Below, piece by piece: positions 1-37,333 of a stretch of 37,333 nucleotides of DNA. The first letter of the stretch is position 1. Each line of letters opens with the position of its first letter. The position numbers and the translations under genes were made by a program. This DNA comes from a virus: positions 1 through 37,333 of IMG/VR virus record IMGVR_UViG_3300021197_000386. The stretch is one strand, 5' to 3'. The notes beneath the pieces were generated by a model, which did not search any database, was not told the DNA's origin, and saw only the letters and a list, made by a program, of their open reading frames with translations.

Positions 1-44
1 GGCGGCATCGGTGGGATGTCGGGCATCGATGGTGACATGCACAT
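1..44 (-). CDS. gp7.3-like virion/tail assembly protein, N-terminal part (cut by window edge)
   Basis: Fourteen full codons from an ATG at 44-42 read MCMSPSMPDIPPMP and then run off the window. The ribosome-binding site is AGGAA, about nine bases upstream of the ATG and overlapping the end of the preceding gene. A short start followed by a proline run is common in phage proteins encoded just before the portal. The other end of this gene is at 37124-37333, where the sequence resumes in a proline-codon run. I infer one gene split by the linear break of a circular assembly. T7 gp7.3 is a small virion protein needed for tail assembly and host interaction; that role is inferred by position and C-terminal similarity. 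Confidence 0.6.
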   Translation of the reverse strand, partial: MCMSPSMPDIPPMP

Positions 45-45
45 C

Positions 46-228
46 TTAGTTTCCTAACAGTTTTTCATTCTGACGTTTGTGTTGCTCAATAAGAAAGTCT
101 ACTACGGCACTTTGTCCCGCCTTGAACCAAACCATACGGTCACGGTCATCTAAACGTGGGCTAGTGTCGGGAAATCGGTTCCTCAACTCTTCAACTAACC
201 GCTTAGAGATTTTTGGGAAATCTTCCAT
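46..228 (-). CDS. conserved small phage protein before gp7.3/portal
   Basis: This is a 60-residue soluble, charged protein without Cys clusters or membrane segments. I chose the ATG at 228 over the upstream TTG at 237 because AAGGG lies about ten bases before the ATG and almost touches the TTG. The stop is one base before the gp7.3-like start, so the two are probably co-translated. The segment RDRMVWFKAGQ followed by an amphipathic helix resembles small hypothetical proteins in the same position in other marine T7-like phages, from memory. No function is known to me. Position suggests middle-to-late expression at the junction of the DNA metabolism and structural blocks. Confidence 0.7.
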   Translation of the reverse strand: MEDFPKISKRLVEELRNRFPDTSPRLDDRDRMVWFKAGQSAVVDFLIEQHKRQNEKLLGN

Positions 229-242
229 AAGATTCAATACCC

Positions 243-569
243 TTATTTTTTGCCCTTAGCGTCCACATAAGCCGCCAGCAAGCAGACATAATTGATCACA
301 TCTTCACAGGTATCTCTGAACGACTCATCAGACACCTGGAAAGTACCGGTCTTACAGAAGCCAGCCAGTCTCTTAAGCTTGTCGGTGAGTCTGACCATAA
401 AGCCTTGCTCAGTCGTAATGCCAAGGCCCATAAGTTCAACAGCCATAAAGTTTTGGAACGGATTAGTGCCGTCCTCTCCACCACTGTAATCATGGTTCTT
501 GGACTTAGAAAGTTCACGGGCTTGGCTACATAGCCGCTCATGAAACTTCAGATAGTCATCTCGGTTCAT
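243..569 (-). CDS. DUF1599-like (nucleotide modification associated domain 1) protein
   Basis: This 108-residue protein has the pattern KNHDYSG (24-30), NPFQNF (about 36-41), a K/R-rich helix around 60-72 and an ESFRD...D..NY helix (about 82-94). This is the signature I associate with the MazG-like DUF1599 family, found in phages near DNA-modification and nucleotide genes. Enzymatic activity is unproven; a nucleotide-binding or nucleotide-hydrolysing role would be a guess. The start is the ATG at 569, which overlaps the exonuclease stop as ATGA; a GTG twelve bases upstream is less likely. It belongs to the replication operon, downstream of the exonuclease. Confidence 0.75.
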   Translation of the reverse strand: MNRDDYLKFHERLCSQARELSKSKNHDYSGGEDGTNPFQNFMAVELMGLGITTEQGFMVRLTDKLKRLAGFCKTGTFQVSDESFRDTCEDVINYVCLLAAYVDAKGKK

Positions 570-1282
570 TTTGGATTCCACGGTATTACCTCCATAGTCA
601 ATGGGTTCCAGTTCTCAAGCCTTAAAATCTTAGCTACCCGTGCTTGAATCAAAGCAGCTGCTTCTCCAAGTCCCTGTTTATCAAAAGCTTGGACAACCTC
701 ATCCCAAGTGTTCTCAACCAAGATGCGTTGAGCCCTTACAGGCCCGATGCCGGGGCATCCTGAGTAATTATCTGTAGCGTCACCGGTGAGTGTCTGAATC
801 AAGTGGTTCCGATCCGCCTCTTCCTCGGTAATCACCTCAAGCTTGTCTCGGCTAGGGCGGTACAGCCTGCCCGGAACAGTCTGTAAGTCCTTGTCATCGG
901 ACACAACAATGTTGTCTTCATCCGCCATGATCCCCAGCACATCATCAGCTTCCAATCCGGGGAAGCAGGCTGAAGTGTAGTGTTCCCGCACATACTCCTT
1001 TAGGGGCGTGTACACCACTGGCTTGCGTTTGCCCTTGCGGTTGCCCTTGTAGGTATCCAGGATGTCCTTACGGAAGTTGTGGGTGGGATCTGAGAGGGCC
1101 ACAATAACGGTGTCAGCCTTCAGCCGTTTCATCAGCTTTTCGATCTCTTTGTCAACCTTCTGCTTAGCAGCAGCAAAGTCAACCATCAGCGTCCACCAGT
1201 CATCCCCCCAATGCACGGGCTCCTCAAGAGCTGAAGAGACTTGGTACAGCAGGATGTCACCATCAATTAGAAGATTGGTCAT
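566..1282 (-). CDS. 5'-3' exonuclease (T7 gene 6-like, FEN family)
   Basis: This 238-residue protein has the metal-binding clusters of phage 5' nucleases. They are LLIDGD at the N terminus, GLEADDVLGI in the middle, VVSDDKDL, and the helix-3-turn-helix TGDATDN.SGCPGIGP. In T7 the equivalent enzyme degrades host DNA and removes RNA primers. The ATG at 1282 is preferred because GAGGGG lies just before it. An upstream in-frame ATG at 1294 and a TTG at 1297 have no ribosome-binding site. Its start overlaps the preceding small gene by 20 bases and its stop overlaps the next start (ATGA). All acidic residues expected of an active enzyme are present. Confidence 0.95.
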   Translation of the reverse strand: MTNLLIDGDILLYQVSSALEEPVHWGDDWWTLMVDFAAAKQKVDKEIEKLMKRLKADTVIVALSDPTHNFRKDILDTYKGNRKGKRKPVVYTPLKEYVREHYTSACFPGLEADDVLGIMADEDNIVVSDDKDLQTVPGRLYRPSRDKLEVITEEEADRNHLIQTLTGDATDNYSGCPGIGPVRAQRILVENTWDEVVQAFDKQGLGEAAALIQARVAKILRLENWNPLTMEVIPWNPK

Positions 1283-1490
1283 GGGGCCCCTCATCAAAAT
1301 GTGTCAAGACCATTAGCTTGCTGACCTCCGCAAGTCCCAAGCACATCGGAAGGCTTCCAGCAAATGCAGTAAGCAGTGAGTCTTCTTTCTTAGGGAGACG
1401 GTTTGACTCCGCTACAAAGATCATCGCATCCATACGTTTAGTCAGCTCTCGGAGGAGTTCTGATGTTTCAATAAATTCAAGAGCTGGCAT
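1263..1490 (-). CDS. small hypothetical protein
   Basis: A 75-residue ORF with an ATG start at 1490, overlapping the nuclease gene before it by 14 bases and the exonuclease after it by 20 bases. The N-terminal half is predicted to be an amphipathic helix (SELLRELTKRMDAM). The middle is mildly hydrophobic (LLTAFAGSLP) but too short and polar for a clear membrane span. I do not recognise a family. The tight nesting between two nuclease genes supports a real gene, and it would be co-expressed with DNA replication and degradation functions. Confidence 0.6.
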   Translation of the reverse strand: MPALEFIETSELLRELTKRMDAMIFVAESNRLPKKEDSLLTAFAGSLPMCLGLAEVSKLMVLTHFDEGPHDQSSN

Positions 1491-1881
1491 CGGTTTCTAC
1501 CTTGTAAGGAGCCCATTCATAATCATTTGTCGTAAACCCATCATCCATGTGGAGGTACAACGCTTTAGTACGCGGCAATTTGTCGTGGGGAATAATCCAC
1601 ATACGCCCATCAGCAGCGACGGCAGCAAGTATGTCGTAATCATCCGTTTCATATAGATCTCCATTGCTCTTGCACAATTTTGCTCGCGTGTAGACCTTAA
1701 GGCCTTTCGTCCACAAAGAAGCAGTCTTGACTTGTACACGCTGCGTCACTGCCCCCCTGGTTATCAGGAAGTCAGCAGGCCCGTTGTTGTTGGGGGACCA
1801 GTAAACTTCCCAGCCTTGCTCGGCAAAGTAGGCCGCAGCCATATACTCGCCACTGCTTCCCCGCCTGTGGTTGTGATACAT
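1477..1881 (-). CDS. PD-(D/E)XK-type endonuclease-like protein
   Basis: This 134-residue protein starts GEYMAAAYFAEQGWEV, a typical first helix with its conserved Glu (E12). It continues with PADFLI (D37) and the core QVK (Q50-K52). This is the spacing of small PD-(D/E)XK nucleases such as the family grouped with group I intron endonucleases and archaeal resolvases. The central Glu of ExK is replaced by Gln, a substitution tolerated in several members. It lies between DNA polymerase and exonuclease, 13 bases after the polymerase stop. A role in processing phage or host DNA is inferred; substrate unknown. Confidence 0.7.
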   Translation of the reverse strand: MYHNHRRGSSGEYMAAAYFAEQGWEVYWSPNNNGPADFLITRGAVTQRVQVKTASLWTKGLKVYTRAKLCKSNGDLYETDDYDILAAVAADGRMWIIPHDKLPRTKALYLHMDDGFTTNDYEWAPYKVETDASS

Positions 1882-1894
1882 ACGTTGAATCCAT

Positions 1895-3709
1895 TCAATG
1901 TGTCTCCGCCCAAGTACGGCCTACCTTGTATTCCCCATCCAGTGGGCATCGGAAACCAAAGGGCTTCCCAGCCTGACGGATGGCCTTGACCGTCAGTTCC
2001 CCCACACGTTCTGAATCTTGCTCCATCACTTCATATTGTATTTCATCATGGATGTGAGCGACTTGATTAGCTTCCACGCCATCCATGCGGTGGAGCTTAC
2101 GAGCCTGTATAGTTGCTTGTTTCATGAGAACAGCCCCCGCACATTGGAGCAGGGCGTTCAAAGCTGAGTGGCTAGACCTAATTGGGATACGTCGGCCATC
2201 AAGGCCCACCAAGTAGTCTCGCTTCTTGAGTGTGTTTTCAAGGCCGGTCTTCAAGTATTGCAGGGCAGGCATCTTCTTCAAAAAGCGTTTCTCAAGGCCC
2301 TTACCTTCTGCTGGACCGCCCCCCACAACCTTCCCTAAGCGGACTGGCCCCGCTCCATACAAAAAGGCGTAGATGAATTCTTTAGCCATATTTCTGTCAG
2401 GCAGCCCCGCAGCCTTCTGATTGGCTGTGTGAATATCGCCTTCAACAATGATGTCGGCGTAGATCCCGCCATCCCACTTCGCTAGGTAGTGAGCAAGGCA
2501 TCTTAATTCCAGACCACTAGCATCAACGCCTACCATTTGATGGCCGGGAGCTGTAGTGAACAACGACCGGCAAGAGTTTCCATAGGGTGCGTGACACGCG
2601 GGAACCTGAGCGACGTTGGGCTTGCTATGTGTACACCTACCCGTCACCGTTCCGTTGGGATTGACCCTACCGTAAATGCGGCCATTCTGTTCCAGCTTCA
2701 TCCAGGCTTCTTTACCATCACCCAGCTGCCCTAGTCGCTTAGATAGCGTCAAGTAGTCAACCAGAAGCTTAGCCTCTCGGTGCGGCATCGTCTTCAAGAT
2801 CGACTCATCGACCTGCGGCTGACCGCTAGGCGTAAACACCTCGGGCTTCCAACTATACTTATCGATCAGACAGCGAGCTATTTGCTGCCTAGAGTCTGGG
2901 TTGAATGGCACTTCTTTAGTCTTGTTAGGACCGCGAGTAATCTCACTGTCCTTGAACCCGGCCTTCTTTGCCGCTGTCTTCGTAGGATACTTACCAACCT
3001 CACCGTCTCGGATAGTCTTCCAGTACGCCGGTGTCTTCATCGTCGTAATGACTGGAGGGAACACTTCGACAAGATCATCCCTAATAGTGTTGCGAAGACC
3101 AGATAGCTCGGCGTATAGCTCCGAGGCTTTCTTGATATCGAAGCCTATGCCGTTCTGCTCTTGCTTGATCAGGCAGTCAGCAAACTCATGCTCAATGATA
3201 AGGGCCTCGATAGCGGGTTCAGTAGCCATGATCTTGTCCCAGAGCTTCTGGGTGACCATCGTGTCCTGCTCACAGTAGGTGATCATCTCATCATTGAGCG
3301 TATCCCACCCACCATCGTACTCACCCTTATGTTCCCCAAGCCGGTAGCCCCAAGCCTTCAAGGAGTGGGAGCCAATCAATTGCTTGGGATAGTCCTTGAG
3401 CGAGTAGTCTTGATCCTTCTGATTTGGGTACACAAGGCGAGCCATGATCAACGTGTCACGCACCAGCCCACTCGGCTTCCAGCCTGGATAAAGCTTCTGA
3501 ATAGCAGGGATGTCAAAGCCAAGAATGTTGTGGCCGACAATGAGGTCTTGTTCCCTCAAGAACTTCAGCCCGTCAACAATATCGTCACCCGTGAAGCTGA
3601 CAGTGTTCTTGCCTTGCCTAATCACCAAGCAATGAATGGCGGTCAGGCCTTGCAAGGTTCTGAAGTTATCTATAGCTGTCGTTTCAATATCAAATATAGT
3701 AGGTTTCAA
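1895..3709 (-). CDS. DNA polymerase, family A with 3'-5' exonuclease (T7 gene 5-like)
   Basis: This 604-residue protein contains exonuclease motif I (FDIETT, D7 and E9), exonuclease II (GHNILGFD) and polymerase motif A (GVDASGLELR, D396). It also has the O-helix (KEFIYAFLYGAG) and motif C (IHDEIQ, D555/E556). All catalytic carboxylates are present, so it should be a proofreading replicase. Its length is shorter than T7 gp5 (704). The start is a TTG at 3709: no ATG exists before the exonuclease motif, GGAG lies eight bases upstream, and the codon overlaps the methyltransferase stop as TTGA. That overlap implies translational coupling. T7 polymerase uses host thioredoxin as clamp; I did not identify a thioredoxin-binding loop. 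Confidence 0.97.
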   Translation of the reverse strand: MKPTIFDIETTAIDNFRTLQGLTAIHCLVIRQGKNTVSFTGDDIVDGLKFLREQDLIVGHNILGFDIPAIQKLYPGWKPSGLVRDTLIMARLVYPNQKDQDYSLKDYPKQLIGSHSLKAWGYRLGEHKGEYDGGWDTLNDEMITYCEQDTMVTQKLWDKIMATEPAIEALIIEHEFADCLIKQEQNGIGFDIKKASELYAELSGLRNTIRDDLVEVFPPVITTMKTPAYWKTIRDGEVGKYPTKTAAKKAGFKDSEITRGPNKTKEVPFNPDSRQQIARCLIDKYSWKPEVFTPSGQPQVDESILKTMPHREAKLLVDYLTLSKRLGQLGDGKEAWMKLEQNGRIYGRVNPNGTVTGRCTHSKPNVAQVPACHAPYGNSCRSLFTTAPGHQMVGVDASGLELRCLAHYLAKWDGGIYADIIVEGDIHTANQKAAGLPDRNMAKEFIYAFLYGAGPVRLGKVVGGGPAEGKGLEKRFLKKMPALQYLKTGLENTLKKRDYLVGLDGRRIPIRSSHSALNALLQCAGAVLMKQATIQARKLHRMDGVEANQVAHIHDEIQYEVMEQDSERVGELTVKAIRQAGKPFGFRCPLDGEYKVGRTWAETH

Positions 3710-4473
3710 AATCTTCTCCGATGAAGCCTGTCGCTTGCCAATATAGATTCACCCAGTAACTGGGTAATTTGTGGTACTACGGCGTTGCCGAGTTGTTTAA
3801 TTCTGTCCACCCGATTGGGAATCCCATCAGCCACTCGCAGAACATCGGAGTCAGGCTGCCAGTAGTTTGATAGTTCTCTCTTGAGTGAACTACTCTTCCC
3901 AGCAAACAATTCGGATCGACATTCCGACAAGCCTTCGCGGAGCCGTCCTTCCAATCGCGGCTCGTCGGGGTGGGCCACCGCTGCAAGCCAGAGTCGGTCC
4001 CTCTGGTGAGGCGCACCAACGGCATAAGCGGGGATACAATGCCACTCAGCATTGTAGCCGAGCGACCGAAGATCGCTGAGGACTGTGGTAAGCCCTCTTC
4101 GTCGCAAGAGTGGGACGTTCTCCACGATGACCCACTCGGGGCGGACTTCGGCAATGAGCCTGGAATACTCTTTCCAAAGTCCTGATCGGGGCTGCTCAAT
4201 TCCTGTGGGCTTGTGCTGCTGGGCTCCGCTGATATCGACGCAGGGGAATCCTCCGGTGATAACTGTTGGAACAACTCCATCTGTTTCCAATCTTCCACCC
4301 GTAAGCTCCTTTATGTCCCCATACTTTGGGACACCGGGCCAATGTTTTTCTAAGACCTGTTGTGCCTTGGTATCTATCTCGCAAAAGGCAACGGTTTCAA
4401 ACCCACCGGTCCTCTCTAGCCCAAGGCTAAAGCCTCCAATGCCAGCAAACAGATCTAATACTTTGTGCTTCAA
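3706..4473 (-). CDS. DNA cytosine-5 methyltransferase (Dcm-like)
   Basis: This 255-residue protein contains C5-methyltransferase motif I (DLFAGIGG), motif IV with the catalytic Cys (GGFPC, C78), motif VI (VENV, 118-120) and motif VIII (QRDRLW, from Q157). It ends with the GNAVVP motif (229-234). The target-recognition region between motifs VIII and X is very short, as in many phage enzymes, so the recognised site cannot be read out. The start is a TTG at 4473 overlapping the preceding stop (TTGA). No restriction endonuclease partner is nearby, so it is probably a solitary enzyme protecting phage DNA. It sits directly upstream of, and coupled to, the DNA polymerase gene. Confidence 0.95.
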   Translation of the reverse strand: MKHKVLDLFAGIGGFSLGLERTGGFETVAFCEIDTKAQQVLEKHWPGVPKYGDIKELTGGRLETDGVVPTVITGGFPCVDISGAQQHKPTGIEQPRSGLWKEYSRLIAEVRPEWVIVENVPLLRRRGLTTVLSDLRSLGYNAEWHCIPAYAVGAPHQRDRLWLAAVAHPDEPRLEGRLREGLSECRSELFAGKSSSLKRELSNYWQPDSDVLRVADGIPNRVDRIKQLGNAVVPQITQLLGESILASDRLHRRRF

Positions 4474-4745
4474 ACTTCGTCCCTTGAGATCAAACCCATA
4501 TCAGCCATCCAATCTCTAATTATCGGGTCATCAGTAAGGGCCACTCTAAGTTTCATCAAAGCTTTATCAGCCACCGCTTGAACCCGTTGCCTTGAAATCC
4601 TCTGGCCCTCTACCACCGCTAGGTAATCCTGGATCTTCCCCCAGTCCCAAGGCGGCCTTGACTCTGCCCCAGTACACGTCGGTTGATGCCTTACGCGGCC
4701 CGTTGGGGCCTCCCACCCAGATCCTCGCGCACGTCTCATAGTCAT
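4470..4745 (-). CDS. sigma-70 region-4-like helix-turn-helix protein
   Basis: Of 91 residues, the second half (DWGKIQDYL, then ISRQRVQAVADKALMKLR, about 34-67) has the form of a sigma-70 region 4.2 helix-turn-helix, with the ISRxRVQ...KALxKLR pattern that contacts -35 DNA. No region 2 is present, so it is not a complete sigma factor. Its first 60 codons overlap the lysozyme gene in another frame and look unconserved. The ATG at 4745 (or 4739) is the only plausible upstream start, but neither has a good ribosome-binding site. The helix before ISRQ would be lost from the GTG inside EGQR. It may bind DNA or host RNA polymerase; this is inference. Confidence 0.6.
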   Translation of the reverse strand: MTMRRARGSGWEAPTGRVRHQPTCTGAESRPPWDWGKIQDYLAVVEGQRISRQRVQAVADKALMKLRVALTDDPIIRDWMADMGLISRDEV

Positions 4746-4986
4746 CGCTGTCAGCCCACCTATCTAAGTAAGTCCAAAAGATGCGTTGAGCATAGTGTAA
4801 CTGTTTGCAGTCTTCGTATGTGCCACCGATTGCGGGGTCGTACTCAACGGCATCAACCCAGCAGGCTCTACTTATCTGAAGCGGGCCGATTGATCTTCCG
4901 CCATCACCAACGGCATTCTCGGGATCTGGATGACCCCCTGTCTCCACAACTTGTATTGCTGCACATAACTTAGAAGGGTACATCAT
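4567..4986 (-). CDS. lysozyme-like / transglycosylase-fold endolysin
   Basis: The 139-residue product has AIQVVETGG (E15 as candidate acid catalyst), GDGGRSIGPLQI (27-38), Trp43, GTYEDC (C60) and LHYAQRIFWTYLDRW. This arrangement is shared by i-type (destabilase) lysozymes and SLT-like hydrolases, where the Glu and the G..S.GP.QI strand form the active cleft. The reading frame stays open up to 5217, but that part lies inside the helicase gene in another frame. The real start is one of the ATGs at 4992, 4986 or 4983, overlapping the helicase end. No signal peptide is visible, so a holin would be needed. T7 gene 3.5 amidase occupies a comparable place. Confidence 0.75.
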   Translation of the reverse strand: MMYPSKLCAAIQVVETGGHPDPENAVGDGGRSIGPLQISRACWVDAVEYDPAIGGTYEDCKQLHYAQRIFWTYLDRWADSDDYETCARIWVGGPNGPRKASTDVYWGRVKAALGLGEDPGLPSGGRGPEDFKATGSSGG

Positions 4987-6577
4987 CCACATCTTCTTCG
5001 AGCCACTCGCTAAGTAATCCTGACTTTGGGCAGTAGCTGACAGAGCAGGCTTTGCCGGTGTCACCGGTGTACCTATTCTTAAGGACACGCAGCGTAGTGA
5101 TGTTTTTACGCTCTTCGTCTTGCTGGTCCCTTTCCAAGGCAATACAGATGTCGCTAAGCTGAGCAATAGAGCCACTGCCCCGCAGATGTGCCAACGATAC
5201 TTGACCACCTTCTTCATGAGATCTCCCCTCTGGTCGTTTCAAATGTGAGACAACAATCAACGAGACCTGTAATTCCTCCACTAAACTGCGGAGACGGGTC
5301 ATGGTGTTGTCGATAAGCCTTCTCTCATCTCCATCTCCAATGCCAGAGATAACGATGCTCAGGTGATCCAAGAAGATGTGGGTGCATCCCATTGCCACCG
5401 CCATGTAACGAATCCGGCTAAGTAGGTTGTCACTGTCGGTGGAGCCGAAGTGATCATAAAGAACACACTTGCCGTTCCCCACCGTGGCATCAAATGCTTC
5501 CCGCATAGCTTCCTTGGATATCTGCTCTTCCTTCCAACGGTGAGGTGGGACGCAGAGATGTAGGCCCATCAGGCACTGAGCTGATTGTGTGACGTTCTCT
5601 TCCAACGCCACAATGCCCACAGTGTGACCCTGATCCAGCAGCCACTTCTCCCACGTCCTAATGACGCTGGACTTACCTTGTCCCGTACCACTAGTCAGCG
5701 TCACCACCTCACCCTGTCGGAGGCCATAGGTCTTCATGTTCAGCCCATTCCAAGGGTAAAGAACAGATTCCCGAGTGTCTTCCTCAGACACCCTTTCCCA
5801 AAGCTCTTCACCAGGGACCACACCATCGGGCCGATAGGCCTTGGCATCCCAAACCGCCGATATCAGTTCCTTAGACCGACCGGCTACAAGCATTTCGTTG
5901 GGGTCTTTCAGCGGCAGGGAAGCAATCTTAGCCTTGCCCGGAGACAGCAACATCGCACACTCAACCGCAGCCTTTTGGCCGGGGTCATCTTGATCAAACA
6001 TGAAGATGACAGATTCAAACTGCTCTAAGTATTCGACGTTCTGGCGGATGACTTTGGCAGCCCCCAAAGCCCCGTTAGGAACAGAGCATACAGGCCACCG
6101 ATTATTCTGAGCCTGCGACAGTGACAGGGCATCTATTTCACCCTCGGTAATCACCATCATCTTGCCACCATTCCACAAGTGCGAGCCCCACAGGCCTAAA
6201 TCCCTGCCCTTTCCCAGGATCGAGAACTCCTTGCTGCGGGTCCGTATCTTCTGGGCGATCACTTCACCCTTGGCATTTTTATAGTTAGCGACCTGTACGC
6301 GAGAGCCCTTCAGTAGCCCAACGCCGTACCCAAACTTACGACAGGTCTCCTCAGTCAATGACCGACTAGTCAGCCCTCGATACTCAACCTCGACCAGATC
6401 TGGATTTACTGGTGTTGCAATACTCAATGGCTCACCTTCTTTCGCTTCATAGTAACCACAGCCAAAGCAATACAAATGCCCGTCTGTGTATCTTGCCGCG
6501 TTGTCTTTACTCCCACACTTGGGACACGGCTCATGGTGCATGAACGCACTCTCAGACTCCGAGGGTGTACTGGGCAT
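4970..6577 (-). CDS. DNA primase-helicase (T7 gene 4-like)
   Basis: In order, this 535-residue protein shows a zinc ribbon (C18, C21, C37, C40), then TOPRIM primase motifs (EGEIDAL with E145, E147, D149; FDQDD around 195-198). After these come a RecA-like helicase with Walker A SGTGQGKS (about 296-303), a Walker B FLDHLS strand, and a C-terminal acidic tail ending DVDDVPF. It should synthesise primers and unwind DNA at the fork together with the polymerase and SSB encoded nearby. The ATG at 6577 overlaps the small HTH gene by 26 bases, and its stop overlaps the lysozyme gene. The acidic aromatic tail matches the polymerase-docking tail known in T7 gp4. Confidence 0.97.
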   Translation of the reverse strand: MPSTPSESESAFMHHEPCPKCGSKDNAARYTDGHLYCFGCGYYEAKEGEPLSIATPVNPDLVEVEYRGLTSRSLTEETCRKFGYGVGLLKGSRVQVANYKNAKGEVIAQKIRTRSKEFSILGKGRDLGLWGSHLWNGGKMMVITEGEIDALSLSQAQNNRWPVCSVPNGALGAAKVIRQNVEYLEQFESVIFMFDQDDPGQKAAVECAMLLSPGKAKIASLPLKDPNEMLVAGRSKELISAVWDAKAYRPDGVVPGEELWERVSEEDTRESVLYPWNGLNMKTYGLRQGEVVTLTSGTGQGKSSVIRTWEKWLLDQGHTVGIVALEENVTQSAQCLMGLHLCVPPHRWKEEQISKEAMREAFDATVGNGKCVLYDHFGSTDSDNLLSRIRYMAVAMGCTHIFLDHLSIVISGIGDGDERRLIDNTMTRLRSLVEELQVSLIVVSHLKRPEGRSHEEGGQVSLAHLRGSGSIAQLSDICIALERDQQDEERKNITTLRVLKNRYTGDTGKACSVSYCPKSGLLSEWLEEDVDDVPF

Positions 6578-6749
6578 ACTTCACTCCCCGAACGTCTTTC
6601 TTCATCTCAGTGCGAATGTCGTGCCCCTCAACTCGCAGCTCATTTATTCGAGCGGCTAAGCGAAAGACCTGATGCACCAACAAAGCTTCGACCGGAGTAA
6701 TGCGGCCCTTAATCTTCAAGTGTTCTAAAATTCTAGTCTTCTGATTCAT
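6552..6749 (-). CDS. small winged-helix/HTH protein
   Basis: The 65 residues begin MNQKTRILEHLK, continue ITPVEAL and FRLAARINELR.EGH.I, and end in a K.YAQYTL strand. This is the pattern of a family of very small phage and plasmid HTH proteins with a beta-wing. The length is that of the complete family. It is probably DNA-binding; the target is unknown. It overlaps RusA upstream by 17 bases and primase-helicase downstream by 26 bases, so it is translated as part of the replication operon. It could regulate replication-gene transcription or replication itself, which I cannot distinguish. Confidence 0.8.
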   Translation of the reverse strand: MNQKTRILEHLKIKGRITPVEALLVHQVFRLAARINELRVEGHDIRTEMKKDVRGVKYAQYTLGV

Positions 6750-7131
6750 GGCTGTTCTCCAACACGGTGAGGTCTATGTAGCCCTCATCCTTTGCCCATG
6801 CTTTCGTAGCTTGCAGCTTCTCGATCTGCACATCGTCTCTCCAGACGAATCCAGTGCAGCAATCGAGAAACACCTTGCTGTAGTTATCTATGTCTCCACG
6901 GGGCGTTACCAATTTACTTGTCCGAGGCTTCTTGACTTTGAAAGCCACAATCACCGTCAGCTTTTCGGGCGAAGGTTCCTTGGGGAGAATCCCCTCTTCC
7001 CGCAGTTTCTCAAGTAGGGCCAAGGCCTCCACCCGAAAAGCTTGGTGACGCTTGCCGTAGTAAGTTCCCCAACGGGTAACTCGCGGGCGACTAGCGGGTA
7101 CTGGGTCAATTGGTAACCGAAGGGAAATCAT
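6733..7131 (-). CDS. RusA-like Holliday junction resolvase
   Basis: This 132-residue protein matches RusA in length and features: an N-terminal PxPASRPRVTRWGTYY segment and the acidic metal-binding core RGDIDNYSKVFLD (D80, D82, D90), followed by WRDDVQI (D99, D100). RusA enzymes cut four-way junctions as dimers. The gene starts at ATG 7131, overlapping the SSB stop as ATGA. It lies where T7 has gene 3 endonuclease I, which resolves branched concatemers before packaging. RusA is therefore likely to do that job here (inference from position). Confidence 0.92.
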   Translation of the reverse strand: MISLRLPIDPVPASRPRVTRWGTYYGKRHQAFRVEALALLEKLREEGILPKEPSPEKLTVIVAFKVKKPRTSKLVTPRGDIDNYSKVFLDCCTGFVWRDDVQIEKLQATKAWAKDEGYIDLTVLENSHESED

Positions 7132-7709
7132 TCCCAGTCAGCATCATCATCAGCTACCGCAGCAGCTTCAGTTTCTTTGGACATCACAGCAGCAGTAGTT
7201 TCAAAGCCATCTTCAACTGTAAGCTCATCTACTCCGCCACCACCCTCACTGAGGCTGATTACCTGGATCTTTACGAGCTTCAGCGTAAGCCCCGCCCCCA
7301 TAGCAGCGACATGCCAGCCATAATGATCAAACACCACATTCAGCTCGGAGCCCCCACCAATCATTTCATTCATGGGCTGCTTCTTTGCGTCAACCAAGGG
7401 CAGCCGACGTTTCACGCCGTCATTAGTTTCCTCAGTTAGCTTGAACCTAAAAACGTAGTTACCCGTAAGCTCGCCGGACTCGTCGTACTCTTCTTCCCAA
7501 GGGAAGTCAGCCCGCTTGAGCTTAGGCTTGTTGGCATCAGCACACTGCTTCTTGTAGTTGGCCTCGTATGCCTGTGTGAGCTTTTCGATCAAAGGCTCAG
7601 CCGCCTCAGCAGTCACTCGAAGCTTAGTCTTGAACTCGGCTTTCGATGCTTCATTAAACTTGTCGGCCTTGTTGAGCTTAGGCCATATAGCAATTCCTCT
7701 GGCAATCAT
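7128..7709 (-). CDS. single-stranded DNA-binding protein (T7 gp2.5-like)
   Basis: This 193-residue protein has the gp2.5-type body and a highly acidic C-terminal tail ending ADDDADWE, with a terminal aromatic residue as in gp2.5. The tail recruits polymerase and helicase in T7. The frame is open to a TTG at 7736. I place the start at the ATG at 7709 because AGGAG precedes it by seven bases. The RNA polymerase stop is 23 bases upstream, so it is probably read from the same transcript. It overlaps RusA by ATGA. Confidence 0.9.
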   Translation of the reverse strand: MIARGIAIWPKLNKADKFNEASKAEFKTKLRVTAEAAEPLIEKLTQAYEANYKKQCADANKPKLKRADFPWEEEYDESGELTGNYVFRFKLTEETNDGVKRRLPLVDAKKQPMNEMIGGGSELNVVFDHYGWHVAAMGAGLTLKLVKIQVISLSEGGGGVDELTVEDGFETTAAVMSKETEAAAVADDDADWE

Positions 7710-7732
7710 TTGGTTTCTCCTATGTTGCCGTA

Positions 7733-10129
7733 TCAACCGTAAAAGTAGAGACTGTCTCTAACTTGATGAATGTCTAAAGTCCCCCGAGCCGGGGGCTCTG
7801 GCAGCACAGTACCCTTCGGTAAATACTGCGTGATTTCATTAGCGAAATTTTCCATAAGATCTTCAGAGAATATCTCGATGACACTCTCCAGTAGATTGGC
7901 TTGCATAATGGACATATCAGGAGCCAGGGTTTCAAACCCATCGTGTGTAGAACTCTGAGAGACAATTCCTGCCTTCTTGTTCTTCTGATGTGTCAGCTCT
8001 GCAATGGTCTGATCCAAGGTGTGAATCCAGTTGGCTGCTATACCATTTCGATGCTTGGCTTTGCTTAAGTCTCCCGTGCCACTACGGACACGGTGCTGCC
8101 TAATGACATCGCCAATGATTGTGCGTACCGATTGGTTCTTCCACTTCTCATAAGTCTGCTTAACCAAGAACCCGGAAGGACTTGTCCACCGAGGAGCAAC
8201 CCCATTATCGATACAGATGTTTGATATTTCCTGAAGCCAAGCCATCGCTTTGCGAGCTTCGCCTACAACGTCACCAATAGACTCCCAAATTATACCAGCA
8301 AGATATGAACAGGGTTGGTACGTCTCTTCCCATCCGAAAGGATTGTCTCGCTTTTTCTTTCGACGCTCCTCATGGAACCAATCGATTGTGTATTGAATAC
8401 AAGCGTGCATCGTCGCCGAGTAAGGAACAACCATAGTTGGACGCTTGCAACATGTGCGATCCACCCCAAACTTCAACCATGTAGCCGCATAAGGATGATC
8501 AGATACACTCAGCCTGCTCAACACACCACGGGCCACATCGCCATAGATGTCTCTGGGTTGCCCACTGGGCAGCACATTAGTCGCCGCTGCTCCCACAGGA
8601 TCACGCATCAGCAGGCTGTACAACTGCAAGCCGTTAGATGAACCATCAATAGACACAGGAAGCTTGGTGACGAACGAGCTGCCGTGCCGCATGTAGCCCG
8701 CCCACTCGTTACAGAACGCTAGGAATTTCCACGGCTTATCGGCCTTGCCCCAAAGAGACGTTGTTCCCCTGGGGTCGTTGGCTACCGCCTCGATCATATC
8801 TCTATTGCTGTGCGTCCATTGCTCCCGCTCATCGTAGGAGCATTTATCAATCCCGTAGACCGCAGCCCCATGCCTTGCCAGCCAGTTACCCCCGTCGCCA
8901 TTCCCAACAGCCTTACCCACCGCAAAGCGTAGAAGTGTAGAGGCTTCCTCAAACGAGTGAGGCGTCAGGAAATGCTGTCGTTGGTACTTGCGGCCTCTGA
9001 AGTCGCAATACCATACAAACCAGATCCACAGGCCCCTGAACTTCTTCGCCAGCCACAGCACCTTCGTTATCTGGAGTCGCTTGGATTTGTCAGACGCATT
9101 CTGGTGGTTAATCCTAGCAGCCGCCTTGGCCCAACGTCTTCGAGATTCCTTGTTTGTATCTATGTCTACAGGCTTCGTCGGAATTGGATGCCCACTGGCC
9201 GGAGGCAGATCGCCCACCTCGATCTCGTTCTCCCAGCAGTACAACAAGACATCGAGGAACCACTCATCTATTTCCCACGCGACATCTTGCAGAATGTTGA
9301 TCGTGTCCTTGGTGGATTGGATTCCCATAGCATCCAAGTCTTCCAAGTGCCCACGGTCTCTGGTCTTCACTAGTGGCCGAGGTGCTATGTGTTCCGTCAA
9401 GAAGCCGCCTGTGTACACATCTTTCCAAGGTGCAGGACGCTCAACGCATGGCATATACATTGGAGACAAGTCTTCAGCAAAGTTGTGAGCGTACTTCATC
9501 CACTCCATCAGTTCTGGGGTGGGGTGAACAAAGGTATCCCGCTTTCCCAAGAGCCCTGTTCTTGTGTTTATCTCAATGATCCCAGTGGACTGCTTCATCA
9601 ACTCAATGAGAACGATGCCGACCTTCAGCTTCTCGTTCCTCGGCCACCGAGAAAAGTTCAGCTCAACCCGACGCTCAGCATTGTTCAAGAATCGACGTTT
9701 AGCGTTGTACGACGGTATCTTCTTGACCATCTCGCGCTGCCGCATGAACACCGAAGGGTTCTTGTCATACAGCTCTCGCCATCTGCACTCATCTTCGATA
9801 ACCCGGGCAACCTTGAACGCCGCTTTCGTAAGCTTTTCGTGCATCGAGATTGAATTAATCACAGACCGTGCGGCTAACGCCGCCACCACATCTGTACTTA
9901 ACAAATCAATGTAGGGGAACGCAGCCGACCTAGCCCCCACCGGGTGCTTCTCGACCTCTTTCTTCCAGATCTTTATTTCTTCAGACAACCGGCCCACTGA
10001 CTCAGTGAGCAGCCGCCGACCCACGGGCGTCTGGCTTTCCTGGTTATGGTGACGGGTGCGTGCGGCATTCTTCTGATACCGATTTATCCCGCTTTCACGC
10101 ATTTCTGCTTCTAAGTCTGATTGTCGCAT
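7733..10129 (-). CDS. phage single-subunit DNA-directed RNA polymerase (T7 gene 1-like)
   Basis: This 798-residue enzyme has T7 RNAP motif A (SIDGSSNG, D495), motif B (KRPTMVVPY, K562 and Y570, matching T7 K631/Y639) and motif C (HDGF, H729/D730). The catalytic set is complete. The length is slightly below T7 RNAP (883), with the N-terminal region the most divergent part. It should transcribe the middle and late genes from phage promoters, which I could not identify. The ATG at 10129 is preceded by a weak GAG. A rho-independent terminator lies 85 bases upstream, which separates this gene from the integrase/tRNA unit and implies either its own promoter or readthrough. Confidence 0.98.
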   Translation of the reverse strand: MRQSDLEAEMRESGINRYQKNAARTRHHNQESQTPVGRRLLTESVGRLSEEIKIWKKEVEKHPVGARSAAFPYIDLLSTDVVAALAARSVINSISMHEKLTKAAFKVARVIEDECRWRELYDKNPSVFMRQREMVKKIPSYNAKRRFLNNAERRVELNFSRWPRNEKLKVGIVLIELMKQSTGIIEINTRTGLLGKRDTFVHPTPELMEWMKYAHNFAEDLSPMYMPCVERPAPWKDVYTGGFLTEHIAPRPLVKTRDRGHLEDLDAMGIQSTKDTINILQDVAWEIDEWFLDVLLYCWENEIEVGDLPPASGHPIPTKPVDIDTNKESRRRWAKAAARINHQNASDKSKRLQITKVLWLAKKFRGLWIWFVWYCDFRGRKYQRQHFLTPHSFEEASTLLRFAVGKAVGNGDGGNWLARHGAAVYGIDKCSYDEREQWTHSNRDMIEAVANDPRGTTSLWGKADKPWKFLAFCNEWAGYMRHGSSFVTKLPVSIDGSSNGLQLYSLLMRDPVGAAATNVLPSGQPRDIYGDVARGVLSRLSVSDHPYAATWLKFGVDRTCCKRPTMVVPYSATMHACIQYTIDWFHEERRKKKRDNPFGWEETYQPCSYLAGIIWESIGDVVGEARKAMAWLQEISNICIDNGVAPRWTSPSGFLVKQTYEKWKNQSVRTIIGDVIRQHRVRSGTGDLSKAKHRNGIAANWIHTLDQTIAELTHQKNKKAGIVSQSSTHDGFETLAPDMSIMQANLLESVIEIFSEDLMENFANEITQYLPKGTVLPEPPARGTLDIHQVRDSLYFYG

Positions 10130-10213
10130 GTTCTCGTTTCGTCCATGAATGAGGCAGGCATTTCTGCCACACAGAATAAATCAGGCACATCCGTTGCCCA
10201 CTAAGTGTCAGTG

Positions 10214-10250
10214 AAAAAGGAAGCCCAAGGGCCGAAACCCTTGGACTTCC
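10214..10250 (-). terminator. rho-independent terminator after tRNA-Leu
   Basis: On the minus strand a 13-base-pair stem (GGAAGTCCAAGGG with CCCTTGGGCTTCC, one G-U pair) closes a six-base loop and is followed by TTTTT. It lies about 80 bases past the tRNA 3' end and 85 bases before the RNA polymerase start. It would end transcripts from the integrase and tRNA. Confidence 0.9.
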
Positions 10251-10309
10251 CTGAAACGAAGTAATCTATTCGTGAGTTTTCTTATGCACAGGTGCAGGGA
10301 TTGTAATGG

Positions 10310-10393
10310 GATTTTAAGTCTGGTGCAAGTGGTGCGAGCGGCGGGACTCGAACCCGCAACCCATTGATAGGGGGCAGATTTTAAGTCTGCTGC
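10310..10393. repeat. direct repeat of the tRNA anticodon segment; candidate attP core
   Basis: GATTTTAAGTCTG is present at 10310-10322 and again at 10377-10389, where it is the anticodon stem-loop of tRNA-Leu. Allowing one mismatch, the match extends to 16 of 17 bases (10310-10326 and 10377-10393). The outside copy cannot form an anticodon stem. Tyrosine integrases often recombine at tRNA anticodon loops, and the integrase gene ends 17 bases from this tRNA, so one copy may be the recombination core. That role is inferred. Confidence 0.5.
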
Positions 10394-10417
10394 GTATGCC
10401 AATTCCGCCACGCTCGC
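10330..10417 (-). tRNA. tRNA-Leu (anticodon UAA)
   Basis: This complete 88-base class II tRNA has acceptor stem GCGAGCG/CGCTCGC, discriminator A and an encoded CCA. The anticodon stem GCAGA/TCTGC carries loop CTTAAAA (anticodon UAA, reads UUA). There is a long variable arm with a CCC/GGG stem, and T arm GCGGG-TTCGAGT-CCCGC. It lies directly downstream of the integrase gene. It may supply a rare-codon tRNA, act as the attachment site, or do both. All helices pair, so it should be functional and is not just a 3' attP fragment. Confidence 0.95.
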
Positions 10418-10434
10418 CTTGGCTTGCCACTCAA

Positions 10435-11475
10435 TCATGCCACAGACACCACCGAAAGACTAGTGGGTCCGCTGCTCTCTAGCAACTTGATGGTATCAAC
10501 TAGGTTATGAGGGGCCAGATGGGCATATCTAAGCGTGGTCTGGAAAGACTGATGTCCCGCGAGCTGCTGTACGTTCAGAAGCGGAGCCCCCCGCTGCACA
10601 AGTCTGGAGCAAAACGTGTGGCGGAGGGCGTGAGGAACCGCTTCTGAATCGTTGATCCACCCCATGTGGAGCCGAAGGCGGTCCCACCACCGCCTCCGGT
10701 ATCCACTGGTAGCAAAGCGAAATGGGCCGTGAGGTTGCCGACGCGCCCCTTCCAGTGCGTCTTTCGCTGCCTCCGTAAGGGGGACACCCCGAGGCTTACC
10801 TGATTTACTGTCTGGGATAGTCACAAAGCCATCACCAACATCAGTCCAGGTAATCTTCTGGGTTTCTGAACACCGAAGACCGGTGTCTACTTGGAACCTT
10901 ACCCAGTGGGCAAAGTCGTTGTTTCCGATGTGGCGGAAGTAAGCCACCATCCGGTCTAGCTCTTCGTCGGTAAACCACCGGATTCGTCCATCCTTCTCAG
11001 GAAGCTTGGCGATCTTCGGCTTGAAGTTGATGAGCCCAAGATCCTTGGCAACCTTCAGGCATTTAGACAGAGCCGCCAGCTTGCGGTTGATAGTCCCATT
11101 CGACTTGTGCTGCTCTTGGAAAGTAATCACAAGTCTGTCGATCTTGAAGACATCAATGTCCTTGATCTTGATCGTAGGCTTCAGGATCTCAGCACACTGC
11201 TCAGCGTTTCGCTTGCTGTGCTGACCACTCTTATCGTGGCTCCAATGGTTACGCCATGTGTAGTCGATCAGATCCTCAAGGGTCTTGGGCTTGTCGCCCT
11301 GAGATACCTCGGGACTGGAGGACTGGGGAGGCCTCCCCGCAACAATATCCGCTTCAGCCTGAGTCCCCCAGATCTCAGCTTCACTGTAGGACTTGAACTG
11401 CTTACGGAATCGGTTCCCACCACGATTAACAGTGGCAAGGAAGCTACGGCCCCTTGGGACGATCTTTACTGTCAT
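10435..11475 (-). CDS. int: tyrosine recombinase integrase
   Basis: This 346-residue protein has the complete catalytic set: R201 (DTGLRCSE), H282 and R285 (HALRHTF), H308 (LAGHQS) and nucleophile Y317 (LRYAH). The N-terminal third contains an arm-binding-like beta segment and a SAM-like core-binding domain. The frame is open to a GTG at 11526. I place the start at the ATG at 11475, with GGAG eight bases upstream. The stop is 17 bases before tRNA-Leu, the expected int-attP arrangement. Integrases beside tRNA-Leu sequence are known in T7-like marine phages such as cyanophage P-SSP7. I see no CI-type repressor or excisionase in the window. Confidence 0.95.
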   Translation of the reverse strand: MTVKIVPRGRSFLATVNRGGNRFRKQFKSYSEAEIWGTQAEADIVAGRPPQSSSPEVSQGDKPKTLEDLIDYTWRNHWSHDKSGQHSKRNAEQCAEILKPTIKIKDIDVFKIDRLVITFQEQHKSNGTINRKLAALSKCLKVAKDLGLINFKPKIAKLPEKDGRIRWFTDEELDRMVAYFRHIGNNDFAHWVRFQVDTGLRCSETQKITWTDVGDGFVTIPDSKSGKPRGVPLTEAAKDALEGARRQPHGPFRFATSGYRRRWWDRLRLHMGWINDSEAVPHALRHTFCSRLVQRGAPLLNVQQLAGHQSFQTTLRYAHLAPHNLVDTIKLLESSGPTSLSVVSVA

Positions 11476-11560
11476 GAGAGTTTCTCCAAAGTCTCTGTAT
11501 GTCTTCGGCATGATGTAGGACAGCACGCCAACAATTCAAGTGTACACGATATAAAAAACT

Positions 11561-11587
11561 GCGAGACTAAAGACCGCGAGACTAAGG
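11561..11587. repeat. 15-base-spaced direct repeat upstream of integrase
   Basis: GCGAGACTAA occurs at 11561-11570 and 11576-11585, with similar flanks (AAG versus GG), next to an A/T run. It lies about 90-110 bases before the integrase ATG in a noncoding gap. It could be a repressor operator or an integrase arm-binding site. No experimental or family evidence decides this. Confidence 0.4.
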
Positions 11588-11642
11588 CTTGGGCCTGGAT
11601 CTGGGCTTCGGGTGCTGGGCCTGGATATTAGGTCGGCGCATG

Positions 11643-11675
11643 AAATACCCCCGGAGCCGGGGCCCCGAGGGTATT
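11643..11675 (-). terminator. terminator-like hairpin after the gp88-like gene
   Basis: On the minus strand a 13-base-pair stem (AATACCCTCGGGG with CTCCGGGGGTATT, including two G-U pairs) closes a six-base loop and ends in TATTTC. It lies 18 bases after the gene's stop. The U tract is short, so termination may be partial. Confidence 0.6.
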
Positions 11676-11693
11676 CAGTGAGAAGGGTTCTAT

Positions 11694-12440
11694 TTATCGG
11701 TGGGCGGGATAGATAATATCCACCCGGGGATCGTCGCACAATGTACACGCTCCACACTTGGCCCGATCCGAGCCCGTCCGAAGATGCATAGCGGCCACCG
11801 AGGGGCACACTTTACAAGGGCGGCCAGTATGACGTTGACGAATGCCCGCGATACGTTTAGCAAGGGCCACCCGTTCCCGGGGCTTATGGCCCTTCATGGT
11901 CCCGGCCACGAATGAAACCGGGCCCGGGGTACGTTTCCATTCCCGTAGGGTATGGACCGATTCCCGTACCGTGATGGGAACCCCCGATAAGTACTCCCGA
12001 TATGTCCGGGCCTTATCGCTGGATTCAATCGGGAAGTGTACCGGTACACCGTGATCGACGGCCTCAGCCAATAGGGCCCGGAGGCCCTCGGGCGGGGTAG
12101 CCGGTACGGGACCGAAGGCGGATATCCGTAGCCAGGGAATCGCCTTCCGTAGATACAAGGGCCGAAGCTCGGCCCGGGCTAGGGTGACGATATGCTCAGG
12201 ATCGGCGGCATCATGCCGGTCGAGCTTCCGGCGCAGATTCTCCCGATCCGCCCGGGTTTCAAGCTTGTAAGCATAACAAAGAGAATCGGGATCAGCTGTA
12301 TCGGGATGGTGGGAACATCCTGGATCGCAATGCTTCCCCCCGGACCTACCGAAATTCAAAGCCACCGAGCCCCGTATACCCTTGCCGAAGCTACCGAGTA
12401 CCGGGGCCGAGCCGTTGATTGTTAACGGTGTGGAGATCAT
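11694..12440 (-). CDS. cysteine-rich protein resembling phage gp88 family
   Basis: This 248-residue protein has two cysteine clusters. The N-terminal one is HCDPGCSHH...LCYA (C38, C42, C55). The C-terminal one is CKVCPS...CGACTLCDDP (C209, C212, C229, C232, C235) followed by IIYPAH. The early C..C..CYA motif and the late CGxCxxC-D motif recall the actinobacteriophage Gene product 88 family, whose function is unknown. Eight spaced cysteines suggest metal or Fe-S binding. The radical-SAM CX3CX2C motif is not met, because the third position is His. The ATG at 12440 overlaps the stop of the upstream 26-residue ORF (ATGA). It is the last gene of the leader-repeat module. Confidence 0.7.
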   Translation of the reverse strand: MISTPLTINGSAPVLGSFGKGIRGSVALNFGRSGGKHCDPGCSHHPDTADPDSLCYAYKLETRADRENLRRKLDRHDAADPEHIVTLARAELRPLYLRKAIPWLRISAFGPVPATPPEGLRALLAEAVDHGVPVHFPIESSDKARTYREYLSGVPITVRESVHTLREWKRTPGPVSFVAGTMKGHKPRERVALAKRIAGIRQRHTGRPCKVCPSVAAMHLRTGSDRAKCGACTLCDDPRVDIIYPAHR

Positions 12441-12517
12441 GAGTCCATCCCCCTGACCATCAATTCAAACGTGATAACCAGAACAGCCACAACCCCTATG
12501 CATATCAATGCAATCAT
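12437..12517 (-). CDS. 26-residue single-span membrane peptide
   Basis: The ORF encodes MIALICIGVVAVLVITFEL followed by MVRGMDS, which is one uninterrupted hydrophobic helix with a short polar tail. The conserved leader with CGGAG lies eight bases before its ATG, and its stop overlaps the next start (ATGA). These features point to translation despite the small size. It could act in the membrane or serve only to couple translation to the gp88-like gene. Confidence 0.6.
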   Translation of the reverse strand: MIALICIGVVAVLVITFELMVRGMDS

Positions 12518-12522
12518 GCGAA

Positions 12523-12535
12523 ATACTCCGTTTCA
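12523..12535 (-). promoter_or_regulatory. repeated leader/ribosome-binding element, copy 4
   Basis: TGAAACGGAGTAT, identical in all four copies, ends five bases before the ATG of the 26-residue ORF. The CGGAG part is a Shine-Dalgarno sequence. The upstream CATTCCAT is shared with copy 3. Confidence 0.75.
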
Positions 12536-12629
12536 ATGGAATGATGCGAAGCCCGGACACCCCGAGCCGAAACGCCCGGAGGCCCGTTAAGGCCCCCGAG
12601 CGGGGTTTCCCGATGCTTAAATCAGCTGA

Positions 12630-13697
12630 TTAGGCTGGATAACCTACCTTATCAGGCGACGGGGTATCGAATGCAGCAGCGAATGCGCTACGCTTCTGAT
12701 CCGCCCGTTTCCCTAGCAGGTTGGATTCCATACGATCGCCCCGGGACGTGGATTCATGATCCAGCTGGCGGGTGACGGCATTAAATGCGGCCCATTTAGT
12801 ATTGCGAATGTTGCTATGGATTTGGTTTCCATCACCATCCTCGAAATTCCATTTCCATGATGTAATCGTTTGCGCGGCCTTGCGGGCGGCCCGATCGTAT
12901 TGATCCCATACCTTCTGGTCTGGATCGCCGCTAGGTTCACCGGCCATGAGGATCGCCCGGGCTTGATCCGATGCAATCGATCCGATATAGACGCGCTTGA
13001 AATATCGATCAAGCCACCTATCGGACATCACGTCTTCCAGGGAAAGCCGTTCGGCGGCCTCAATGAATGAATCATGAGCGGATTCAGTCCCAGCGAGTAC
13101 ACGCCGGGCCCGCTCGATAGCCCCGGCCATATCGCCACGATGCGGAATTGATACGCCCCCGGTCCCCTCGGCCCCGGACATGCTAAACGTATTCTTACAG
13201 ACCACCCGGATATTGGTAGGCAGTACACGAATACCTAGCTTTCCATCATGCCCCGTAGCGAAGAGCGAATATTTAGCGACGGGATCAACGCCCGCGATAT
13301 TGTGCTGGCCCTGTTTCAGGAGGAACCAAACCCGCCGCCCATCGGCGAAGCTTCCCGCAGTCTCGACGGCATCGAAATCCTCACCGAGTACCTGACCGAT
13401 GAAATCGACCATTTCGGAATTCTGGAAAGGCTTGTATTTAGAGGAAACGACACCGAGGGCGGCCCGTGTATCAGCCCGATAGACCACCCGGTGATCATCA
13501 AGGGTACGATTCCCGCCATCTGGAGAATCATCGGCGGGCGTCCATTCCGGGGTAGCAAGCTTCACTTGCCAATTCAGCTCGGCATGGTCGAGGGCCTCCC
13601 GGGGTGTGCAATGCTCGGGAATAAGCTTCCCGAGCCCGTGCCAGGGAACTGCCCCGGTGTACATCATCTGATCGTTATTTGTCAATTCGTGGGCCAT
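12630..13697 (-). CDS. DUF932 phage/plasmid-like protein
   Basis: This 355-residue protein fits the DUF932 (TIGR03299, phage/plasmid-like) family, which is common on plasmids and phages and has no settled biochemical function. Visible hallmarks are the N-terminal PWHGLGK segment, the VSSKYKPFQN segment, GRRVWFLLK, and the RVVCKNTF segment before a helical C-terminal half. The length is normal for the family. The ATG at 13697 is preceded by leader copy 3. It is the largest gene of the early accessory module. Such genes are often carried beside anti-restriction or mobility genes, but a role here would be a guess. The stop codon lies in the palindrome AATCAGCTGATT. Confidence 0.85.
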   Translation of the reverse strand: MAHELTNNDQMMYTGAVPWHGLGKLIPEHCTPREALDHAELNWQVKLATPEWTPADDSPDGGNRTLDDHRVVYRADTRAALGVVSSKYKPFQNSEMVDFIGQVLGEDFDAVETAGSFADGRRVWFLLKQGQHNIAGVDPVAKYSLFATGHDGKLGIRVLPTNIRVVCKNTFSMSGAEGTGGVSIPHRGDMAGAIERARRVLAGTESAHDSFIEAAERLSLEDVMSDRWLDRYFKRVYIGSIASDQARAILMAGEPSGDPDQKVWDQYDRAARKAAQTITSWKWNFEDGDGNQIHSNIRNTKWAAFNAVTRQLDHESTSRGDRMESNLLGKRADQKRSAFAAAFDTPSPDKVGYPA

Positions 13698-13703
13698 GGT
13701 TTA

Positions 13704-13716
13704 ATACTCCGTTTCA
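13704..13716 (-). promoter_or_regulatory. repeated leader/ribosome-binding element, copy 3
   Basis: TGAAACGGAGTAT precedes the DUF932 ATG by six bases, with CATTCCAT upstream as in copy 4. Confidence 0.75.
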
Positions 13717-13756
13717 ATGGAATGGCCTAAGGTAAGGCCCGGCACAATACCGGGCG

Positions 13757-13788
13757 AAATAAGCCCCGGAGCCGTTAAGCCCCGGGGC
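13757..13788 (-). terminator. terminator-like GC hairpin upstream of DUF932
   Basis: On the minus strand GCCCCGGGGCT pairs with GGCTCCGGGGC (two G-U pairs) across a four-base loop and is followed by TTATTT. It lies between the 44-residue ORF and leader copy 3. It may attenuate or process the transcript. Confidence 0.55.
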
Positions 13789-13804
13789 CTGATCATTGTA
13801 TCGA

Positions 13805-13939
13805 CTATCGAGATCGGCGGGCTTCTGATTTCCTCCGGGCTTCCCCGTCGCATTCCTCGGTCCATTGATCCCAATGCTTAGCGAGGGCCATGCAGACGAT
13901 GAAGCCAACAAACGTGATTGTGATGATTGCGATATTCAT
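13805..13939 (-). CDS. 44-residue membrane-anchored small protein
   Basis: The ORF encodes MNIAIITITFVGFIVCMAL followed by a charged tail (KHWDQWTEEC...RRKSEARRSR). This gives one N-terminal hydrophobic span and a basic cytoplasmic-type tail. Its ATG overlaps the stop of the 74-residue gene (ATGA), so it is translationally coupled. It is too short for most gene finders. Function unknown. Confidence 0.65.
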   Translation of the reverse strand: MNIAIITITFVGFIVCMALAKHWDQWTEECDGEARRKSEARRSR

Positions 13940-14160
13940 TCGCCGGGCTCCTCTCTCCAATTATGAGCGATTGCCGGATTGCACCCGGTCAGGAATACCC
14001 GCCGCCCTCGCTCATTCTTAAGCCCTACAATCCCGGGCTCGGCCCCGTCGATAACCTCCCACAGTGCTATACCGGTCTGTTCATATAACCTACCGACGTG
14101 AACCCGGTCCCCTCGTTTGAGGATGGTAGTGGATTGATCTAACTGCGCTTCTGGCTTCAT
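13936..14160 (-). CDS. small hypothetical protein of the early accessory module
   Basis: This 74-residue protein is predicted to be mainly beta: ILKRGDRVHVGRLYEQTG, ALWEVIDG, GIVGLKNERGRRVFLTG. It is reminiscent of a small SH3-like barrel, but I do not recognise a family. Translation is well supported: leader copy 2 with CGGAG precedes the ATG at 14160, and the stop overlaps the next start as ATGA. An early anti-host or regulatory role would fit its position, but nothing in the sequence shows it. Confidence 0.7.
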   Translation of the reverse strand: MKPEAQLDQSTTILKRGDRVHVGRLYEQTGIALWEVIDGAEPGIVGLKNERGRRVFLTGCNPAIAHNWREEPGE

Positions 14161-14165
14161 TTCAT

Positions 14166-14178
14166 ATACTCCGTTTCA
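14166..14178 (-). promoter_or_regulatory. repeated leader/ribosome-binding element, copy 2
   Basis: TGAAACGGAGTAT, followed by ATGAAATG as in copy 1, precedes the 74-residue gene. A perfect 7-base-pair hairpin (ATCCTGG/CCAGGAT, 14195-14212) lies just upstream. Confidence 0.75.
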
Positions 14179-14223
14179 AATGGAAAGAACTAAGATCCTG
14201 GATGCCCAGGATTGCCCGTGGTG

Positions 14224-14262
14224 AATAAGGCCCGGGGATAGTTTAGGCCCCCGGGCCTTATT
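14224..14262 (-). terminator. perfect 14-base inverted repeat, probable terminator
   Basis: AATAAGGCCCGGGG and CCCCGGGCCTTATT pair without mismatch across an 11-base loop. The structure begins two bases after the stop of the 172-residue gene. A/T ends on both sides would allow bidirectional termination, though the U tracts are short. Confidence 0.65.
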
Positions 14263-14264
14263 GA

Positions 14265-14783
14265 TCAGGAGCGGGTGTCAATTGTGGAGCGGTTAGCATT
14301 CTGATCAGTGATGATCTTCTGGAACTGTAACCATCTCAAGGTAACCTGATCCTCGATCTCCACGGGATATGATGATCCGATCAGGTTGTTAAGCATCCCG
14401 GCCAGTTCACCCGCCACCAGTTTGACGGGGCGGGTATACAGGATCTGATCCAGAAGCTTGGCCCGAGCCGGTGCGGGCTTGTAGCCCTTGAGGAATTCGC
14501 CACCGAGGGCAACATTGGCCGCCGATACGTTCATAAGCTTGGCCTCGATCGATCCCCGGGACCGATCCTCCAATGGAGCCCCGGTAGCCTGTAGGGCTCG
14601 GATCGTGGCCGCTTTGTTGAACTTGATCCCGTCAAGGGTAGCTTGATACATGGACTGCCACAGTCCACAGATCACGAGTGATTCCTCTACAGACCACCCA
14701 ACCTGATCCCCTATGCCGTGACTGGCCTTGAGGGCTTGGGCCGCTTGGCCTACGTATTCATTGAATTTGTGCCATTGGTTCAT
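14265..14783 (-). CDS. protein resembling the N-terminal domain of HNH/restriction endonucleases
   Basis: This 172-residue, mostly helical protein contains EDRSRGSIEAKLMNVSAAN followed by GGEFLKGYKPA. The order R-S-x-GSIE-K-x-x-N-S and then GYKP is one I associate with the domain preceding HNH or McrBC-type nuclease domains in bacterial restriction-like proteins. No HNH motif or nuclease domain follows. It may therefore be a stand-alone recognition, inhibitor or decoy protein; this is inference. The ATG at 14783 is preceded by leader copy 1. It is the first gene of the module and so probably among the first expressed on infection. Confidence 0.65.
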   Translation of the reverse strand: MNQWHKFNEYVGQAAQALKASHGIGDQVGWSVEESLVICGLWQSMYQATLDGIKFNKAATIRALQATGAPLEDRSRGSIEAKLMNVSAANVALGGEFLKGYKPAPARAKLLDQILYTRPVKLVAGELAGMLNNLIGSSYPVEIEDQVTLRWLQFQKIITDQNANRSTIDTRS

Positions 14784-14788
14784 TTCAT

Positions 14789-14801
14789 ATACTCCGTTTC
14801 A
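14789..14801 (-). promoter_or_regulatory. repeated leader/ribosome-binding element, copy 1
   Basis: TGAAACGGAGTAT followed by ATGAAATG precedes the 172-residue gene. It shares the 13-base core with copies 2-4. Confidence 0.75.
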
Positions 14802-14894
14802 GGGGATTAATGCCGGGCAACATGCCCGAGCTGCTGAATAGTCTATCGGCTCATTCGGTTTCGGGGGCTCTCTATTGTTTAGAAATCGAGAAAT

Positions 14895-14919
14895 AAAAAA
14901 GCCCCCGATAAACGGAGGC
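14895..14919 (-). terminator. rho-independent terminator upstream of the early module
   Basis: On the minus strand GCCTCCG pairs with CGGGGGC (one G-U pair) around a short TTTAT loop and is followed directly by TTTTTT. It would stop transcripts coming from the mini-metallopeptidase operon before the early module. Confidence 0.8.
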
Positions 14920-15086
14920 GGCCAGATTGAGCCGAGGCCATCGGCCATCGATCAGCGGAGCATCGGACTATAGATCCCGAGACAATCGGCCCGGAGGCCC
15001 TACCCCCCGCCCTCTATATATAGAACGTGGCGGATCGACGGGCCCCACTGGGGGAAGCTGGAGCGGCGGTTGCTATCATTAGGCTC

Positions 15087-15434
15087 TCAGATTTTTGTGT
15101 CTAAACATTTGGCGAGGTACACAGGCGTAAGAACCTCAGCCACCTTAGCAGCTTCAGCCTCTCCATCGCCTTCCCAGGCCCCAATGACCCACTGCCATAC
15201 ATGGGTCATCTCATGGATGACGGTTCCCACAAGGTCTTCCGTCCCCATGTCTGCGGCTAGGGTAATCTCGTACCCATCACCTTTGCACTCACAGGCCCCA
15301 AAGTAGCCTAGAGAGTGCTGGGTGTCCACAGTGATCTGTAGATCGTCAGGCAGTTGAAATACCTGTAAGCACCAACAGACGGCCTTCATGATGAGGGCCG
15401 ACTGCCCTTGGGTGGTGTTCTCCATACTAATCAT
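15087..15434 (-). CDS. small zinc metallopeptidase-like protein (HExxH)
   Basis: The 115-residue protein carries VIHEMTHVWQW (H74, E75, H78), the zincin active-site helix, followed by a Glu-rich segment (GDGEAEAAK) that could give the third ligand. A strand pair (GYFGACECKGDGYEITLA) precedes it, as in SprT-like and other minimal zincins. It is much shorter than typical secreted proteases and has no signal peptide, so it probably acts in the cytoplasm or in assembly. The ATG overlaps the previous stop (ATGA) in a three-gene operon. A terminator and noncoding DNA follow. Confidence 0.75.
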   Translation of the reverse strand: MISMENTTQGQSALIMKAVCWCLQVFQLPDDLQITVDTQHSLGYFGACECKGDGYEITLAADMGTEDLVGTVIHEMTHVWQWVIGAWEGDGEAEAAKVAEVLTPVYLAKCLDTKI

Positions 15435-15682
15435 GAGATGATGTCCTGAGTCAGGTACTCAAGACTCCTTACGACTCCTCTGGGGATGCAGTTGACGTTC
15501 CCCAGAAGAGATCCATCATCTTCCCAAGACCCTGCGATGATAACATAGGCCTCAGTCTCAGCGACCAGAACACCTATGGATGTTATCTCCGCAGGCCTAA
15601 GAGCCTCTGCTTCTGATGGCTCCCACCAAGGCCTGTCGTGCCCTGTGATGTCTTGCCACTCGACTCGGACAACTCTTCCCAT
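15431..15682 (-). CDS. conserved phage protein of unknown function
   Basis: The 83 residues contain VEWQDITGHDRPWW, LRPAEITSIGVLVAET and GNVNCIPRGVVRSL. From memory this W-x-DITGH-x-x-WW ... G.VN.IPRG pattern recurs in small proteins of marine phages, often close to terminase genes. The fold is likely a small beta barrel. No catalytic motif is seen. It starts three bases after the upstream stop and overlaps the next start as ATGA, so the three small genes form one translational unit. Confidence 0.75.
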   Translation of the reverse strand: MGRVVRVEWQDITGHDRPWWEPSEAEALRPAEITSIGVLVAETEAYVIIAGSWEDDGSLLGNVNCIPRGVVRSLEYLTQDIIS

Positions 15683-15685
15683 GGA

Positions 15686-15982
15686 TCACTTTACTACGTT
15701 GATCTTAAGGGATTCAAAGGCTGTAGGGAAGACGATAAACTTAGCTCGTTCCCCGGCAGATCTTGATCCACGCCCTCTATCTCTACCGATGCTCCCCATG
15801 TAAGGAGGCCCTGCGGCGGTCATAGGGGTTTTAGACATATTAGGAGCCGCACTACCGAAAGAGCTGCGGCTGTAGCCTGGACGCTTGGAGTCGTTAGTTC
15901 CCCGCTTGACGGTGTAGGAAATGGTGGACGTAATAGGTCCGCCTCTTCCTGATGTTGTTACTTGACGAGTTCGTTGAGCCAT
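15686..15982 (-). CDS. basic, low-complexity small protein
   Basis: This 98-residue, strongly basic protein is rich in R, S, G and P (for example GRDRGRGSRSAGER) with an ordered-looking C terminus (AKFIVFPTAFESLKINVV). The ATG at 15982 has AAGGA about eight bases upstream. Family not recognised. The basic, disordered middle could bind nucleic acid, but that is only suggested by composition. It is the first gene after the noncoding stretch 15983-16240. Confidence 0.65.
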   Translation of the reverse strand: MAQRTRQVTTSGRGGPITSTISYTVKRGTNDSKRPGYSRSSFGSAAPNMSKTPMTAAGPPYMGSIGRDRGRGSRSAGERAKFIVFPTAFESLKINVVK

Positions 15983-16240
15983 GACTTAGTTCCTTAAGTT
16001 CTTAAGATCTTAAAATCTCTAGGGGTGTCCTAGTTGTTCTTATTAGTCTTCAGGGAGGCCTTCAGATCTTTAGATCTTAAGGGGGTTCCTCTAAAGGTTA
16101 AATACCCCCCTAAAGGGGTCGTAAACGGTCTTTTCTTGTCTATCTTGGAGGGGTCTTTTTAGGCCCGCAGGGCCTTTAGCCCTGAGAGGCCCAGAGAGCC
16201 CGTCTAAGGGCTTTAGGCCTGAATATGACCCGGGGGTCAT
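15983..16240 (-). other. repeat- and hairpin-rich noncoding region; candidate genome end/terminal repeat
   Basis: No gene is seen in these 258 bases. They contain a hairpin touching the preceding stop codon (ATGACC/GGTCAT, 16225-16240), GGCCC-GCA-GGGCC (16162-16174) and the perfect palindrome TTAAGATCTTAA (16002-16013). Two more AGATCT sites lie at 16064-16077, and there are several CTAAAG/CCTAAAG-type words. T7's terminal repeat region likewise lies after the large terminase gene and holds CCTAAAG repeats and hairpins. Identification as the packaging end is inferred from position and character, not shown. Confidence 0.5.
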
Positions 16241-16471
16241 CTAAGGCTCTTCTGTGTCGTTGTCAGGCTTCTGAGGGAGCCCATTTAGAATCTGGAAGGG
16301 CAAGATGTCCAATAGATCCTTCATCTCTTCAGCCAGCTCGCCGTGGGTGGCCTCGTCCAGTAGGTATCGTTCGTAGACTGCGATGACTATATAGGACTTG
16401 GCGACAACTTCTGAATAGGCGTCTTTGTATCGTTCAACGGCTTCCAGAGCCTCACTCAGCGTCTTGTACAT
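16241..16471 (-). CDS. small acidic helical protein after TerL
   Basis: The 76 residues form predicted helices (SEALEAVERYKDAYSEVVAKSYIVIAVYERYLL and HGELAEEMKDLLDIL) and an acidic tail (DNDTEEP). There is no membrane span or recognised motif. It starts two bases after the TerL stop, so it is co-expressed with packaging. T7 has small gene 19.5 in this place, but I cannot claim homology. A hairpin directly abuts its stop codon. Confidence 0.65.
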   Translation of the reverse strand: MYKTLSEALEAVERYKDAYSEVVAKSYIVIAVYERYLLDEATHGELAEEMKDLLDILPFQILNGLPQKPDNDTEEP

Positions 16472-16473
16472 AT

Positions 16474-18138
16474 CTACATCCAGGTAGTAGGCTTTGCGGG
16501 CCTTCCGATTGATTTGGTCATGAATTGATCTAGGGCATCCCTGATCTTCTGGTTCTTAGCGGTGGCAATGAGACGGTCACGGTCTGAAGCCATCTGCTCT
16601 GCCCAGTACCCCACAGCCATCGACAGAACGTCCAGACGGTCATCGTGGACAAGAGAGCCTTTGTCCCTTGTGATCCTCGATAGCTGGTAGGCCAGCTGGT
16701 ACTTGAGGGCCTTCTCAGGCGGTAGATGCTGGGTGCTGTGGTAGTCATTCTCAATGACCTTACGATCTATGATCAACCTGTGGCTGGACAAAACTGGCTC
16801 TAAAGTGTCGATTATGCGTCGTTCTTTCTGGATCGAGTGCCTAACTTCCTCAATCGTGCATGGGTAGATCTTTGCCATGACAGGCGTCAGCAGGGCCCTG
16901 AACATGCCGTCGCCCATGTTGGATTCGACGATCACCGACTTGACCGATTGCTTCTTGGCAATGACCGACAGGGCTTTCAGCACCTCTTCGCTGTAGCCCC
17001 CTTGGAGCCCCCCAGCCTCAAGGATGAATAGCTGTGAGTTCCTCATCTTGCAGACGCAGTATGAGGTTTCATCAGCTCCTCGGCCCGAGGGGTCAATAGC
17101 CAGGACAGCCCCACTGTAGTCAGCCCAGTCTCCTTGGATTGCCATAGGCATGTAGTACCTGTCGCCGTTGAAGCCGACGTTAGGCAGCTCTTTGTCCACA
17201 AGCTCGGGGGACGCAGCCCAGATGACTTTCTCAGGAGCGTTGTCTGGGTTTAGGTTCATGACAATCAAGTCACTGAGCTTGAGCGGATACCGGTCTTGAT
17301 CAGACAGAGAGGTGTCCAGCATGAACTGGAGAGCAAAGCCCGCTCGGCCATAGGAGGCCTCACGCTCTTGGAGATCCACTTCGTCAAACCGCTTGGGGTC
17401 TGTGGGCTTGCCAACTAGCTCATCGTCAGCCTCAAGCTCCTCAGAGATCTTAGGAGCCAACTGATCCCCAAGATTCTTCTTGGTCTTTTCCTCTGGGTAT
17501 CTGGCAGGCCAAATGCGTACCTTGTACCCTCGGTTGGTCAGCCCGGCATAAATAGACATCTCGGTCTGAGGTGTGCCTAGATACACGATCCGGCCTTCAG
17601 GCTTGATGACCGCCTCAAACTCCTTGGAGGCCTCAGTCAGCTTATCTCTCATGCCTGTGGTGGCAGAGTTGTTGAGCGACTCAAGGTCATCGGCGCAGAT
17701 CAGGTCAGCACGCGACCCGGTGATCTGAGAGGTAATGCCCTTTGAGGTCACCGAAGGAGCGTGGCTCGCAGGGGCCGGGCCTACGTCAAATGCGATCTTG
17801 GAGTTACGCTGGTTGTCTCCAGGGATTAGGTGCTGAAGGATTGGCATCTCTTGAATGAGACGCAGGGTAAAGGTGGAGAAGTCATCGGCACGCTGTTTAG
17901 ACGCGGACACGACGAGGATGTTCTTCGAGGGGTTGAGTAGCAGTTGGTGACAAACAAAGGCTGAGGTGATCCAACTTTTACCAACCCCTCGGAAGGCTTG
18001 AATACAGAGGCGTCGGGGGCCGTTCTGTAGGTAATCTGCAATGTCATATTGGATATCGGTCGGCTCAGGCAGCCGAAGCTGGTCCCAAGCAAGGTACAGG
18101 AAGTTCCTGAAGTCCTTTATTCGATTATCCAGTTCCAT
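16474..18138 (-). CDS. terminase large subunit (T7 gp19-like)
   Basis: This 554-residue packaging motor has a Walker A-type loop RGVGKS (50-55), a Walker B strand LICADDLE, a coupling segment YLGTPQT, and nuclease-domain motifs LAIDPSGRGADE, VIVESNMGDG and HDDRLDVL. These supply the acidic residues of the RNase H-like endonuclease. Length is close to T7 gp19 (586). With the small subunit it cuts concatemers and pumps DNA through the portal. The ATG at 18138 overlaps the oxygenase gene by 14 bases. TerS is unusually not adjacent: two small genes lie between. Confidence 0.97.
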   Translation of the reverse strand: MELDNRIKDFRNFLYLAWDQLRLPEPTDIQYDIADYLQNGPRRLCIQAFRGVGKSWITSAFVCHQLLLNPSKNILVVSASKQRADDFSTFTLRLIQEMPILQHLIPGDNQRNSKIAFDVGPAPASHAPSVTSKGITSQITGSRADLICADDLESLNNSATTGMRDKLTEASKEFEAVIKPEGRIVYLGTPQTEMSIYAGLTNRGYKVRIWPARYPEEKTKKNLGDQLAPKISEELEADDELVGKPTDPKRFDEVDLQEREASYGRAGFALQFMLDTSLSDQDRYPLKLSDLIVMNLNPDNAPEKVIWAASPELVDKELPNVGFNGDRYYMPMAIQGDWADYSGAVLAIDPSGRGADETSYCVCKMRNSQLFILEAGGLQGGYSEEVLKALSVIAKKQSVKSVIVESNMGDGMFRALLTPVMAKIYPCTIEEVRHSIQKERRIIDTLEPVLSSHRLIIDRKVIENDYHSTQHLPPEKALKYQLAYQLSRITRDKGSLVHDDRLDVLSMAVGYWAEQMASDRDRLIATAKNQKIRDALDQFMTKSIGRPAKPTTWM

Positions 18139-18604
18139 TTGTAGCTTCCCTAAAGAACATTAACAAGATTGTACGGTTTCCTTTGGTGTGAGGGTCGGCA
18201 CTGTGGAGCTGCGGGTCGTTGTGTGCCCCGCTGCTGTAGAGCGTCAGAGACAGGTGAAGTCCCTCACGCCTTGACTCATCTGGGTCGTAGAACCTAAATG
18301 TGCCCCCTTCAAAGGTAGAGGGGTCCGTCAGCAAGACGGAAGCTGAGTAAGCACACCAAGCCATGTGGTTGGGTGTCAGATCTTCCTTGCAGCCGTCGTA
18401 GTGAGGAGGATGCCCCTCGCCCCGTATCTCAATAATGAAGTAGGAACCGTCCGTATCGATAGGAGCATTTTCTTTGATCTTGTCGGTAATCTTAGTCAGC
18501 ACAGGATCGTTCCATCGATCAGTGACCAAGCGGGTATGTGGGAGGTTGGCTCTTAAGTAATCGGCTTCTGATTCAGTTATTACATCAGGAACGTAGACAC
18601 GCAT
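18125..18604 (-). CDS. 2-oxoglutarate/Fe(II)-dependent oxygenase
   Basis: This 159-residue single-domain dioxygenase has the iron triad: HYD (H68, D70) and distal H134, with R144 ten residues later as the 2-oxoglutarate salt-bridge residue. The double-stranded beta-helix strands are visible around GGTFRFYDP and TILLMFF. All catalytic residues are intact, so it should be active. The substrate is unknown; phage members are thought to hydroxylate proteins or modify nucleic acids. It lies between the DUF5872-like gene and TerL, which suggests a virion or packaging substrate, but this is inference. Confidence 0.9.
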   Translation of the reverse strand: MRVYVPDVITESEADYLRANLPHTRLVTDRWNDPVLTKITDKIKENAPIDTDGSYFIIEIRGEGHPPHYDGCKEDLTPNHMAWCAYSASVLLTDPSTFEGGTFRFYDPDESRREGLHLSLTLYSSGAHNDPQLHSADPHTKGNRTILLMFFREATNGTG

Positions 18605-18618
18605 TTAGTTCCAATCGG

Positions 18619-18876
18619 CTACCAAGCTTTGCAAGACCAATACCTAGCTCCGGTCTTTGGGCCAGGATTATCACAGTTATGACGGCTTCTGAAGTTACTG
18701 CGGCGACCCGGCTCATTCTTTCGGATCTTCATATTTGGATCACCAAACATTACCTTCTTAACTTTGTCCCCGTCTTTAACAAATACCTTCTTTTTCTTTC
18801 GGCCATATCCCGGCTCTCCCTTTGAAATTGACAGGGGTTTGTTGAGAGTGACCTTTCTGCCTTGGTATTCAGCCAT
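18619..18876 (-). CDS. DUF5872-like conserved phage protein
   Basis: The 85 residues include AEYQGRKVTLNKP, a lysine-rich strand, VMFGDPNMKIRKNEPGRR and SNFRSRHNCDNPGPKTGARYWSCKAW. The FGDPNM ... NFRARHNC ... ARYWSC.W motif is highly conserved in marine phages and is known as DUF5872, sometimes fused to structural proteins. Two conserved cysteines might bind zinc with the neighbouring histidine. The ATG at 18876 shares its A with the TerS stop (TGATG). Position between TerS and TerL suggests a head or packaging accessory; function unproven. Confidence 0.8.
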   Translation of the reverse strand: MAEYQGRKVTLNKPLSISKGEPGYGRKKKKVFVKDGDKVKKVMFGDPNMKIRKNEPGRRSNFRSRHNCDNPGPKTGARYWSCKAW

Positions 18877-19103
18877 CACACTGCCTTTGTAATCGGTGCA
18901 TCAGGATCTTGGAATGGCAAGATCTGAGCGAGGTTAGCGAGAGGAGATGCGTCTTTGACGTGGGCGTCAATTCCGTTGTCCTTCAGAAACTTGATGGCCG
19001 CAGTTAGCTCGGCAGCTGTGGCATTGCCTGATTGAATTCTGGCAAGAAGCTCCTCAGCAATGCCCTCATGCAACTGAGTTAGCACGGTGTTGAGGTCTTT
19101 CAT
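18876..19103 (-). CDS. terminase small subunit (T7 gp18-like)
   Basis: This 75-residue helical protein (MKDLNTVLTQLHEGIAEELL, then SGNATAAELTAAIKFLKDNGID) ends in an acidic proline-containing tail. It matches the short TerS of marine T7-like phages in pattern, though it is shorter than T7 gp18 (89). The ATG at 19103 overlaps the preceding stop (ATGA); a GTG six bases upstream is less likely. TerS recognises concatemer DNA and activates TerL. It follows the fibre and holin-like genes exactly as gene 18 does in T7. Confidence 0.82.
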   Translation of the reverse strand: MKDLNTVLTQLHEGIAEELLARIQSGNATAAELTAAIKFLKDNGIDAHVKDASPLANLAQILPFQDPDAPITKAV

Positions 19104-19318
19104 GACCACTCCTTGAATATAAATGAAATGATTGTAGCAGCTACCGATCCGATAACTGCTGCGCCTCCTAGCAAAGCGGCACGGCCCTGTTCAAGGTAAC
19201 GAATACGTTTATCTAAAACAGTTATCTCTTCGTCGTGAGCCCTTTGCATGTGAAGCAATGATTCTACTTTGCCCTCTAATCGGCCCAAAGCCAAGAGGAT
19301 TTCCCGTGAGTCTTCCAT
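19100..19318 (-). CDS. holin-like protein (coiled coil plus C-terminal membrane span)
   Basis: The 72 residues form an amphipathic/coiled-coil helix (LEGKVESLLHMQRAHDEEI, VLDKRIRYLEQ) followed by one hydrophobic span (AALLGGAAVIGSVAATIISFIF) and a short charged end (KEWS). Single-span proteins of this layout include XhlA-type lysis proteins. Position is that of T7 holin gene 17.5, between fibre and TerS. I infer a lysis function, but a different membrane role is possible. It overlaps TerS by ATGA. Confidence 0.7.
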   Translation of the reverse strand: MEDSREILLALGRLEGKVESLLHMQRAHDEEITVLDKRIRYLEQGRAALLGGAAVIGSVAATIISFIFKEWS

Positions 19319-19326
19319 GAGTAACC

Positions 19327-19818
19327 TTATGCAAAGTAGAAGCCAGAAAAGTTAATGCTTGTAGCTGTACTCGCCGCAATGTGCGTGTTGCTGAAGTTTG
19401 CCTGGCTTCCTCCAGTTGCTGCGGAGTTGACGTGCAAAGACAATGTAGTCCCCCCTGCGGACACTAGGCCCACTAGGTTGGTGGCGTTTACTGCGTTGCC
19501 GCAGAGACAAGTGATAGTAGCTACCCCAGATGCGTTTGAAGCTACCGGGAGGCCTGTGATGGTCACGTCTCCCGTGTTTGAGCCTCGGTTGAATGCAATG
19601 TATGCAGAGAAGTGTACAACGTCTCCCACACGGGTAAATTTGGCGTGGTTAGTAGACGTTGAAATTGTGGTTGACCCAATCTTCATGACCGGAGTCCACG
19701 TTCCTTCATCGTAAACCGTCAGGTTATCTTCCCCCACGTTGATGCCAGCAAATACTGGAGTATCGCCAGTACCAAGGCTTAGGGTAGATTTAGTGGCTTG
19801 AGTAAATTTTGTAACCAT
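19327..19818 (-). CDS. second fibre-like/receptor-binding protein
   Basis: This 163-residue, beta-rich protein is low in charge and high in T, S, G and N. The segment YDEGTWTPVM followed by repeated short strands ending in NFSGFYFA is typical of C-terminal tail-fibre or tailspike modules in phages. There is no T7-fibre anchor domain, so it may be added to the main fibre or be a separate tip. It starts 40 bases after the fibre stop with only a weak AAAGAAA ribosome-binding site. It likely contributes to host recognition. Confidence 0.75.
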   Translation of the reverse strand: MVTKFTQATKSTLSLGTGDTPVFAGINVGEDNLTVYDEGTWTPVMKIGSTTISTSTNHAKFTRVGDVVHFSAYIAFNRGSNTGDVTITGLPVASNASGVATITCLCGNAVNATNLVGLVSAGGTTLSLHVNSAATGGSQANFSNTHIAASTATSINFSGFYFA

Positions 19819-19858
19819 TGAAATGCTTTCTTTAGGCTTATTTAATACTGGTGTTTAA

Positions 19859-21481
19859 TTACGTTGAGTAGTAATGCCCGGTTATCGAAGTTCCGTAGTC
19901 GCCTCGGTATTGAATGCTAGTAGTATTAGAACCTTTCAAAAACCAACCTAAGACTATTTTGCTTCCAGCCCCGTTGTTGTAAGTAGTTACATCTTCAGCG
20001 GTCACCGTGTATTTATATGTATGAGTCATTGGTACAATTAGCATTACATGCCTAAATAGCATTCTATAGTAGTTTCCGTCTCCTACATCGCCATTTAAGT
20101 GAGAAACATCGGTCCCTCCTCCAAGAGTTGACCCTTTAACTTCTGAGCTTGTAAAATTTTTGTATATAGCTACATACGCGTATGTAGAAGAACTTGAATC
20201 TGTGTCGTTATACACAGACAGTGACCACGGTATCATCACAACATCCCCAGCTTTTCTAGGAATGATATGAAGAACATTGCCGGTACTTACAAAACTCTGG
20301 CCGACAGAGTGATTAACGGTGTGGCTATTTCCTGGTTGCCTGTCAATAATTTCAATCAAATTTAAGACGGCATTGCCACTGTCTTTAAGCGTTCCAGTTA
20401 CATTAAGGTTGTTGGAAGCGGTGACTTCGCCACTAAGAGTTGTGGCTCCACTAAGAGTTGTGGCTCCACTAAGAGTTGCGGCTCCACTAAGAGTTGCGTC
20501 TCCACTAAGAGTCGTGGCTCCGGTGACTCCCAGAGTGCCAGCGACGGAGGCGTTGCCTGAAGCAGTTACATCAACAAACGTAGCATCACCATCTACAGCT
20601 ACTTTAGCCAAGGCAGTCCCTGATGTGTTCTGCCACTGTTGAAGATCGCCCGTTTGACTGTTAATGGCTTTAGTTGTCAGTGCAACATCACCCGTTGTGT
20701 CTGACTGAACAGGCTGAGTCAGTGTGTTTCTAGCTACACCAAAGTTTCTGACAATGACTTTATCACCGTTTGCAAGTATTTCGGTCCCCATTTTTAATGT
20801 GAGTACACTTCCTGAAATCGTGTAGTCAGTAGTAGGGATCTGCAAAGCTCCTGCATAAGTAACGACGAATAAATCTACGTTGTCTCCTATGGGAGTTGGA
20901 GAAGTTAAGGTGGTAGTACAGTCTCCTGTAATTCCACCTGAGCCTGCTGTTCCTGAGAAGTTAGACCCTAAAAGACTCCATGTCTGAGGAACAGCTTGAG
21001 CGGCCCAAGTCGAGCCATATAAGCCAAAGCCATCTACATAGTTTTTAGTTGCCGCATCTTGATCGTTTGTCGGCGTTCCTAGCGACTTAATTCTTTTATC
21101 TGAAGCGTTGTAGTTGCTATCAAAGTCCAACGGCAGGTTTGAAGTGCCTTGATCTTCAGCTTCTTGTGCCATGTACAGGAGCTGTTGAACCGCTCGGTCA
21201 AGGTCATCTTCAGACAGAACAGATCCATCCTGGAAGTCTACAAGGGCCGTCGTTGACCCAGAGCCCTCTCGCCCCGGCGTTTGTCGATACACCTTAATAA
21301 TGATTCCACTAGCCGGAGCCGCAGCTAAGTCAACCTTGTTTGTGCTGGTGTTGACAGTGAATGCTGTGATGTCCACCCCATTTAGCTGCACTTTTACATG
21401 GCCTGTCGCAATGTAAGGGAATGGAATGGTGTAATTGCTAGTGCTGCCATCCGCTGTAGTTAAAGAGTATGTAAGTGGCAT
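19859..21481 (-). CDS. tail fibre protein with T7 gp17-type N-terminal anchor
   Basis: This 540-residue protein begins with the T7 tail-fibre N-terminal domain: YSLTTADGSTSNYTIPFPYI...HVKV.LNG, then the GREGSGSTTALVDFQDGSVLSEDDLD segment that anchors to the tail (about 1-110). The middle has a coiled or triple-stranded stalk (repeats at about 321-351, consensus TLSGAT). The C terminus is a globular beta region (from about 375) with no match I recognise. Length is almost that of T7 gp17 (553), but the tip appears unrelated, as expected for a host-range determinant. Confidence 0.93.
   Translation of the reverse strand: MPLTYSLTTADGSTSNYTIPFPYIATGHVKVQLNGVDITAFTVNTSTNKVDLAAAPASGIIIKVYRQTPGREGSGSTTALVDFQDGSVLSEDDLDRAVQQLLYMAQEAEDQGTSNLPLDFDSNYNASDKRIKSLGTPTNDQDAATKNYVDGFGLYGSTWAAQAVPQTWSLLGSNFSGTAGSGGITGDCTTTLTSPTPIGDNVDLFVVTYAGALQIPTTDYTISGSVLTLKMGTEILANGDKVIVRNFGVARNTLTQPVQSDTTGDVALTTKAINSQTGDLQQWQNTSGTALAKVAVDGDATFVDVTASGNASVAGTLGVTGATTLSGDATLSGAATLSGATTLSGATTLSGEVTASNNLNVTGTLKDSGNAVLNLIEIIDRQPGNSHTVNHSVGQSFVSTGNVLHIIPRKAGDVVMIPWSLSVYNDTDSSSSTYAYVAIYKNFTSSEVKGSTLGGGTDVSHLNGDVGDGNYYRMLFRHVMLIVPMTHTYKYTVTAEDVTTYNNGAGSKIVLGWFLKGSNTTSIQYRGDYGTSITGHYYST
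20430..20519. repeat. five tandem 18-base repeats in the fibre gene
   Basis: Five consecutive units of CCACTAAGAGTTGTGGCT occur with 0-2 changes each (20430, 20448, 20466, 20484, 20502). In frame they encode the hexapeptide TLSGAT/A. Copy number could change by recombination or slippage and so alter fibre-shaft length. Confidence 0.9.
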
Positions 21482-21495
21482 TTATTCTACCTCAG

Positions 21496-24400
21496 TCAAA
21501 AGTCCAGTAAAGACTGGATGTCTCGACCAGCCCTCCGGTAAGCTTTAATTGTTTGATTTCGTTTAGTCAGACGCCTGACTTCTGGGAATTCCGACAAGGT
21601 TTGTTCCCAAGCCTTCGTGCGGTATTTACGCTTGATTTTATCAATGGCATCAATTCGAGGGCTTCTGTTTCCTTCAAAGTCCTCAATAGGCAGCTGCTGA
21701 TAAGCTCTAGTCTTTATTAGCTTCTTGATGGCCTGCTTAAGAGTCCTGCCTTCCACACGAACTTGTCCATGGTTTTCTTGCCACCGGTCATAGAACGTCT
21801 GCCCTTGGTTGTTTCGGTATGCAGTTGTGTCTACGCCTTGATAGACAGTCTTGGGAGGAGAGAAGCCGTGGCCCAGGATATTGAGTTCCTGCATGACTTC
21901 ATCATCTTTAACTGTGGTATACATCACAGGGCCAATGGTCTTGGCTCTGTCAATCTTCTCACCAAAGATGTTTCTTCGGTCTTCTACTTGACCAGCAAAG
22001 AGCCCAGTTCCCTGGCCGTCTAGCCCATACTTGGCTCGGATAGCGTCTATAACGCTTCTTATCTCTTTTTCGTGTTCTGAAGCCCCAAGTGTCTGCGATG
22101 TGGCAGAAGAGAAGGGGACAAATGAAGAGATAGTCTGCTCAAGATAATTTTGACCAAACCGCTCAGGGTTTGACAGCACATTAGATATTCGAGACAGGCC
22201 GGTCAGATAAGACTTGTTGGTGACGTTTCGAGCGGTGGAGAACACCAAGGCCCCAAGAACTCCTTCAATAGTCTTGCGATCCTTGGGGTCAGCCTCAGCC
22301 ATAGCTTCATTAAGGTCGGCTACTGTGCCTAAGAATGACGCAAAGGGATCTAATCGACGGTAGGAATAATAGGTGTCGCCTACCTGAATGGAGTAGGGCT
22401 GCCATCCATTGGCCTTCATGAGGTTACGTCTCTCGGGGTCTTTCGGACCCCCACCAGTCAACGCTCCTGCTTCATAGGCCAATGAGGCCCCATAGAAGAA
22501 CATGCCTCCCGTAGCCACTCGGCCCACAACATCTGCCTTTGTCGCTCCGCCCTTCGCCATGCTGTCTGCTACTTCTTTAGACAGACGATTCATGGCCTTG
22601 ATCGGCACTTTGTTACCGGCAAAGACAAACATCCCCTTGGCCACATCAGCGTAAGCCTGGGATGTTCGGTTCAAGAAGAAGGCCACAAGGTTAGTGGGGG
22701 TTCGGACGAACGGTGTGACAATCCTCAAGAACGGATGGTCGTTGACCACTTTGTTCCAGCCGGAAGCCACTTTGACCAACGCCGCTCTGTCAGGGTCATC
22801 GAGTGACCGGGTGAACGTGATTTCACGGCCATACTCCCGTGCTTTATCCGCAATGGCCCCACGGCCTTCATCCCAGTTTGAGTCCATGAATCTAGCAATC
22901 TCTTGCTTCATGGCCTTAGCTTTGTCAGTAGGGTCTTTGAATGGTCCCACCATGTTATCAAGAGCATGGCGTTCGGCAGCCATTCGGACGCTCTTGTAGT
23001 TGTAGAACTGACCATTGTTAATGATCTGCTCCATTCCTTCTTCTATGTGCCGAGCTAAATCTGTGCCCTTCTTCCCGGCGGCTACGCCTTCTCGGGATAG
23101 CCCTGCCTTTACTTCGGCTCGATAGTTCAAATGCTTGAAGAAAGCATCTTCAGCCATAAGCATTCGACTGGGCAGGTTTAAGGCTTTTCCAATCCAATCA
23201 ATAGCAGCTCCACCCATATCCTGGGAGTTCCTGTTGAAGTTCTTAGCTGAAATTGCTCGATCAAACCCTCGATCTGTATCAAACTTGCCGATGTTGTCTA
23301 GCTCATCCCCCCAGTTCTTCCACGCTGATGCAGCCGCTTTAGTTGCATCACTAAGCTGGCTTCCTAAGTGCATGTAGAAGCTCAGCTCTTTGAATGCTCC
23401 TTGAAAGTTGAAGGTGGCGGCTTCACCCAACGCTTTTTCAAACGGCCTAAAGAACGTATGAATGGTGTTCGAGGTCATGTTGACAAGGTGGGTTACTGGG
23501 CCAGACAGGATGGAGTTCATCCAGTATTCCGTAAGCATGTGCGGCATTGATGCTGTTCGCTTGGCAAAGCTCAGTGCAGCGGCTGGGCCCTGAGCGTCTT
23601 GCACCTTTTTCATTCGCTGCACACGCCGTTTAATTACCTTACGGCCCTGCTCCACACTTCCACCACCGACAGCTTCCAAGTAGTCGTGGCGGAATTGCCT
23701 AGCTTCATCGCTAGGGCCTCGGTACATATTTTCCGATATGACTTGAGGAGACCCCTCCTCCGTTTTTACTTTCTTAGCAGGAGCTACCGGGGCTGCCGGA
23801 GTCGCCGGGGCTTCAGGAGCAGGAGCCGTGGCTTCGTCTGCTGGCCGGGAGGCTGCACCAGGATCTTCAGCGGGCCGAGCAACTACAGGCTCATCAACAG
23901 CACGGGCAGGGTCTACTGCATCTGGCACAGATTTGGTTCCAGCTACCCGCTTCTGGGCAGCCAGTGTTTGACCGGCCAACGTGCCGCCTTCACGGGCTCC
24001 GGTGACCAGCTCCTTAGCCATCATCATCAACTGTTCAGCGTGGATCAGCTCATCATCACTAGCGACATCATCGCTTACTTTCTGAGCCAGATCTTTTGCT
24101 TCCAACGACCACATATCTGCAATGTCTCGCAGGACCGCTTGACGCTGCATAAATTCCTTACCAGAATCTAATGTCTGAGCGACAAAGGCTCTCGGGTCTT
24201 GTCCGGTGGCTTCTGCCCAGAAACGAGCTGTGCCTTCGGCTCCGGCTTCAAGCTCATCAAATGTCATGGGCTTGTAGTTTTCAAAGACCTCACGCTCACC
24301 AGAATCCATAGCCGCACGGACAGTCTGGATCGCCTTTACTGAAGTAGTAAAGTTGGGCTCAACTCGGCGTGCCAGATCTGCTTTAGAAGGCTTGGGGGCC

Positions 24401-25989
24401 GAAGGATTGGGGAGGTCTAAAGATGACCGCTGCAAGCCCGCATCCAAGTTAAAGCCTCGGATCTTCTTTACATTCTTGCCCTTTACAAAGTCTCTGTAGA
24501 TCTTCTCAGAAACGCCTTCAGGACTTAGGATGCCAAGCTTGCTCTGGACATACGTTATGACATCTTTCAGGACGAGTTTAACGTCATCAAAGATGGCTCT
24601 GACTGTGCCCGCAGCTGGAGCATTCTCAAGGTAGTCAAGGCGTGCCATGCTGACATCTGTCAGTGTCTCGGCAAACCACTCATCAATGCTGGTAAATCGA
24701 TAGGCCTCGTCCCCAGTGGCTCCCTTGCCTTTGGCCTTGAGTTTATCTTGCTTCTTGACCGCCTTGGCGTATGCAGACTCTAACGCTTTCAAGTCTTTCT
24801 TAGGCAGATGCCGACTAAGGCCGTGCCACATCTCATGCAAAGACGTGCGTACAAGGCTGCCGTTATCGATAGCATCCTGAGAGATGCGGATCAGGTTTGA
24901 TCCAAACTCATATCGGCCCTGGGCCCCTAGCTTCTTATGAATGGATACGCCCATTTCGTCGAACATATCCACGCCCACTTCATTCATAAATGTGCGGATA
25001 TCTTCTACGTCGTAGCGGACTGAATCATCTCCAGAAGCTTTGGCTTTGTTTGCCGCCAGCTCAAGGCGACTTAAGATAGTGTCCGCTCCTCGTTTCCTGC
25101 CCGACCTAGCAATGCCAGCACCGGCCAGCTCATTTTCAATCGCAGCAAACACCTCGATGTCCACCTCATCGACAGGACCGGGACGTTTGCCTTGGAACGC
25201 TTTCAGCATTCTTTTCTGAAGAGCAAGGGCTTCTTTTTCTGGGAGGCCTAAGTCTTTAATCACGTCATCGATGATGGCGGCTTCTTCGACTGGATCTTCT
25301 CTAAGCGTCTGCTTTCGGAGGCCGTTCTTTTCAATCGCTTCCTTAGCGGCCTCTTCCGGCGTCATGCCTCTGGCCTTGGCTGCACGATTAGACTTAATGG
25401 CTCGAAGGCCGATCACAAACGGCTCCATCATGCCCCCTAAGATCCCGCCTTCCATAAGGTTCTTAAGGCGGCCTTCGATCTCAGTGTCATTCTCATCAGC
25501 GGCTAGGAACTCAGACACAGGGTTCTGAAGTGATGGGTATTGCTGGAGAAGATTAGACAACCGTTGCTCTTGAGCGTCAAAGACAGCAAAGTCTGCCATA
25601 GCTCCTGCGGTCACTGACTTACCAAAGCTGGCAGCCCATTTAGTAGTCTTGCTCGCAGAGCTGAGCTTTGAGGCGATCCCTGTGGCTTTCCCTGCGATTG
25701 ACAACGCCCCCATGCCGGGGATAAACCCAGTCAGGAACTGAGACACTCCCTCGACCAGACCACCGGCCAAGGTTTCTGAGTGGCCTAATCCAAAGTTATC
25801 TTCGGCGTCAGGAAGCCAGTCCATCAACGCCCAGTCAGCGAGGTCATACACACCCTCAGCCGCACCGGCTACACCCCGCACTGGGGCCATAGCAATGTCA
25901 CCTAACGTCCCAAAGAAACCGAGGTCTTCTTCACCGACTGGCGACACATTTCCCTCGGCATCGAGGTAGTTATTGAATTCAAATTTCAT
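21496..25989 (-). CDS. internal virion protein D (T7 gp16 position) with HExxH protease-like motif
   Basis: This is the largest gene: 1497 residues, longer than T7 gp16 (1318). The N-terminal part has small hydrophobic Gly/Ala helices (GFIPGMGALSIAGKATGIA). Residues 385-389 are HEMWH, followed at 437-441 by EWFAE, a plausible gluzincin zinc site. An Ala/Pro-rich linker at roughly 690-745 separates this half from a long helical C-terminal region. T7 gp16 instead carries an N-terminal lytic transglycosylase and forms the inner part of the ejection tunnel. Identity as protein D rests on size, order and the long helical body. Confidence 0.88.
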   Translation of the reverse strand: MKFEFNNYLDAEGNVSPVGEEDLGFFGTLGDIAMAPVRGVAGAAEGVYDLADWALMDWLPDAEDNFGLGHSETLAGGLVEGVSQFLTGFIPGMGALSIAGKATGIASKLSSASKTTKWAASFGKSVTAGAMADFAVFDAQEQRLSNLLQQYPSLQNPVSEFLAADENDTEIEGRLKNLMEGGILGGMMEPFVIGLRAIKSNRAAKARGMTPEEAAKEAIEKNGLRKQTLREDPVEEAAIIDDVIKDLGLPEKEALALQKRMLKAFQGKRPGPVDEVDIEVFAAIENELAGAGIARSGRKRGADTILSRLELAANKAKASGDDSVRYDVEDIRTFMNEVGVDMFDEMGVSIHKKLGAQGRYEFGSNLIRISQDAIDNGSLVRTSLHEMWHGLSRHLPKKDLKALESAYAKAVKKQDKLKAKGKGATGDEAYRFTSIDEWFAETLTDVSMARLDYLENAPAAGTVRAIFDDVKLVLKDVITYVQSKLGILSPEGVSEKIYRDFVKGKNVKKIRGFNLDAGLQRSSLDLPNPSAPKPSKADLARRVEPNFTTSVKAIQTVRAAMDSGEREVFENYKPMTFDELEAGAEGTARFWAEATGQDPRAFVAQTLDSGKEFMQRQAVLRDIADMWSLEAKDLAQKVSDDVASDDELIHAEQLMMMAKELVTGAREGGTLAGQTLAAQKRVAGTKSVPDAVDPARAVDEPVVARPAEDPGAASRPADEATAPAPEAPATPAAPVAPAKKVKTEEGSPQVISENMYRGPSDEARQFRHDYLEAVGGGSVEQGRKVIKRRVQRMKKVQDAQGPAAALSFAKRTASMPHMLTEYWMNSILSGPVTHLVNMTSNTIHTFFRPFEKALGEAATFNFQGAFKELSFYMHLGSQLSDATKAAASAWKNWGDELDNIGKFDTDRGFDRAISAKNFNRNSQDMGGAAIDWIGKALNLPSRMLMAEDAFFKHLNYRAEVKAGLSREGVAAGKKGTDLARHIEEGMEQIINNGQFYNYKSVRMAAERHALDNMVGPFKDPTDKAKAMKQEIARFMDSNWDEGRGAIADKAREYGREITFTRSLDDPDRAALVKVASGWNKVVNDHPFLRIVTPFVRTPTNLVAFFLNRTSQAYADVAKGMFVFAGNKVPIKAMNRLSKEVADSMAKGGATKADVVGRVATGGMFFYGASLAYEAGALTGGGPKDPERRNLMKANGWQPYSIQVGDTYYSYRRLDPFASFLGTVADLNEAMAEADPKDRKTIEGVLGALVFSTARNVTNKSYLTGLSRISNVLSNPERFGQNYLEQTISSFVPFSSATSQTLGASEHEKEIRSVIDAIRAKYGLDGQGTGLFAGQVEDRRNIFGEKIDRAKTIGPVMYTTVKDDEVMQELNILGHGFSPPKTVYQGVDTTAYRNNQGQTFYDRWQENHGQVRVEGRTLKQAIKKLIKTRAYQQLPIEDFEGNRSPRIDAIDKIKRKYRTKAWEQTLSEFPEVRRLTKRNQTIKAYRRAGRDIQSLLDF

Positions 25990-26007
25990 AGAGCTTTCTC
26001 GATAAGA

Positions 26008-28593
26008 TTATCTAGCTTGCTTCATTAGTTGAAGGGTTTCGGGGGACAGCGGTGGAACCCGGAGACGGCCAGGACCGTTGAGTTGCATGTCCATAAAGGC
26101 AGCAAAGGAGACAGCGGCCTCCTGTCCAACAAAGCCTCTGTAAGCGTTGTAGTGCTGAACTAAGGAGTTAGAAGACAGACTACTAAGCAGCTGGTCTTGC
26201 AAGAGGTCCGGGCTGCTCGCATTAGCTCTTAGCACCTGTACAAGATCTTGCTCAAACGTATCAGCGTTAATCATTATGGTCTGAGAAGGATCTTTTAAGA
26301 TGGGCTGAATAGTCAAAGGATAGCCATTTTCATCTCGCCCGGTTTCCATCGCCTCAATAGTTAAGCCATGAAAACGTCGAGCATTAACGTAGATCTGATC
26401 ACGCTCTGGATCAGATTCTATGTCTCCAGAAAGCCGTCTAGTCAACGTAAAGTATTCTCTTGTAAACCCGTTGGGAGTAAGTACCAATCGGTAGTTTCTT
26501 CCAAAGAAAGGCTCATAAGTATTTGATCTTCGTCCAAAGGGTTTAATTTTACCTTTAGTCAGCGTGGTCATAACATCATCAGCACCGGCAACAAGTTTAG
26601 GAAGTTCAGCAGCGATGCGTTCATTCCTTGATTTGTCTCCTGAAGACCCAGGCAAATGAACTTCTGAAAGCTCACTTAATATGTTTGACGTAGCTTCTTG
26701 GAGCCTGAAGTCTTGTCCAGAGCCTGTAATGCTTTCTGAGATTGGAGAAGACCTAACTCTTAAACCCTCTGACTCGTCAGTTATGTCGGTGTCATAGTCC
26801 ACTACCTGCTCTGCCAAGTCTTCGCTGGCTTGAGCTTGGGTGGATTGCTGCACCGCGTCAGTAATCTCAGGATTGAGGCCAATAGTGTTTTCGGCACTCA
26901 TGTTGAGAGAGTACATGCCTCTGTCTCTGTCGTACTCAATCATAGATCTAAGATTGTCACTGAAGCTTTCCATGTAATTTTTAACTGCGTCAGTCCGTTC
27001 TTGTTCAGTTTCGTATTGAGCTTCTACGACCTCGGTAAGTCCCCCACTGTAGTCTTGGATCAACTCAGCAAAGGCCGCATCAGCCAAGTCTGGATCTTGG
27101 GTAGTAGCCTTGATTGTTTCTAGAACCCTTTCCATTCTTACATCAATAATCTTGGATAGTTCAGGGTTAGAGTCAGCCGCTCGCTTTTTAGCTTTCGTAG
27201 TCCTGTTTTCTACTACTGCGGCTTGCCCGAGAGCCCTAGATCTTTGCGATGGTGTTCCGGGCATTCCGCGAATAATCGCTTCACGCTCCGATAAAGACAT
27301 TGCGTCATTGATTGCAACATCTACCATCGCATCAAGGTCGTTAGGGTTGCCCCGTGCTTGTACGGACTGCATATTTGCAACTGCGGGCCCAAGATCTTCA
27401 ACTAGTACATTTGTAATAGCATCTGCATTAATGCCTTGTTCTTCAGCCCTGCGACGAAGTTCATCAGCAAACTCGCTGTGGGGATCAGCGTTTATTTGGG
27501 ACCAAGCTGGGGGGTCTTCGGACTCTTGAGCCTCGCCTGCTTCATAAATTAGGCCATTAAGAATGGTGGATACGTTGTCCTCTTGTTCGGCCATTTCGTT
27601 AGCAGACACCCGATCAGAAGCCACAATGGCCCGATCAATAACTTCATCCAGCTCATCTAGATCTGCCAAGTATTCTTTAGACAGATCAGCTACGCCGTCT
27701 TTCTGTTCTCTGATAGTAGCAATCCATCCTTCCAACCGTTCCAAGTCTTCGCTGTCCCCCGAAAGGGCCGCAGCTCTTGCTTTGGTTGATACAAAGTCGT
27801 TGAACGACGCAATCAGATCTTTTCGGCCAGGCCCGCCTGTTATGTGGAATCGTTCATCCGCAGCTTTCTGCCACTCAGCAAACATCGTCTCATAAGTGTG
27901 TTCTTCAGGGTTGCTCCACAAAGCATCCATAGCTTTATACATTGAGCTTTGAAGATCTTGATGAGTGCGGGCGACAAGCTTCTCCCCACGCCGCTGATCT
28001 ACCTGAGACAGCCACTGTGAGGACATAGAGTTGTAGAACTCTTGAGCTTTCTGCTGGGCGAAGTAGCCCGTAATCCCCATGCTCTCGAATGTATCTCGGG
28101 CAAACAGGGCCGCATCTTCGTTGTTCAGTGGGTTTGAGAACCGGGCAGTCTTAGAAGTGAGCTGTTGCCAATACTCATCTTTCATGATGCGTTCAGCAGC
28201 GTACTCAAGAATGACCTTTTTACGGAAGGGATTGGCTGCTGGAGACAGTGAGCCATCAGCTTCCCCCTGCCTTGCCAAAGCCGCCAGCTCATCTCGGATC
28301 TGTTCTGTAGAGAGCTTGTCCATACGGATCTGCTCAATAGTCCTTACTTGATCCTCTTGAGCCTCTTCTTCTTTCAGCCCCCAAGTAACAATCGGCTTAA
28401 TCAATCGCTCCAAAGACTCCGACAAAGAATTGTCGGGAGGAGCAGGCCTAAACGGCAAGGAGTCGGGCGAAGGAAGAACAGGTTTCTCGGGAGCCTGGAT
28501 TGGATCAGGAGCGTCTGGCCGTCTAAGAGTCGGCTTGACATAGGTATCTGTTCGCCCAGCTTGTGTGCGAGAAATTCGCCGTTTCTTACCCAT
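26008..28593 (-). CDS. internal virion protein C (T7 gp15-like)
   Basis: This 861-residue, strongly helical, acidic protein has no membrane spans. It starts with a basic segment (GKKRRISRTQ) and a proline-rich stretch. Its place between proteins B and D and its size relative to T7 gp15 (747) identify it as the core/ejection protein that spans the periplasm during DNA entry. Sequence motifs are not conserved enough to recognise independently. It starts 31 bases after protein B and ends 18 bases before protein D. Confidence 0.85.
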   Translation of the reverse strand: MGKKRRISRTQAGRTDTYVKPTLRRPDAPDPIQAPEKPVLPSPDSLPFRPAPPDNSLSESLERLIKPIVTWGLKEEEAQEDQVRTIEQIRMDKLSTEQIRDELAALARQGEADGSLSPAANPFRKKVILEYAAERIMKDEYWQQLTSKTARFSNPLNNEDAALFARDTFESMGITGYFAQQKAQEFYNSMSSQWLSQVDQRRGEKLVARTHQDLQSSMYKAMDALWSNPEEHTYETMFAEWQKAADERFHITGGPGRKDLIASFNDFVSTKARAAALSGDSEDLERLEGWIATIREQKDGVADLSKEYLADLDELDEVIDRAIVASDRVSANEMAEQEDNVSTILNGLIYEAGEAQESEDPPAWSQINADPHSEFADELRRRAEEQGINADAITNVLVEDLGPAVANMQSVQARGNPNDLDAMVDVAINDAMSLSEREAIIRGMPGTPSQRSRALGQAAVVENRTTKAKKRAADSNPELSKIIDVRMERVLETIKATTQDPDLADAAFAELIQDYSGGLTEVVEAQYETEQERTDAVKNYMESFSDNLRSMIEYDRDRGMYSLNMSAENTIGLNPEITDAVQQSTQAQASEDLAEQVVDYDTDITDESEGLRVRSSPISESITGSGQDFRLQEATSNILSELSEVHLPGSSGDKSRNERIAAELPKLVAGADDVMTTLTKGKIKPFGRRSNTYEPFFGRNYRLVLTPNGFTREYFTLTRRLSGDIESDPERDQIYVNARRFHGLTIEAMETGRDENGYPLTIQPILKDPSQTIMINADTFEQDLVQVLRANASSPDLLQDQLLSSLSSNSLVQHYNAYRGFVGQEAAVSFAAFMDMQLNGPGRLRVPPLSPETLQLMKQAR

Positions 28594-28624
28594 TTAGTAG
28601 ATTCCTGTCGTGGAGTTTATGAGC

Positions 28625-29536
28625 CTAGTAAGGCCTGTAGCTTTGATTACGGTAGCCCTTCGGCCCATAGCCCATCATTTGTTGCCCTCTAGGGGTCAAG
28701 TAGTTAGACGTTGCTGCGGTCTTAGGAGCAAAGTTCTGTGGCCTGTAGAACTGACTGTACAAGCTCATGCCATCTCCCAAGACGTTCAAGCCGCCAGCCA
28801 AGTAGTTAGGCTGATTGACCAGCTGGCCCTGATATGGCTGTCCAGCAGCAATAGGAGCCATCGGGGCGGGCAACGCAGGCATGGCAATAGGTTGCGGAGT
28901 CGTGGACTCCATGCGTCCCAGTCCTTGAGCCTCTACTTCTTCATATTGAGCGTCATAAGCTCTCATTCGCCATTCCATTTCTTGATTCACCGCATCCATG
29001 TTTTGAAGCTCATTGAATTTGAACGCCTCAATCAAATACTCAGATGACAGGCCTGACACGCCTCTTTCGGCAAAGTCCGCCCCAGCCTGAGCTTGGACTT
29101 CTCTAGAATCTGATTTGATAGCTTCGATCTCTTGTCCAGCGACCACACGATCTTGGCCCAGCAAGGAGGAGATCTCGGAGTAATTACGACGCACAGCGTC
29201 ATTTGTCCTAGCAATGTTCTTTTTGTGCAGGGTTTCTTGGTGATCAATAAGATCCTGACGATACCCAAGTTCGCCTTCATACTGCTCTTGCTGGTAACCG
29301 GACATCCGTTGCTGATACTCTGATTCAGCGGCATATCTAGCTTGAGTATCCGCTACTTGACGCCGGGCCATCTGCTCTTGATACCGTGCCATTGCACTAG
29401 CAGATTGCTGCTGCTGCACCATAGAAGCCGCAGCAGAAGCGGCTGAAATAGCCAATCCGACATTAGCGGCAACGGCGGCAGATGAAGCCCCTGCAATCGC
29501 AGCACCGCCAAACATAGCGGCAGTAAAAATGCACAT
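28625..29536 (-). CDS. internal virion protein B (T7 gp14-like)
   Basis: This 303-residue protein has a hydrophobic Ala-rich N terminus (MFGGAAIAGASSAAVAANVG), then a Gln/Arg-rich coiled-coil region (about 40-210), and a proline-rich tail. T7 gp14 is likewise ejected and forms the outer-membrane part of the channel; the Ala-rich segment fits membrane insertion. It is about 100 residues longer than T7 gp14 (196), mostly from the C-terminal Pro/Gln/Tyr-rich part. The start overlaps the preceding stop as TAATG. Confidence 0.85.
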   Translation of the reverse strand: MCIFTAAMFGGAAIAGASSAAVAANVGLAISAASAAASMVQQQQSASAMARYQEQMARRQVADTQARYAAESEYQQRMSGYQQEQYEGELGYRQDLIDHQETLHKKNIARTNDAVRRNYSEISSLLGQDRVVAGQEIEAIKSDSREVQAQAGADFAERGVSGLSSEYLIEAFKFNELQNMDAVNQEMEWRMRAYDAQYEEVEAQGLGRMESTTPQPIAMPALPAPMAPIAAGQPYQGQLVNQPNYLAGGLNVLGDGMSLYSQFYRPQNFAPKTAATSNYLTPRGQQMMGYGPKGYRNQSYRPY

Positions 29537-30012
29537 TAGCTAATCCTTACAAATTCGTAAAACGGAATTCTAGCTACCCCAAATTTAGGGTGTAAATTAA
29601 TGAACTTGAACCCAAGCCACTTCAACCATCGGATATGAAGTGTATTTCTAGCATCGACATAATTAAACAACAGGGGATAATCTTTATGTAGCCCAGCTAG
29701 ACAACGCTTGGACTCTCGTAGGAACGGCACTCTGACGGTCTTGACCATATCAGTGCCCAACAGCCACACCGCCCCCGCCCCGTCTATGACTGGGCCAGCC
29801 CCAAACATGATGATGGGCTCTCCCTCCCAGTCTGCTGTGTATCTATGAGTAGAGCTTTGGAAACTCACGGCCAAGGCCTCTTCAGGCGTGACGCCTGCCA
29901 AAGCCTTGATCTCATCTTGATCAGCCTGCCTTAATCGAGGGGCAAGCCACTCAATGTCTGACTCGACTGCGGGCCTGATTTCATACTTAATATCTTGCTC
30001 GGGCTCGGCCAT
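29536..30012 (-). CDS. internal virion protein A, GNAT-like (T7 gp13-like)
   Basis: The 158 residues from MAEPEQ have an acetyltransferase-like layout: YEIRPAVESDIEWLAPRLR, a central EGEPIIMFGAGPV strand, and C-terminal HIRWLKWLGFKFI, the helix-strand end typical of GNAT folds. The canonical acetyl-CoA loop Q/RxxGxG/A is not clear, so activity is doubtful. T7 gp13 and relatives (DUF2833) have this fold and help virion assembly. I prefer the ATG at 30012, a 26-base overlap with tail tube B, over the ATG at 30036. Neither has a clear ribosome-binding site. Confidence 0.8.
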   Translation of the reverse strand: MAEPEQDIKYEIRPAVESDIEWLAPRLRQADQDEIKALAGVTPEEALAVSFQSSTHRYTADWEGEPIIMFGAGPVIDGAGAVWLLGTDMVKTVRVPFLRESKRCLAGLHKDYPLLFNYVDARNTLHIRWLKWLGFKFINLHPKFGVARIPFYEFVRIS

Positions 30013-32446
30013 TAACAGACATTTCAAAGTCAGCATCTACTAATGCTGTAGGTACGGGAGAGTCATTCTTGACTTGAATCTTAACCTGGTTTCTCTTGGA
30101 GTACACCGGAACTCTGAAGTTCCCATCTTCAAGCAATGAGCTACCAATGACGTTGTTGGCAGACCCCAAGATTCTACCACTAAATACATGGGTACTTGTG
30201 TCTCTGTAGTCGGGAGTTACTTCAACTCTAAAGTATCCAGTGTCCGAAAAGCTCAAGGTCAGGTATCTGATTTGGATACGAGCATCCTTGTCAATACGGC
30301 CTGTTCCCTCTGTGCCGCTTACAACGACATCACTGAATTGATACATCATTTCGTATGCTTCACCAATCCAATACTTTTCAGCGGTCACGTTTCCACTCAC
30401 AACAACAGAAGCACTGTCGTTCGTCTGGGTAACGACGGGAATTCTGCGGCCATCTTTAGTGGCTACCTCAATAGTAGCCCCTGTGTAGGCCTTGTAGGGC
30501 AAGACAATTGTTGTGGCGTCAGTACCTATATTATACGTCTCACTGCACGCAGACTCATCTACTCGACGATCTAAGCGTGTGCGATAAGCAGGAGTGATTG
30601 TGGTCCCCCCGGCGTCTGTAAATGGAGGGTCAATAAGTCCTGCCTCCATCCGCATCTTATCCAGGAATAGGCCGTCAGATCGCAAGCTCACAATGTACAG
30701 CGTGGTATCGATAAACTCCATTCCCAGAACAGTAGTCGTTGAGGGGAAGGTCATCCGGCTCCAAGAAGATAGCACCCGCTCAGTAGGTGAATCGTAATAC
30801 TTGTAGCAATACAGATTGTTTCTATCGGTATTTGTAAGCACAAACAGCACATCTTCATGAGAAGAGCCTGCCATGTCTCTGACAGAGCCCTTGATGTACT
30901 GAGGAATCTGAGCCGCAATGTCTGTAGCGTCAAACACACTCTCAGTGTCCCCAGATATGTAGTATTGCCGCAGTCCGCTGTACTCCCCTCGATCAAACCC
31001 GAAGTAGATTGAGTTGCCCAAGGACACAGGCCGCACATCAGACACACTCTCATAGTTAGTGGTCTTGGTCATTGCCACGGTCTTAGGGCTGAGGGCCCCT
31101 TGGCTCTGAAGCGTAAACTGAGTCTGCTCAGAGAATAAGACTAAGGAGTTTGCAAAGGGAATAGCTGAAGTCAAGATCGACACCGTGCTGTGGGTGCTTG
31201 CCACATCAATAGGATCAGTGTCTAGCAGATCAGTGACCGTAGTCCTCCAGAAGTTGAAGAACTCAGCGGACTCCGTAAGAATGACGTTCTCGTCCGCCAA
31301 GAAACCAAGGCGATTCTTAAACAAGAACAGGTCATTAATTGTTCGGCCTACAAACGACGGGTCAGAGTTACTGTACTCGTCTCCACAGATGCGGTCACCC
31401 CAGACCGGAAGATCGTAGCTTGTAGTCACCCCCTCAATAGTTACGTCGTAAGCATCGCCATCTAAGCGAGCGAATCGGAAGTTTCCATCGGCTTGACGAA
31501 CCAGGACATGAGGCATTGTTGCTGGATCAAACTTGTATTTGATTCCTCGGGCTCTAGACTCTTGCCAGTGCCCACTGCCCCCAGTTCCGTTGTCAGCGAC
31601 AAACTCGACCCAATAATCATCCCGAGTGTCTGTGGGCTCACCTGTGATTTTGACTCTAAATCCGTGCTTGCCTTCCAGCGGAAGATCGGTAATTCGCTGA
31701 ATAGTATCCTTGATGGCGACAAGGCCCTCTCCGCCTAGTCCGTCATCAGAGCTGACCGTAAAATCAGAAGAATTAGTGATGTGGATAGTGCTTCCAAACC
31801 TAGTTGTAGTGCCTGGAAACGTTCCTGATGCGGCCACAATGTCTTTAGCAATCTCAGTTGTGTCTATTTCTTCTCTGTCAGCGGCGTCCGCTCCGTCTGG
31901 CGTGTTTCTTGTTTTTGTTACACCACCCGCAGTAGCAGCGTACCTAGTACCATAATCGCCCTGTTTAACAAAGAACATGGCTTCAAAGACTGCGGCATCT
32001 ACAGCAGCGTCCATCGCCACAGACTTTGTTTTATTGACAATAAACGTGTAGTCGGCGATTGTCACCGCCCGCAGATTTGTCTCAGCTTTTTGAGAAGCTG
32101 AAGGCATCTGTAGATAGGTAGTTCCATCAGGGACGTTGACAGTCTTAGCCGTCCCATCAATGTCATGGACTGTAATTGTAGCTGAGGAGTTGTCTGCCTT
32201 GATCGACAGGACATATCGCTCCGTAGGATCTCTGTTGATGATGTGGGTAAAGTAATCATCCGCAGACCCCGAAGCTGAGGAGTTAAGGTTAGCCACATGC
32301 TCAGTAGGCATCCGCTTAGTCAGGCCCTCAAGAACCGAGGGGTAAGCGTTGTCCTGAGCTTCACACTGGTTCTCAAAGCGGATGGAGTCCGGCTGCTGAG
32401 AAACGCCCCCAATCAGGTTGGGGATGTTTTTAGTTGTTAAGGGCAT
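29987..32446 (-). CDS. tail tubular protein B / nozzle (T7 gp12-like)
   Basis: This 819-residue, beta-rich protein opens with TTKNIPNLIGGVSQQPDSIRFENQCE, the conserved start of gp12-type nozzles, followed by NAYPSVLEGLTKRMPTEHVA. Length fits T7 gp12 (794). It builds the lower tail and interfaces with the fibres. Its ATG overlaps the tail tube A stop (TAATG) and its end overlaps the internal protein A gene. No truncation or odd insertion is seen. Confidence 0.95.
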   Translation of the reverse strand: MPLTTKNIPNLIGGVSQQPDSIRFENQCEAQDNAYPSVLEGLTKRMPTEHVANLNSSASGSADDYFTHIINRDPTERYVLSIKADNSSATITVHDIDGTAKTVNVPDGTTYLQMPSASQKAETNLRAVTIADYTFIVNKTKSVAMDAAVDAAVFEAMFFVKQGDYGTRYAATAGGVTKTRNTPDGADAADREEIDTTEIAKDIVAASGTFPGTTTRFGSTIHITNSSDFTVSSDDGLGGEGLVAIKDTIQRITDLPLEGKHGFRVKITGEPTDTRDDYWVEFVADNGTGGSGHWQESRARGIKYKFDPATMPHVLVRQADGNFRFARLDGDAYDVTIEGVTTSYDLPVWGDRICGDEYSNSDPSFVGRTINDLFLFKNRLGFLADENVILTESAEFFNFWRTTVTDLLDTDPIDVASTHSTVSILTSAIPFANSLVLFSEQTQFTLQSQGALSPKTVAMTKTTNYESVSDVRPVSLGNSIYFGFDRGEYSGLRQYYISGDTESVFDATDIAAQIPQYIKGSVRDMAGSSHEDVLFVLTNTDRNNLYCYKYYDSPTERVLSSWSRMTFPSTTTVLGMEFIDTTLYIVSLRSDGLFLDKMRMEAGLIDPPFTDAGGTTITPAYRTRLDRRVDESACSETYNIGTDATTIVLPYKAYTGATIEVATKDGRRIPVVTQTNDSASVVVSGNVTAEKYWIGEAYEMMYQFSDVVVSGTEGTGRIDKDARIQIRYLTLSFSDTGYFRVEVTPDYRDTSTHVFSGRILGSANNVIGSSLLEDGNFRVPVYSKRNQVKIQVKNDSPVPTALVDADFEMSVNGRARARY

Positions 32447-33054
32447 TAGGTGGAGATCCCATTTCTTACATCACCTCGGTCAATAATCCGTCCAATGTCG
32501 TAATTATCAAAGATTGTGTAATCACCCCCCTCGGTTTCCGCATCTTTGAAAGCGACCAAAGCCTGGAACTCATCTTGCTGATTGAAGTCATGATGCTTAC
32601 TAGAGCCCACCACGCGATCTTGATAGCGGCGGGCGGCTCTGATCATAATGTAATGACGGGCTGTCTGAGGCAGATCTTCCCAGTCAAGCATGTAAACCAC
32701 AGTGCATTTAAGTGTGCCTGTGATTGTGTAGGTCTGATCAGTCTTGTTGTACAGCTTGCCGCCTCTCTGAATGTACTCAATGGTTCCAGCGTTTGCAGGC
32801 TCCACATCAATACGAGCCGCATTAGTAGGCAGCAGGATGTTGCTGTTGTTGTCGGCAACAATAGGTACTTCTGTTTCTCGGTTGAAGTTCCAGCCATGAG
32901 ACTGGACTTCCCTAGACACTTCAGTCAAGATTCGTTGTGCCATGCTGACATCTTGGGTGACCGAAGAAGCCTCAAGTGAATTTACGGGAGCTTCTCCGAT
33001 AGCACTTAACATCGCATTGATGGCTTCGAGTTCTGTGGTTCTAGTGAGGCCCAT
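32446..33054 (-). CDS. tail tubular protein A / gatekeeper (T7 gp11-like)
   Basis: This 202-residue protein has TTELEAINAMLSAIGEAPVNSLE at the start, EVQSHGWNFNRE and a helical RAARRYQDRVVGS segment. All three are hallmarks of gp11-type adaptors that form the dodecameric ring below the portal. Length matches T7 gp11 (196). AAGGAAAA lies just before the ATG. It is the first gene after the capsid terminator. Confidence 0.95.
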   Translation of the reverse strand: MGLTRTTELEAINAMLSAIGEAPVNSLEASSVTQDVSMAQRILTEVSREVQSHGWNFNRETEVPIVADNNSNILLPTNAARIDVEPANAGTIEYIQRGGKLYNKTDQTYTITGTLKCTVVYMLDWEDLPQTARHYIMIRAARRYQDRVVGSSKHHDFNQQDEFQALVAFKDAETEGGDYTIFDNYDIGRIIDRGDVRNGIST

Positions 33055-33068
33055 AAATTTTCCTTAGT

Positions 33069-33100
33069 AAAAGAGGGTGACCCCCCGAAGGAGGCCACCC
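33069..33100 (-). terminator. strong rho-independent terminator after the capsid gene
   Basis: On the minus strand an 11-base-pair stem (GGGTGGCCTCC with GGGGGTCACCC, two G-U pairs) is capped by a stable C(UUCG)G tetraloop and followed by TCTTTT. It lies about 35 bases past the capsid stop, as T7's T-phi terminator does, and should let capsid be expressed above the tail genes. Confidence 0.92.
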
Positions 33101-33133
33101 CCGTATTGGCCGGGACAAGTGGCCGAAGAGCTA

Positions 33134-34153
33134 TTATGCCTTCAGTTCTACGAGGCACTCGTTCCGAAGAACTTCGTGGCCCATAGCGTACTTGCAAAGC
33201 ATCAGCGTACCCTGGCGTTCAACCATGTACTCTGACTCTACAGCCAGATCCATCAGCTTGACCGTAGCCAAACCACTACGCTGGAAGCACAGAGCTTGCG
33301 GCGCAACGCCAGCACCGGTTAAATCGGTGTTAGCAAGGCTGGACAGGTCGCCTGCGGGAGCAACATAGTCAGCCGTAGGAATGTGATTCGACTTAAGAAT
33401 ACGCATTCCGTAAGCACTGACAATGTGGCCCGTAGCAATGGAGCCGTTGCCGTCATTACCGTAGTCACGGTTGATGGCGTCGTAGTTTGACTCAAGCAAC
33501 TTGTAATACGACCCAGGGCCCATGACACAGTACCGGTCGTGCGACGGCACGTCCTTGGTGTCCATGTACTCTGCTGCATCAGCGATGCCACCGAGGATCT
33601 CAGCTCCGGTAGGAGTACCGGAAGAGATGTCGATGGAAGAGCCGAGGTAATCGCCGCCACCGAAGCGGTCAGCGGTTCCACCAGTTACTCGGGCTCCTTG
33701 GATGCCCAAGTGAATCAGATTCTTATCGGCTTCATAGGCAAGAGCCCTAGCCATCTGGGTGGTGTACTCACTACGGATGTCATAGTGATTTTTGGCTTCA
33801 TCGATGTTAGCGACAAAGGTGCTGGAGATCAGCAGATCATTGATCGTGACAATGATCTCATTGTGCTTAACGGATGAAAGGTACTTAGAACCTTCGGTAG
33901 GTGAAGCACCGTCGCCGGTTTCGATAACCGATTCACCAGGAGTGTGATACCCGGCGGATGCGGTGGACATGGCGGGGAAACTAGCCGACTTACCGGAAGT
34001 GATGGTACGCACTGTATGAAGTGGCATCATCACATTTACGGTTTCAAAAACGCTCAGGACTTCTCCAGCAAATTGCTTGAGAAAAAGAGCGTTCTGATCG
34101 TTAGCTGCATTTACCTGCCCCAAACGTGAGGGAGCGTTGTTAATGTAACCCAT
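33134..34153 (-). CDS. major capsid protein (T7 gp10A-like)
   Basis: This 339-residue HK97-fold capsid protein contains QVNAANDQNALFLKQFAGEVLS, a T7-type N-arm, and the segment GKSASFPAMSTASAGYHTPGE. It ends with the P-domain/C-terminal strands (LCKYAMGHEVLRNECLVEL). Length is close to T7 gp10A (345). The ATG at 34153 has AGGAAAG upstream. A 99-base noncoding gap precedes it and a terminator follows. I see no obvious frameshift product equivalent to gp10B. Confidence 0.96.
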   Translation of the reverse strand: MGYINNAPSRLGQVNAANDQNALFLKQFAGEVLSVFETVNVMMPLHTVRTITSGKSASFPAMSTASAGYHTPGESVIETGDGASPTEGSKYLSSVKHNEIIVTINDLLISSTFVANIDEAKNHYDIRSEYTTQMARALAYEADKNLIHLGIQGARVTGGTADRFGGGDYLGSSIDISSGTPTGAEILGGIADAAEYMDTKDVPSHDRYCVMGPGSYYKLLESNYDAINRDYGNDGNGSIATGHIVSAYGMRILKSNHIPTADYVAPAGDLSSLANTDLTGAGVAPQALCFQRSGLATVKLMDLAVESEYMVERQGTLMLCKYAMGHEVLRNECLVELKA

Positions 34154-34252
34154 TGATCTTTCCTAAAAATGGTGTGATATGAAATGCCAAATCTGCATCA
34201 TTTCGGACCACCGGTTATCCGCCGCAACGGGCCGGTTCCTAACGTGTTGAGA

Positions 34253-34492
34253 TTATTCTGGCTGGTCTATTGACCCAGCAAACCACCCTTCGGGGAGGCT
34301 TACCTTGTTCTTGGACAGCTCCCACTCGGAGCCGTTCCAATAATAGACATGACCCCGTATGCCGGGGCCAAGTCTTACTAGTCCTTCTGATTCAGGGACA
34401 AAGACAACTTTAGTGCCCCCGCAGCCGGTCAATCCAGCGGCGGCGGACATCAGCAGGAACAGGAGGAGCATCCCTTGCTGTAGTTGCTTCAT
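34253..34492 (-). CDS. small outer-membrane lipoprotein, candidate o-spanin/lysis accessory
   Basis: The 79 residues start with a signal peptide (basic MKQLQQG, hydrophobic MLLLFLLMSAAAG) and lipobox LTGC, with C24 as the lipidation site. The mature part has GTKVVFVPESEGLVRLGPG, VYYWNGSEWELSKNKV and LPEGW, with one predicted domain and no long coiled coil. A lipoprotein beside a holin-like gene fits a lysis role, although classic Rz1 proteins are shorter and proline-rich. The first half overlaps the 51-residue ORF in another frame. The last gene before the capsid. Confidence 0.78.
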   Translation of the reverse strand: MKQLQQGMLLLFLLMSAAAGLTGCGGTKVVFVPESEGLVRLGPGIRGHVYYWNGSEWELSKNKVSLPEGWFAGSIDQPE

Positions 34493-34565
34493 TTGCTTTA
34501 TCCCATGCGAACGGTATCAATGCCTTAAACAGTGCCACCAGTGCGGCACACATGGCTTCAATCAT
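34410..34565 (-). CDS. 51-residue protein overlapping the lipoprotein gene
   Basis: The ORF encodes MIEAMCAALVALFKALIPFAW (a short hydrophobic/amphipathic N terminus), DKANEATTARDAPP, and a basic C terminus VRRRWIDRLRGH. Its ATG overlaps the holin-like stop as ATGA, so translation is coupled, and its last 83 bases overlap the lipoprotein gene in another frame. Similar short proteins with an L(I/V)PFAWD(K/R)A core lie beside phage lysis genes, from memory. The Rz/Rz1-like overlap suggests an inner-membrane lysis partner, but the helix is short and this is inference. Confidence 0.6.
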   Translation of the reverse strand: MIEAMCAALVALFKALIPFAWDKANEATTARDAPPVPADVRRRWIDRLRGH

Positions 34566-34753
34566 GACTCAACGGTCTTCTTCAGCGTCAATCGAGCCCC
34601 TGTGTAACCGAGGGCGACCAAAGCAGCTTCGACAAGGCCAACGACCTGAGCCGCTGTTCCTTCGAGAGTGAACGCTCCTGAAGCTACAAGGGCTCCCAGG
34701 ATAACAGCGATAGCACTCATCCAAAATTCTGTTGTCTTAAATCCGGGCTTCAT
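34562..34753 (-). CDS. holin-like small membrane protein
   Basis: The 63 residues begin MKPGFKTTEFW and have two hydrophobic helices (about 11-30 and 33-52) separated by a short turn (LEGT). A basic tail (RLTLKKTVES) follows. This is the layout of class II-type holins, and the KPG.KTTEFW start recurs in phage holin-like proteins, from memory. It follows the scaffold gene by 11 bases and is coupled to the 51-residue ORF. A lysis gene between scaffold and capsid is unusual for a T7 order. Confidence 0.75.
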   Translation of the reverse strand: MKPGFKTTEFWMSAIAVILGALVASGAFTLEGTAAQVVGLVEAALVALGYTGARLTLKKTVES

Positions 34754-34764
34754 GTGTGTATTCC

Positions 34765-35559
34765 TTATTGAGGATCAGAGATAGCAAGGCGGTTGGTAAC
34801 TTCATTACGGTACGAAGGGTCGTTTTGATACCGAGGATCTTTCATAGCTGCCGTCACTTGCTGCCATGAAGTAAATGCCTGAGTAGCTCCTGACGTGCCC
34901 ACATCGCCTGCAATCAAGTTAGGTGATCCAGAATCAGCGTCATAGCGAGCCTTCAGGCCCTTGATATTCATTTCGATTGTAGCAGGATCACCAGAGTTTA
35001 CGCCGTCATCATAAGCAATCTGCTCTTGCTCAGTGAGGTTGTTTCTGGCCCATTCGCCCAAGGCTTCATAAGCTTCTTCGCCACCGACAAGCCCTACAAA
35101 GTGGCCTCTGGCTTGATCCATCAACGCCTTCTGCCCTTCTACATACGCTTGAACAAGCTCACGAGAAAGGCCGCGAGTTTCCAATTCAGAATACGACTCA
35201 TCAGTGAGGTCGCCGTCTTGCAGCACTTCGTCTGCAAAACCTTGCATTTCGTCTGCGGACAGCACTGCACTTTCTGGCCCCGACTGCACTTCTTCGGGCT
35301 CCTCGGACACTTCCTGTTCTGGCTGCACTTCTGATCGCATACGTTCCAACTCGGTATACGATTTAGCGAGGGAATCGACATCGATAGACCCGTCCTCAAG
35401 AATGAATTTTTCTGGTATGGAGTTTTGTTGTTCGGGAGCCTGTTGGGCTTCCCCTTCCGCCGTGGCTTCCGGCTCATTCGGGTCATAGCCCTCATAAATA
35501 GGTTGATTAGGGGCTTCGGGGCCCGTCTCCCCTGTTTTAATTTCTACGCGATCAGTCAT
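34765..35559 (-). CDS. capsid assembly scaffolding protein (T7 gp9-like)
   Basis: This 264-residue, very acidic, Glu/Gln-rich protein has disordered N-terminal regions (EPEATAEGEAQQAPEQQ, QPEQEVSEEPEEVQ). A helical C-terminal half ends in a short basic/polar capsid-binding segment (YRNEVTNRLAISDPQ). Composition, location between portal and capsid, and size (T7 gp9 is 307) identify it as the scaffold. The ATG overlaps the portal stop by eight bases. Confidence 0.9.
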   Translation of the reverse strand: MTDRVEIKTGETGPEAPNQPIYEGYDPNEPEATAEGEAQQAPEQQNSIPEKFILEDGSIDVDSLAKSYTELERMRSEVQPEQEVSEEPEEVQSGPESAVLSADEMQGFADEVLQDGDLTDESYSELETRGLSRELVQAYVEGQKALMDQARGHFVGLVGGEEAYEALGEWARNNLTEQEQIAYDDGVNSGDPATIEMNIKGLKARYDADSGSPNLIAGDVGTSGATQAFTSWQQVTAAMKDPRYQNDPSYRNEVTNRLAISDPQ

Positions 35560-37120
35560 TTTGTCCCTGGCCTTCTTGCTTCATTGACTCGATAGATTGT
35601 TTGGTCAATCCATCTAACACCTGCGGCCCAAACTGCTGGGCTGCTGCCATCATTTGTTGCTGCTGCATCTCCTGCTGGAGCTGCTCTTCGCTCTTAATCA
35701 GTCCTTCGGTTTCAATGCCGAGTGCCATAGCCCTGCGATCCATGTATTCACGCATGTTCACGAACTGGCCCAACGCCTGCGGTCCAAGCAACTGACCAAC
35801 CCCTACAAGGAATTCGTCCATCTTGTTGAGGTCGTTGCCTCGTCCAAGAGCTTCGACACCGGTGATGATAGCAGGACGCACCAGATCTTCAGGGAGATCA
35901 GGCATCTTGTTGTCCCGCTCCATTTGATCCATCATTCGCTTGACAAGGGGCAACTGGAACTCTTGGCTGAGAACAGAGTAGATCCCGCCTAACTGTCGCT
36001 CAATCGACTGAGTGACCAATCGGACCTCAGCCGCAGTGACCCGCTCAGCGTTTCGGATAGCGTTGTCGGTCAGGAGAAACGCATAAGACAAACGATCCGT
36101 AATGGTCGTAATGGTCTGATATGCAATGCTGAGGTCCGACGCCTTGTTAAGCTGGAGGACCGAAACGTCATTCGCCGAACCTTCGACAATACCACCATTG
36201 GGGGCCTCCGCTAATACTCGGCTACGGGTTACCCCGTTTGGAGCTACTAAGAACAACACTTTAGCGGCAGCGGCACTCGCCTCTACAACGCTTTGCATCA
36301 AAGACTCTAGGCTGGCAAGGTCGCCGATGTACTGCTCAATAAATCCTCTACCATAATCTTCGCCAGAGGTTCGATTCATTCGCAAGGCAATGTACGGGCT
36401 TTTTTCAGCCTCAAACACTCCTTCGCTGCCGGGGACAATGCCCCCGCCTATTTCTTGGAAGACCTCGATCTTGCCGTCGCCCCGCATCTTGACGCAGGTA
36501 AACATATCGACCTGTCCATCTTTGCCGGTGGAATCAGGATTAGCGTTCACCAAAGCCTGAGCCACCTTCGGCAGCATGTCCGGGGACACGCTTTCCTTAG
36601 TGATGATGGTACGGGGGTTGCCCATAGCGTCCCGTTTGATGACGAAACGATCCAGATGGATAACCCGCATCCCCCCTTCGGGGGGGAGATGCAGGAGAAC
36701 ATTTCCAGTAACGATCAGATGGCGAAGGGCCTCAAACGCATGGACCCTAAGAGCCTGAGCTTCTATCTCAGACATGACTGATCGCTCAATCTTAGCTAAG
36801 GCAGTATCAATTTCGGTCTTGAGGTCTGCCCCACCCTCTTGAGCCTCGATCTCACTCAACGCAGTTGGATCAATGACCAACCGGAAGAATGGGCTGTTAG
36901 GAGGCAAAAGGCTCAAGAGAAGAGCCGAAGCCATGTTATTGACGCCCCTAGCCCCCACGCTTTGATAAGGGGTACTCAAGCGACTAGTCGCCGTATGCCC
37001 CTCTTCAGGCATCAGGGTTGGGATCGTCAACTTACTGGCATCCCTAGCTCTTTGGATATAAGGATCTCGCTGAGCTGCCAGCTTCGTATACAGACTTTCG
37101 GCTGCTTTCATCTTGTTCAT
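35552..37120 (-). CDS. portal / head-tail connector protein (T7 gp8-like)
   Basis: This 522-residue protein matches T7-type connectors. It has the N-terminal YTKLAAQRDPYIQRARDASK helix, GARGVNNMASALLLSLLPPNSPFF, the GRGFIEQYIGDLASLE segment and a C-terminal Gln/Met-rich helix (EEQLQQEMQQQQMMAAAQQFG). T7 gp8 has 536 residues. It forms the dodecameric ring through which TerL packages DNA. Its ATG is three bases past the gp7.3-like stop, and its end overlaps the scaffold gene. Confidence 0.96.
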   Translation of the reverse strand: MNKMKAAESLYTKLAAQRDPYIQRARDASKLTIPTLMPEEGHTATSRLSTPYQSVGARGVNNMASALLLSLLPPNSPFFRLVIDPTALSEIEAQEGGADLKTEIDTALAKIERSVMSEIEAQALRVHAFEALRHLIVTGNVLLHLPPEGGMRVIHLDRFVIKRDAMGNPRTIITKESVSPDMLPKVAQALVNANPDSTGKDGQVDMFTCVKMRGDGKIEVFQEIGGGIVPGSEGVFEAEKSPYIALRMNRTSGEDYGRGFIEQYIGDLASLESLMQSVVEASAAAAKVLFLVAPNGVTRSRVLAEAPNGGIVEGSANDVSVLQLNKASDLSIAYQTITTITDRLSYAFLLTDNAIRNAERVTAAEVRLVTQSIERQLGGIYSVLSQEFQLPLVKRMMDQMERDNKMPDLPEDLVRPAIITGVEALGRGNDLNKMDEFLVGVGQLLGPQALGQFVNMREYMDRRAMALGIETEGLIKSEEQLQQEMQQQQMMAAAQQFGPQVLDGLTKQSIESMKQEGQGQND

Positions 37121-37123
37121 GGT

Positions 37124-37333
37124 TTATCCAGGATAGTTGAGGCCGCCGGATCGCGGGATTCTCAATGCTGATTTGCCCTTCTTACGGCGTATGCTTAAAG
37201 AAGGCCCAGTAGCTGCTCCAAGAGAAGCATCTGTATTTGTGCGAGCGGCTGGTGCAGCTCCCTTAGCGGTCTTTGCCCGAACAGCCTCACCCTTCGGAGC
37301 CGGAGGCGGCGTCGGTGGTGGTGGTGGCGGTGG
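37124..37333 (-). CDS. gp7.3-like virion/tail assembly protein, C-terminal part (cut by window edge)
   Basis: There are 69 codons open to the window edge. A proline run (PPPPPPTPPPAP) is followed by a basic, low-complexity middle (KGEAVRAKTAKGAAPAAR) and the C terminus RRKKGKSALRIPRSGGLNYPG. The end resembles that of T7 gp7.3 as I remember it (KKSLSVARSSGG). The stop lies three bases before the portal start, the same order as T7 7.3-8. Its beginning is at the other window end (1-44). T7 gp7.3 is 99 residues; the two parts here sum to at least 84. Confidence 0.75.
   Translation of the reverse strand, partial: PPPPPPPTPPPAPKGEAVRAKTAKGAAPAARTNTDASLGAATGPSLSIRRKKGKSALRIPRSGGLNYPG

Follow-up and report, generated by a model that had tools for sequence, protein, structure and literature searches.

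Leader–ORF–stem-loop units in the putative left-end takeover region of a T7-like, integrase-bearing phage

Introduction

What does it mean that four starts in the early region of a phage genome lie behind one and the same 13-base sequence? The locus belongs to a 37,333-nt metagenome contig with unlinked ends (IMG/VR record IMGVR_UViG_3300021197_000386; hereafter, the window), and a sequence-only reading had taken it for a transferred cassette of co-regulated genes. Our analysis makes it fairly probable instead that this is a left-end host-takeover region built of portable leader–ORF–stem-loop units, which are gained and lost singly and whose leader is homogenized within the genome.

Four putative expression units behind one leader

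The leader, TGAAACGGAGTAT, is present in exactly four exact copies throughout the window, each before an ORF start and, like all features located below, on the minus strand (14789-14801, 14166-14178, 13704-13716 and 12523-12535). There is no fifth copy at zero or one mismatch, the nearest sequence in the window differing at two positions, which bears out the earlier observation of four starts behind an identical leader found nowhere else in the window. The leader-to-ATG spacing, previously given as 5–8 bases, is 5, 6, 5 and 5 nt, respectively. Because two ORF pairs overlap at start/stop codons (ATGA), four leaders are enough for all six ORFs, and the proposed shared expression signal is upheld as a fact of the sequence. 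The SD-like GGAG of the leader lies 8–9 nt 5' of the ATG. It accounts for only 4 of the 13 bases, the other nine being conserved without pairing to 16S rRNA, so that a purely translational role leaves the rest of the leader unexplained.

The first unit encodes a 172-aa protein (p172; 14265-14783), residues 29-112 of which align to positions 6-85 of the 280-position profile of the candidate defence protein PDC-S36 (PADLOC, E 5e-14), that is, to its N-terminal part and not over its full length. This match lends indirect support to the earlier description of an HNH-N-domain-like protein. The protein had no match in Pfam or PHROGs and no, or only weak, matches among phages, and its structure prediction without an alignment was useless (pLDDT 37). 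Unit 2 combines a 74-aa protein (p74; 13936-14160), with relatives undetectable in the searches made, and, via an ATGA overlap, a 44-aa peptide with one probable transmembrane helix (13805-13939), which has a homologue in the closed relative G002 (phmmer E 1.2e-4). Unit 3 (12630-13697) encodes a phage/plasmid-like protein matching DUF932 (Pfam, 2.5e-40; 139 bits against a curated cut-off of 23), TIGR03299 (1.2e-54; 185.7 against 110.7) and phrog_1221 (PHROGs, 2e-54). Finally, unit 4 consists of a 26-aa peptide with one probable transmembrane helix (MIALICIGVVAVLVITFELMVRGMDS; 12437-12517) and, across the second ATGA overlap, a Cys-rich 248-aa protein (11694-12440) with a CxxxC and a C-terminal CxxC...CxxCxxC motif. 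The latter has a partial, inverted homologue in relative L137 (phmmer E 3.9e-9); the viral, genome, phage and plasmid collections yielded no close relatives or weak matches only. It has no match in Pfam up to E 10, and none in NCBIfam or PHROGs; the gp88-like member of the gene set named earlier could not be substantiated in these collections. Its structure, predicted without an alignment (pLDDT 53), has a beta/alpha pattern, and Foldseek returned mostly barrel enzymes, none significant. Searches of solved structures produced no credible match, and those of Rfam no match. Judging solely by their position, the products of these genes are probably directed at the host or at host defences.

Each of the four units is followed by a GC-rich stem-loop, and each leader is preceded, 15–21 nt upstream, by another, the stems lacking a common consensus. 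Folding places the 5' stem-loops of units 1–3 at 14813-14830, 14195-14212 and 13737-13755, whereas the 3' ones lie at 14224-14262 (unit 1; 15 bp, AATAAGGCCCGGGG...CCCCGGGCCTTATT; gap MFE -40.3, z -3.7) and 13761-13790 (unit 2; gap z -3.9). Units 3 and 4 are separated by the stem-loops at 12559-12606 (gap z -2.8), and unit 4 ends with that at 11645-11676 (MFE -25.4 over a 74-nt stretch, z -1.5). The four leader gaps have z values of -2.8 to -3.9 compared to +1.2 to -1.1 in four other gaps; the terminator-like gap after the capsid gene also reaches -2.8. Accordingly, the reported GC hairpins are genuine, except that the one assigned to 12594-12605 extends over about 12574-12601, the inner stem between units 3 and 4. 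The 3' stem-loops have U-poor tails, and a terminator-like intrinsic hairpin (GCCTCCG-TTTAT-CGGGGGC followed by T6; 14901-14919) precedes the first unit. Thus, the anatomy of a unit (n = 4) is a 5' stem-loop, a leader with a predicted ribosome-binding site, a single ORF or an overlapping ORF pair, and a 3' stem-loop.

The probable left-end junction of a T7-like phage

The window encodes a phage RNA polymerase (RNAP; PF00940, 2.8e-78; phrog_414, 5.6e-209) along with structural and replication genes and, given its RNAP and gene order, represents a T7-like (Autographiviridae-type), integrase-bearing podovirus, which is probably marine. Searches of viral collections for close relatives of the integrase gave nothing or weak matches only. 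The early region meets the backbone at 15043-15103, where the motif GTTTAGACAC-AAAAATCTGA (15087-15096), a sigma70-like site (TAGACA-17-AATGAT, 15103-15075) and, 42 nt downstream, the C-tract TTCCCCCAGTGGGG are found. The motif recurs in 31 loci (14 after de-duplication), and wherever the C-tract was scored it lay at +42 to +44; the record of CRP-227 terminates exactly at AAAAATCTGA, and ttcccccataggggg is found at nt 24-38 of the T7 left end. The conserved junction is therefore probably the left genome end, likely the first to enter the host. The location of the units in the early region, as originally surmised, is supported by this junction and by the gene order early–(MarR)–integrase–RNAP...TerL in annotated isolates and in the closed relative G002.

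The same layout with other leaders in relatives

Relatives with terminases up to 82% identical break at the same place and carry different genes and leaders there. The early leader is CAGGAGGTGACGC in G002, CAGGAGAAACACC in L133 and AACAGAAAAGGTAAAT in the cultured pelagiphages HTVC309P and HTVC134P, whereas L173 repeats a hairpin linker of ~125 bp from stop codon to start codon, and some relatives have simple A/C-rich stretches without an SD. These leaders, too, are placed at the start codon and, although unlike each other even between near relatives, are uniform inside one phage. Homologues of single window genes have other leaders in relatives or are inverted.

Leader sharing was scored by a start-agnostic test, chosen because a naive gene caller diluted the signal. 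It was confined to the early region in 5 of the 15 genomes tested: the window (4 genes), G015 (5), G022 (3), G002 (3) and HTVC309P (5), with none of the 47–148 other windows per genome reaching the early count. By inspection, HTVC134P also displays early-only sharing, and early leaders are shared in the partial loci L133, L148, L163, L209 and L210. The trait is not universal, since seven of the genomes tested (G010, G016, G023, CRP-227, CRP-171, CRP-125 and CRP-114) have no common early leader, nor do the early genes of T7 (at 9 nt); sharing was likewise absent from the roseophages examined. A seeming switch from SD-less early to SD-bearing late genes in L204 was discarded, the late genes there being mostly SD-less as well.

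Co-occurrence of these genes elsewhere, which the earlier reading had set as its own test, did not materialize. A scan of IMG/VR for the 13-mer plus ATG gave >100 matches, a chance-level number, and adding the upstream context (CCATT/GAAACGGAGTAT) left 8, again close to chance and none with a cassette gene. In these searches, the gene set of the window did not recur as such, but the wider pattern is found elsewhere in the group.

In some cases, the exchange of a single gene is delimited by the linker or leader. The gp6 unit of HTVC309P (leader, ORF and hairpin) is missing in HTVC134P, the left break falling 6 nt before the leader. Between L209 and L200, genes are replaced or missing at linkers, with two clear linker-bounded changes and one exception, an in-frame deletion within a gene, away from linkers.

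Role of the leader and origin of the region

The build of the units, the conserved junction that marks the break, the genome-specific, early-only leaders of several relatives and some single-gene exchanges bounded by linker or leader are observed directly, and the recurrence of the layout with different start signals suggests that takeover genes are traded as ready-to-express units. We propose that host RNA polymerase would transcribe the early region starting from the junction. The stem-loops might serve as terminators or as processing/stability signals; RNase III sites lie between the early genes of T7. The leader would fix the translation start alike for every unit, units would come and go singly, and recombination, or selection for a common regulator, would keep the leader uniform within a genome.

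The leader could also be bound by a regulator (a phage or host protein, or a small RNA) and act as a translational switch for all early units. The nine bases conserved without rRNA pairing, the restriction of the pattern to the early region and leaders that vary between phages while remaining uniform within each, as if tuned to a phage-specific factor, speak for such a site. Unstructured initiation regions would explain the A/C-rich, SD-less leaders of some relatives equally well, and we regard a regulator site as possible, if somewhat unlikely. A further elaboration, which we offer tentatively and consider doubtful, is a self-homogenizing 'operating system', whereby incoming ORFs are set between the phage's own leader and stem-loop, the leader being both expression signal and recombination site, with a phage-specific translational regulator. 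That the leader is merely a recurrent strong ribosome-binding site, selected for the initiation preferences of the host, agrees with the position of GGAG and with leaders at the start codon in relatives, but is unlikely, considering that identity runs well past the SD, that the late genes in these genomes lack common leaders and that the repeat of L173 covers ~125 nt.

As for origin, a foreign cassette derived from a plasmid or a different phage, inserted with its own leader as a block beside the integrase, would account for the breaks in base composition (~15,060 and ~11,530), 4-mer composition (the most deviant of the window, rank 1 of 57) and codon use, and for the presence of DUF932/TIGR03299, a phage/plasmid family. 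Codon use does differ from the rest, as previously noted (CCC 0.46 versus 0.27, CGG 0.54 versus 0.18, GGG 0.39 versus 0.23), the chi per codon being 0.32–0.59 in early genes and 0.04–0.26 in 17 other genes. Furthermore, 6-bp palindromes are not avoided (observed/expected 1.10 versus 0.46; coding only, 1.07 versus 0.44), which fits recent gene acquisition and holds, as a higher ratio in the early region than in the rest, for 16 of 17 genomes. However, in 11 of 16 genomes it is the early position that ranks first for deviant composition, for which reason GC-rich composition alone was dropped as a mark of transfer, and the early region of the window correlates better with those of G002 (0.49) and L133 (0.47) than with the genome to which it belongs (0.14). 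No copy of the block turned up in phages, IMG/VR, plasmids or GTDB species genomes (the latter two searched with the 248-aa protein). Because, in addition, relatives carry different genes behind different leaders at this place and homologues of single genes stand under other leaders, one transferred cassette, the original interpretation, is not supported, and we now deem it very unlikely. Least plausible is a promoter role, as in the promoter-carrying intergenic repeats of halovirus HF2 (PMC8707807), given that 5–6 nt to the ATG are too little room for a leadered transcript, the coding strand of the leader gaps has no sigma70-like site (the region has three such sites, including the one at the junction, versus 3.1 expected from shuffles) and no copy lies ahead of phage-RNAP-transcribed genes.

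Comparison with known systems

The units provide a sequence handle for takeover and anti-defence genes, namely ORFs behind a genome's own repeated leader, in abundant phages with almost entirely uncharacterized early genes. They also yield an account of takeover-gene exchange that is testable, the group having cultured members (HTVC309P, HTVC134P). Small takeover genes to the left of the RNAP gene are likewise found in T7 (NC_001604), in which early genes do not share a 9-nt leader, and in LUZ100, with its host-type promoters and integrase upstream of RNAP (PMC10134795). HF2, too, is a tailed virus with repeated intergenic elements, but these are proven promoters, spread genome-wide in an archaeal virus (PMC8707807).

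The closest parallel in position is the SAS of cluster K mycobacteriophages, with consensus GGGATAGGAGCCC, about half of which are joined to an ESAS, an imperfect 17-bp inverted repeat with a common consensus directly upstream (PMC3203893). SAS are short, asymmetric conserved sequences at the ribosome-binding position, with conservation reaching beyond the SD core and many copies ahead of unrelated non-structural genes; all four copies here share this placement, 5–6 nt before the start. The SAS consensus was not matched at 2–3 mismatches, and TGAAACGGAGTAT is plainly unlike it. SAS phages infect mycobacteria and keep the element across subclusters, whereas the leaders here differ between near relatives, are limited to the left-end early region and belong to units that also have a 3' stem-loop; as to ESAS, every leader here has a stem-loop 15–21 nt upstream, the stems lacking a common consensus. 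A regulator-binding function of SAS has been proposed, but is unproven.

The units also recall PeSLs, promoter-early-stem-loop elements (Arbiol 2010 and Comeau 2014, as cited in PMC4503421). PeSLs are repeated intergenic stem-loop elements in gene-exchange regions of T4-like phages, held to drive modular shuffling (PMC4503421). The likeness lies in repeated intergenic regulatory elements with stem-loops where genes are exchanged. Clear linker-bounded changes here number two in L209/L200, with one exception, and one in HTVC309P/HTVC134P. The differences are the early promoter of PeSLs, none being found in the leader gaps here, and their T4-like myovirus rather than T7-like podovirus carriers. 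Taken together, the arrangement resembles SAS/ESAS and PeSLs, whereas the sequences are new and limited to T7-like early regions.

Anatomy of the early module

Judged from its sequence, the module on the minus strand of the window (about 11,530-15,060) follows, in a form of its own, a design of early regions that sets short genes in leader-ORF-stem-loop units; each genome, or each pair of sister genomes, has its own leader. The sequence-only reading had described one identical leader before four starts and nowhere else, and a scan of the window bore this out: TGAAACGGAGTAT occurs in four exact copies, all on the minus strand, and every other stretch of the window differs from it by at least two mismatches. 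The claimed spacing of 5-8 bases was right as to proximity but too wide, the distance to the ATG being 5 or 6 nt at every copy. The 44-aa peptide starts within the stop codon of the 74-residue protein and the 248-aa protein within that of the 26-aa peptide (ATGA overlaps), so that four leaders suffice for four units and six ORFs. Every unit is followed by a 3' GC stem-loop, and a second, shorter stem-loop lies upstream of every leader. The GC hairpins reported in the gaps also withstood analysis: each of the four leader gaps is much more stably folded than shuffled sequence (z -2.8 to -3.9); of five comparison stretches, four show no such folding, and only a terminator-like gap that follows the capsid gene does. 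Unusual codon use, likewise noticed before, is confirmed, the codon use and 4-mer composition of the module being the most deviant in the window.

Position in the genome

The window encodes a single-subunit RNA polymerase, an integrase and T7-like replication and structural genes, the gene content of a T7-like podovirus; a DNA methyltransferase (phrog_363) sits among the replication genes (3706-4473). The proposed early location of the module agrees with the gene order of annotated Pelagibacter and Roseobacter relatives (early small genes, (MarR), integrase, RNAP, replication, structure, terminase) and with G002, a relative contig with ends overlapping by about 130 bp, in which the same order runs across the junction. 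The junction motif, GTTTAG..AAAAATCTGA followed at a fixed spacing of 42 nt by a C-tract, lies at 15043-15103 and is found in 31 loci, including the window, from 14 lineages. The genome of the annotated relative CRP-227, as deposited, ends exactly on this motif, and the left end of T7 carries a similar C/G hairpin (nt 24-38). In this phage group the genome probably has its left end at the junction, and the module would then be the first DNA behind that end. The contig breaks within a GGT-rich low-complexity stretch (37303-37333), and its start carries a similar GGCGGCATCGGTGG sequence.

Shared leaders in related phages

A start-agnostic test counted, in 15 genomes, the genes with a common 10-mer within 26 nt upstream of the ATG. 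Early-region counts were 4 in the window, 5 each in G015 and the cultured pelagiphage HTVC309P, and 3 each in G022 and G002, and the other windows of the same five genomes never attained them. HTVC134P, also cultured, has the leader of HTVC309P, and shared leaders are present in the partial loci L133, L163, L148, L209 and L210. Leaders may be SD-bearing (AACAGAAAAGGTAAAT), A/C-rich without an SD (AACCAACAACAATC) or, as in L173, a hairpin linker of ~125 nt. In the early regions of L173 (about 5140-7850) and L167, this intergenic linker (~125 bp, several hairpins) spans from stop codon to start codon and is repeated at least five times, the copies about 85-93% identical. Since 10 of the 15 genomes, roseophages among them, were not outstanding in the 10-mer test and T7 early genes have no common 9-mer, the trait is patchy. 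CRP-227, a phage without a shared leader, repeats the hairpin CCATGCAATCC(C/T)GCATGC before two early genes, just upstream of 1274 and 2097. In G002 (1802-2540), successive genes end in GGDA-stop and overlap the next start via one common sequence, GGAGGTGACGCATGA, the leader being part of the upstream coding sequence.

Origin and gene exchange

The module had been read as a single transferred cassette, and this is not supported: the nearest relatives (terminase 75-82% identical) have different genes at its place, leaders there are others (CAGGAGAAACACC in L133, CAGGAGGTGACGC and GAGGATGAAACC in G002), and deviant composition is common at this position, the early region ranking first in 11 of 16 genomes. 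In composition, the early region of the window correlates better with that of G002 (r 0.49) and L133 (0.47) than with its own genome (0.14). L136 and L137 have a very GC-rich stretch at this place, and in L137 a partial homologue to the 248-aa protein lies, inverted, at the end of that stretch; the 44-aa membrane peptide has a homologue in G002.

HTVC134P lacks the HTVC309P gp6 unit (leader, ORF and 3' hairpin), and similarity between the two ends 6 nt ahead of the gp6 leader. The pair L209 and L200 differs by a gene that is absent from the space between two linkers and by a second stretch that has been replaced from a linker onwards; one further difference, an in-frame deletion within a gene, is not at a linker. 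Avoidance of 6-bp palindromes, a usual mark of restriction pressure, is lost in the early region of the window. Their observed/expected ratio is 1.10 at 11527-15086 versus 0.46 in the rest of the window (coding sequence only, 1.07 versus 0.44), and avoidance is weaker in the early region than elsewhere in 16 of 17 genomes (the window and 16 others). This fits genes that the phage acquired fairly recently.

Gene products

The DUF932 assignment is certain at the level of sequence. In the 172-residue protein, a match to PDC-S36, a PADLOC candidate, covers the N-terminal part of the profile and leaves the remaining 195 profile positions unmatched; a role as a decoy for a host defence protein would be a guess. 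The 248-aa protein carries cysteine motifs and is otherwise an orphan, and the earlier gp88-like label gains no support from profile evidence. Two module peptides resemble one-helix membrane peptides, which recur in the early regions of relatives.

Comparison with known systems

In the literature searched, the leader-ORF-stem-loop design is not described for T7-like phages, which is weak evidence of novelty. By analogy the module would work like the start-associated sequences (SAS/ESAS) of cluster K mycobacteriophages (PMC3203893) and perhaps like the promoter-early-stem-loop elements (PeSLs) of T4-like phages, and by the tests made it belongs to neither system.
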